Origin: Verrucomicrobiota bacterium
GTDB lineage: Bacteria > Verrucomicrobiota > Verrucomicrobiia > Limisphaerales > JACQFS01
Direction of reading: 5' to 3'
Assembly (NCBI GenBank): GCA_016199935.1
Contig: JACQFS010000087.1
Span: 1-41,264, forward strand
Length of the DNA: 41,264 nucleotides
The notes beneath the pieces were generated by a model. The model had not been told where the DNA came from, did no database searches, and worked only from the letters and a program-made list of their open reading frames with translations. Made by a program: the position numbers and the translations under genes. Below, in pieces: positions 1 to 41,264 of this stretch (its first letter is position 1; every line of letters starts with the position of its first letter).

Positions 1-1205
1 AGATGGGCCGTTACCTCGAAGAGACGGACCGCGCGCTGCGCGAGGAGGCGTGGCAGCTCGTGGCCGAGCGGCGGCTGAAGGAGGCGGAGAAGTTCGAGGA
101 TATCTTCGAGGGCCTGCTGACGCTGCGCGAACAGATCGCGAAGAACGCGGGCTTTCCCAACTACCTCGCCTACGCGTTCCGGATGCGCGGGCGCTTCGAC
201 TACACGCCGGAGGATTGCGTGAAGTTCCACGACGCGATCGAGCGCGAGGTGATGCCGGTGCTGCGCGAGTTGCAGGCCGAGCGCAAGCAACAGCTCGCGC
301 TGGCGTCGGTGCGCCCGTGGGATCTCGCGGTGGACACGCTCAACCGCGCGCCGTTGCGTCCCTTCGAGCAGGTGGAGACGATGGTCGAGCGCACGCAGCA
401 CATTTTCGACAAACTGGATGGCGGGCTCTCGGGCGAGTTCAAGCTCATGCGCGACCTGAAGCTGCTCGATCTCGCGAACCGCAAGGGCAAGGCGCCGGGC
501 GGCTACCAGTCCACGCTCAACGAATCGCGCCTGCCGTTCATTTTCATGAACGCGGTCGGCCAGCAGCGCGACATCGAGACGATGCTGCACGAGGCGGGGC
601 ACGCCTTCCACGCGCTCGCGACTCGCGGCGAGGATCTCTACGGCTACCGCAGCGCGCCCATTGAATTCTGCGAAGTCGCCTCGATGAGCATGGAGCTGCT
701 CGGCAATGAGTTCATCGAAAGCTTCTACGCCGCGCCCGAGGCGAAGCGCGCGCGCCGCGATCATCTCGAGGGCATCGTGGAAATTTTCCCGTGGATCGCC
801 ACGGTGGACGCGTTTCAGCACTGGATTTACTCGCACCCCGGCCACACGCGCGCCGAACGCACTGCCGCGTGGCTCGCGCTGATGGACCGCTTCGGCGGCG
901 ACGTGGACTGGAGCGGCCTCGAATCCGCGCGCGCGAATTTGTGGCACCGGCAGCTCCACATTTTCCTCTACCCGTTTTACTATGTGGAATACGGCATTGC
1001 CCAACTCGGCGCGTTGCAGGTGTGGGCGAACTCGAAGCGTGACCGCGCACGCGCGCTGGCCGACTACAAGCGCGGCCTCGCCCTCGGCGGCTCGCGTCCG
1101 CTGCCGGAGCTGTTCACCGCGGCCGGCTGCCGCTTCGACTTTTCGCAAAAGACGGTGAAGCCGCTGGTGGAGCTGGTGCGCGGCGAGTTGAAAAAATTGA
1201 ACTGA
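1..1205 (+). CDS. M3 family oligoendopeptidase, 5' end missing
   Basis: Zinc metallopeptidase of the M3 family (oligoendopeptidase F / thimet type), expected to cut short peptides in the cytoplasm. The frame is open at the window edge. Family members are usually near 570-600 residues, so roughly a third is missing upstream and the ATG at base 3 is probably internal. Counting from that ATG, the zinc site is HEAGH at 196-200, with the third ligand Glu224 in EFCEVAS. The spacing of 28 residues from the first His matches M3 enzymes. The C-terminal half with the HIFLYPFYYVEY segment is also typical. No signal peptide can be judged because the start is absent. The next gene begins 55 bases downstream on the same strand. 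The family call is firm; the natural substrate is unknown. Confidence 0.9.
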   Translation, partial: MGRYLEETDRALREEAWQLVAERRLKEAEKFEDIFEGLLTLREQIAKNAGFPNYLAYAFRMRGRFDYTPEDCVKFHDAIEREVMPVLRELQAERKQQLALASVRPWDLAVDTLNRAPLRPFEQVETMVERTQHIFDKLDGGLSGEFKLMRDLKLLDLANRKGKAPGGYQSTLNESRLPFIFMNAVGQQRDIETMLHEAGHAFHALATRGEDLYGYRSAPIEFCEVASMSMELLGNEFIESFYAAPEAKRARRDHLEGIVEIFPWIATVDAFQHWIYSHPGHTRAERTAAWLALMDRFGGDVDWSGLESARANLWHRQLHIFLYPFYYVEYGIAQLGALQVWANSKRDRARALADYKRGLALGGSRPLPELFTAAGCRFDFSQKTVKPLVELVRGELKKLN

Positions 1206-1260
1206 GGTCGGGCAAATGCGCGTTGAAAAGGCGCCCTCTCGCGGCTAGCTTCCGCCCGCA

Positions 1261-2145
1261 ATGGCGATAGCTGACCGAAGTTACATGCGGGATCCCTACC
1301 ACCCGCCGCGATACACGACCGTGCTGATCGTCGCGTTGATCGCCGCCTTCGTCGTCCAGAGCCTCGTGCTTTTTTACGGCCGCTTTGACAGCTACGACTT
1401 CTTCGGGTTGACCGTTTCGGGTCTGCGCGCCGGGCGAATCTGGCAACTCCTCACGTTTCAGTTCATGCATTCGGCACCGTGGCCGTGGCACGTGCTGTTG
1501 AATTGCCTCGGGCTTTTTTTCTTCGGCCGGGCGGTGGAGGAGACGCTCGGCTCCCGGCGCTTTCTGATTCTCTATTTTACCTCGGGAGTGGTGGGCGGGG
1601 TCGTGCAGGTCCTGGCGACGGTCATTCTTCCGAATCATCCCGATGCCGCAGTCGTGGGTGCGTCGGCGGGCGTATGCGGCATGCTGGCGATCTTCTGTTC
1701 GCTGCATCCGATGCAGGAGGTGACGACCTGGATTTACTTTTTCCCCGTCAACATCCGCGCCCGTTATATGCTCTGGTTTTTCGGAGGGCTCTCCCTGTTC
1801 GGGACCTTGGTGCCCTTCGACCACATTGCCCACGGAGCGCATCTGGGCGGCATCCTGCTGGGAGTGGCCTATGTGAAATGGATCCACGGCGCGGATCAAT
1901 TTTCGGGAATGCCCGCCTGGCTCAGCAATCGCCAACGAGCCGACGACCGGCAGGGCATGCGTCGGAAGCGTTCGATCTTCACCCGGAAGCCAGCGATCGC
2001 ACCCGAGGAAATTCCCTCCGACGAATTCATCAGCAAGGAAGTGGACCCGATCCTCGACAAGATCGCCGCGCACGGGATGCAGAGCCTCACCGACCGCGAG
2101 AAAAAAATCCTCGAGTCCGCGCGGGCGAAGATGGCCAAGCGGTAG
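1261..2145 (+). CDS. Rhomboid family intramembrane serine protease
   Basis: Integral membrane serine protease that cleaves transmembrane helices. The 294-residue protein has about six hydrophobic segments between residues 20 and 205. The catalytic serine is Ser135 in GASAG (133-137) and the partner histidine is His194 in AHLGG. The HxxxN pair His77/Asn81 (HVLLN) fits the oxyanion-side residues of rhomboids. The last 85 residues are a hydrophilic, charged cytoplasmic tail rich in Lys and Glu, longer than in GlpG and without a recognised domain. The start is the ATG at 1261; an in-frame ATG at 1285 (MRDPYHPP) is a possible alternative. There is no Shine-Dalgarno sequence. The physiological substrate cannot be told from context. 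Confidence 0.92.
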   Translation: MAIADRSYMRDPYHPPRYTTVLIVALIAAFVVQSLVLFYGRFDSYDFFGLTVSGLRAGRIWQLLTFQFMHSAPWPWHVLLNCLGLFFFGRAVEETLGSRRFLILYFTSGVVGGVVQVLATVILPNHPDAAVVGASAGVCGMLAIFCSLHPMQEVTTWIYFFPVNIRARYMLWFFGGLSLFGTLVPFDHIAHGAHLGGILLGVAYVKWIHGADQFSGMPAWLSNRQRADDRQGMRRKRSIFTRKPAIAPEEIPSDEFISKEVDPILDKIAAHGMQSLTDREKKILESARAKMAKR

Positions 2146-2228
2146 AAACCCTCGGCGACAACTTTCTGCTCGCCTTCCGCCGCGGTTTTTTCCAGCCTCC
2201 CGGCCCACACTTTTAACAACCAGACATT

Positions 2229-3074
2229 ATGCGCATCGGCATCAATACGTTTCTCTACACCTCCCCGTTCACCACCAAGAGCGTCAGCCTTTTCCCGAAG
2301 TTCAAGAAGTGGGGCTTCGCGACGGTCGAGATTCCCATCGAGGCGCCGGAGCACATTGACCCGGTGAAGGTGAAGGCCGCCGCGGACAAGAGCGGGCTGG
2401 TGATTGGCTCGGTCTGCGCGTGCATGGGGCCGGGGCGCGACTTCCGCGGCAGCGCGGCCGAGCAGCGCACGGCGATGAAATACTGCAAGGCGCTCGTGAA
2501 CCAGGCCGCGAAGATGGGCCGGCCGAACATCATCGGACCGCTCTACTCCGTCGTGGGCAAGGCCGACGCCGTGGAGCCGAAACAGCAGAAGAAGGAGTTC
2601 AAGCTGGTGGTGAAAAATCTCAAGGCACTCGCCGATTACGCCGCGAAAAAGAAAATCAAGCTCTGCATTGAGCCGCTGAACCGTTTCGAGACCGACTTCC
2701 TCAACACCTGCGACCAGGGCCTGCGGCTGCTCAAGGCGGTGAACAAGAAAAACGTGAAGCTCCACCTCGACACGTTCCACATGAACATCGAGGAGAAGAA
2801 CCAGCACGATGCCATCGTCAAGTGTGGCAAGGCACTCGGACATTTTCACGCGTGCGGCAGCGACCGCGGCACGCCGGGCGGCGATCACATTGACTGGAAG
2901 CCCATCGTCCGCGCGCTCAAGAAAATCGGCTACAAGGGCGACGTGGTCATCGAAAGCTTCACGACCGACGTGAAGGTCATCGCGCGCGCCGCGGCCATCT
3001 GGCGCAAGATCGAGCCGCACCGCGACGACATTGCGGTAAAGGGCCTGCGGAACCTGCGTCGCTTCCTCCGGTGA
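2229..3074 (+). CDS. Sugar phosphate isomerase/epimerase, ketose 3-epimerase type
   Basis: Xylose-isomerase-like TIM barrel of the D-tagatose/D-psicose 3-epimerase group, 281 residues, which epimerises or isomerises keto sugars with a divalent metal. The metal and active-site set is complete: Glu148 (IEPLNRFE), Asp181 and His184 (HLDTFH), His207 (HFHACG), Arg213 and Glu242 (VIES). These sit at the family spacing, four residues earlier than the numbering of the Agrobacterium psicose epimerase. There is no signal peptide, so it should act in the cytoplasm. It is followed 54 bases later by a secreted esterase and lies in a carbohydrate cluster with DUF1080 and ThuA proteins. Relatives process 3-keto sugars, so a role after glycoside oxidation is plausible but inferred. 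The leader just before ATG is AC-rich and lacks a Shine-Dalgarno site. Confidence 0.88.
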   Translation: MRIGINTFLYTSPFTTKSVSLFPKFKKWGFATVEIPIEAPEHIDPVKVKAAADKSGLVIGSVCACMGPGRDFRGSAAEQRTAMKYCKALVNQAAKMGRPNIIGPLYSVVGKADAVEPKQQKKEFKLVVKNLKALADYAAKKKIKLCIEPLNRFETDFLNTCDQGLRLLKAVNKKNVKLHLDTFHMNIEEKNQHDAIVKCGKALGHFHACGSDRGTPGGDHIDWKPIVRALKKIGYKGDVVIESFTTDVKVIARAAAIWRKIEPHRDDIAVKGLRNLRRFLR

Positions 3075-3128
3075 AATGAGGAACCGGATTCAGCATCGTC
3101 AGCTTTTTCAAATCCAAACATCAACCGA

Positions 3129-4751
3129 ATGAAACTCCCATTTGCCGGATCGCTCTCCAGTCGCCTCGTCGCCATCTTCGCCACGCTGACGTTCATCGCC
3201 GCCGCGCGCGCCGAGGTCAAACTCCCCGTCGTCATCGGCAGCCACATGGTGCTCCAGCGCGAGCAGGCGTGCCCGATCTGGGGCTGGGCCGATCCCGGCG
3301 AAGCGGTCACGGTCGAGTTCGCCGGACAGAAGCTCGCGACGAAGGCCGCGGCGGACGGCACGTGGAGCGTGAAGTTGCGCTCGATGAAAGCCAACGCCAC
3401 GCCGCAGACGATGACCGTCTCCGGCAAAAACAAAATCGCACTCGAAGACGTGCTTGTCGGCGAAGTGTGGCTTTGCTCCGGCCAGTCGAACATGGAGTGG
3501 CCCGTGTCCGCGTCCGACAATGCGAAGGGGGAAATCGCCGCCGCGGATCATCCGCGCATCCGGCACATCAAGATCCCGCACCGCCCGTCGGACAAGCCCG
3601 AGCGCGAAGTGCAATCGGACGGCTGGCAGGTTTCCAATTCCAACACGGTCGTAGGCTTCACCGCGGTCGGCTATTTCTTCGGCCGCTCGTTGATGAAGGA
3701 CCTCGACGTCCCCATCGGCCTGCTCGGTTGCAACTGGGGCGGCACGCGCATCGAACCGTGGACGCCGCCGGTCGGCTTCAAGTCCGTGCCTGCGCTGAAG
3801 GCTGACTACGCCGACAAACTCGACACGTTTCCGACGAAGCTGCCCGTGACCGCACCCGAAATGCAGCCCGCGCTCGACAAGGAGGGCAAGCCGATCCTCG
3901 ACAAGAGCGGCAAACCCACCACCAAGCCCGTGCTCGGCGCGGACGGCCGCGCGAAAATGAAAGTGGTCATGGGAAAGGACGGCAAGCCGGTGATGCAGAT
4001 CAATCACCAGTCGCCGCTCGCGCTCTACAACGGGATGGTTCATCCGCTCGTGCCCTTCGCGATCCGCGGCGCGATCTGGTATCAGGGCGAGTCGAACAAC
4101 GGCGAGGGCATGCTCTATTACGAAAAGATGAAGGCGCTCATCGCCGGCTGGCGCAAAGTGTGGGGCAACTCCAGTCTGCCGTTCTACTTCGTCCAACTCG
4201 CCCCCTACACCTACGGCGGTGATCCGACGAAGCTCGCCGGCATCTGGGAGGCGCAGACCGCCGCGCTCGAAATCCCACACACCGGCATGGCCGTGACCGT
4301 GGACATCGGCAACACAAAGAACATCCACCCGACGAACAAGCAGGAGACCGGTCGCCGCCTCGCGCTCTGGGCGCTGGCGAAAACCTACGGCAAAAAAGGC
4401 TTCGAGTATTCCGGCCCGCTCTACGACGGCATGAAGGTGCGCGGAAACAAAATCGAGTTGAGCTTCGACCACGTCGGCGGCGGACTGGTCGCGCGCGACG
4501 GCAAGGCGCTCACGCACTTCACCATTGCCGGGGCCGACAAGAATTTCGCCGAGGCCAAGGCGGAGATCGTCGGCAAAAAAGTCGTCGTGTCGAGCGACGC
4601 GGTGGCGAAGCCAGCCGCCGTGCGTTTCGCGTGGCACCAGCAGGCCGAGCCGAATCTCTCGAACAAGGATGGCCTACCCGCCTCGCCGTTCCGCACCGAC
4701 AAATGGCCGCTCGTCGAGGCCGCGCCGGCGCCCGCGCCCGCGAAGAAATAA
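3129..4751 (+). CDS. Secreted sialate O-acetylesterase-like SGNH hydrolase
   Basis: Carbohydrate esterase of the sialate O-acetylesterase (SASA/DUF303) family, 540 residues, predicted to remove acetyl groups from glycans in the periplasm or outside the cell. A signal peptide is visible at residues 1-28 (hydrophobic stretch ending in ARA before EV). The nucleophile block is CSGQSNMEW with Ser120; WYQGESN at 318-324 and DIGNTKNIHP with Asp392 and His400 complete the SGNH pattern. Residues 248-288 form an unusual Lys/Gly/Asp-rich insert with repeated (D)xxGKP units (KEGKP, KSGKP, KDGKP), probably a flexible surface loop. It is followed 21 bases later by a cupin gene, and both belong to the same plus-strand carbohydrate stretch. 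The exact substrate is not shown by the sequence; plant or algal acetylated glycans are as likely as sialic acid. Confidence 0.88.
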   Translation: MKLPFAGSLSSRLVAIFATLTFIAAARAEVKLPVVIGSHMVLQREQACPIWGWADPGEAVTVEFAGQKLATKAAADGTWSVKLRSMKANATPQTMTVSGKNKIALEDVLVGEVWLCSGQSNMEWPVSASDNAKGEIAAADHPRIRHIKIPHRPSDKPEREVQSDGWQVSNSNTVVGFTAVGYFFGRSLMKDLDVPIGLLGCNWGGTRIEPWTPPVGFKSVPALKADYADKLDTFPTKLPVTAPEMQPALDKEGKPILDKSGKPTTKPVLGADGRAKMKVVMGKDGKPVMQINHQSPLALYNGMVHPLVPFAIRGAIWYQGESNNGEGMLYYEKMKALIAGWRKVWGNSSLPFYFVQLAPYTYGGDPTKLAGIWEAQTAALEIPHTGMAVTVDIGNTKNIHPTNKQETGRRLALWALAKTYGKKGFEYSGPLYDGMKVRGNKIELSFDHVGGGLVARDGKALTHFTIAGADKNFAEAKAEIVGKKVVVSSDAVAKPAAVRFAWHQQAEPNLSNKDGLPASPFRTDKWPLVEAAPAPAPAKK

Positions 4752-4772
4752 TTCCACACCCTGTCGCTTAAC

Positions 4773-5234
4773 ATGAACGCCGAATCGCTCAAGCCCTTCC
4801 TCCTCGCCGCTGACGCCGGCAAACGCCTGAACGTCCTCGGTGACGGCATCACCGTCCTGCTCCACGGCCGCGACACTGGCGGGACCATTTCCGTGGTGCT
4901 CGCCGACGGCGACCCCGGCCACGGCCCGCCGCCGCACGTGCATCATCGCGAGGACGAAACGTTTCATTGCATCGAGGGCGAGATCGAAGGTTTCTGCGGC
5001 GACCAGACATTCAAGCTCATGCCCGGCGCGACCGCCTTTCTGCCGCGCAACATCCCGCACACGTGGCGCGTCGCCGGCACGCGCCGCGCGAAGGTGCTCG
5101 TCGTGCTCACGCCCGCGGGTTTCGAGGAATTCTTCGAGGCCGTCGGCGCGATGTCGCCCACGGAACAGCAGGACATCCCGCGCGTGGTCGCGCTTGGAAA
5201 GAAATACGGTCTCGATATTCTCCCGCCGCAATAA
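4773..5234 (+). CDS. Single-domain cupin protein
   Basis: Small cytoplasmic cupin of 153 residues. Both conserved cupin motifs are intact: motif 1 has His55, His57 and Glu62 followed by Gly69 (HVHHREDETFHCIEG), and motif 2 has Gly85, Pro91 and His96 (PGATAFLPRNIPHTW). A metal centre with three His and one Glu is therefore expected. No other domain is present, so it could be a sugar or phenolic-binding enzyme (dioxygenase, isomerase or epimerase) or a binding protein. It sits between the acetylesterase (21 bases upstream) and the DUF1080 gene (31 bases downstream), which suggests co-transcription and a role in handling sugar-derived compounds. The start is the only good ATG. The function beyond the fold is unknown. 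Confidence 0.82.
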   Translation: MNAESLKPFLLAADAGKRLNVLGDGITVLLHGRDTGGTISVVLADGDPGHGPPPHVHHREDETFHCIEGEIEGFCGDQTFKLMPGATAFLPRNIPHTWRVAGTRRAKVLVVLTPAGFEEFFEAVGAMSPTEQQDIPRVVALGKKYGLDILPPQ

Positions 5235-5265
5235 ATTCCACGGCCAAACCGTCAGTTCAACCAAC

Positions 5266-6012
5266 ATGAAAACCATCAGCACCCTCGTCGCCTCGCTGGC
5301 GCTCACCCTGACCCTCTCCGCCGCCGACGCGGAGAAAGGTTTCAAATCCATCTTCAACGGCCACGACCTCACCGGCTGGGAGGGCAATCCCGAACTCTGG
5401 TCGGTCAAGGACGGCTGCATCAACGGCCAGACCACCGCCGAGAAGGGCATCACGCACAACACGTTTCTCATCTGGAAGGCCGGCACGCCGGGCGACTTCG
5501 AGTTGCGCTGCTCGTGGAAGCTCACGTCGCAAAACGAAAAGGGTTTCGGCAACTCCGGCATCCAATATCGCAGCAAGGTCATTGACCCGAAGGAGTGGAT
5601 CGTCGGCGGCTACCAGGCGGACATCGCGACCGACACCGTGCATACCGGCATCCTCTACGAGGAGCGCGGGCGCGGCATCCTCGCCAACTGCGGCGAGAAG
5701 GTCGTCATCAAGGGCTCCGAGGAAGTGGAGAAGAAGGGCAAGAAATCCCAAAAGCCCAAGCTCGAAGCCACCCGCGCCTTCGGCACCGTCGAGGAAGTGC
5801 AGGGCAAGGTGAAGAAAGGCGAGTGGAACACCTACGTCATCATCGCGAAGGGCAATCACCTCCAGCAGTTCATCAACGGCGCGCAGACCGTGGACATCAC
5901 CGACGAGGACGCCGCCAACGCCGCGAAGTCCGGCGTGCTCGCGCTGCAACTCCACGTCGGCGGCGCGATGACGATCCAGTTCAAGGACCTCCGCCTCAAG
6001 GAACTGAAATAG
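5266..6012 (+). CDS. Secreted DUF1080 protein (3-keto-disaccharide hydrolase family)
   Basis: Protein of 248 residues of the DUF1080 family, a concanavalin-like jelly roll whose characterised members cleave 3-keto-glycosides. The N-terminus is a clear signal peptide (MKTISTLVASL... ending near SAADA, about 22 residues), so it acts in the periplasm or outside. Family hallmarks are FKSIFNGHDLTGWEG at the start of the domain, NSGIQYRS and GGYQADI in the centre, and a closing strand MTIQFKDLRLKEL. The ATG at 5266 was chosen because it opens the signal peptide; the frame is open further upstream but overlaps the cupin gene. A canonical terminator follows at 6099-6130, after a palindromic repeat, so this gene probably ends the operon that begins at 2229 or 3129. 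Hydrolase activity is inferred from the family. Confidence 0.88.
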   Translation: MKTISTLVASLALTLTLSAADAEKGFKSIFNGHDLTGWEGNPELWSVKDGCINGQTTAEKGITHNTFLIWKAGTPGDFELRCSWKLTSQNEKGFGNSGIQYRSKVIDPKEWIVGGYQADIATDTVHTGILYEERGRGILANCGEKVVIKGSEEVEKKGKKSQKPKLEATRAFGTVEEVQGKVKKGEWNTYVIIAKGNHLQQFINGAQTVDITDEDAANAAKSGVLALQLHVGGAMTIQFKDLRLKELK

Positions 6013-6018
6013 TTTTCC

Positions 6019-6090
6019 CGGTAGCAGCCGACGTAAGGAGGCTCTGGCTTTTCGGATTCGGATGGAGCCTCCTCACGTCGGCTGCTACCG
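6019..6090. repeat. Palindromic repeat, family 1 version A (complete inverted pair)
   Basis: Inverted repeat with arms 6019-6044 and 6065-6090 (26 bases each, 25 matching) around a 20-base loop. The arm core reads GTAGCAGCCGACGT then A(A/G)GGAGGCTC. The only mismatch is at arm position 15, A in the left arm and G in the complement of the right arm. As RNA from the minus strand this would be a G-U wobble. Further arms of this family lie at 24605, 28756 and 29066, and a second version at 12792-12860. Confidence 0.9.
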
Positions 6091-6098
6091 AATTTTTG

Positions 6099-6130
6099 GC
6101 GCGGGCCGCGAGGTCCGCGCTTTTCTTTTT
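6099..6130 (+). terminator. Rho-independent terminator after the DUF1080 gene
   Basis: Nine-pair stem GCGCGGGCC (6099-6107) and GGTCCGCGC (6112-6120) with the loop GCGA and one G-U pair, followed directly by TTTTCTTTTT (6121-6130). This is a textbook terminator for plus-strand transcripts and separates the DUF1080 gene from the first ThuA gene. Confidence 0.8.
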
Positions 6131-6168
6131 CAGCGATTTCACGCCATGCTTCGCCAACAACTCCTGAC

Positions 6169-7083
6169 ATGAAAAAACTCCTCCTCGCCCTGGCCGCCTT
6201 CGCCGCCGCCTTCGCCGCCGCCTTCACCGCCACCGCCGCCGACCAGAAAATTATCTTCATCGCCGGCAAGCCCAGCCATCCGCCGCTCGCGCACGAGCAT
6301 CGCGCCGGCTCGTTGCTGCTCGCGAAATGCCTGCAAGGTTTCCCCGGCGTCATCACGGAGGTTCACACCAACGGCTGGGTGCAGGATGAAGCGGCGCTCG
6401 ACGGCGCGGCCGCCGTGGTCATCTACAGCGACGGCGGCGTCAACCATCCGGTGCTGCTCGATGATCGTCTCGCCAAACTCGGCGCGCTGATGAAGAAAGG
6501 CGTGGGCCTCGCGTGTCTCCACTTCGCCACCGAGCCGACGCCGGACAAGGGCGAGCAGGAATTCCTCGGCTGGCTCGGCGGCGCGTTCTCGCCGAACTGG
6601 TCGGTGAATCCGCATTGGGACGCCGACTTCACCACGCTGCCCAAGCATCCCATCACGCGCGGAGTGCATCCGTTCAAGACGAATGACGAATGGTATTTCC
6701 ACCTGCGCTGGGCCGAGGGCATGAAAGGCGTCACGCCCATCCTCACCGCCATCGCGCCGCCCGACACGATGAGCCGACCCGACGGACATCACAGCGGCAA
6801 TCCCGCCGTGCGCGAGTCCGTGGCGAAGCAGGAGCCGCAACACGTCGGCTGGGCGATGGAGCGCGCCGACGGCGGACGCGGCTTTGGCTTCACCGGCGGC
6901 CACAATCATCTCGGCTGGAAAGACGAAAACCAGCGCCGCCTCGTCCTCAACGCCATCCTCTGGGTCGCGAAAGTCGAAGTGCCGAAGAACGGCGTGCAGT
7001 CGAAAGTCACCGACGAGGATTTGATGGCGAACCTCGACGTGAAGCGCGCGCCGAATCCCAAGGCGGCGGCAAAGAAGAAGTAG
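6169..7083 (+). CDS. Secreted ThuA-domain protein, paralog 1
   Basis: ThuA-like protein of 304 residues, a class I glutamine-amidotransferase-like fold named after a rhizobial trehalose-utilisation protein. The signal peptide is unusual: KK followed by an Ala/Phe-rich repeat (AAFAAAFAAAF) to about residue 24. Hallmarks are AGKPSHPPLAHEHRAG near residue 30, IYSDGG, NPHWDADF, DEWYFHLRW and GRGFGFTGGHNH. The tail is Lys/Ala-rich. It closely resembles the product of 7428-8324 and the first 290 residues of the 9381-12785 product, down to the conserved EVPKNGVQSKV segment near the C-terminus. This gene stands between a terminator and a palindrome-rich gap, so it may form its own transcription unit. 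The catalytic activity of secreted ThuA proteins is not established; keto-sugar processing is inferred from neighbours. Confidence 0.87.
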   Translation: MKKLLLALAAFAAAFAAAFTATAADQKIIFIAGKPSHPPLAHEHRAGSLLLAKCLQGFPGVITEVHTNGWVQDEAALDGAAAVVIYSDGGVNHPVLLDDRLAKLGALMKKGVGLACLHFATEPTPDKGEQEFLGWLGGAFSPNWSVNPHWDADFTTLPKHPITRGVHPFKTNDEWYFHLRWAEGMKGVTPILTAIAPPDTMSRPDGHHSGNPAVRESVAKQEPQHVGWAMERADGGRGFGFTGGHNHLGWKDENQRRLVLNAILWVAKVEVPKNGVQSKVTDEDLMANLDVKRAPNPKAAAKKK

Positions 7084-7427
7084 GAGCGCGGGCGGCCCGC
7101 CCGCGAGTCCCGCGCCCTGAAAGGGCGCACGCTGGTAGCCACGGGTGAGCGGAGCGAACCCGTGGACGCCGTGGAAAAAGGGAATTCCCCGCCCCAACAG
7201 GGCGGACGAAATGCGCCTCCGAAATCCACTGGCCTTGTCCTCGATCTCACGTGCGCTCCTTCGGAGCGCGATCGTTTCTTTCGCTCACCACCACGGGTTC
7301 ACTCTGTTCACCCGTGGCTACCTTCGTCCGCTCCTTCGGAGCGAACCCAGGACGCCCTGCGGTATTCCCCATCACAATCCGCATTGAAGCCCGCCGCGAT
7401 TCGCCTAGTCTGATCACCACACTGAAC
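7084..7427. repeat. Gene-free 344-base gap filled with palindromic repeats
   Basis: No gene was found here. From left to right the gap holds a 9-base perfect palindrome pair (7087-7095 with 7097-7105), a hairpin GCGCCCT-GAA-AGGGCGC (7112-7128), and a 32-base repeat at 7134-7165. An inverted copy of that repeat lies at 7291-7322 (29 of 32 positions match), and each copy is itself a palindrome (CCACGGGT with ACCCGTGG). Two further hairpins share the core CTCC-TTC-GGAG: 7253-7269 and 7329-7343. No T-run follows the hairpins, so they are not typical terminators. The AT-richer end (7360-7427) may carry the promoter of the next gene, but no convincing boxes are seen. Confidence 0.85.
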
Positions 7428-8324
7428 ATGAAACGTCTCCTCCTCCTCGCCATCGCGCTCGTCGCGTTCAATTCCTCCGCCGCCGAGCAGCCGCGCAAGC
7501 TCGTCATCATCGCCGGCAAGCCGAGCCATCCGCCGGGGATGCACGAGTTTCGCGCCGGCTCGTTGCTGTTGGAGAAATGCCTGAAGCAGGGCTATCCGAA
7601 ACTCAAAGTGGAGGTTCACACCAACGGCTGGGTGAGCGACGAGAAAACTTTCGCCGATGCCGACGCCATTTTCATTTATGCCGACGGCGGTGCGAAACAT
7701 CCCGCCGTCGTGGACGGTCATCTGGAAACACTCCGCGCGCTGATGAAACGCGGCGTGAGCCTCGGCTGCGGTCACTACGGAGTGGAAGTGGTGCCCGACC
7801 AGGGCGGCGCGGAGTTCAAGGAATGGATCGGCGGCCATTACGAGAACCAGTTTTCCTGCAACCCGATCTGGGATGCGGACTACAAAACATTTCCCAAGCA
7901 CGCGATCACGCGCGGCGTGAAACCCTACACGACGAAGGACGAGTGGTATTTCAACATGAGGTTCCGCGATGACCTGAGCGGCATCACGCCCATCCTCGTC
8001 GCCAAGCCGAGCGATACGACGCGCGACGGTCCCTACGTTTATCCGAAGGGGCCGTATCCGCACATCCAGGCCGCGAAGGGCCGCGCCGAGACTATGATGT
8101 GGGCCGTGGAGCGCGCCGACGGCGGACGCGGCTTCGGCTACACCGGCGGACATTTCCACGCGAACTGGGGAAACGACCAGCAGCGCAAGATCATCCTCAA
8201 CGCACTCGTCTGGCTCGCAAAGGCCGAGGTGCCGAAGAACGGTGTCGAGTCGAAGGTGACAGAGGTCGACCTCGCCGCGAACCTTGACCCGAAGCCCGCA
8301 CCCAAGCCAGCGGTGAAGAAGTAA
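7428..8324 (+). CDS. Secreted ThuA-domain protein, paralog 2
   Basis: Second small ThuA-like protein, 298 residues from the ATG at 7428. That start gives a clean signal peptide (MKRLLLLAIALVAFNSSAA). The frame is open further upstream into the repeat region, but that extension has no coding character. Domain landmarks repeat those of the neighbour at 6169: AGKPSHPPGMHEFRAG, IYADGGAKHPAV, NPIWDADYKTF, DEWYFNMRF, and GRGFGYTGGHFHANW, ending in EVPKNGVESKV. The HFHANW form is closer to the giant ThuA protein at 9381 than to paralog 1. Its stop codon lies only three bases before the GTG start of the dehydratase gene, so the two are probably co-transcribed and translationally linked. Secretion contrasts with the cytoplasmic partner. 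The activity is unknown; the family assignment is firm. Confidence 0.87.
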   Translation: MKRLLLLAIALVAFNSSAAEQPRKLVIIAGKPSHPPGMHEFRAGSLLLEKCLKQGYPKLKVEVHTNGWVSDEKTFADADAIFIYADGGAKHPAVVDGHLETLRALMKRGVSLGCGHYGVEVVPDQGGAEFKEWIGGHYENQFSCNPIWDADYKTFPKHAITRGVKPYTTKDEWYFNMRFRDDLSGITPILVAKPSDTTRDGPYVYPKGPYPHIQAAKGRAETMMWAVERADGGRGFGYTGGHFHANWGNDQQRKIILNALVWLAKAEVPKNGVESKVTEVDLAANLDPKPAPKPAVKK

Positions 8325-8327
8325 TCG

Positions 8328-9305
8328 GTGCTGCGGACCGGAGCGCTTCCCGTGTTCACTCCCGCTGAATTTCAAGAAGCGTCTGCACTCGTCTATCGCA
8401 CGCTTTCACCCACGGCGCAGATTCACTGGCCGTTGTTGAGCCAGCGCGCCGGGTGCGAGGTGTGGGTGAAGCACGAGAACCACCATCCCACCGGCGCGTT
8501 CAAGGTGCGCGGCGGTCTCGTCTATCTCGATCACCTGAAGCGCACACGTTCCGGCCTGCGCGGCGTCATCACGGCGACGACCGGCAATCACGGCCAGAGC
8601 ATCGCCTTCGCGGGCGCGCGCCTCGGCATCCCCGTCACCATCTGCGTCCCGTTCGGCAACAGCGTGGAGAAAAATGCCGCGATGCGCGGCTACGGCGCGG
8701 AGTTGATCGAGGTTGGGCACGATTTCCAATCGGCGCGTGAGGCCGCGACCCAGCTCGCGGCCGAACGGAGTCTCGAAGTAGTCCCGTCATTTCACCCGCT
8801 CCTTGTGCGCGGCGTCGCGACTTGCGCGCACGAACTCTTCACGGCGCGGCCGGAGCTCGACACGGTCTATTGCCCCATCGGTCTCGGCTCCGGCGTCTGC
8901 GGTCTCGTCACCATGCGCGACCAACTCGGCCTGCGCACGCGCGTCGTCGGCGTCGTCGCCGCGGGCGCGCCGGCATACGCAAAGTCATTTGCCGCGGGAC
9001 GTGTCCTCGCCAGCGACGAGGTGAACACGATGGCCGAGGGCGTGGCCGTGCGCATGCCGGACGCCGACGCGCTCGCGGTCATCCGGCGCGGCGTCGAGCG
9101 CATCGTGGAAATCACCGAGCCGGAAATTGAAGCCGCCATCCGCGCGTATTTCACCGACACGCACAACGTCGCCGAGGGTGCCGGCGCCCTTGCCCTCGCC
9201 GCTTTGCTGAATGACCCGCCGGCGCAACGGGGCAAGCGCGTCGGGGTGATCCTCTCCGGCGGAAATATTGATCGCCCCCGCTTCGCGAAAATCCTCGCCG
9301 GCTGA
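8328..9305 (+). CDS. PLP-dependent threonine/serine dehydratase-like protein
   Basis: Fold-type II pyridoxal-phosphate enzyme of the threonine dehydratase / serine racemase group, 325 residues from GTG at 8328. A second in-frame GTG at 8352 would give 317 residues and a more usual N-terminus (VFTPAEF). The Schiff-base lysine is Lys59 in HPTGAFKVRGG. The substrate loop TTGNHGQS is intact. The phosphate-binding glycine loop reads GLGSGVCG, less glycine-rich than the usual GGGG form. No ACT domain follows, so it is the short, non-allosteric type. Such enzymes deaminate threonine or serine to a 2-oxo acid and ammonia; related short forms are racemases or act in ectoine use. It starts three bases after a secreted ThuA protein, an unexpected pairing. 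Substrate uncertain. Confidence 0.83.
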   Translation: MLRTGALPVFTPAEFQEASALVYRTLSPTAQIHWPLLSQRAGCEVWVKHENHHPTGAFKVRGGLVYLDHLKRTRSGLRGVITATTGNHGQSIAFAGARLGIPVTICVPFGNSVEKNAAMRGYGAELIEVGHDFQSAREAATQLAAERSLEVVPSFHPLLVRGVATCAHELFTARPELDTVYCPIGLGSGVCGLVTMRDQLGLRTRVVGVVAAGAPAYAKSFAAGRVLASDEVNTMAEGVAVRMPDADALAVIRRGVERIVEITEPEIEAAIRAYFTDTHNVAEGAGALALAALLNDPPAQRGKRVGVILSGGNIDRPRFAKILAG

Positions 9306-9380
9306 AATCCAAACCCACGCACCATTCGTCCGAACAAAATCTCGCCTCACCCGTCCATCCTTGCTCTGATTTCAAAACCT

Positions 9381-12300
9381 ATGAAACCGAACCCGCGTCT
9401 CGCTCCGCGTCTCGTCGCCTTTGCGCTGCTCTTGCTCCTCGCGCTGCCGCTCGCGGCGGCGGACAAAAAAATCGTCCTGCTCGCCGGGCACGCGAGCCAC
9501 GGCTCGGGCCAGCACGAGTTTCGCGCCGGCTGCCTGCTGCTGAAGAAATGTCTCGATCAGGTTCCCGGCATCAACGCCGTCGTCATCGAGTCGGGCTGGC
9601 CCGCGGATGAGAGCGTGTTCAACGGCGCCGACGCGGTGTTCATTTACTCCGATGGCGGTGGCAGCCATTTCGCGATCAAACCCGAGCGGCTCGCGGTGCT
9701 CGACGCGCTTGTGAAAAAAGGCGTCGGCCTCGGCTGCGCGCACTACGCCGTCGAGGTGCCGAAGGACCACGGCGGTCCCGAGTGGCTCGCGTGGACCGGC
9801 GGTTACTTCGAGACGTTCTGGTCGGTGAACCCGCATTGGGACGCGGACTTCAAATCGTTTCCGTCGCACCCGATCACGCGCGGCGTGCAACCATTCAAGA
9901 TAACGGACGAGTGGTATTACCACATGCGTTTTCCCGACGGAATGAAGGGCGTCACGCCACTCCTCACCGCGGTCCCGCCCGACAGCACGCGCGGTAAGCC
10001 CGGCAAAAGCGACGCGCACGGCGGCAATCCCGAAGTGCAGAAACACGCGGGCGAACCCGAGCACGTGATGTGGTGCATGGACCGGCCCGATGGCGGACGC
10101 GGCTTCGGTTTCACCGGCGGACATTTTCACAAGAACTGGGCCGAGGAAAATTTCCGCCGCGTGGTGCTCAACGCGATGTTGTGGATCGCCAAAGTCGAAG
10201 TGCCCGCGGGCGGCGTGCAGACGAAACTCTCCGACGACGATCTCAAGGCGAACCTCGACAAGAAGGACGCGCCAGCTTCTACCGCGAAGCCTGCCGCGCC
10301 CGCGCCGAAGTTCACCGCGGCACCGAAGTTCAAGAGCGGCATCGTCACTGCGAAGACCGGCAACCCGACCAAGGTGGACGTGGACCTGACGGGCGCGAAG
10401 GATTTGTTCCTCGTCGTGAGTGACGGCGGCGATGGCATCGGCTGCGACTGGGCGGACTGGGTGAATCCCGAGCTGACGCGCGCGGACGGCTCGAAGGTGA
10501 AGCTTACCGAACTCAAATGGGAGTCGGCGGTTGCGAGCCACGGCCAGGTGCGCGTGAATCGGAACAACGCCAACCAACCGCTCCGCATCGCCGGCCGGCC
10601 CTACGAAAACGGCTTCGGCACGCACGCGAAGTCGGTCATTCATTTCGAGTTGCCCGGCGCGAAGTTCGCGCGCTTCACCGCGCTGGCCGGGCTCGACAAC
10701 GGCGGCACGGATCAGGGCTGCGGCTCGACGGTGGAATTTCTCGTCTTCACCGAAGCGCCGAGTCCGACGGCAATCGCAGCCGTCGCCGCGATCGCCACCG
10801 GCGCAGAAGGCCGCGCCGGTCCCGCGGCCGCGAAGGCTTTCATGAGCACGATGACCGCCGCGGCCGGCCTCGAAGCCACGCTCTTCGCCAGCGAGCCGAT
10901 GCTCGTGAATCCCGCCGACATGGACGTGGATGCGCACGGCCGCGTGTGGATCACCGAGGGCGCGAACTACCGCAAATGGTCCACGCTCCGTCCCGAGGGC
11001 GACCGCGTCGTGATCCTCGAAGACACGAATTGCGACGGCGTCGCGGACAAGTCCACGACCTTCTATCAAGACCCGAGCATCAACACCGCGCTCGGCATTT
11101 GCGTTTTGGGCAACAAGGCGATCGTCTCGTGTGCGCCGAATGTTTTCCTGCTCACCGACACGAAAGGCACCGGCGTCGCGGACAAGCGCGAGTTGCTGTT
11201 CACCGGCATCGAGGGCCATCAACATGATCACGCGATCCACACGTTCACGTTCGGGCCGGACGGAAAACTCTATTTCAATTTCGGTAACGCCGGCCGGCAC
11301 CTGCGTCGTCCGACGGGCAAGTTGAAGGACATTCCGTTGCACGGGGAAATTTCCGCCGAGGATATCAAGGCGAACAGCGAGCCCGTCATTGACCTCGCGG
11401 GCAACGAAGTCAGCGACGCCGGCAAGCCTTACCGCGACGGGATGGTTTTCCGCTGCAATCTCGACGGCTCCGAGGTCGAGACGCTCGGCTGGAATTTCCG
11501 CAACAACTACGAGGTGGCCGTGGATTCTTTCGGCACGCTCTGGCAGTCCGACAACGACGACGACGGCAACAAAGGCGTGCGCATCAATTACGTGATGGAG
11601 TTCGGCAACTACGGCTACAAGGACGAGATGACGGGCGCCGCGTGGAAGGCCGACCGCACCGGCATCGAGGAGGAAATTCCGCGCCGCCACTGGCATCTCA
11701 ACGACCCCGGCGTGGTGCCGAATCTGTTGCAGACCGGCGCAGGCTCGCCGACAGGCATCCTCGTTTACGAAGGCAAGCTGCTGCCGAAAATTTTCCAAGG
11801 CCAGGTGATTCATTGCGACGCCGGCCCGCGCGTGGTGCGCGCGTATCCGGTCAAGCGCGACGGTGTGGGTTACTCCGCCGAGATCGTGGACGTGCTGACG
11901 AGCAGCGACACGTGGTATCGCCCGTCGGACGTGTGCGTCGCGCCCGATGGCTCGCTCTACATCGCCGACTGGAACGACGCCGGCGTGGGCGGCCACAACA
12001 TGGCCGACCGCGAACTCGGCAACATGACCGGCCGCGTCTATCGCGTTGCGCCGAAGGGCAACAAGCCCGCCCTGCCGAAGCTGGATTTGAACTCTGCGAA
12101 GGGCTGCGTCGAGGCGCTGCAATCGCCGAACCTCGCGCGCCGGTATCTCGCGTGGACGAAGCTGCACGAGATGCAAGGCGCGGCGGAGAAGGAGCTGCTG
12201 AAGGTTTGGAACGGCAGCGAGCCGCGGATGCGCGCGCGCGCGTTGCAGTTGCTCGCGCGGATCAAGGGCGGCGAGAAGAAATACGTGGAGGCCGCGTTGA

Positions 12301-12785
12301 AGGACAAGGATGAGGACCTCCGCGTGACCGGCCTGCGCATCGCGCGCTCGCTCAAGCTCGACGTGATCCCGCTCGTGAAGCAACTCGCGAAGGATTCCTC
12401 CGCCGCCGTCCGTCGCGAGTGCGCCATCGCGCTGCGCCATAACAAATCTTCCGAAGCCCCGAAGCTCTGGGCCGCGCTCGCGCAGCAGCACGACGGCAAG
12501 GACCGCTGGTATGTCGAGGCGCTCGGCATCGCCGCGGATCAGCAGGACGACGCGTTCTTCGCCGCGTGGCTCTCGGCCGTCGGCGGCAACTGGAACACGC
12601 CCGCCGGCCGCGACATCGTGTGGCGCTCGCGCAGCAAGCAGACGCCCGCGTTGCTCGCGAAGATCATCAACGACAAGTCCACGACGGAAAAAGAAAAGCC
12701 GCGCTACCTGCGCGCGCTGGATTTCCACACCGGCCCCGAGAAGGACGCCGCGCTCGTCGAACTGCTCACGGGCGGGACGAAGTGA
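9381..12785 (+). CDS. Secreted multidomain ThuA-NPCBM-PVC propeller-HEAT protein
   Basis: Protein of 1134 residues with a signal peptide (to about residue 27). Domains in order: ThuA (28-290, with GQHEFRAG, NPHWDADF, GRGFGFTGGHFH); an NPCBM-type carbohydrate-binding module (about 315-455, with YENGFGTHAKSVIHFELPG and LDNGGTDQG); a PVC-type membrane-bound dehydrogenase beta-propeller (about 487-895, with FASEPMLVNPADMDVDAHG, GRVWITEGANY, DNDDDGNKG and SLYIADWNDAG); and HEAT-like repeats (about 903-1120). Homologous propellers usually continue into a C-terminal cytochrome c domain. Here the frame stops at TGA 12783-12785 and the heme domain is the next gene in the same reading frame. It probably binds a glycan and oxidises a sugar in the periplasm, passing electrons to that cytochrome. 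This role is inferred. Confidence 0.88.
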   Translation: MKPNPRLAPRLVAFALLLLLALPLAAADKKIVLLAGHASHGSGQHEFRAGCLLLKKCLDQVPGINAVVIESGWPADESVFNGADAVFIYSDGGGSHFAIKPERLAVLDALVKKGVGLGCAHYAVEVPKDHGGPEWLAWTGGYFETFWSVNPHWDADFKSFPSHPITRGVQPFKITDEWYYHMRFPDGMKGVTPLLTAVPPDSTRGKPGKSDAHGGNPEVQKHAGEPEHVMWCMDRPDGGRGFGFTGGHFHKNWAEENFRRVVLNAMLWIAKVEVPAGGVQTKLSDDDLKANLDKKDAPASTAKPAAPAPKFTAAPKFKSGIVTAKTGNPTKVDVDLTGAKDLFLVVSDGGDGIGCDWADWVNPELTRADGSKVKLTELKWESAVASHGQVRVNRNNANQPLRIAGRPYENGFGTHAKSVIHFELPGAKFARFTALAGLDNGGTDQGCGSTVEFLVFTEAPSPTAIAAVAAIATGAEGRAGPAAAKAFMSTMTAAAGLEATLFASEPMLVNPADMDVDAHGRVWITEGANYRKWSTLRPEGDRVVILEDTNCDGVADKSTTFYQDPSINTALGICVLGNKAIVSCAPNVFLLTDTKGTGVADKRELLFTGIEGHQHDHAIHTFTFGPDGKLYFNFGNAGRHLRRPTGKLKDIPLHGEISAEDIKANSEPVIDLAGNEVSDAGKPYRDGMVFRCNLDGSEVETLGWNFRNNYEVAVDSFGTLWQSDNDDDGNKGVRINYVMEFGNYGYKDEMTGAAWKADRTGIEEEIPRRHWHLNDPGVVPNLLQTGAGSPTGILVYEGKLLPKIFQGQVIHCDAGPRVVRAYPVKRDGVGYSAEIVDVLTSSDTWYRPSDVCVAPDGSLYIADWNDAGVGGHNMADRELGNMTGRVYRVAPKGNKPALPKLDLNSAKGCVEALQSPNLARRYLAWTKLHEMQGAAEKELLKVWNGSEPRMRARALQLLARIKGGEKKYVEAALKDKDEDLRVTGLRIARSLKLDVIPLVKQLAKDSSAAVRRECAIALRHNKSSEAPKLWAALAQQHDGKDRWYVEALGIAADQQDDAFFAAWLSAVGGNWNTPAGRDIVWRSRSKQTPALLAKIINDKSTTEKEKPRYLRALDFHTGPEKDAALVELLTGGTK

Positions 12786-12791
12786 TTACGC

Positions 12792-12860
12792 GTAGCAGTC
12801 GAGGTAACGAGACTCCATCTGATCGAAATGAAGTTGGAGTCTCGTCACCTCGACTGCTAC
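12792..12860. repeat. Palindromic repeat, family 1 version B (complete inverted pair)
   Basis: Arms 12792-12817 and 12835-12860, 25 of 26 positions complementary, around a 17-base loop. Compared with version A at 6019-6090, arm positions 1-24 differ at exactly four places: 8 C to T, 12 C to G, 17 G to C and 21 G to A. Both arms changed together. Positions 8/21 and 12/17 are symmetric within the arm, so they also stay paired inside each arm. The position-15 mismatch is kept. It lies 6 bases after the propeller gene stop. Confidence 0.9.
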
Positions 12861-12890
12861 CGGATTGAGAAGCGCCGCCTCGCAACCTCC

Positions 12891-13994
12891 ATGAACCTTC
12901 GCGCCATCCTTGCCTTCATCTCTCTCCTCGCCGCGCCGCTGCTCGCGCAGGTGCCCGACACGGCGCGGCTGAAAATCATGGCGGAGGCGCTGAGCCGGAT
13001 GCAACCGGAGCAGGTCGCCGCGAATCCGAAGCTCAAGGAGGCGCTGGACCAGGTGCTCGCGGGCACGCGCGGCACGCCGGAGTTCGTGCGGCTCGTGCAG
13101 AAATTTTCCATCACGGGCCAGGAGGAGGCGCTGCTCGCCTTCGCGCAAAAAAATCCGGCGGAGGAACTCGGCGTGGCCGCCATCCGCCTCGTGCTCGCGC
13201 CGAAGAGCGAGCCGTTGCTGAAAGGCGCGCTGGCCGGCCCCGATGCGGCGAAGACTATCGAGGCGCTCGGCAACTCGAACCACCGCCGCGCCGCGCCGCT
13301 GCTGCTCGACGTGATGAACGACGCGAAGCGCGACGCCGCGCTCCGCCAGCAATCCGTGCGCGCGCTCGCGCAGCTTCAGGACGGCGCGAAGGAACTGCTC
13401 GCGCTCGCGAAGGCGGGCAAGCTGTCCGCTGAGCTGCGCGACACGGCCGGCGCGTCGTTGAAGGAGGCGCGCTGGTCGCCCATCCGCGACGAGGCCGCGA
13501 GCGTTTTTGCGAGCAAATCCTCCGGCACTGTTTCGAACGCTCCAACCATCGCCGAGTTGATGAAGCTCAAGGGTGACGCGACGAACGGCGCGAAAATTTT
13601 TCGGCGCGAAACGGTGGGTTGCATCAAGTGCCACCAGATCAACGGCGAGGGCGTGGACTTCGGCCCCGCGCTTTCCGAGATCGGCACGAAGCTCGGCCGC
13701 GACGCGATCTACCAGTCTATCCTCGAACCGAGCGCGGGCATCTCGTTTGGTTTCGAGGCGTGGAGCCTCGAGTTGAAGAATGGCGACGAACTTTACGGCC
13801 TCATCACGAGCGAGACCGAGACGGACGTGACGTTGAAGGACGCGCGCGCCGTCGCGACGAAAGTGGGCAAGCCCGACATCGCCAAGCGCACGCAGAGCAA
13901 ACTCTCGATCATGCCCGACGGCCTCGCGAAGCTGATGACGACGCAGGAGTTGGTGGACGTGGTCGAGTATCTTTCGACGCTGAAGAAGAAATAG
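12891..13994 (+). CDS. Secreted PVC-type heme-binding c-type cytochrome with HEAT-like region
   Basis: Protein of 367 residues from ATG 12891, with a good signal peptide (MNLRAILAFISLLAAPLLAQ). The ORF is open upstream through the palindromic repeat to the TGA of the previous gene, so the start is chosen for the signal peptide. Residues 20-220 are Ala/Leu-rich helical repeats of HEAT type. The heme motif is CIKCH at 244-248 in a TIGR02603-like heme-binding domain. The late SIMPDGLAKLMT segment is the likely source of the methionine ligand. The last block (ELVDVVEYLSTLK) is typical of the family. It should accept electrons from the upstream propeller protein in the periplasm. In related bacteria the two are usually one polypeptide. 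Its stop lies three bases from the converging DUF1501 gene. Confidence 0.88.
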   Translation: MNLRAILAFISLLAAPLLAQVPDTARLKIMAEALSRMQPEQVAANPKLKEALDQVLAGTRGTPEFVRLVQKFSITGQEEALLAFAQKNPAEELGVAAIRLVLAPKSEPLLKGALAGPDAAKTIEALGNSNHRRAAPLLLDVMNDAKRDAALRQQSVRALAQLQDGAKELLALAKAGKLSAELRDTAGASLKEARWSPIRDEAASVFASKSSGTVSNAPTIAELMKLKGDATNGAKIFRRETVGCIKCHQINGEGVDFGPALSEIGTKLGRDAIYQSILEPSAGISFGFEAWSLELKNGDELYGLITSETETDVTLKDARAVATKVGKPDIAKRTQSKLSIMPDGLAKLMTTQELVDVVEYLSTLKKK

Positions 13995-13997
13995 CGC

Positions 13998-15122
13998 TCA
14001 GCCGAAGAGCGGCAGCGGCGCGAGTTCGAAGGCCGGGAAGGTGCGGGCGAGATCGGCGGCGGGCGAATGTTTTTTCAGCAGCGCCGCGAGGACGTTTCGG
14101 TAGTTCGTCGTGACGGGCAGATCGCCGGGGCCTTCGAGCACTTCGTCCTTCAAGCCGGGCCACTTGCCCAGCACGCGCCCGCCCTGGATGCCGCCGCCCA
14201 TCACGAACATCACGCCGCCGCGGCCGTGGTCGGTGCCGAAGGCGGAGTTCTCCGCGAGCCGGCGGCCGAACTCGGTCATCACCACCACGGTCACGTTCGC
14301 CATTTCCTTCCCCAGGTCGCGGCGGAACGCGGCCAGGCCGGTGCCGAGGCGCGTCATCATCGGGTTCATCAGCGCGCCCTGATTGATGTGCGAATCCCAG
14401 CCGTTGAGGTCAACCGAGGCAGCCTCGAGGCCGACGCGCGCCTTGATGAGCCGCGCGAGCTGGAGCAGGCCGCGGGAAAATTCATCGCGGCCATACTCGG
14501 CGCCGGCGGCGGGATGATAGGAGGCGTTGCGCAGGTTCTCGATGTCCTTCAGCGCGCCGAGCGTGTCGAGTCCGGCCCGGCCCACGGCACTTTTTTCCGC
14601 GCCGTAAAGTTTCTCCAACGAGGCCGTCAGTGAATGCGACTGGCCACCCAGCAGGAAGTCGTCGAACGACTGCATCACCGTCGCGGAGGGCGCGCCGCGC
14701 AAACTCTCCGGCATCGTGCGGCCGAAGACGACGGCCGAGAGCGGGCCGCTGACGTTGCCCGGCCGCGCGCGCAGGAAGCGGCCGAGCCAGCCGCCGCCGG
14801 CGACGCCGCCGTGCTCCATCAAATCCTGCGCCTCGAAATGCGAGCGCGTGCCGTCCTCGGAACCGGCGGCGTGGACCAGCGCAAGTTCGCCACTGTGGAA
14901 AATTTCATGGAGCGGCTTGAGCAGCGGGTTGAGTCCGAAGAAGCCGTCGAGCTTCAGCGCCGTGTCCTTGCCGAGCGCGATGCGCGGGCGGGCCTTGTAG
15001 TAGCCGGCGTCCTCGAGCGGCGCGACGAGGTTCAGGCCGTCCGCGCCGCCGCGCATGAAGACGACCACGAGCGTTTTGCGCTGGTCGCCGTTGCCGGTGA
15101 TGAAAGTTTGCGGCGTGGCCAT
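13998..15122 (-). CDS. DUF1501 domain-containing protein
   Basis: DUF1501 protein of 374 residues, a family related in fold to sulfatases and alkaline phosphatases and very common in Planctomycetes and Verrucomicrobia. The hallmark FMRGGADGLNLVAP occurs at residues 22-35, followed by RSHFEAQDLMEHG, and WDSHINQG with VVVMTEFGRR and GTDHGRGG later. Unlike many relatives it has no signal peptide or Tat motif: the protein begins MATPQTFITGNGDQRK directly before the first strand. Its ATG lies one base after the stop of the DUF1800 gene, which does carry a Tat signal, so joint export with that partner is possible. The pair of DUF1800 and DUF1501 genes is recurrent, but the biochemical role is unknown. 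Confidence 0.88.
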   Translation of the reverse strand: MATPQTFITGNGDQRKTLVVVFMRGGADGLNLVAPLEDAGYYKARPRIALGKDTALKLDGFFGLNPLLKPLHEIFHSGELALVHAAGSEDGTRSHFEAQDLMEHGGVAGGGWLGRFLRARPGNVSGPLSAVVFGRTMPESLRGAPSATVMQSFDDFLLGGQSHSLTASLEKLYGAEKSAVGRAGLDTLGALKDIENLRNASYHPAAGAEYGRDEFSRGLLQLARLIKARVGLEAASVDLNGWDSHINQGALMNPMMTRLGTGLAAFRRDLGKEMANVTVVVMTEFGRRLAENSAFGTDHGRGGVMFVMGGGIQGGRVLGKWPGLKDEVLEGPGDLPVTTNYRNVLAALLKKHSPAADLARTFPAFELAPLPLFG

Positions 15123-15123
15123 A

Positions 15124-16692
15124 TCAGCACCATTGAAAAGCCGGTGAGGCGAGGCACAGCGCAGGGCCGGCGCCGGAGTCGTGATAGGCGGCGCGTTCCT
15201 CTTTCGTCGCGCGGCGGCCGAGCAGATGCGCCATCAACTTTTCCTCGCCGCCCGCGTGCGCGGTGAGCGACTTGAGGTCCACGCGCGTGCCCTTGATTTT
15301 ATTTTCGCCGAGGTTCACCGCGAAATTCCAGCGCCAGAGCATCGTGCCCAGCCACGGCCCGGGTTCCTCCGGATAGCCGTCGGGCGTGGGATAGTGAAAC
15401 GGCACGTGGCCCATGCGTTCGAGGTAGCTGATGAGTTGCTGGTCGGCATCGGTGCCCGCGCGGGTGGCGCGCAACGCGGAGACGATGAAGTGAAACGGGC
15501 GCTTGAACTTGTTCCCGCGCGCGTTGAGGAAATCCCCGGTGGCAAAAAGTTTGCGCAGCGTCGCGCGGATGTCGCCGCTGCTGGCGATGAACTCATCGGC
15601 CACCGTCGCGACGGCGGCGCCCGAAGGCTCGTCGGAAATGAAGCGGCGGCAGAGTTTGGTGGCGATGTGCTTGGCCGTGGCCGGGTGCAGCGCGACGATG
15701 TTCAGCACGCGGTCGAGGTCGCCCGCGCCGAGGCCGGCGGGAATCGTCTGGCCGAGGACGGTCTTGGGCCCGTCGTCGTGGAGGCGTTGGTTGAACTCGA
15801 CCATCGCCTTGCCGAACTGCCGCTTGCCGCGCACGGTCCAACCGGTGAGGCAGCGCGCGACTTCCATCACGTCCTTCTGCTGATAGCCGGCGTGGACGCC
15901 GAGCGTGTGGAGTTCGAGCAGCTCGCGCGCGTAATTTTCATTCGGCTTCTCGGCGGGGTTCGCCTTGCGGTTCGAGCGGCCGTCGAGATACCAGAGCATC
16001 GCGGGGCTGAGCGCCGACGCGCGGAGCATTGCGGGAAAATTGAACGCCGGCTTCGGCGCGCTCGATTCGCCGGCCCAGAAAGTCTGGAGGCGATCGAGAA
16101 TCGTCACGGGCTCGCTCAGGCCGCAGTCGCCAAGCGCGAATTTGCGGACGACGGCGCGGTCGTCCGAAGCCTTGAGCCAGCGGCAGTCGCCCTTGCCGGG
16201 GTCAATGTTGAAATGGTCGGTCCAGAACCCGACCATCACCTCGTAGAGTTGGCGCTCGGAATAAACGGCGCGCAGCACCGCGGCCTTGACCATCTGGTTA
16301 AGGAGGAAGCGCTCCTTGTATTCGAACATCTCCGCCGCCGGTTCATCGAGCGCATCGAAGCGGCGGACGATCCGATCCGCCAACGAGTCATCCAGTTTCT
16401 CCGGCTGCAATTGCTCCTCGACGTAGGCGCGCGCGGCTTCTTCCGGCGTCGCACCGAGTTTGCGCACGCGCTGGTAGTCGCCCGGCCGCGCGCCAAAGGA
16501 GAGGCGGTTCAAAACGTGGGCCACGGGATCAATCGCCTCCGCCGTCGGCGGCTGGAACGGCTGCGAGTCGAACCCGGCGGCCGCGACGAAGCCGCGCACG
16601 GGATTTCTCCAGTCAACGCCGCAGCCGGCCGTGGCCGCGAGCGCGGCGGTGGTGGCGCCGGTCTGGAGAAATTTTCGCCGGGAGGAGTTCAT
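15124..16692 (-). CDS. Tat-exported DUF1800 domain-containing protein
   Basis: DUF1800 protein of 522 residues from the ATG at 16692. The N-terminus MNSSRRKFLQTG is a twin-arginine signal, and ATAGC at 20-24 could serve as a lipobox, so it may be a Tat-exported lipoprotein. Family landmarks are HVLNRLSFGARPGDY near residue 60, MVGFWTDHFNI, NENYARELLELHTLGV, and LTGWTVRGKRQ. The frame is open upstream, but only because it overlaps the membrane protein gene; the Tat start is clear. Its ATG overlaps the stop of that upstream gene (TGATG) and its own stop is one base from the DUF1501 start, so the three genes form a tightly coupled operon. Function unknown; often described only by domain number. 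Confidence 0.9.
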   Translation of the reverse strand: MNSSRRKFLQTGATTAALAATAGCGVDWRNPVRGFVAAAGFDSQPFQPPTAEAIDPVAHVLNRLSFGARPGDYQRVRKLGATPEEAARAYVEEQLQPEKLDDSLADRIVRRFDALDEPAAEMFEYKERFLLNQMVKAAVLRAVYSERQLYEVMVGFWTDHFNIDPGKGDCRWLKASDDRAVVRKFALGDCGLSEPVTILDRLQTFWAGESSAPKPAFNFPAMLRASALSPAMLWYLDGRSNRKANPAEKPNENYARELLELHTLGVHAGYQQKDVMEVARCLTGWTVRGKRQFGKAMVEFNQRLHDDGPKTVLGQTIPAGLGAGDLDRVLNIVALHPATAKHIATKLCRRFISDEPSGAAVATVADEFIASSGDIRATLRKLFATGDFLNARGNKFKRPFHFIVSALRATRAGTDADQQLISYLERMGHVPFHYPTPDGYPEEPGPWLGTMLWRWNFAVNLGENKIKGTRVDLKSLTAHAGGEEKLMAHLLGRRATKEERAAYHDSGAGPALCLASPAFQWC

Positions 16693-17228
16693 CAGGCGGT
16701 TTGCCGGGCACCGGACAATTCCACTTCCGCGAGCGGCGGCGGCGCGGAGGGCGCGCGGCCTTTCCACATTGCGCGCACCGCGGCACCGACTCCGCTCAAG
16801 AGCGTGAGCGGCAAGACGCCGAACCACCCGAGGAACGGCAGGAGAAAACCCAGCGAGAGCACGATGCCGCCGCGCAGCGCGCGCCGCCACGGTTGCGCAT
16901 CATCCACCGGCGAGGCCATGCCGGCGCCGATGCGCAAGCTCAGGCCCGCCGAGCCGACGAGCCCGAGGAGCACCGGCACAGCGCCGATGGTGAGGCCGAG
17001 GACCTTGAAGAAGGGATTGTTGCGCGCGCCGATGACGACGCCGAGCGTGATCAGCGGCGTGGCGATGAGGACGCCCAGCAACACGGCGCGCACGGGCTGC
17101 GCGTAGGCGGCGCGCGCGCGCTCGGCCATGCGCGGAAAGAGCGCGACCGACGCGAGCCAGTAGCTGATGAAGACGAGCAGCAGCCCGACGACGAGGAGGA
17201 ACCACATGAGGATGTCAGCGACGATCAT
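16692..17228 (-). CDS. Hypothetical four-helix membrane protein
   Basis: Small integral membrane protein of 178 residues that was not recognised as a known family. Four hydrophobic segments are visible at about residues 2-31, 46-70, 72-102 and 118-155, with polar stretches between. The start MIVADILMWF (17228) was chosen because the hydrophobic helix begins there; an upstream ATG at 17285 in the same frame adds a less plausible 19 residues. The C-terminal 25 residues are Pro/Ala-rich. Its stop codon overlaps the ATG of the Tat-exported DUF1800 gene by one base, which implies translational coupling. It may be a membrane partner or anchor for the DUF1800/DUF1501 pair, but this is only suggested by the coupling. 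Confidence 0.72.
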   Translation of the reverse strand: MIVADILMWFLLVVGLLLVFISYWLASVALFPRMAERARAAYAQPVRAVLLGVLIATPLITLGVVIGARNNPFFKVLGLTIGAVPVLLGLVGSAGLSLRIGAGMASPVDDAQPWRRALRGGIVLSLGFLLPFLGWFGVLPLTLLSGVGAAVRAMWKGRAPSAPPPLAEVELSGARQTA

Positions 17229-17327
17229 AGGATTGGTGACGGTTGTAACGGAGCATGGCTGGCTGGCCCGCCCCGCGATGTTCACAGGTGATAACGCCCC
17301 AGAGCGAATCAGGTTTCAATCTATTTG

Positions 17328-18317
17328 CTATTTGCGCACGGGAGAAGAAAGCCCGGGCCCCGCCGGGTCCAGCGCGCACAGCACGCGACCCAAGGCGGCC
17401 AGTCGCGGTGCCGCCACGCCGGCCGCCCGCGCCTGACGAAGCGGTTCGAGAAAAAGGCTCTCCAGTTCGAGCGCCTGGCCGCGCTCGAAATCCACGAGCG
17501 TCGAGGCGCGATACGCGCCCATCACGCGCGTGCGCTCGATCTGAAGGTCGGCGTAGCTTTCCTCGATCTTCAACCCTTTCGCATTCGCGGCGGCGATGAC
17601 TTCAAGCATCACCTCGCGCACCAGCGCGCACCAGCGCGGGTCGCCGAGCAACTGGTCGGTGGGCATCACCGATCGCCGGTTGGCAATCGGGGATTGCGAG
17701 TCGAGCAAGGCTTCGAGGCCCGCCGCGCCGGCGACGCCGAGGCCATTGAAGGGAATGTTCCAGACGAGTTTCTCCCAATGCGCGCGCTCCAGATTTTCGC
17801 TCACGGCGCACGGGATGCTCGCGTGGCGGAACATCGTGGCGAGGTCATGCGTGCGCGGCTCGGGCCAGCGGCGAAACTCGCCAAGCACGATCTTGCCGTG
17901 CGCGAGATGATGGACGACGCCGGGCGCGACGCGGTTGAGGCAGACGAAACAGAGGCCGCCGAGGATTTGCTCCAGCGGGAAAATTTTCGCGAGCGCCTCC
18001 TCGTTGCCGAGGCCGTTCTGCAACGTGAGCACCGCGGTGCGCGGGCCGACGAGCGGCGGGAGGAGTTTGCCGAACTCCGCGTTCGCCGTCGTCTTGAGGC
18101 CGAGAAGGACGAGGTCGGCCACGCCGATTTCCTCCGGCGTGCGCGCGCAACGCGGGTTGAAGTGAAAGTCGCCATCGGGACTTTTCACCTGCACACCGTG
18201 ACGGCGGACCCACTCGAAGTCGGAGCGCAGCAGGAAGTGCGTCTCCTGCCCGTCGCGGCAAAGTTTGCCGCCGTAGAAGGAGCCGAGGGCGCCACAGCCG
18301 ATGACGGCGATTTTCAT
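17328..18317 (-). CDS. panE: 2-dehydropantoate 2-reductase (ketopantoate reductase)
   Basis: NADPH-dependent reduction of ketopantoate to pantoate, a step of pantothenate and CoA synthesis in the cytoplasm. The 329-residue protein begins with the Rossmann loop GCGALG (7-12). The catalytic and substrate residues are Lys183, Asn187 and Asn191 in KLVWNIPFN, as in PanE/ApbA. Length is slightly above the usual 290-310 residues. The excess lies at about residues 207-225 (SQSPIANRR onward), between LEALLD and the CALVREVM helix, where the DNA is a low-complexity GATTG/CAATC repeat (17671-17699). This looks like an in-frame repeat insertion. The other pantothenate genes are not in the window. Paralogous members of the superfamily reduce other 2-oxo acids, so the substrate is probable rather than certain. 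Confidence 0.85.
   Translation of the reverse strand: MKIAVIGCGALGSFYGGKLCRDGQETHFLLRSDFEWVRRHGVQVKSPDGDFHFNPRCARTPEEIGVADLVLLGLKTTANAEFGKLLPPLVGPRTAVLTLQNGLGNEEALAKIFPLEQILGGLCFVCLNRVAPGVVHHLAHGKIVLGEFRRWPEPRTHDLATMFRHASIPCAVSENLERAHWEKLVWNIPFNGLGVAGAAGLEALLDSQSPIANRRSVMPTDQLLGDPRWCALVREVMLEVIAAANAKGLKIEESYADLQIERTRVMGAYRASTLVDFERGQALELESLFLEPLRQARAAGVAAPRLAALGRVLCALDPAGPGLSSPVRK
17671..17699. repeat. Low-complexity GATTG/CAATC repeat inside panE
   Basis: Low-complexity segment with the pattern GGTTGGCAATCGGGGATTGC. Read on the minus strand it encodes the SQSPIANRR part of ketopantoate reductase. The alternating CAATC/GATTG pattern is like small dispersed repeats seen between genes in other bacteria. 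It falls in a stretch that normal PanE proteins lack. Confidence 0.55.
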
Positions 18318-18335
18318 TACGAGTCAGTGGTCCGT

Positions 18336-18406
18336 GGTCAGTCGTCAGTGGCGCGGCGCGAAGCTACACCCGATGATGACGGACCGCGAACCACTGACAA
18401 CTGACC
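18336..18406. repeat. Inverted repeat upstream of panE
   Basis: Arms GGTCAGTCGTCAGTGG (18336-18351) and CCACTGACAACTGACC (18391-18406), complementary at 15 of 16 positions, with a 39-base spacer. It lies in the 162-base gap between the panE start and the HU gene. The TCAGT units also repeat directly within each arm. No gene is seen in the gap. Confidence 0.7.
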
Positions 18407-18430
18407 GCTGCCCCGTGACATTGCAAAAAT

Positions 18431-18461
18431 AAAAAAGCGCCCCGGCCGAAGCCGGGGCGCT
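18431..18461 (-). terminator. Rho-independent terminator of the HU gene
   Basis: Eleven-pair perfect stem (18436-18446 with 18451-18461, GC-rich) with a four-base loop. On the minus strand it is followed by a T-run from the AAAAAA block at 18431. It lies 19 bases after the HU stop codon and has the canonical form. Confidence 0.88.
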
Positions 18462-18479
18462 GTGAAAAGGGCGTGACGA

Positions 18480-18764
18480 TCAGCCGCCGAGGATCGCGTC
18501 CTTGGCCGCCTTGGCGACGCGGAACTTCACGACGCGCTTGGCGGGGATGTTGATCTGCTCGCCGGTGGCGGGGTTGCGGCCGATGCGGGCCTTGCGGTTG
18601 ACAAGCACGAGCTTGCCGAGACCGGGAAGGACGAAAGTGTTCTTCGCGTGCTTGTAGGCGAGCGAGGCGAGGTGCTCGAGAATCTCGACGGCCTGCTTCT
18701 TGGACAGTTCAGCCTTGGTGGCGATTTCGCCGGCGAGTTGCGACTTGGAGAGTGCTTTAGCCAT
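18480..18764 (-). CDS. HU family DNA-binding protein
   Basis: Small basic nucleoid protein of 94 residues that bends and compacts DNA as a dimer. It opens MAKALSKSQLAGEIA, close to the usual HU N-terminus, and carries the DNA-binding arm signature GRNPATGEQINIPA with the intercalating proline. The C-terminal RVAKAAKDAILGG also fits. A strong terminator follows. The mRNA leader next to the ATG (18765-18800 read on the minus strand) contains A, C and T but no G for about 36 bases, an unstructured leader without a Shine-Dalgarno site. It is transcribed divergently from the Ser/Thr kinase gene. IHF-like function cannot be fully excluded, but the sequence is closer to HU. Confidence 0.93.
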   Translation of the reverse strand: MAKALSKSQLAGEIATKAELSKKQAVEILEHLASLAYKHAKNTFVLPGLGKLVLVNRKARIGRNPATGEQINIPAKRVVKFRVAKAAKDAILGG

Positions 18765-18951
18765 AGTGTGTGTTTGTGTTTTTGTTTTTTTGGTTTGGAT
18801 TTCGTCTTGCGACTTGCGCGCATTAAAAACGCGGTGAAAACCCGCGCAAGCAAAAAAACACAGTATTTATCGGGTTGGAAACGACTTCGCGCCACCCGGG
18901 TCGTGTCGCGCGGGGCTTGACTTGGGTTCAAGCTCCCGCAACATCCGCCGC
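18765..18951. promoter_or_regulatory. Divergent intergenic region between HU and the kinase
   Basis: This 187-base space must hold the promoters of HU (minus) and the kinase (plus). The HU side is AT-rich, with TTTTTAAT and TAAATA elements on the minus strand, but no box pair with proper spacing is convincing. The part nearest HU is a G-free A/C-rich leader. Confidence 0.4.
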
Positions 18952-19977
18952 ATGGCTTCGCTGTTCACCATCGAGTCTGGCTTCCGTTACGAAGTCGTCC
19001 GCAAGATTTTTGAGGGCGGCATGGGCATCGTTTACGAGGCCGAGCAACACGGCGCGCGCGAGTTCGTGAAACGCATCGCGATCAAAGTCATCCGCCAGAC
19101 TTACTCCAACCAGAAGCAGTTCATCGACAATTTCATCGGCGAGGCAAAACTGGTCGCCGACCTCATCCACACGAACATCGTCCAGACCTACCACCTCGGC
19201 GAATCGCGCGGCGTGTTCTTCATGGCGATGGAACTCATCCGCGGCGTGAACCTTGAGCAGTTCACGCAGCAACTCCGCGACAAGAACCGCGTGCTGCCAA
19301 CCGAGTTGGGCGTCTTCATCGCCAGCCGCATCGCCCGTGGCCTGGCCTACGCGCACAACAAGACCGGCGCCGACGGCAAGCCGTTCGGCCTCGTGCACCG
19401 CGACGTCAGCTTCAAAAACATCCTCATCGCCTTCGAGGGCGACGTGAAGCTCACCGACTTCGGCATCGCCAAGGCGCGCGGCTTCCTGATCGACAACGAA
19501 GGCGAAGTCGTCGCCGGCAAGGCGGACTACATGAGCCCCGAGCAGGCGGACTTCAAGATCACCGACAAGCGCTCGGACATTTTCTCCACCGGCGTGGTGC
19601 TCGCGCACCTGTTGCTGGGCTACAACGTCTTCAAGGCCGAGACACCGGAGGAATCGCGCCAGCGCATTCTCACGATGCCGATCCCCGATTTCCGCAAGCT
19701 CGACAAACGGATTGACCAGCGGCTCGACGAGATTCTCCAGCACGCGCTCGCCCGCGAGGTGGCGGATCGTTACGCGACTGCGGACCTGCTCCTCTACGAT
19801 CTGGAGCACTACATTTACCATTCCGGCTACGGCCCGACCAACGAGACCGTCGGCCGGTTCATCCGCGAACTTTTCGGGCAGAACGGGCACAAGGCCGTCC
19901 ACAGCCAGGACGGCGGCACCGTGCAGATCGCGCGGGGCACCAACACCGGCACGCCCGTCAAGGTCGTGAAACCCTGA
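18952..19977 (+). CDS. Hanks-type serine/threonine protein kinase
   Basis: Soluble eukaryotic-like protein kinase of 341 residues from the ATG at 18952; the same frame opens earlier only with a TTG. Motifs in order: glycine loop EGGMGIVYEA (21-30), ATP lysine Lys45 in IAIKVI, catalytic HRD at 149-151 followed by VSFKN, DFG at 169-171, and the P+1 region YMSPEQ (193-198). All catalytic residues are present, so it should be active. There is no transmembrane helix and no PASTA, TPR or other sensor domain, and the C-terminal 60 residues are Gly/Thr-rich and probably disordered. No phosphatase or FHA gene is adjacent. It is divergent from the HU gene. The substrates are unknown. Confidence 0.93.
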   Translation: MASLFTIESGFRYEVVRKIFEGGMGIVYEAEQHGAREFVKRIAIKVIRQTYSNQKQFIDNFIGEAKLVADLIHTNIVQTYHLGESRGVFFMAMELIRGVNLEQFTQQLRDKNRVLPTELGVFIASRIARGLAYAHNKTGADGKPFGLVHRDVSFKNILIAFEGDVKLTDFGIAKARGFLIDNEGEVVAGKADYMSPEQADFKITDKRSDIFSTGVVLAHLLLGYNVFKAETPEESRQRILTMPIPDFRKLDKRIDQRLDEILQHALAREVADRYATADLLLYDLEHYIYHSGYGPTNETVGRFIRELFGQNGHKAVHSQDGGTVQIARGTNTGTPVKVVKP

Positions 19978-20032
19978 GGCCGGGCGGCGCGGCGCGTTTC
20001 GGTCCCGGCCCGTCCGCCAGTTTTTTCCGCTG

Positions 20033-20932
20033 ATGAAATCCCGCAAAGCCAGTTCCAAAACCGTCACGCTCGGCCTGCTCCAGCACGCCTGCTCCGCCGA
20101 TCCGGCGGCGAACCTGAGGAAAACCCTCGCGCTCGCCGAACAGGCCGCCAAGCGGGGCGCGCAGATCATCTGCACGCAGGAACTTTTCCGCTCCCAATAC
20201 TTTTGTCAGAACGAGGACCACGACAATTTCAAGCTCGCGGAGAAAATTCCCGGCCCGAGCACCGCGGCGTTTCAGAAACTCGCGAAGAAGCGCGGGGTGG
20301 TCATCATTGCCTCACTCTTCGAGAAGCGCGCCTCCGGCCTCTACCATAACACCGCGGCGATCATCGATGCCGACGGTTCGCTCCTCGGCACCTACCGGAA
20401 GATGCACATCCCGGACGATCCGCTCTTCTACGAGAAATTTTATTTCACTCCGGGCGATCTGGGTTTCCGCGCGTGGCAGACGCAATTCGGCAAGCTCGGC
20501 GTGCTGATCTGCTGGGACCAGTGGTATCCCGAGGCCGCGCGGCTCACGGCGTTGCAGGGCGCGGAGATTCTTTTCTACCCCACGGCCATCGGCTGGCATC
20601 CGAGTGAGAAAAAGGAATATGGCGCCAACCAGCACGGCGCGTGGGAGACCATCCAGCGCGCCCACGCCGTGGCCAACGGCTGCTACGTCGCCGTCACGAA
20701 CCGCATCGGCCTGGAGCGGCCCATCGGCGGGGATGGCTTGGAATTTTGGGGCCAGAGTTTTGTCGCCGACACGAGCGGACAAATTCTCCAGAAGGCCAGC
20801 GTGGACCGGGAGGAGATTCTCCTTCAGAAAATTGACCTCGCGAAGGTGGACGTGACCCGCACGCACTGGCCGTTCCTGCGCGACCGCCGCATTGACGCTT
20901 ACGGCGGCCTGACGAAACGGCTGCTAGACTGA
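20033..20932 (+). CDS. aguB: N-carbamoylputrescine amidase
   Basis: Nitrilase-superfamily amidohydrolase of 299 residues that converts N-carbamoylputrescine to putrescine, CO2 and ammonia in polyamine synthesis. The Glu-Lys-Cys triad is Glu50 (CTQELF), Lys123 (YRKMHIPDD) and Cys160 (LICWDQWYPE). The segment KMHIPDDPLFYEKFYF followed by TPGD is characteristic of AguB rather than of general nitrilases. The C-terminal segment THWPFLRDRRIDAY is also typical. There is no signal peptide. The usual partner agmatine deiminase is not in the window, so the pathway must be completed elsewhere. The start codon ATG at 20033 follows a T-rich stretch and has no Shine-Dalgarno site. An RmlD-like gene follows after 16 bases. 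Confidence 0.92.
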   Translation: MKSRKASSKTVTLGLLQHACSADPAANLRKTLALAEQAAKRGAQIICTQELFRSQYFCQNEDHDNFKLAEKIPGPSTAAFQKLAKKRGVVIIASLFEKRASGLYHNTAAIIDADGSLLGTYRKMHIPDDPLFYEKFYFTPGDLGFRAWQTQFGKLGVLICWDQWYPEAARLTALQGAEILFYPTAIGWHPSEKKEYGANQHGAWETIQRAHAVANGCYVAVTNRIGLERPIGGDGLEFWGQSFVADTSGQILQKASVDREEILLQKIDLAKVDVTRTHWPFLRDRRIDAYGGLTKRLLD

Positions 20933-20948
20933 GCCGCGACTCGCCGCC

Positions 20949-21812
20949 ATGGAACGTCTCGCGTGGATCACCGGCACCGGCGGACTCATCGGCAACCAAC
21001 TCGTCCTACTCGCCGCGCGGCATGCGCTCGACGTGAAAGCATGTGGCATCACTCGCACGGAAATTGACCTCACCGACTTCGCCGCCGTCACGCGCGCCTT
21101 TCGTGAGCAGTCCCCTGCCCTCGTCATCCATTGCGCGGCGATGAGCAAAAGTCCGGCGTGCCAGGCGAATCCCGAGGCCGCTCGCAAGGCGAACGTCGCG
21201 GCCACGCAATGCCTGGCCGAACTCGCGGCGGAAATTCCCTTCGTCTTTTTCAGCACCGACCTCGTCTTCGATGGACGCAAGGGAAACTACGTCGAGACTG
21301 ACGCGGTGAAACCGCTGAGCATCTACGCCGAGACCAAGGTAGCCGCCGAGCAGATCGTCCTGCGCAACCCGCGCCACCTCGTCGTGCGCACCTCGCTCAA
21401 CTACGGCACCTCCCCCAGTGGCACAAGCGCGTTCAACGAGGAGATGGCCGCCGCGTTGCGCGCGGGCCGGCCGCTGAATCTTTTCGCCGATGAGTATCGT
21501 TCACCCATTCCCGCGGTGGTCACTGCGCGAGCCGTGTGGGAGCTGGTTTCGAAAAATGCGACCGGACTTTTTCACGTCGCCGGTGCCGAGCGGCTCTCGC
21601 GTTTCCGCATTGGCGAACTCGTGGCCGAGAAGCATCCCGAACTGAACCCGCGCCTCATTCCCGGCTCGCGGCACGACTACCAAGGTGCGCCGCGTCCGCC
21701 GGATACGTCGTTCAACTGCATGAAGGCGCAGGCGCTGCTGTCGTTTCGGCTGCCGAAATTTTCCGAATGGTTGGCAGGGGAGAAAGGGAGAAAAGTTGCG
21801 GAGGAGAACTAA
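20949..21812 (+). CDS. RmlD-like NAD(P)-dependent sugar-nucleotide reductase
   Basis: Extended short-chain dehydrogenase of 287 residues in the dTDP-4-dehydrorhamnose reductase (RmlD) group. Motifs are the Rossmann loop GTGGLIG (9-15), the central FFSTDLVFDG (100-109, with Ser102, Thr103 and Asp104), and the catalytic pair Tyr126/Lys130 in YAETKVAAE. The protein is near the usual length. Other rhamnose genes (rmlA, B, C) are not nearby, so it could instead be a relative that reduces a different dTDP-sugar or acts on a tRNA or methionine adenosyltransferase-like partner; RmlD homologs are diverse. It lies 16 bases after aguB and 12 bases before gluQ, in a plus-strand run that is probably co-transcribed but functionally mixed. 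Confidence 0.82.
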   Translation: MERLAWITGTGGLIGNQLVLLAARHALDVKACGITRTEIDLTDFAAVTRAFREQSPALVIHCAAMSKSPACQANPEAARKANVAATQCLAELAAEIPFVFFSTDLVFDGRKGNYVETDAVKPLSIYAETKVAAEQIVLRNPRHLVVRTSLNYGTSPSGTSAFNEEMAAALRAGRPLNLFADEYRSPIPAVVTARAVWELVSKNATGLFHVAGAERLSRFRIGELVAEKHPELNPRLIPGSRHDYQGAPRPPDTSFNCMKAQALLSFRLPKFSEWLAGEKGRKVAEEN

Positions 21813-21824
21813 AATGCAGCGCGC

Positions 21825-22703
21825 ATGAACACCTCCCCCGCCCCCTCTCCCCCTTTCCCCCCTGCCTCACCCTACCGCGGCCGCCTCGCGCCCTCGCCCA
21901 CCGGCCTGCTCCATCTCGGCCACGCGCGCACCTTCTGGACGGCGCAGGAGCGCTGCCGCGCCGCCGGCGGCACGCTCGTGCTGCGCAACGAGGATTTGGA
22001 TTCCACGCGTTACAAGATGGAGTTCGTGGACGCGATGATCGAGGACTTGAGGTGGTTCGGTTTCGAGTGGCAGGAGGGGCCGGATTGCGGCGGCGGCTTC
22101 GGGCCGTATTCGCAGAGCGAGCGAATGAGGTTCTATCTGGACGCGCTGGAGAAACTGCGCGCGGGCGGTTTCATCTATCCCTGCACCTGCTCGCGCAAGG
22201 ACATCCAAGCCGCCTCCCGCGCCCCGCACGCGAACGACGACGCCGAACCAATCTATCCCGGAACGTGCCGGGACAAATCTCCCTCAACTCCCAACTCTCA
22301 ACTCTCAACCCGTTTCGCATGGCGTTTCCGCGTTCCCGATGGCGAGACGATCGCGTTCGTGGATGGAAACTGTGGCGCGCAACGGTTCATCGCGGGAAAG
22401 GATTTCGGCGATTTCGTCGTGTGGCGGCAGGACGATGTTCCGGCGTATCAACTCGCGTGCGCGGTGGACGACGCGGCGATGGGCATCACCGAAGTCGTGC
22501 GCGGCGCGGACCTGCTGCTCTCCACCGCGCGGCAACTCCTGCTCCACCGCGCGCTCGGCTGGATGCCGCCGGTGTTCTTCCACTGCGAACTGTTGCGGGA
22601 TGAAAACGGAGTGCGCCTGGCGAAGCGGCATGACGCATTGAGTCTTCGCGCGCTGCGAGGGGCGGGGCGCACGCCGGAAGAGTTGCGCGCAGCGTGGCGG
22701 TGA
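21825..22703 (+). CDS. gluQ: Glutamyl-Q tRNA(Asp) synthetase
   Basis: Truncated glutamyl-tRNA synthetase paralog that attaches glutamate to queuosine in tRNA(Asp). It has 292 residues, with the catalytic core only and no anticodon-binding domain. The class I HIGH motif is HLGH (30-33). The zinc site is complete: Cys120 and Cys122, then Tyr144 and Cys148 (YPGTC). The KMSKS position reads LAKRHDA (265-271), as in other members. Residues about 151-163 (SPSTPNSQLST) are extra, and the DNA there (22283-22311) is a copy of the CTCAACTCTCAACTC repeat also found in the gap before dnaJ. This is a likely in-frame repeat insertion next to the zinc-binding loop. The short Pro-rich N-terminal extension is also unusual. 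Confidence 0.9.
   Translation: MNTSPAPSPPFPPASPYRGRLAPSPTGLLHLGHARTFWTAQERCRAAGGTLVLRNEDLDSTRYKMEFVDAMIEDLRWFGFEWQEGPDCGGGFGPYSQSERMRFYLDALEKLRAGGFIYPCTCSRKDIQAASRAPHANDDAEPIYPGTCRDKSPSTPNSQLSTRFAWRFRVPDGETIAFVDGNCGAQRFIAGKDFGDFVVWRQDDVPAYQLACAVDDAAMGITEVVRGADLLLSTARQLLLHRALGWMPPVFFHCELLRDENGVRLAKRHDALSLRALRGAGRTPEELRAAWR
22283..22311. repeat. AACTCTCAACTCTCAACC repeat inside gluQ
   Basis: Direct repeat of AACTC(T/C)C units. The last 20 bases are identical to 35427-35446, an intergenic copy before dnaJ. Here it lies within the gluQ reading frame and encodes PNSQLST. Confidence 0.75.
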
Positions 22704-22710
22704 TTTGCGC

Positions 22711-22790
22711 CGGAGCGGCGACACTCTTGTCGCCGTCGTCATCCCAATTTCAGAATGAGGAACGAGGGCGACAAGAGTGTCGCCCCTCCG
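22711..22790. repeat. Palindromic repeat pair, GGCGACACTCTTGTCGCC family
   Basis: Arms 22711-22737 and 22764-22790, complementary at 25 of 27 positions. Each arm is also a hairpin (8-pair stem, four-base loop). The two differences between arms, at positions 6 and 25, are a C-G pair in one arm and G-C in the other, so each arm keeps its own stem. It lies between gluQ and the first duplicated gene. Confidence 0.85.
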
Positions 22791-22831
22791 CTTGCCACCG
22801 AACGCCCGGCATGGTGTTCTCGCCGCCAGCC

Positions 22832-23650
22832 ATGACCAAGCGCCGACTCATCCAGCTCGTGCTCGCGCTGTGCGTCGGCGTAGCACTCGCGGGCTTTCTG
22901 CTCACCCGCCCCGCGCCCACCGTCGTGTGGCTGGGCACACTGGAGCAAAGTTTCACCAACCGCCCCGGCGGGTTCTCCAAACTGACCGGCTGGATTGAAA
23001 TGCAGATTAGCCGCTGGGCACCCATGCTGCGCCGGACGAGACCAAATGTGGAAGTCGCCGTGTCCATGCGCGAGGCCTCCTCCAGCATGCTGGCATGGCT
23101 CGCGCAGGCGACGAGTCCGGTCACCAACGGCGCGCGAGCCAGCGCGTGGGTGCTGTCGCCGGAAGCGTTCGCGGAATTCAAACGGCAGCGCTCGCCGCGC
23201 CCGGACCCGTTCAACTTCTACCTCTCCACATCCGCCCGGAGATCGCGTAGCGAATACATACTCTATCCCAAAGCCGGAGCGGAAACAGTCGTCGTGGAAA
23301 GCCGCTACGGCTTCGAAGAACTCTCCAGCCGCTCACGCTACTTCAACGCGCCCGACGAGTTTTTGAAGCTTCACTTCATCGCCCACCCGCAGACCGATGA
23401 AATCACGCTCCATGTCGGCGCCACGCTCACCGGCTCCCGATGGCTGGCGCCCCGGGTCGCCCCGCCGGGGTCGCGGAGCAATTTTTCCATCGCCCTGAGC
23501 GCCCGCGTGCCGGATGGCGGCGGGCTGCTGGTCTGTCCGCCGGCCACCGGGTCGGCCGGGGAGGAAAGGTTTCTCTTCTTCGTCGCCCCACGGCGGGTGG
23601 ATGCAAATCTGCATCCGCTCAAACCGCTGCCCAAGCCGGCCAGACCGTAA
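22832..23650 (+). CDS. Membrane-anchored hypothetical protein, tandem copy 1
   Basis: Unrecognised protein of 272 residues with an N-terminal hydrophobic anchor (MTKRRLIQLVLALCVGVALA, then TRPAPTVVW). The rest is polar and presumably periplasmic. The start is ATG 22832; an ATG at 22811 (MVFSPPAM) in the same frame is an alternative. Its last 70 residues have a pattern recalling the end of secretins: ITLHVGATLTG, then NFSIALSARVPDGGGLLVCPP, then FLFFVAPRRVDA. It shares its first 35 residues and this terminal pattern with the gene at 23714-24490, while the middle has diverged strongly. The two genes are a tandem duplication with an offset of 882 bases. No enzyme motif is seen. A secretin-derived, membrane-tethered module is a guess. 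Confidence 0.7.
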   Translation: MTKRRLIQLVLALCVGVALAGFLLTRPAPTVVWLGTLEQSFTNRPGGFSKLTGWIEMQISRWAPMLRRTRPNVEVAVSMREASSSMLAWLAQATSPVTNGARASAWVLSPEAFAEFKRQRSPRPDPFNFYLSTSARRSRSEYILYPKAGAETVVVESRYGFEELSSRSRYFNAPDEFLKLHFIAHPQTDEITLHVGATLTGSRWLAPRVAPPGSRSNFSIALSARVPDGGGLLVCPPATGSAGEERFLFFVAPRRVDANLHPLKPLPKPARP

Positions 23651-23713
23651 CATTGTGCGCAACGCCCCTCCGCTTGCCACCAGACGCCCGGCGTGGTGTT
23701 CTCACCGCCAGCC

Positions 23714-24490
23714 ATGACCAAGCGCCGCCTCATCCTGCTCGTGCTCGCGCTCGTGGCGGGGCTGTCGCTCGTGGGTTTCTTGAGCACCCGGCCCGCACCC
23801 ACCGTCGTGTGGCTGCGAAATTATGACGAGGTGTTTGCCTCAAGGGCCGGGTGGATGTCCACAAAGGCAGACGAACTGACCGCCATCGTGAAGGGATGGC
23901 TCGGCTTGGGAAACAACAACCGGATCATGGTGGGATACGGACCGGCAATCTTGTCAGGCCGCCGTCAGTCGCTCGATGCACTGACGCCAGTCACGCCCGC
24001 TTTCACGAACGCCGACGGCACTCGCGTGTGGGTGCTCAACCGGCAGGCGCAGGAAGATTTCGCGACGCGGCGCAAGGCCCAACCGCCCGATGTAAGGCCG
24101 ACGCGGACCGACTCAGCACAGATGCAAACCTCGCTGGGAATGCAGGCGGAAATGTTCATGGGTGAGTATCTTTCCGGCGCGAGGATCGGATTAACAACCA
24201 ACGCGCCGCGAATTCACGATGGCCTGCAAGTCCGCCTCCATTCGGAGCCACACGGACAACTGGTCACCTATACAGTAGCCGGCCTCCACATTGCCGCCGT
24301 GCCCCTTCCCGGCCCAGTCGCCACCATGACGGAGCGGACCAATTTTGACTTCGCCCTGCGGGCCGCCTTACCCCGCGGATCCGGCCTGCTCATCCGCCCG
24401 GCGGCAACGAACGCGAGCAACGGCGATGAATTCATGTTGCTGCTTGTGCCGGTGCTGCTCGACGCGAAAGGACAACCACTGTGGCAGTAA
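23714..24490 (+). CDS. Membrane-anchored hypothetical protein, tandem copy 2
   Basis: Second member of the tandem pair, 258 residues, beginning MTKRRLILLVLALVAGLSL with the same anchor and the same TRPAPTVVW sequence as copy 1. An in-frame GTG at 23693 could add seven residues. The middle (residues 40-180) cannot be aligned by eye with copy 1 and has a Gly/Asn-rich segment and several Met. The C-terminal part keeps the shared pattern: NFDFALRAALPRGSGLLIRPAAT followed by EFMLLLVPVLLDAKGQPL. The upstream 50 bases also match those of copy 1, including the end of the palindromic repeat. A hairpin at 24560-24586 follows. Function unknown. Rapid divergence between conserved ends suggests variable binding partners or relaxed constraint. 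Confidence 0.7.
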   Translation: MTKRRLILLVLALVAGLSLVGFLSTRPAPTVVWLRNYDEVFASRAGWMSTKADELTAIVKGWLGLGNNNRIMVGYGPAILSGRRQSLDALTPVTPAFTNADGTRVWVLNRQAQEDFATRRKAQPPDVRPTRTDSAQMQTSLGMQAEMFMGEYLSGARIGLTTNAPRIHDGLQVRLHSEPHGQLVTYTVAGLHIAAVPLPGPVATMTERTNFDFALRAALPRGSGLLIRPAATNASNGDEFMLLLVPVLLDAKGQPLWQ

Positions 24491-24559
24491 CCAACGCCGG
24501 CTCGTTTCTGAAATCGAACGCGCTGCCCCGTCACTGACGTATTCCGAGAAATGCAAAAC

Positions 24560-24586
24560 AGGCGCGGAGCATTTCACTCCGCGCCT
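24560..24586. terminator. Bidirectional terminator between copy 2 and icd
   Basis: Ten-pair perfect stem AGGCGCGGAG (24560-24569) and CTCCGCGCCT (24577-24586) with a seven-base loop. A T-rich flank follows on both strands (TTGCGTTT on plus, GTTTTGCATTT on minus). It lies between two convergent genes and could end transcripts from both sides. Confidence 0.65.
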
Positions 24587-24604
24587 TTGCGTTTCCAAAA
24601 TGTC

Positions 24605-24629
24605 AGAGCCTCCTCACGTCGGCTCCTAC
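24605..24629. repeat. Single arm of palindromic repeat family 1
   Basis: Matches the right arm of family 1 version A (24 of 25 positions). The one change is at arm position 5 (C to G on the minus-strand reading). It lies six bases after the icd stop and has no partner arm nearby. Confidence 0.85.
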
Positions 24630-24635
24630 CTTTGC

Positions 24636-25997
24636 TCACATATGGCTGATCATGTTCGTGCCGAACTCGGAGCACTTGATCTCCGTCGCGCCTTCCATGA
24701 GCCGCGCGAAATCGTAGGTCACGCGCTTGCTGCCCACGGCGCCGTTGAGGCCCTTGAGGATGAGGTCGGCGGCTTCCACCCAGCCGAGGTGGCGCAGCAT
24801 CATTTCGCCGGAGAGGACCACGGAGCCGGGGTTGACCATGTCCTTGCCCGCATACTTGGGCGCGGTGCCGTGCGTGGCCTCGAAGATGGCGTGGCCGGTC
24901 ACGTAGTTGATGTTGCCGCCGGGCGCGATGCCGATGCCGCCCACCTGCGCCGCGAGCGCGTCGCTCAGGTAGTCGCCGTTGAGGTTGAGCGTGGCGATCA
25001 CGTCGAAGTCGGTCGGGCGCGTGAGGACCTGCTGGAGGACGATGTCGGCGATGGCGTCCTTGATGAGGACGGCGCCGCCGGCGAGCGCGGCCTTCTGCTC
25101 GGCGTTCGCGGCGTCCTCGCCCTTTTCCTTCTTGGTGCGCTCCCACTTGGACCAGGTGTAAACCTTGTCGCCGTAGATGCGCTCGGAGGCGTTGTAGGCC
25201 CAGTCGCGGAAGGCACCCTCGGTGAACTTCATGATGTTGCCCTTGTGGACAATCGTGACGCTCTTGCGCTTGAAGCGGAGGGCGTAGTCCACGGCGGCCT
25301 TCATCAGGCGGATGGTGCCCATGGCGGAGACGGGCTTGATGCCGATGCCGACGCAAACTTCCGCGCTCTTCGGCGAGTGATCGGGCGCGGCGAGTTTCAT
25401 GTAGTCAATGCCCGCCTGCTGCGTGCCGAAGCGGATTTTTTTGAAGTCCTTCGGGAATTCCTTTTCGATGAACGCGAGGACCTTCGCCGCCTCGGGCGTG
25501 CCGCCGGCGAATTCGATGCCGGCGTAAATATCCTCGGTGTTCTCGCGGAAGATGGTCATGTCCACCTTCTCGGGATGCTTCACGGGCGAAGGGACGCCGG
25601 TGAAATACTGGACGGGGCGCAGACAGACGTAGAGGTCGAGCATCTGGCGCAGCGCGACGTTGAGCGAACGGATGCCGCCGCCGATGGGCGTGGTGAGCGG
25701 GCCCTTGATGCCGACGAGGAATTCGCGGAAGGCCTCGACGGTGTCGTCGGGCAGCCAGTTGTTGAACTGCTTGAAGGCGGTCTCGCCGGCGAAGACTTCC
25801 ATCCAGGCGATCTTGCGCGCGCCGCCGTAGGCCTTGGCGACGGCGGCATCCATCACGCGCACCGACGAGGCCCAGATGTCCGGCCCCGTGCCGTCGCCGC
25901 GGATGAAGGGCACGATGGGATTGTTGGGGACGGTGAGTTTGCCGTTGGCGATGGTGATTTTGCCGCCGGCGGGGACGGTGCAGGTGGTGTAGGGCAT
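24636..25997 (-). CDS. icd: NADP-dependent isocitrate dehydrogenase
   Basis: TCA-cycle enzyme that oxidises isocitrate to 2-oxoglutarate in the cytoplasm. It has 453 residues and is of the E. coli Icd type. The substrate site includes Ser111 in [11 protein letters not shown], Arg117, Arg127 and Arg151, each two less than the E. coli numbering; Ser111 matches the serine phosphorylated by the AceK kinase in enteric bacteria. NADP specificity is shown by [10 protein letters not shown] (Lys381, Tyr382). The start ATG at 25997 fits the family length and the [12 protein letters not shown] opening; the frame is open further upstream but that part is not coding-like. It faces copy 2 of the tandem pair, with a terminator and a repeat arm between, and diverges from parE. 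No aceK is present in the window. Confidence 0.96.
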
Positions 25998-26314
25998 AAA
26001 TTCGGTTTCGAGTTTTGCGTTCGGAGTTTCGCGTCGCACGTGGTGCGGCGGGCCGCGACCAAGAGAGCGCGTTTGTAGCGAAGGCGCGCGGGTGGGGCAA
26101 GCGGTTTGGTGAGCGAAGAAGGGCGGCGCGTGGCCGGACACAACCCCCCGGGGTCGCTCCCTCTCGCCCGCACGAAGGCCCGGGGAGAGGGGGTCACGCG
26201 CAGGCACCACGAATTGCGGTGGCGCGGATGCCGAACACCCCCCAGATTTTTCCGCCGAGCAACATTTGCTGTTTGCACTCGCGCACGAAGGTTGTTTACT
26301 CGCCGCCAAGATTC
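25998..26314. promoter_or_regulatory. 317-base divergent gap between icd and the ParE-type gene
   Basis: No gene is supported here although reading frames run through it. It must contain both divergent promoters. Towards icd, TTGCCC and TACAAA lie 17 bases apart on the minus strand (near 26060-26100) and are a weak candidate. The part next to icd has repeated CGAAACTC-like units, possibly another small repeat. At 26159-26191 lies a degenerate hairpin (CCCTCTC ... GAGAGGG) related to the repeat at 28867-28980. Towards parE no convincing boxes are seen. Confidence 0.45.
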
Positions 26315-28150
26315 ATGGCTGAAGAAAAACAAGCGAAGCACAATTACGACGAGAGCAAGGTCAAGACGCTCTCCTCCATCGAACACATCCGCCTGCGCAC
26401 CGGCATGTATATCGGGCGCATCGGCACCGGCGCGCATTACGACGATGGCTGCTACATCCTGCTCAAGGAGGTCATCGACAACGCGATTGACGAATACATC
26501 ATGGGCTTCGGCAAGCAGGTCGAGATCAGCATCGAGGGCACGAACGTCTGCGTGCGCGATTACGGCCGGGGCATCCCGCTCGGCAAAGTCATCGAGTGCG
26601 TTTCGCAAATCAACACCGGCGCGAAATACAACGACGAGGTGTTCCAGTTCAGCGTCGGCCTCAACGGCGTGGGCACCAAGGCGGTCAATGCGCTCTCCAA
26701 GGAGTTCGTTGTGCGCAGCCACCGCGACGGGGAATTCGTCGAGGGCATCTTCAAGCAGGGGAAGCTCAAGAAACAGGACAAGGGCAAGACCAAGGAGCCC
26801 AACGGCACGTTCATCGCGTTCGAGCCGGACCCGACCATCTTCAAGGAGACGGACTTCAAGCCGGAGTTCGTCGAGCGCCGCCTGCGGCACTACAGCTATC
26901 TCAACACCGGCCTGCGCCTCATCTTCAACGGCCAGGAATTCGTCTCGCGCCACGGGCTGCACGACCTCGTGATGGAAGACCTCGCGGGCGACGGCGCCGA
27001 GCCGATCTACCCGCCGCTGCATTATTCGAGCAAGACGCTGGAGTTCTGTTTCTCGCACACGAACAGCCGCTACGGCGAATCGTTTTACTCCTTCGTCAAC
27101 GGCCAATACACCGCCGACGGCGGCACGCACCTGAGCGCCTTCCGCGAGGGCTTGCTCAAGGCCGTCAACGAACATTTCAAAAAGAGCTACGAGGGCGACG
27201 ACGTGCGCGAGTGCATGGTCGGCGCGGTCGCGATCCGCATCAAGGACCCGGTCTTCGAGTCGCAGACGAAGAACAAACTCGGCAACACCGAGATTCGCAC
27301 CGACCTCGTGAACAAGGTGCGCGAGGAGCTGCTCCATTTCTTCAACCGCAACAAGCAGGTCGCCGAACAAATCCTCGCGAAGGTCGAGGACACCAAGCAG
27401 CTCCGCAAGGAACTCCAGGACGTGAAGAAGCTCGCGCGCGAACGCGCCAAGGCCGTCACGCTCCGCATTCCGCAGCTCAAGGACTGCAAGAACCACTTCC
27501 ACAAGGCGAAGGACAAGGGCAAGGGCTCGATGGTTTTCATCTGCGAGGGCCAGTCTGCCGCCGGCTCGATCACGAGCTGCCGCGATGTGAACACCCAGGC
27601 CGTCTTCACCCTCAAGGGCAAGCCGCTCAACGTCTGGGATCTCAAGCGCGACATCGTTTACAAGAACGACGAGCTCTACAACCTCATGTGCGCCCTCGAC
27701 ATCGAGGACAACATCGAGAAGCTCCGTTACGAGAAGGTCATCCTCGCGACCGACGCCGACGTGGACGGGATGCACATCCGCAACCTGATGATCACCTACT
27801 TCTTCAAGTTCTTCGAGCAGCTCGCGCACGACGGCCACCTCTACGTGCTGGAAACCCCTCTCTTCCGCGTGCGCAACAAGCAGGAGACGATCTATTGCTA
27901 CAGCGAGGCCGAACGCGACGCCGCGGCGGTGAAGCTGGGCAAGAGCTGCGAGATCACGCGCTTCAAGGGCCTCGGCGAAATTTCCCACAAGGAGTTCAAG
28001 CAATTCATCGGCAAGGAAATGAAGCTGAGCCAGGAGGAATACGCGCCCAAGTCCGACGCCGCGAACATCCTCACCTTCTACATGGGCAAGAACACGCCCG
28101 AGCGGAAGGACTACATCATGGACAACCTCGTGGTGACGGTGGAGGAGTAG
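26315..28150 (+). CDS. parE: Type IIA topoisomerase B subunit, ParE-like
   Basis: ATPase and TOPRIM subunit of a topoisomerase IV or gyrase-like enzyme, 611 residues, near ParE length and shorter than most GyrB. GHKL ATPase motifs are KEVIDNAIDE (Glu52, Asn56), DYGRGIP (82-88) and GLNGVGTKAVNALS (115-128). The TOPRIM domain has TDADVDG with Asp480, Asp482 and Asp484. The EGDSA block reads EGQSAAGS, with Glu411 kept and Asp changed to Gln413, a form I associate with divergent ParE lines. The start ATG at 26315 gives MAEEKQAKHNYDESK; the frame is open for 100 further codons that look non-coding. The matching A subunit is 2.5 kb downstream on the same strand. The gene name could also be gyrB; size and divergence favour ParE. 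Confidence 0.88.
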   Translation: MAEEKQAKHNYDESKVKTLSSIEHIRLRTGMYIGRIGTGAHYDDGCYILLKEVIDNAIDEYIMGFGKQVEISIEGTNVCVRDYGRGIPLGKVIECVSQINTGAKYNDEVFQFSVGLNGVGTKAVNALSKEFVVRSHRDGEFVEGIFKQGKLKKQDKGKTKEPNGTFIAFEPDPTIFKETDFKPEFVERRLRHYSYLNTGLRLIFNGQEFVSRHGLHDLVMEDLAGDGAEPIYPPLHYSSKTLEFCFSHTNSRYGESFYSFVNGQYTADGGTHLSAFREGLLKAVNEHFKKSYEGDDVRECMVGAVAIRIKDPVFESQTKNKLGNTEIRTDLVNKVREELLHFFNRNKQVAEQILAKVEDTKQLRKELQDVKKLARERAKAVTLRIPQLKDCKNHFHKAKDKGKGSMVFICEGQSAAGSITSCRDVNTQAVFTLKGKPLNVWDLKRDIVYKNDELYNLMCALDIEDNIEKLRYEKVILATDADVDGMHIRNLMITYFFKFFEQLAHDGHLYVLETPLFRVRNKQETIYCYSEAERDAAAVKLGKSCEITRFKGLGEISHKEFKQFIGKEMKLSQEEYAPKSDAANILTFYMGKNTPERKDYIMDNLVVTVEE

Positions 28151-28298
28151 GCGCAGCGGAGCGCGGAGCTCCAGCTCGGCGCGTTGGGATTCAGTCGTGG
28201 CGCAGTCTGGAAATCATACCGCGTCCCTGTGTTCACTTCCCTTGCGTTCACCGCGCGTTGTGGCTTAATCGGGCCCGATGTTGATCGAAACCAAAACC

Positions 28299-28727
28299 AT
28301 GAAGCCTTGCCTCACCAAATTTATCGCCCCGACGCTGGGCGTCCTCCTGCTCGTCGCCGCCGGTTGCGAGACAAGTTTCACCGAGATCAAAAGCCCGAGC
28401 GTCGCCAACGTCGAGGTCGGCCAGGGCACGAACAAGACCACGGTGAAGGTGTCCGCTTCGCGCTTCAACAAGCACTCGCAGGTCGGCGTGCGCTACCTGC
28501 AGGTCGGCGATTGGAAGCTGGCCATCGAGGAGTTCGACCAGGTCATCAAGGCAAGCGCCTATGACGAGGGCGCGCTGCTCGGCCTCGCCGTCGCGAACGA
28601 GCAATTGGGCCAGCTCGACAAGGCGTTCGAATACTACAAGAAGGCCAATGCCGCCAAGGCGGGGGGTGAACCCGACCCGCAGGTCATCGCCGCGATCAAG
28701 CGCCTCGAGGGCAAGGTGAAGAAGTAG
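28299..28727 (+). CDS. TPR-like lipoprotein
   Basis: Small lipoprotein of 142 residues from ATG 28299; an ATG at 28278 in the same frame would add seven residues (MLIETKT). The signal has the positive start MKPCLTK, a hydrophobic core and the lipobox VAAGC, with Cys23 as the likely lipidated residue. After a linker (SFTEIKSPSVANVEVGQ), residues 55-130 form two helix-turn-helix units of TPR type: VGVRYLQVGDWKLAIEEFDQ followed by ALLGLAVANEQLGQLDKAFEYYKKA. It probably acts in protein-protein contacts at the outer or inner membrane. It lies downstream of parE, with an unrelated role, and upstream of a composite repeat. The partner is unknown. Confidence 0.8.
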   Translation: MKPCLTKFIAPTLGVLLLVAAGCETSFTEIKSPSVANVEVGQGTNKTTVKVSASRFNKHSQVGVRYLQVGDWKLAIEEFDQVIKASAYDEGALLGLAVANEQLGQLDKAFEYYKKANAAKAGGEPDPQVIAAIKRLEGKVKK

Positions 28728-29105
28728 GTGGGGAGCGGGGGCGGGTTGAAGCTGGGTAGCAGCCGACGTGAGGAGGCTCTAACTGCTTTCGGTCACGATG
28801 CCGTCGCGACCTGTCACCCGCGTCGGATTTCGCAAGCGCATCGAACATTCTCACCCCTCACCCCGGCCCTCTCCCCGTTGAGGGGAGAGGGAGAACCTCC
28901 GGCCGCGCGTCGCATCCGTTGATCGCCGTGATCATCGGATGCCCGAACGCGACCTCCCTCTCCCCTCAACGGGGAGAGGGATTGAGGGTGAGGGGTGAGG
29001 ACGCCCGTGGGGCCACCAATTTCGAGGGAGTCGCCATTAACAGTCGCCCACACAAACACTCAGTCAGAGCCTCCTCACGTCGGCTGCTACTTTTTTCGGC
29101 GCGGC
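28728..29105. repeat. 378-base gap with a nested composite of palindromic repeats
   Basis: Convergent gap between the lipoprotein and aldehyde dehydrogenase genes, with no gene seen. Outer inverted repeats (family 1, version A) lie at 28756-28785 and 29061-29090: 25 bases are identical and 29 of 30 match overall. Inside is a second inverted pair, 28850-28891 with 28956-28999. Its cores (28867-28891 and 28956-28980) are perfect 25-base complements, and each core is itself a hairpin with ten-pair arms CCCTCTCCCC/GGGGAGAGGG. Total length is 335 bases. No direct target duplication is visible at its edges. Confidence 0.9.
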
Positions 29106-30539
29106 TCAGGCTTTCAACTTCTCCGGCGTGGTCTGGAACGCCCGGGCGCGGAACAGGAAGTCCACGATGTTTCCCTCGTGCGGCTGGAGCCAGTCCAGCT
29201 TGATGGTCGGGATGGGCCCGAGGTTCAGGCGGTCAATGTGGGTCGCCTCCATGAGTTGCTTGCTCCAATCCTTGTCGTTCGTGATGGCGCTGCACACGAG
29301 CGTCTGGCCGATCTTCTCGAGCATCTGCGCCTGCGGACATTCCACCACGGTCACGTAGGGGAACATGTATTCCGTCTGTGCAATCTTGCGCTCGGGCGAA
29401 TTCGCATGAATCACCCACGGACGCAGGTAGGCGCAGCGTTCCTTCTCGACCAACCGCGGGCCGAACTTCGCGGTCATGTCGGTCACACCGTCCTCCTTCA
29501 TCTTGTCGAGGATCGAGGCGTTCACGCCCTGGGCCTGTCCGGGCACGGTGAAGGCGGCGAGCACGGCGGCCGGATCCTCGGGCGGTTTCACATCCATCGG
29601 GCCGAGCCGCTCGGCAAGCGCGGCGGCGATTTCCTTCGTGTGACGCGAGGCCCACACGCCGGAGCAGTTGATGCAACCGCGACCGCTGTTGAGGTAAACA
29701 CTGTCCACCATCAGGTCGAGATACTTGGGCCAGTCGTCCACACAGTCATCGCCGAGGATGATCTTGCTGAAGCCCGGCCCGTGAACCTGCACGGCGGGAT
29801 TGCCGTGATAGCGCTTCACCGTTTCCGTGCTGCCGAAAATTTTCACGCGCTGGACACGCGCCACGACCTCCGCGCCCATTTCCGCGCCGCCGGGATAAAC
29901 ACTGATCGCCTCGCGCGGCACGCCGGCCTCGAAGAACGCCGCGGCCATGCGGTAGGGCGTCCACGGTTCCTGCGGGCCGGGCTTGAGCACGAGGCCGATC
30001 TGCATCGGAATCACCGGGAGCCACAACGTGTGGACGCCGGGAGAGTTCGACGGCAGCACCAATCCCAAGACCGGTGACTGGGCCTGATAACTCACCACTA
30101 CGCCGCGGCCTTCGTCGCCGTAACCGCGCGTGAGGATGTCCAGCGGCAATCCGCGCGTGAGGCAATCGAGGATGCGGTCCATGTTCGACAGGACGAAGTG
30201 GTTCTTCGACATGTTGAACTTGCACATATGCTCGGGCAGACCGGTGGAGGCGGATTGCTGGCGCGCGAAATCATCGGGCGTCTGCACGCCATCGCCCATC
30301 GGCAGCGTGGCGTCGCGATAAAGGTCCGCGGCCTTCTTCATCATCTCGACGAGCTGGCGGATGGGAATCTCGCGCAACGCCTCGCGCGCGCGCGGCGCCT
30401 TCTTCATGTCCTTGGCCATGAGGCCGGGATTGGCCTGGCCGACGTGGGCGAGCGTCTCGCCGGTGACGAAGTTGACGACCTTGTCGTGATCGAGGCTCTC
30501 GTAAGGCTGGCCCCAGCGGAGGACGGGAATTTTGACCAT
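29106..30539 (-). CDS. Aldehyde dehydrogenase superfamily protein without the usual general-base Glu
   Basis: Member of the aldehyde dehydrogenase fold, 477 residues from ATG 30539 (MVKIPVLRWGQ). The frame is open 94 codons upstream, overlapping the parC gene, but only this start is sensible. Recognisable elements are LPSNSPG (Asn165, oxyanion), LKPG (Lys187), the NAD loop FGSTET (235-240) and the cysteine block GRGCINC with Cys289 as nucleophile. At the place where ordinary aldehyde dehydrogenases have ELGGK it reads VHGPGFSK, so the general-base glutamate is missing. Loss of this residue is typical of CoA-acylating members, so an acyl-CoA reductase or acylating aldehyde dehydrogenase is likely. 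No CoA-pathway neighbour is present. It is divergent from parC. Confidence 0.78.
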   Translation of the reverse strand: MVKIPVLRWGQPYESLDHDKVVNFVTGETLAHVGQANPGLMAKDMKKAPRAREALREIPIRQLVEMMKKAADLYRDATLPMGDGVQTPDDFARQQSASTGLPEHMCKFNMSKNHFVLSNMDRILDCLTRGLPLDILTRGYGDEGRGVVVSYQAQSPVLGLVLPSNSPGVHTLWLPVIPMQIGLVLKPGPQEPWTPYRMAAAFFEAGVPREAISVYPGGAEMGAEVVARVQRVKIFGSTETVKRYHGNPAVQVHGPGFSKIILGDDCVDDWPKYLDLMVDSVYLNSGRGCINCSGVWASRHTKEIAAALAERLGPMDVKPPEDPAAVLAAFTVPGQAQGVNASILDKMKEDGVTDMTAKFGPRLVEKERCAYLRPWVIHANSPERKIAQTEYMFPYVTVVECPQAQMLEKIGQTLVCSAITNDKDWSKQLMEATHIDRLNLGPIPTIKLDWLQPHEGNIVDFLFRARAFQTTPEKLKA

Positions 30540-30705
30540 AGGATGGATGTGATGATGGGTGAAACGCGAACGGGCTTTTGTGTGAAAACAATTGGCAACT
30601 TCGGCGGGCATTGATTCAAGCAAAAATTCGGGAAAAGAAATCCGCGCGCGGAGTGAACAGGCTCCTTGCCTCCGTTCACCGCGTTGGCTACACCCGTCGT
30701 GCAAC
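30540..30705. promoter_or_regulatory. Divergent intergenic region between the ALDH and parC genes
   Basis: This 166-base space must hold the promoters of two divergent genes. The ALDH leader (minus strand, just before 30539) is rich in CATC/CACC units without purine-rich sites. The parC side has GGCTAC near 30686 but no clear box pair. Confidence 0.35.
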
Positions 30706-32838
30706 ATGAGCGCCGCAAAGCGAAAGACCGACTCCGCACAGCCCGAACTGCCGATGGATGACGCCGCCAAAAAAGCCGCCGAGGCCAAACCCGCGAAGTC
30801 CAAGCCCACCAAGAACGGCAACGGGAACGGTCACGACCACATCATTGCCGAGGAGACGACGGGCATCGCGCACCGGCCGTTCGCGCCGGCCAACATCGAG
30901 TTGCCGCTGCATCGCCGCGTGGACAAGAGCTTTCTCGAATACGCCTCCTACGTCATCCGCGACCGCGCGATTCCGAATCTCGAAGACGGACTCAAGCCAG
31001 TGCAGCGCCGCATCCTCTGGACGCTCCACAAGAACGACGACGGCCGCTTCATCAAGGTGGCCAATGTGGTCGGCGACTGCATGAAGTATCACCCGCACGG
31101 CGACGCCTCGATCGGCGATGCGCTCGTGGTGCTGGCGAACAAGCGTTACCTCATCGAGGGACAGGGCAACTTCGGCAACATCTTCACCGGCGACCCGTCC
31201 GCCGCGCCGCGCTACATCGAGTGCCGGCTCACGGCGCTCGCGCGGGAGGAACTGTTCAACGACGAGATCACGCAGTTCGTCGCGAGCTACGACGGACGCA
31301 ACCGGGAGCCGGTGCTGCTGCCGTGCAAACTTCCGCTCACGCTGATGCTCGGCACCGAGGGCATCGCGGTCGGTCTGTCGTGCAAGATTCTGCCGCACAA
31401 TTTCCCCGAGCTGCTCGAAGCGCAGATCGCCATCCTCAAGAAACAACCCTTCAAGTGCCTGCCGGATTTCCCGACCGGCGGCCAGATGGACGCGCGTGAT
31501 TACCAGGACGGCAAGGGCGGAGTGAAGGTCCGCGCGAAGATCAAGGAGAAGGACGAGTCCACCGTGGTCATCAAGGAACTGCCGCCGGGCACGACCACCG
31601 AATCACTCACCACGTCCATCGAGGACGCGGTCGCCAAGGGCAAGCTCAAGGTCAAATCCATTGACGATTTCACCTCCGAGGAAGTGGAGATCGAAATCAA
31701 GGCGCCCAGCGGCGTCAGCGCGCAGCAGCTCATTGACGCGCTCTTTGCCTTCACGAACTGCGAAGTCACCATCGCGAGCCGCATCACGGTCATCAAGGAC
31801 AACCGGCCGGTGGAGCTGACCGTGAGCGAGGTGTTGCGCGAGAACACCGATCAACTGGTGCGGCTGCTGAAGCAGGAACTGGAGTTGAAGCAGAAGAAGC
31901 TCGAGGACGAACTCCATTACCGCACGCTGGAGCGCATCTTCATCGAGGAGCGCATCTACAAGCTCATCGAGAAGTGCAAGACCAACGAGGCCGTGATGGC
32001 CGCGGTGCACGAAGGTTTCAAGCCGTTCAAGCGGCAGTTGCTCCGCGACTTGGTGGACGCGGATGTCGAGCGCCTGCTGCAAGTCCGCATCCGCCGCATT
32101 TCGCTCTTCGACATCAACCAGCACCGCGAGGAGATGGAGAAGACCAAGGCGGAACTGGCCGAGACGCAGAAGCATTTGAAGAACGTCGTGAAGTTTGCCA
32201 TCGGACATCTCGAAGCACTGCTCGAAAAATACGGCCCGCAGTATCCGCGCCTCACGACCAAGTCCTCGCGGCACGAGGAGATTGACGTGAAGGAAGTCGC
32301 CTTCAAGTCGTTCAAGGTCGCGTATGACCGCGAGAGCGGCTACGTGGGCTACAAGGTCAACGGCGAGGAGTTCAAACTGGAGTGCACGAAGTTCGACAAG
32401 GTGCTGCTGGTGTTCAAGGACGGCACCTACAAGGTCAGCGAGCTCCCAGAGAAACTCTTCGTCGGGCCGGAGCTGTTCTACGCCGGCCTGCCGGATCGGG
32501 AGCGCGTGTTCACGTGCGCCTACACAGATCGCAAGGCGAGCTACCTGAAGCGCTTCAAGTTCGGCGGGACGATTTTGAACAAGGCCTACCTCTGCATCCC
32601 GGACAAATCGCGCATTCTCTTCTTCTCGGCCGACACGCCGAAAGTTCTCTACGTGCGCTACAAGCCCGCGCCGCACCAGAAGATCAACCAGCAGACGTGC
32701 AACCCGGCGAAGATCGAGGTGAAGGGCGCGAAGACGCGCGGCCGGCAGATCTCCATCAAGGACATCAGCTCCGTCACCGCCGAGCCGACGCGCGGTTGGG
32801 ACGAAGCGGCCGCGACGAACGAAATCGTTTTCGCCTGA
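30706..32838 (+). CDS. parC: Type IIA topoisomerase A subunit, ParC-like
   Basis: DNA-cleaving subunit of the topoisomerase whose B subunit lies at 26315. The 710-residue protein starts at ATG 30706. Residues 1-55 are a low-complexity Lys/Ala/Asn/Gly-rich tail. The winged-helix domain begins with HRRVDKSFLEYASYVI and DRAIPNLEDGLKPVQRRILW. The catalytic tyrosine is Tyr170 in APRYIECRL. The coiled-coil gate follows (about residues 370-520). The C-terminal region of about 190 residues contains strands (GYVGYKVNGEEF, KASYLKRFKFGG) but no GyrA box, which favours ParC over GyrA. The quinolone-region equivalent is YHPHGDASIGDALV, with Ala at the position of Ser83/Asp87 neighbours. The pair is split by a lipoprotein, an aldehyde dehydrogenase and a repeat block. 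Confidence 0.88.
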   Translation: MSAAKRKTDSAQPELPMDDAAKKAAEAKPAKSKPTKNGNGNGHDHIIAEETTGIAHRPFAPANIELPLHRRVDKSFLEYASYVIRDRAIPNLEDGLKPVQRRILWTLHKNDDGRFIKVANVVGDCMKYHPHGDASIGDALVVLANKRYLIEGQGNFGNIFTGDPSAAPRYIECRLTALAREELFNDEITQFVASYDGRNREPVLLPCKLPLTLMLGTEGIAVGLSCKILPHNFPELLEAQIAILKKQPFKCLPDFPTGGQMDARDYQDGKGGVKVRAKIKEKDESTVVIKELPPGTTTESLTTSIEDAVAKGKLKVKSIDDFTSEEVEIEIKAPSGVSAQQLIDALFAFTNCEVTIASRITVIKDNRPVELTVSEVLRENTDQLVRLLKQELELKQKKLEDELHYRTLERIFIEERIYKLIEKCKTNEAVMAAVHEGFKPFKRQLLRDLVDADVERLLQVRIRRISLFDINQHREEMEKTKAELAETQKHLKNVVKFAIGHLEALLEKYGPQYPRLTTKSSRHEEIDVKEVAFKSFKVAYDRESGYVGYKVNGEEFKLECTKFDKVLLVFKDGTYKVSELPEKLFVGPELFYAGLPDRERVFTCAYTDRKASYLKRFKFGGTILNKAYLCIPDKSRILFFSADTPKVLYVRYKPAPHQKINQQTCNPAKIEVKGAKTRGRQISIKDISSVTAEPTRGWDEAAATNEIVFA

Positions 32839-32886
32839 GCCATGCGGAGCTTGTCCATTGTCCGTGAATCGCTAGCGTCGCCCGTG

Positions 32887-33945
32887 ATGTCACGAATCCT
32901 TCCGGTCCTGCTGATCTGTTTCGGTTACGCGTGCGGCGCGGCGGAGCGCGAGCGCGTGATCGAGATCAAGCCCGGCGACGACGGCAAAACGCCGGTCGGT
33001 TTCCGCAGCGCGTTGACCGGCGTCGGCAAGCCGGGCCGCTGGGAAGTCGCGCTCGACGAGGCGCCGACTGCGTTTCCCTCCGTCACCGGCAACGCGCCCC
33101 CGACCTCGCAGCAGCGCGTGCTCGCGCAACTCGCGAGCGACCCGACGTCGGAACATTATCCGCTGCTCATCGCGGACAGCGAGAGCTTCGGCGACTTCAC
33201 GTTTACCGCCAAGGTGAAGGTCGTGAGCGGCACCGTCGAGCAGATGGGCGGGCTGGTGTTCCGGCTGCAGGACGAAAAAAATTATTACGCCATCCGCATC
33301 AACACGCTCAACGGCAACTTCCGTTTCTACAAAGTGGTCGGCGGCGAACGCACCGCGCCCGTCGGCCCCGAGCTGCCCATCGCCCGGGGCGTGTGGCACG
33401 AGATTGCCGTCACGTGCAAGGGCAACCAGATGCAGTTCTTCCTCGACGGCCGGGAGATCATGCCGGCGATCACCGACACCTCGTTCTCCGTCGGCCGTGT
33501 CGGGTTTTTCACGAAGGCCGACTCCGTCAGCTACTTCACGGGCGCGCGGGTTTCGTTCACGCAGCGCGAGAAGCTCGCCGAGTTTCTCGTCCGCGACACC
33601 CTCCAGCACCACGATCGCCTCAAGGGCCTCAAGATCATTTCCACCACCAGCACCAACACGGCCGCGCACGTCGTCGCCGCGAGCAATCCCGCCGACATCG
33701 GCAAGCCCGCCGCCGACGAACAGAAGCGCTGCCTCCAGGACGGCTCGGTCTTCTACTACAAGGACGGCAAGATCGCCCTGGTGACCATGCCGCTCCACGA
33801 TCGCAACGGCGACGTGGTGGCCGCCGTGCAACTCGCGATGGAATCCTTTCCGGGTCAGACGCAGAACAACGCCGTCGGCCGCGCCCTGCTGGTCGTCCGC
33901 GAAATGGAAACCCGCGTCCCCGCGCAGAAGGAACTGGTCGAGTAG
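32887..33945 (+). CDS. Secreted laminin-G-like protein with possible Cache domain
   Basis: Protein of 352 residues from ATG 32887, with a signal peptide (MSRILPVLLICFGYACGAA). The frame is open earlier, but this start opens the signal. Residues about 85-230 form a concanavalin/laminin-G-like jelly roll (YPLLIADSESFGDFTFTAKV, GLVFRLQDEKNYYAIRIN, GVWHEIAVTCKGNQMQFFLDG, VGRVGFFTKADSVSYF), related in style to DUF1080 proteins. After it, about 240-345 resembles a Cache/PAS sensor: SNPADIGKPAADEQKR, SVFYYKDGKIALVTMPLHDRNGDVVAAVQLA. No transmembrane helix or output domain follows. It lies 48 bases after parC and may share its transcript. It might be a periplasmic ligand-binding protein. Function unknown. 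Confidence 0.75.
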   Translation: MSRILPVLLICFGYACGAAERERVIEIKPGDDGKTPVGFRSALTGVGKPGRWEVALDEAPTAFPSVTGNAPPTSQQRVLAQLASDPTSEHYPLLIADSESFGDFTFTAKVKVVSGTVEQMGGLVFRLQDEKNYYAIRINTLNGNFRFYKVVGGERTAPVGPELPIARGVWHEIAVTCKGNQMQFFLDGREIMPAITDTSFSVGRVGFFTKADSVSYFTGARVSFTQREKLAEFLVRDTLQHHDRLKGLKIISTTSTNTAAHVVAASNPADIGKPAADEQKRCLQDGSVFYYKDGKIALVTMPLHDRNGDVVAAVQLAMESFPGQTQNNAVGRALLVVREMETRVPAQKELVE

Positions 33946-34125
33946 TCCACGCCGCGGCCGGTGCCGCTCCGCATTTGGGACAGCCGCGCCTTGAATCGGA
34001 ACTGGCGTCGCCGCGCACACCGCCCGACCGCGCCTCACCGGCATCGCACCGCTTGATTTTCCCCCGCATCGCCACGAGTTTGCGTCGTGAACCCAGTCTG
34101 GCAACGCCCCTGCTCCGTTGAGGGC

Positions 34126-34686
34126 ATGAAAGAAGCCATCTTCTTCGAGCGGGACGGCGTGTTGAACGAGGTCGAAGTCGTGCGCGGCCAGCAGATCGTG
34201 CCGCGGTCCTTCGACGAGTTTAAGATCGCTCCCGGCGCGGCCGCGGCGCTCCAACGGCTCAAGGATGCCGGCTTCCTCCTCCTCGTCGTCACGAACCAGC
34301 CCGGCGTCTCGCGCGGCTACCTGCCCCGTCGCGAACTGGACCTCATGCACACCATTCTCCGCCGCAAGTTGCCGGTGGATGATCTCTTCCTCTGCGCGCA
34401 TGACGAGATGGATCACTGCACGTGCCGCAAACCCGAGGCGGGCCTGCTCACCGAGGCGGCGTTCAAGCATCACCTGAGCCTCGAACACAGCTTCGTGGTG
34501 AGTGACAAATGGCAGGACGCGCAGGCCGCCCAAAACGCCGGCTGCACTTCCCTCCTCCTCAAGTCCCCGTGGAACGGCAAGGGCCATCACGACTTCATCG
34601 TCGCCGATCTCAACACCGCCGTGGACAAAATCCTGGCGCTGCGCGGCCACTTCTCCTACGGCCCCGCCGCCTGGCGCGTGGCGTAG
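34126..34686 (+). CDS. GmhB-like HAD-IIIA phosphatase with altered nucleophile
   Basis: HAD superfamily protein of 186 residues from ATG 34126 (a GTG at 34087 in frame adds 13). It resembles D-glycero-D-manno-heptose-1,7-bisphosphate phosphatase. Motif II is VVTNQPGV, the lysine block is CRKPEAG, and the zinc loop is CAHDEMDHCTCRKP (Cys, His, Cys, Cys), as in GmhB. Motif IV reads VVSDKWQDAQAAQNAG. Motif I, normally DxDG, reads FFERDGVLN: Glu8 replaces the aspartate that forms the phosphoenzyme, while the second Asp (10) is kept. This may lower or abolish activity. No other heptose or LPS gene is adjacent. It lies before grpE but is separated from it by 185 bases of repeats. Confidence 0.85.
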   Translation: MKEAIFFERDGVLNEVEVVRGQQIVPRSFDEFKIAPGAAAALQRLKDAGFLLLVVTNQPGVSRGYLPRRELDLMHTILRRKLPVDDLFLCAHDEMDHCTCRKPEAGLLTEAAFKHHLSLEHSFVVSDKWQDAQAAQNAGCTSLLLKSPWNGKGHHDFIVADLNTAVDKILALRGHFSYGPAAWRVA

Positions 34687-34692
34687 CGCGAG

Positions 34693-34814
34693 AGCTCAAG
34701 ACTCAAAAGTCAAAAGAAGTTCCAAACTTCAAAACGAAAGCTCCAATCGGCCGCCGGCCCCTGGAGCTTTGTCATTGGTGCTTCCCTTAACCTTTGAACT
34801 TTGAGCTTTGAGCT
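34693..34814. repeat. Low-complexity inverted repeat before grpE
   Basis: AGCTCAA/TTGAGCT-type units form arms 34693-34714 and 34793-34814 (18 of 22 complementary). An inner perfect pair AAAGCTCCA (34737-34745) and TGGAGCTTT (34762-34770) lies between. The gap of 185 bases contains no gene. Confidence 0.65.
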
Positions 34815-34871
34815 TCGCCGTTGCGTTGTGTAATTTCCCGCTCCCCGCACCACGGGGATTTTGCCGGAAAC

Positions 34872-35417
34872 ATGAGCAACGAAACTGAAAACCAATCCGC
34901 CGCCCCCGCCGAAGCCGCGCCGTGCGCCACCGAACCGCTCACGCCGGAGGAAATCACGGAGCTGCAGGCGCAGGCCGCCAAGGCTGACGAGCACCGCGAC
35001 CGCCACCTCCGCCTCGCCGCGGATTTTGAGAATTTCAAAAAGCGCGCCGCCCGCGAACGCGACGAGGCTGTGCGTCTCGGCGTCGAGCGTGTCGTGACTC
35101 GGCTGCTCCCGCTCGCCGACAATTTCGAGATGGCCATGCTCGCCGCCAACGCGGCCGGCGCGGCCCCCGACTCGCTCAAGGCCGGTGTGGCGATGATCCA
35201 GTCGCAACTCAAGGCCGTGCTCGGTGAGTTCGGCATCGAGGAAGTGGACGCGCAGGGAAAAACTTTCGACCCGTCGCTGCACGAAGCCGTGTCGCAACTG
35301 GAAACCGCCGACGCGCCCGAAGGCCAGGTGGTGCAGCAGCTCCGCAAGGGCTACCGCCTGCGCGAGCGCTTGCTGCGCCCCGCGTCGGTCGTCGTCGCCA
35401 AAAAGCCGGCGGCCTAA
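34872..35417 (+). CDS. grpE: Nucleotide exchange factor GrpE
   Basis: Co-chaperone that promotes ADP release from DnaK. The 181-residue protein starts at ATG 34872. It has an acidic, Ala-rich N-terminal tail, a long helix with DRHLRLAADFENFKKRAARERDEA, the middle RLLPLADNFEMAM, and the C-terminal beta-wing region with FDPSLHEAVSQLE and GQVVQQLRKGYRLRERLLRPA. These are the standard signature segments. It is followed after 36 bases by dnaJ, so the two are co-transcribed, while dnaK is not in the window. No CIRCE-type inverted repeat was seen upstream in the gap, so heat-shock control is not evident. The start was chosen because MSNETENQS begins the tail; upstream in-frame residues come from repeat DNA. 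Confidence 0.95.
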   Translation: MSNETENQSAAPAEAAPCATEPLTPEEITELQAQAAKADEHRDRHLRLAADFENFKKRAARERDEAVRLGVERVVTRLLPLADNFEMAMLAANAAGAAPDSLKAGVAMIQSQLKAVLGEFGIEEVDAQGKTFDPSLHEAVSQLETADAPEGQVVQQLRKGYRLRERLLRPASVVVAKKPAA

Positions 35418-35424
35418 ACTTCGG

Positions 35425-35446
35425 CTCAACTCTCAACTCTCAACCC
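35425..35446. repeat. AACTCTCAACTCTCAACC repeat between grpE and dnaJ
   Basis: Three CTCAA units in tandem, immediately before dnaJ. The last 20 bases are identical to part of 22283-22311 in gluQ. The region contributes the pyrimidine/A-rich dnaJ leader. Confidence 0.75.
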
Positions 35447-35453
35447 GCCCGCG

Positions 35454-36611
35454 ATGGCCAAGCGCGATTACTACGAAGTCCTCGGCGTCGGACGCACCTC
35501 GACCGACGACGACCTCAAGAAGGCCTACCGCAAGCTGGCCGTGAAGTTTCACCCGGACAAAAACCCGGGCGACAAGCACGCCGAGGAAAAATTCAAGGAA
35601 CTCAGCGAGGCCTACGAGGCGTTGAGCGATCCGCAGAAGCGTGCCGCCTACGACCAATACGGCCACGGCGCGTTCGATCCCCGCGCCCGCGCGCGCAGCG
35701 GCGGCTTCAGCAGCGGCGGCGGCTTTCACGACCCGTTCGAGGTATTTCGCGAAGTCTTCGGTGGAGGAGGTGGCGGGGGCGGCGGGAGCATTTTCGATGA
35801 ACTGTTCGGCGGCGGCCGGCAGGACCCGACCGGTCCCGAGCGCGGAGCGGATTTGCGCTACGACTTGGAGATCGCTTTCGACGAGGCCGTGCTCGGTTGC
35901 GAGAAGGAGGTTTCCGTTTCCAAACTCGACGGCTGCGAAAAATGCCACGGCACCGGCGCGGAACACGGCTCCGGCACCAAGCTGTGCCAGACGTGCGGCG
36001 GACGCGGACGCGTGGTGATGTCGCGCGGCATCTTCAGCATCCAGCAGACTTGTCCGCGTTGCGAAGGCGGCGGGCGCGTGATCGAGAAGCCGTGCAAGGA
36101 ATGCAAGGGCGCCGGCCGCAAGGAACGCGCGTCGAAAATCAAAATCAAAATCCCCCCCGGCGTGGACAACGGCATCCGCCTCCGCTCGGCCGGCAACGGC
36201 GAGGGCGGCGTGCGCGGCGGCTCACCCGGCGACCTCCACGTCGTGCTGCACGTAAAGGAGCACGAGATTTTCGAGCGCGAGGGTGACGATCTCCATTGCG
36301 AGGTGCCCATTTCCTTTGTGCAGGCCGCGCTCGGCGCCGAGATCGAAGTCCCGACGATGGCCGGTCCCGCGCGGATCGAGATTCCAGCCGGCACGCAGGG
36401 CGGTGCGCGGTTCCGCCTCAAGGCCAAGGGCGTGAAAAATGTCCAGGGCCACGGCACCGGCGACCTGATCGTCCACGCCACCGTCGAGGTGCCGACGCAT
36501 CTGAACGCGGAGCAAAAGGCGAAGCTCGCCGAGTTCGGCGCGTCGTGCGACGAGAACGTGAACCCGGTGAGCAAGAGTTTCTTCGCGCGCGCGAAAAATC
36601 TTTTCCGCTGA
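35454..36611 (+). CDS. dnaJ: Chaperone protein DnaJ
   Basis: Hsp40 co-chaperone that stimulates the DnaK ATPase and hands over unfolded proteins. The 385-residue protein has all type I parts: the J domain with HPD at 33-35 ([10 protein letters not shown]), a glycine-rich linker (about 82-123, including a run of eight or nine Gly), four zinc-binding CxxCxGxG motifs (161-168, 178-185, 200-207, 214-221; the third reads CPRCEGGG), and a C-terminal substrate domain ending in a Lys/Arg-rich tail. It lies 36 bases after grpE and probably shares its promoter. A CTCAACTC repeat occupies the space just before its ATG. The start [12 protein letters not shown] is standard. No dnaK is present here. Confidence 0.97.
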
Positions 36612-36655
36612 ACGGAGCGCGCCGGTCACCACCGCGTCTCTGTCTTAACCGCTCA

Positions 36656-37719
36656 TTACGCCTTCACGGCCCAGCGCAACTTCGCGCTCGAGGCCCGCGG
36701 GTTCGCGTGGAGTTCCTCGGCGCTCGCGCGCGTCACTTCCTCGGAGATCACGGAGTAAATTCCGCCGAGCCGGCCGGCTTGAAACGCCTTCTTCACGCGC
36801 CGGTCCTCGCCGGAATGAAACGTGAGGATCGCCACGCGCCCGCCGGCATTCAGGCACACGGGGAGGTTTCGGAGCAGCGCGTCGAGCACGCCGAACTCGT
36901 CGTTCACCGCGATGCGCAGCGCCTGGAACACACGGCGCACCGGCGCGTCGCCCTCCTGCTCGCGGACCTGTTTCGGCAAGGTTTTCAACGCAACGCGGAT
37001 GATCGCCGCCAACTCCGTGGTCGTCGGAATCGGCCGACGCGATTTGGACTCCGCGATGGCGTGCGCGAGGAGCGCGGCGTGGGGCTCGTCGGAATTTTCC
37101 ACGAGCAGTTCGCGCAACTTCTCCTCGCCGAGTTTCGCGAGCAGCGCGGCCGCGGGCTGCCCGCGCTCCGGGTTCATCCGCAAATCGAGCGGGCCGCCAA
37201 ACTTGTAAGTAAAACCGCGCGCCGGATTATCCATCTGCATCGAGGAGAGCCCGAGGTCGGCCAGCACGAGGTCAACGCCCGCGAGTTCTTCGGCCGTGAG
37301 AACTTGCTGGAGCCCGGCGAAGTTTGTCCGGCGCATCTGAAAAACTTCCGGGCCGAAGCCCAGCTCCCGCAGCCGCGCCTCGGTCTTGGGCAGCTCAATC
37401 GGGTCTGCGTCGAGGCCGATGAGCCGGCCGCCGGGCGCGAGCGCGCGCAGTAACTCGGCGGCGTGCCCGCCGTAGCCGAGCGTGCAATCCACCGCCACCT
37501 CGCCGGGCTTGGGCGCGAGGGCGGCGAGAATTTCCGCGACCATGATGGGCCGGTGCGTGCCGGCGGGCGTCTTGCCGCTGGCGATGACCTTCGCCACGTC
37601 GTCCGCGTATTTCTCCGGGTTGTGTTCCTTGTATTTCTCCTCGAAGCGGCGCGGGTTCTGGCCCGCGTAACGCTTCCGTCGTGGCGGTCTCGGTGCGGAC
37701 GGGATGGGTGAAATTTCGC

Positions 37720-37723
<4 letters not shown>
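36656..37723 (-). CDS. rsmH: 16S rRNA m4C1402 methyltransferase RsmH
   Basis: SAM-dependent N4-methylation of cytidine 1402 in the ribosomal decoding site. The 355-residue protein starts at ATG 37723. Signature elements are the SAM loop DCTLGYGGHA (79-88), LADLGLSSMQMDNPARGF, and the C-terminal FHSGEDRRVKKAF. A basic N-terminal extension of about 55 residues (PPRRKRYAGQNPRRFEEK) precedes the usual HxPVM-like GTHRPIMVAE start. In many bacteria rsmH sits in the dcw cell-division cluster with ftsL and ftsI. Here it is the last gene of a minus-strand operon after an exported protein of unknown function, whose stop codon overlaps its ATG (ATGA). This implies translational coupling. Confidence 0.95.
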
Positions 37724-39483
<1,760 letters not shown>

Positions 39484-39508
39484 AACCTTCCGACTGCCCG
39501 GAGCGAAC

Positions 39509-40294
39509 TCAGTCGAGCGTGACGCGCAGGCCGTCCCACGCGAAGTGGACGCCCGGCGGCAGCTCGGCCTGCGCGATGTCGTGGTCATAATCATGAGTGA
39601 GATGGGTGAAATACGTCGTGTTCGCGTCGATGCGCCGGGCCGTCGTGAGCGCCTCATCGAGGCACATGTGCGTCGGGTGCGGAGCATAACGCAGCGCGTC
39701 GAGCACGCAAACCTCCACGCCGCGCACGGCGTCGCACACTTCGACGGGCACCTCCTGGCAATCGCTCAAATACGCCAGCCGTTTTTTCCCGCCCTGCGTG
39801 AAAAGAAAACCGAGCGACTTGATGCGCCCGTGCGGCAGCGCGAAGGGGGTCACTTTCAAATCGCCGATCGCAAACTCGCCGGCGATGAGCCGTTGCTCGG
39901 GCATGAAATAACCCTTCGGCCACGGTCCGTCGTGGAACGCGTAGAGGAACACGCGCTTGAGATGCGCCATCGTCTCCGCGTCCGCGTAGATCGGCAGCGG
40001 GGTGTGACCGCGCAGCGTGCAGAAGCGGCGGCAGTCGTCCAGACCCATGATGTGGTCCGCGTGCGCGTGCGTGAAGAGCACGGCGTCGAGCCAGTTGATT
40101 TTCTCGCGCAGGCACTGGAGGCGGAACTCCGGGGTGGTGTCCACCACGAGCTTCACCTGCGGCGTGGCGACGTAAACGGACGGGCGCGTGCGGTGGTTCT
40201 TGGGGTTCGCCAGGAACGCGGGCGGGTATTCCTCTCCAATCATCGGCACGCCCTGCGACGTGCCCGAGCCGAGAAATAAAAGTGTGAAGGACAT
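39509..40294 (-). CDS. MBL-fold metallohydrolase, PhnP-like
   Basis: Metallo-beta-lactamase-fold phosphodiesterase of 261 residues, resembling the PhnP family, which opens cyclic ribose phosphates or acts on other cyclic phosphodiesters. The metal site has [13 protein letters not shown] with His76, His78, Asp80 and His81, then later His133-like and SDC (Asp) and HDYDHD blocks. The opening [14 protein letters not shown] matches PhnP, but the cluster of structural zinc cysteines that usually follows is replaced by [13 protein letters not shown]; the RTRPSVYV strand remains. The start is ATG 40294. It is the first gene of the minus-strand operon with TIGR03790 and rsmH, and diverges from recN. 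Exact substrate unknown. Confidence 0.85.
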
Positions 40295-40382
40295 CAGCGT
40301 CAGCCGCGGCCAACCGGCGCGCAGCAGAATTCTTTTGCGGCAAGCTAGCAGAGCCGGCAAATTCGCCGCCAACGAAATCGCA
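40295..40382. promoter_or_regulatory. Divergent intergenic region between MBL-fold gene and recN
   Basis: This 88-base space must carry both divergent promoters. A TTTTGCGGCAAGCTAGCAGA stretch (about 40333-40352) is the only AT-richer part. No LexA-like (SOS) palindrome was recognised, although recN is SOS-controlled in some bacteria. Confidence 0.35.
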
Positions 40383-41264
40383 ATGCTCGCCACGCTGCGC
40401 ATCAAAAACCTCGCCCTCGTCAGCGACCTCACGCTGGAGCTCGAACCCGGCTTCATCGCCATCTCCGGCGAGACCGGCGCGGGCAAGTCCATCATCATCG
40501 GCGCGCTCAACCTCGTCCTCGGCGAACGCGCCGACCGCACGCTCATCCGCGCCGGCTGCGACGGTTGTTCGGTCGAGGCGGTGTTCGATGTGGCGAAACT
40601 GCGCGCGCCGCTGAAAAATTTTCTCGAAGAGAACGGTCTCGAACCGTGCGAGGAAAACCAGCTCGTGCTCAAGCGCACCTTCACCGCCGCGGGAACCAAC
40701 CGCCAGTTCATCAACGGCTCGCCCACCACGCTCGCCACGTTGGCACAACTCGGCGAGGGGCTCGTGGACATGCACGGCCCGCACGATCATCAGTCGCTCC
40801 TGCACGCCGCGAAGCAGCTCGCGATTCTCGATGCCTTCGGCGGCCTGCTGCCGCAGCGCGAAAAATTTGCCGAACTCGTCCGCCGCCGCGCCGCGCTTGA
40901 AGCGGAGAAGGCCGCGCTCATCGTGGACGAGCTGACCTACGCGCAGCAGCTCGACCTTCTCCGTTTTCAGGTGAATGAAATCGCCGGCGCCAAACTCCAG
41001 CCGGGCGAGGACGAACTCGTCGAGGCCGAGCACGCGCGAGCCAGCAACGCAGCGAAGTTGCTTCAGCTTTGCCAGACCGCCCTCGGCGTGCTGAGCGAGG
41101 ACGAGAACTCGTTGCTCACGCAGGCGGGCGCGGTCGGTCGGCAGTTGCACGAGTTGCAGCGCGTGGACGCCTCTGCCGCGAGTCTCACCGCGATCCACGA
41201 GCAGGCTGTTGCCTCGCTCCACGAACTCCAGGTTGCGCTCTCGCACTACGCCGACCGCGTGGAC
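40383..41264 (+). CDS. recN: DNA repair protein RecN, 3' end missing
   Basis: SMC-like ATPase used in double-strand break repair. The first 294 codons are present, beginning [20 protein letters not shown], a standard RecN opening. Walker A is GETGAGKS (29-36), followed by [17 protein letters not shown]. The block [15 protein letters not shown] near residue 130 is the RecN form of the Q-rich motif. From about residue 160 the sequence turns into a Lys/Ala/Glu/Leu-rich coiled coil, which continues to the window end. The ABC signature and Walker B must lie beyond. The usual length is about 550-570 residues, so about half is seen. It is divergent from the MBL-fold gene. The ATG at 40383 has no Shine-Dalgarno site. 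Confidence 0.95.

Follow-up and report, generated by a model that had tools for sequence, protein, structure and literature searches.

The window, the whole stretch of 41,264 nucleotides analysed here, carries a palindromic repeat in two versions, and the locus raises the question of which structure is kept in this repeat and what kind of element it is. The explanation we favour, at a probability of about 0.93, is a REPIN-RAYT system, in which a pair of inverted REP arms, each with GTAG at its outer end, forms a mobile element that is non-autonomous and is recognised by a RAYT. RAYTs are REP-associated tyrosine transposases, HUH nucleases like E. coli TnpAREP.

Hairpins A and B were confirmed at 6019-6090 and 12792-12860 and fold as the preliminary description had them, with folding energies of -54.7 and -48.1 kcal/mol, respectively (z about -10). 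The 24-nt arms, GTAGCAGCCGACGTRAGGAGGCTC in A and GTAGCAGTCGAGGTRACGAGACTC in B, differ only at positions 8, 12, 17 and 21, and the changes at 8/21 and 12/17 are compensated inside each arm. The arm pattern, allowing up to 3 mismatches, was matched 7 times in the window and 0 times in 100 shuffles. The arms and the CT dinucleotides near them are located as follows.

6019-6090: full palindrome of REPIN A, extending past both arms
6021..6044, plus strand: left REP arm of REPIN A, GTAGCAGCCGACGTAAGGAGGCTC, with C-G at 8/21 and C-G at 12/17
6048-6049: CT near the left arm of REPIN A, 4 nt beyond the arm
6065..6088, minus strand: right REP arm of REPIN A, GTAGCAGCCGACGTGAGGAGGCTC
12792..12815, plus strand: left REP arm of REPIN B, GTAGCAGTCGAGGTAACGAGACTC, with T-A at 8/21 and G-C at 12/17
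12819-12820: CT near the left arm of REPIN B
12833-12832, minus strand: CT near the right arm of REPIN B
12837..12860, minus strand: right REP arm of REPIN B, GTAGCAGTCGAGGTGACGAGACTC
24606..24629, minus strand: lone REP arm, GTAGGAGCCGACGTGAGGAGGCTC
28756..28779, plus strand: left arm of a wide REPIN (335 nt as a whole), GTAGCAGCCGACGTGAGGAGGCTC
28783-28784: CT near the left arm of the wide REPIN
29067..29090, minus strand: right arm of the wide REPIN, GTAGCAGCCGACGTGAGGAGGCTC

All 7 arms are intergenic, with predicted genes flanking but never containing them. On one side of REPIN A is the stop codon of a 3-keto-disaccharide hydrolase gene and on the other a terminator-like hairpin, so that this copy may well be transcribed. 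No neighbouring partner for the arm at 24606-24629 was found at up to 6 mismatches, and an Rfam search with the repeat gave no match.

A covariance model had been expected to recover many further copies, and it did. At E below 0.01, the model built from the arms picked out at least 150 matches in the draft genome to which the window belongs (5.03 Mb in 260 contigs, 97.7% complete; G000), so the repeat is not confined to two copies. A pattern search of the same genome gave 178 arms at up to 3 mismatches, against 0 for the reversed pattern. In the fetched regions of this genome together with the window, 47 inverted arm pairs were identified, mostly 66-102 nt long, which is the organisation of REPINs. 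The repeat thus has the hallmarks of REPs and REPINs, namely a short palindromic unit with a 5' GTAG foot and many dispersed copies, those of the window being extragenic. The arm was found in 69 of 116 genomes of the same order, at 1 to 453 copies each, and in 8 of 289 genomes of a wider phylum sample, a count that includes the own genome and some single matches. Named relatives with the arm belong mostly to Limisphaerales, Pedosphaera and 'Verrucomicrobia subdivision 3'.

The arm begins with the GTAG foot at positions 1-4, followed by a stem of four to five pairs (5-9/20-24). Pairs 6/23, 7/22, 8/21 and 9/20 make up the stem; 5/24 is paired in many genomes and unpaired in the main types of the own genome. 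Positions 10-11 lie opposite 18-19 in a tandem G·A/A·G core, and pair 12/17 closes a loop, GTNA, at 13-16. The core was GA/GA in 92 of 96 own-genome arms in a search that left it free. The states of 8/21 and 12/17 in the own genome were C-G/C-G in 71 arms, T-A/G-C in 17 and C-G/G-C in 3, and the existence of the last class means that the two pairs are separable. Either pair was broken in only 2 of 93 own-genome arms, as predicted from the two window copies. A CT at positions 28-29, four nucleotides past the arm, accompanied 50% of own-genome arms compared with about 5% at most adjacent positions; at RAYT loci in other genomes this signal was weaker (28%). For the main own-genome arm types, DNA folding energy was no better for the arm hairpin than for shuffled sequences, under nearest-neighbour rules that give the tandem G·A core no credit, and it was dropped as support for the arm hairpin.

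Covariation was measured over 115 distinct arms with a search pattern that left positions 5-8, 12, 15, 17 and 21-24 free, so that compensation was not presupposed; pair 9/20 was held fixed by the pattern and is uninformative. It was found that pairs 5/24, 6/23, 7/22, 8/21 and 12/17 covary. The proportion of paired cells was 89.0%, against 62.6% after column shuffling and 28-44% in slid registers; cells changed on both sides numbered 170 versus 58, and the covariation score was 0.61 versus 0.05-0.10 when slid. Exceptions are present, chiefly A·G and A·A at 8/21. When the states of these five pairs are mapped onto the RAYT tree, each pair requires a minimum of 3 to 10 changes, so they do not represent a single old difference inherited widely. 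These data agree with the preliminary description in that a hairpin within each arm is kept.

The same description held that the long two-arm hairpin is kept as well, and a corresponding alternative is that the long hairpin is what selection acts on, either in RNA (as a 3'-UTR stabiliser, attenuator or terminator) or as a DNA cruciform. The two-arm hairpins A and B are very stable, the window copies are intergenic, and the stop codon and terminator-like hairpin on either side of REPIN A would suit such a role. However, in 64 of 110 distinct REPINs the two arms are unlike at pairing positions, mostly in mirror pairs, a pattern that disrupts pairing between the arms and leaves each arm's own hairpin intact. 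Where the arms of one REPIN differed, the two partners of a mirror pair had both changed in 79 instances and a single partner in 21, and broken pairs amounted to 39 of 880 within arms against 179 of 880 between arms. The occurrence of single arms, and of the arm beside its RAYT in tens of genomes, also argues against the long hairpin as the selected structure. Selection on the long hairpin was consequently rejected as the main cause, and we regard it as very unlikely. Since the differences fall mostly in mirror pairs within the arm, the selected unit is, as judged from these sequence comparisons, the single-arm hairpin, and the long hairpin is a by-product of the inverted arm arrangement. At position 15, each of the two window hairpins pairs an A arm with a G arm, but the reported conservation of this A/G asymmetry likewise did not hold. 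The arm pairs of the 110 REPINs were AA in 27 cases, GA in 24, AG in 21 and GG in 14, plus others, and the 45 A/G pairs compare with 40.5 by chance.

Searches for the partner enzyme with PF01797 returned mostly IS200-like genes and RAYTs adjoining other REP families in the order. Across these searches and some 40 fetched Y1/RAYT loci, no RAYT adjoining this arm was found; as a positive control, the generic RAYTs adjoined their own GTAG- or GGAG-tagged hairpins. Lower-ranked matches to the NCBIfam model NF047646 led to three RAYT genes situated amid 5, 11 and about 12 arm copies, and these three, with one close relative, served as the seed of a clade alignment. A reading in which the repeat has no partner enzyme was rejected, as the partner clade escapes Pfam and ranks low with NF047646. 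The clade proteins are about 190 aa long and conserve the HUH and Tyr motifs of RAYT/TnpAREP proteins (H69-x-H71 and Y128 in clade alignment A2). Two members tested against Pfam gave no match, and members score at most about 62 bits with NF047646, below its cut-off of 80. A PDB sequence search gave 4er8 (E. coli TnpAREP) as the sole match (E=3.6e-9), and the best fold match of an AlphaFold model was also 4er8. The NF047646 model is narrow, and sequence and fold both indicate 4er8.

Searching 116 genomes from the order with this alignment placed the clade in 22 of them, where the arm flanks the RAYT on both sides at 15 loci. Among 80 named clade loci, the arm was present on both sides at 46 and on at least one side at 51, with one mismatch allowed. 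Genomes with the clade contain a median of 48 arms compared with 1 in those without it (Mann-Whitney p 1.4e-8). Some arm-rich genomes gave no clade match. One is G036, which has 376 arms; in G080, of the same genus, arms and the clade enzyme occur together. At three loci (L216, L256 and L259) REP arms are inserted in frame within the RAYT gene; set against empty relatives, these are filled sites. The clade RAYT very probably spreads this repeat.

These observations also bear on the idea of a host-owned nucleoid element, such as a gyrase or IHF site, kept for chromosome structure without spread by a RAYT. REPs are secondarily used as such binding sites (PMC6006769), and the position of the window copies at gene ends would fit. 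The arm's uneven presence across a single order, from 0 to 453 per genome, a copy number that tracks the RAYT clade and in-frame insertions within RAYT genes all speak against it, making this explanation extremely improbable.

The preliminary description had proposed a REP-like element with a RAYT-type transposase. The proposal is upheld by the copies, the covariation and the clade RAYTs amid arms in relatives; the own draft genome itself yielded no cognate RAYT. RAYT-type genes of this genome on contigs C16, C97 and C172 adjoin other GTAG repeats, and one on C184 is without GTAG repeats. The sole piece of the clade is a 64-aa fragment on contig C5, cut by the contig end, which adjoins GTGGCCG.. 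hairpins and not this arm. Loss, an assembly gap at the repeat, or action of a related RAYT in trans are possible explanations of the absence.

The core type was then compared with RAYT lineage by a scan that left the core free but demanded GTNA, and which is thus no test of the loop. Arms adjoining clade RAYTs had the tandem G·A core in 145 cases, two Watson-Crick pairs in the same place in 59, and others in 12. Per locus, the 80 named loci divided into 49 tandem G·A, 18 Watson-Crick and 13 neither, many of the 13 bearing GTAGCGGC.. hairpins of different form. On the RAYT tree, a quick tree with some long branches that makes the count rough, core type requires about 6 changes, at least 4 of them imposed by branches with good support, whereas shuffled labels require far more. 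Tentatively, and at somewhat less than even odds, the stem core may be a specificity switch: RAYT lineages would alternate in recognising, at one and the same register below the GTNA loop, either the tandem G·A/A·G core or two Watson-Crick pairs, giving a readable code between arm and enzyme in which each REPIN arm is recognised separately.

Under the REPIN-RAYT explanation, each arm would fold alone in single-stranded DNA. The RAYT would bind the folded hairpin with its GTAG foot, cut at the nearby CT and then rejoin the strands, and arms or doublets would thereby reach new sites without target duplication. Arm and enzyme change together: the stem changes are compensated, and the core type follows RAYT lineage. 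We infer the binding, CT cleavage and mobility from work on E. coli TnpAREP, which binds the folded single strand, requires GTAG and a stem irregularity, and cleaves at CT 5' or 3' of the hairpin (PMC8266576). The repeat described here has all three features: the GTAG foot, a core whose irregularity is conserved, and a CT close by. A TnpAREP-like mechanism predicts no target duplication, which matches the observation: a match to a target-site duplication accompanied 1 of 46 REPINs versus 1.7 expected, no more than by chance.

The same result counts against an ordinary miniature element (MITE) moved by a DDE transposase, with the arms as terminal inverted repeats. Inverted terminal arms around a short interior of variable sequence are what such an element would have, but besides the missing duplication there are the GTAG foot, the linkage to an HUH/Tyr gene and the occurrence of single arms, and no DDE gene was met between arms (without a search by name). 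The chance of a DDE element is next to nil.

To our knowledge, there are few systems in which the way RAYTs recognise REP hairpins is understood biochemically. The 80 named enzyme genes, most with adjacent repeats, compensated stems and a two-state core, form a natural collection of cases that can teach how an enzyme of single-stranded DNA picks its hairpin. Single-arm and two-arm hairpin readings, usually confounded in REPINs, are separated here, and the single-arm reading is favoured. A further lesson is that a Pfam-based survey can overlook the RAYT belonging to an abundant repeat.

The repeat is a REPIN-RAYT system in Verrucomicrobiota, a kind already familiar, and its arm is instructive; earlier work has described REPINs, RAYTs and GTAG repeats in Verrucomicrobia (PMC3116915, PMC3733652, PMC6006769). 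A literature search covering descriptions other than the consensus sequences of Opitutus terrae did not find the present arm family and G·A core, the associated RAYT clade or the arm-level covariation, and one on tandem G·A DNA hairpins found nothing. The GTAG repeats of O. terrae and other species (PMC3733652) are similar in being GTAG-tagged, with several families per genome, in Verrucomicrobia; they were compared by description and not by consensus sequence, and the arm may equal one of those families. RAYT subclass 2.4 is known for in-frame REP insertions within the RAYT gene (PMC6006769), and L256 and L259 resemble it in having the insertion between the HUH and Tyr motifs, unlike L216, where it is placed after the Tyr motif. 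Pseudomonas fluorescens SBW25 has REPINs of the same build (PMC3116915), in which a short variable stretch separates two inverted REPs and the unit is dispersed, intergenic and linked to a RAYT, but here the arm sequence and the RAYT are different and arm types are freely combined per REPIN. Another close parallel is the E. coli REP/TnpAREP system, or REPtron (4er8; PMC8266576), which shares the GTAG foot, inverted doublets, a CT near the hairpin, an HUH/Tyr enzyme gene flanked by repeats and an imperfect hairpin with a conserved non-Watson-Crick stem irregularity (AA-GC in E. coli), although the clade protein is only about 20% identical to 4er8. The present arm differs from E. coli REP in having as its irregularity a tandem G·A/A·G core near a GTNA loop, and in other RAYT lineages this core is replaced wholesale by Watson-Crick pairs.

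Two further inverted repeats of the window, one a second REP family and the other possibly a third, were recorded, as were two REPINs of unusual width (one in the window, one elsewhere in its own genome) and one REPIN of a cousin type, also from the own genome. The features are as follows.

Window 22711-22790: inverted repeat CGGAGCGGCGACACTCTTGTCGCC.., core shared with GGAGGGGCGACACTCTTGTCGCCC
Window 7113-7165 and 7291-7343: inverted repeat GTAGCCACGGGTG..CACCCGTGGCTAC
Window 28756-29090: wide REPIN, 335 nt
Locus L113 (own genome), 2042-2375: wide REPIN, 334 nt
Locus L136 (own genome), 2813-2883: cousin-type REPIN (GTAGCCGCCGACGTSAGTCGGCGC) whose core is Watson-Crick paired

The inverted repeat at 22711-22790 is a second REP family of the window. 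GGAGGGGCGACACTCTTGTCGCCC is the repeat that borders a RAYT gene in G002, a genome of the same order (locus L095). The repeat at 7113-7165 and 7291-7343 is possibly a third family; GTAGCCACGGGTG is also present near a weak match to the RAYT model NF047646 in another genome of the order, G104 (locus L193). The two wide REPINs are almost equal in length and their spacers both contain CCCTCTCCCC-type inverted repeats; they may be either a repeat nested within a repeat or a larger element in its own right.

Among the arms, the type GTAGGAGACGACGTNAGGAGACTC, with A opposite A at positions 8/21, recurs at four loci (L234, L236, L258 and L294) and in the genomes G036 and G080, and is a variant that multiplied though uncompensated. 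The cousin type of L136 borders RAYTs in other genomes, for example at locus L195.

REP arms were also found inserted in frame within the RAYT genes of loci L216, L256 and L259. The insertion site is identical in L256 and L259, between the HUH and Tyr motifs, and lies downstream of the Tyr motif in L216.

Inverted repeats also bound the IS200-like Y1 genes of the own-genome contigs C260 and C171 (loci L031 and L032); these repeats, AGCTCCGTAGGAGCG.. and CACCCCGCTTTAGCGGGGTG.., are unrelated to the 24-nt REP arm. A RAYT of the arm-flanked clade, together with the same arms, is present on a contig labelled Bryobacteraceae (Acidobacteriota; locus L283), which may reflect either horizontal transfer or misbinning.
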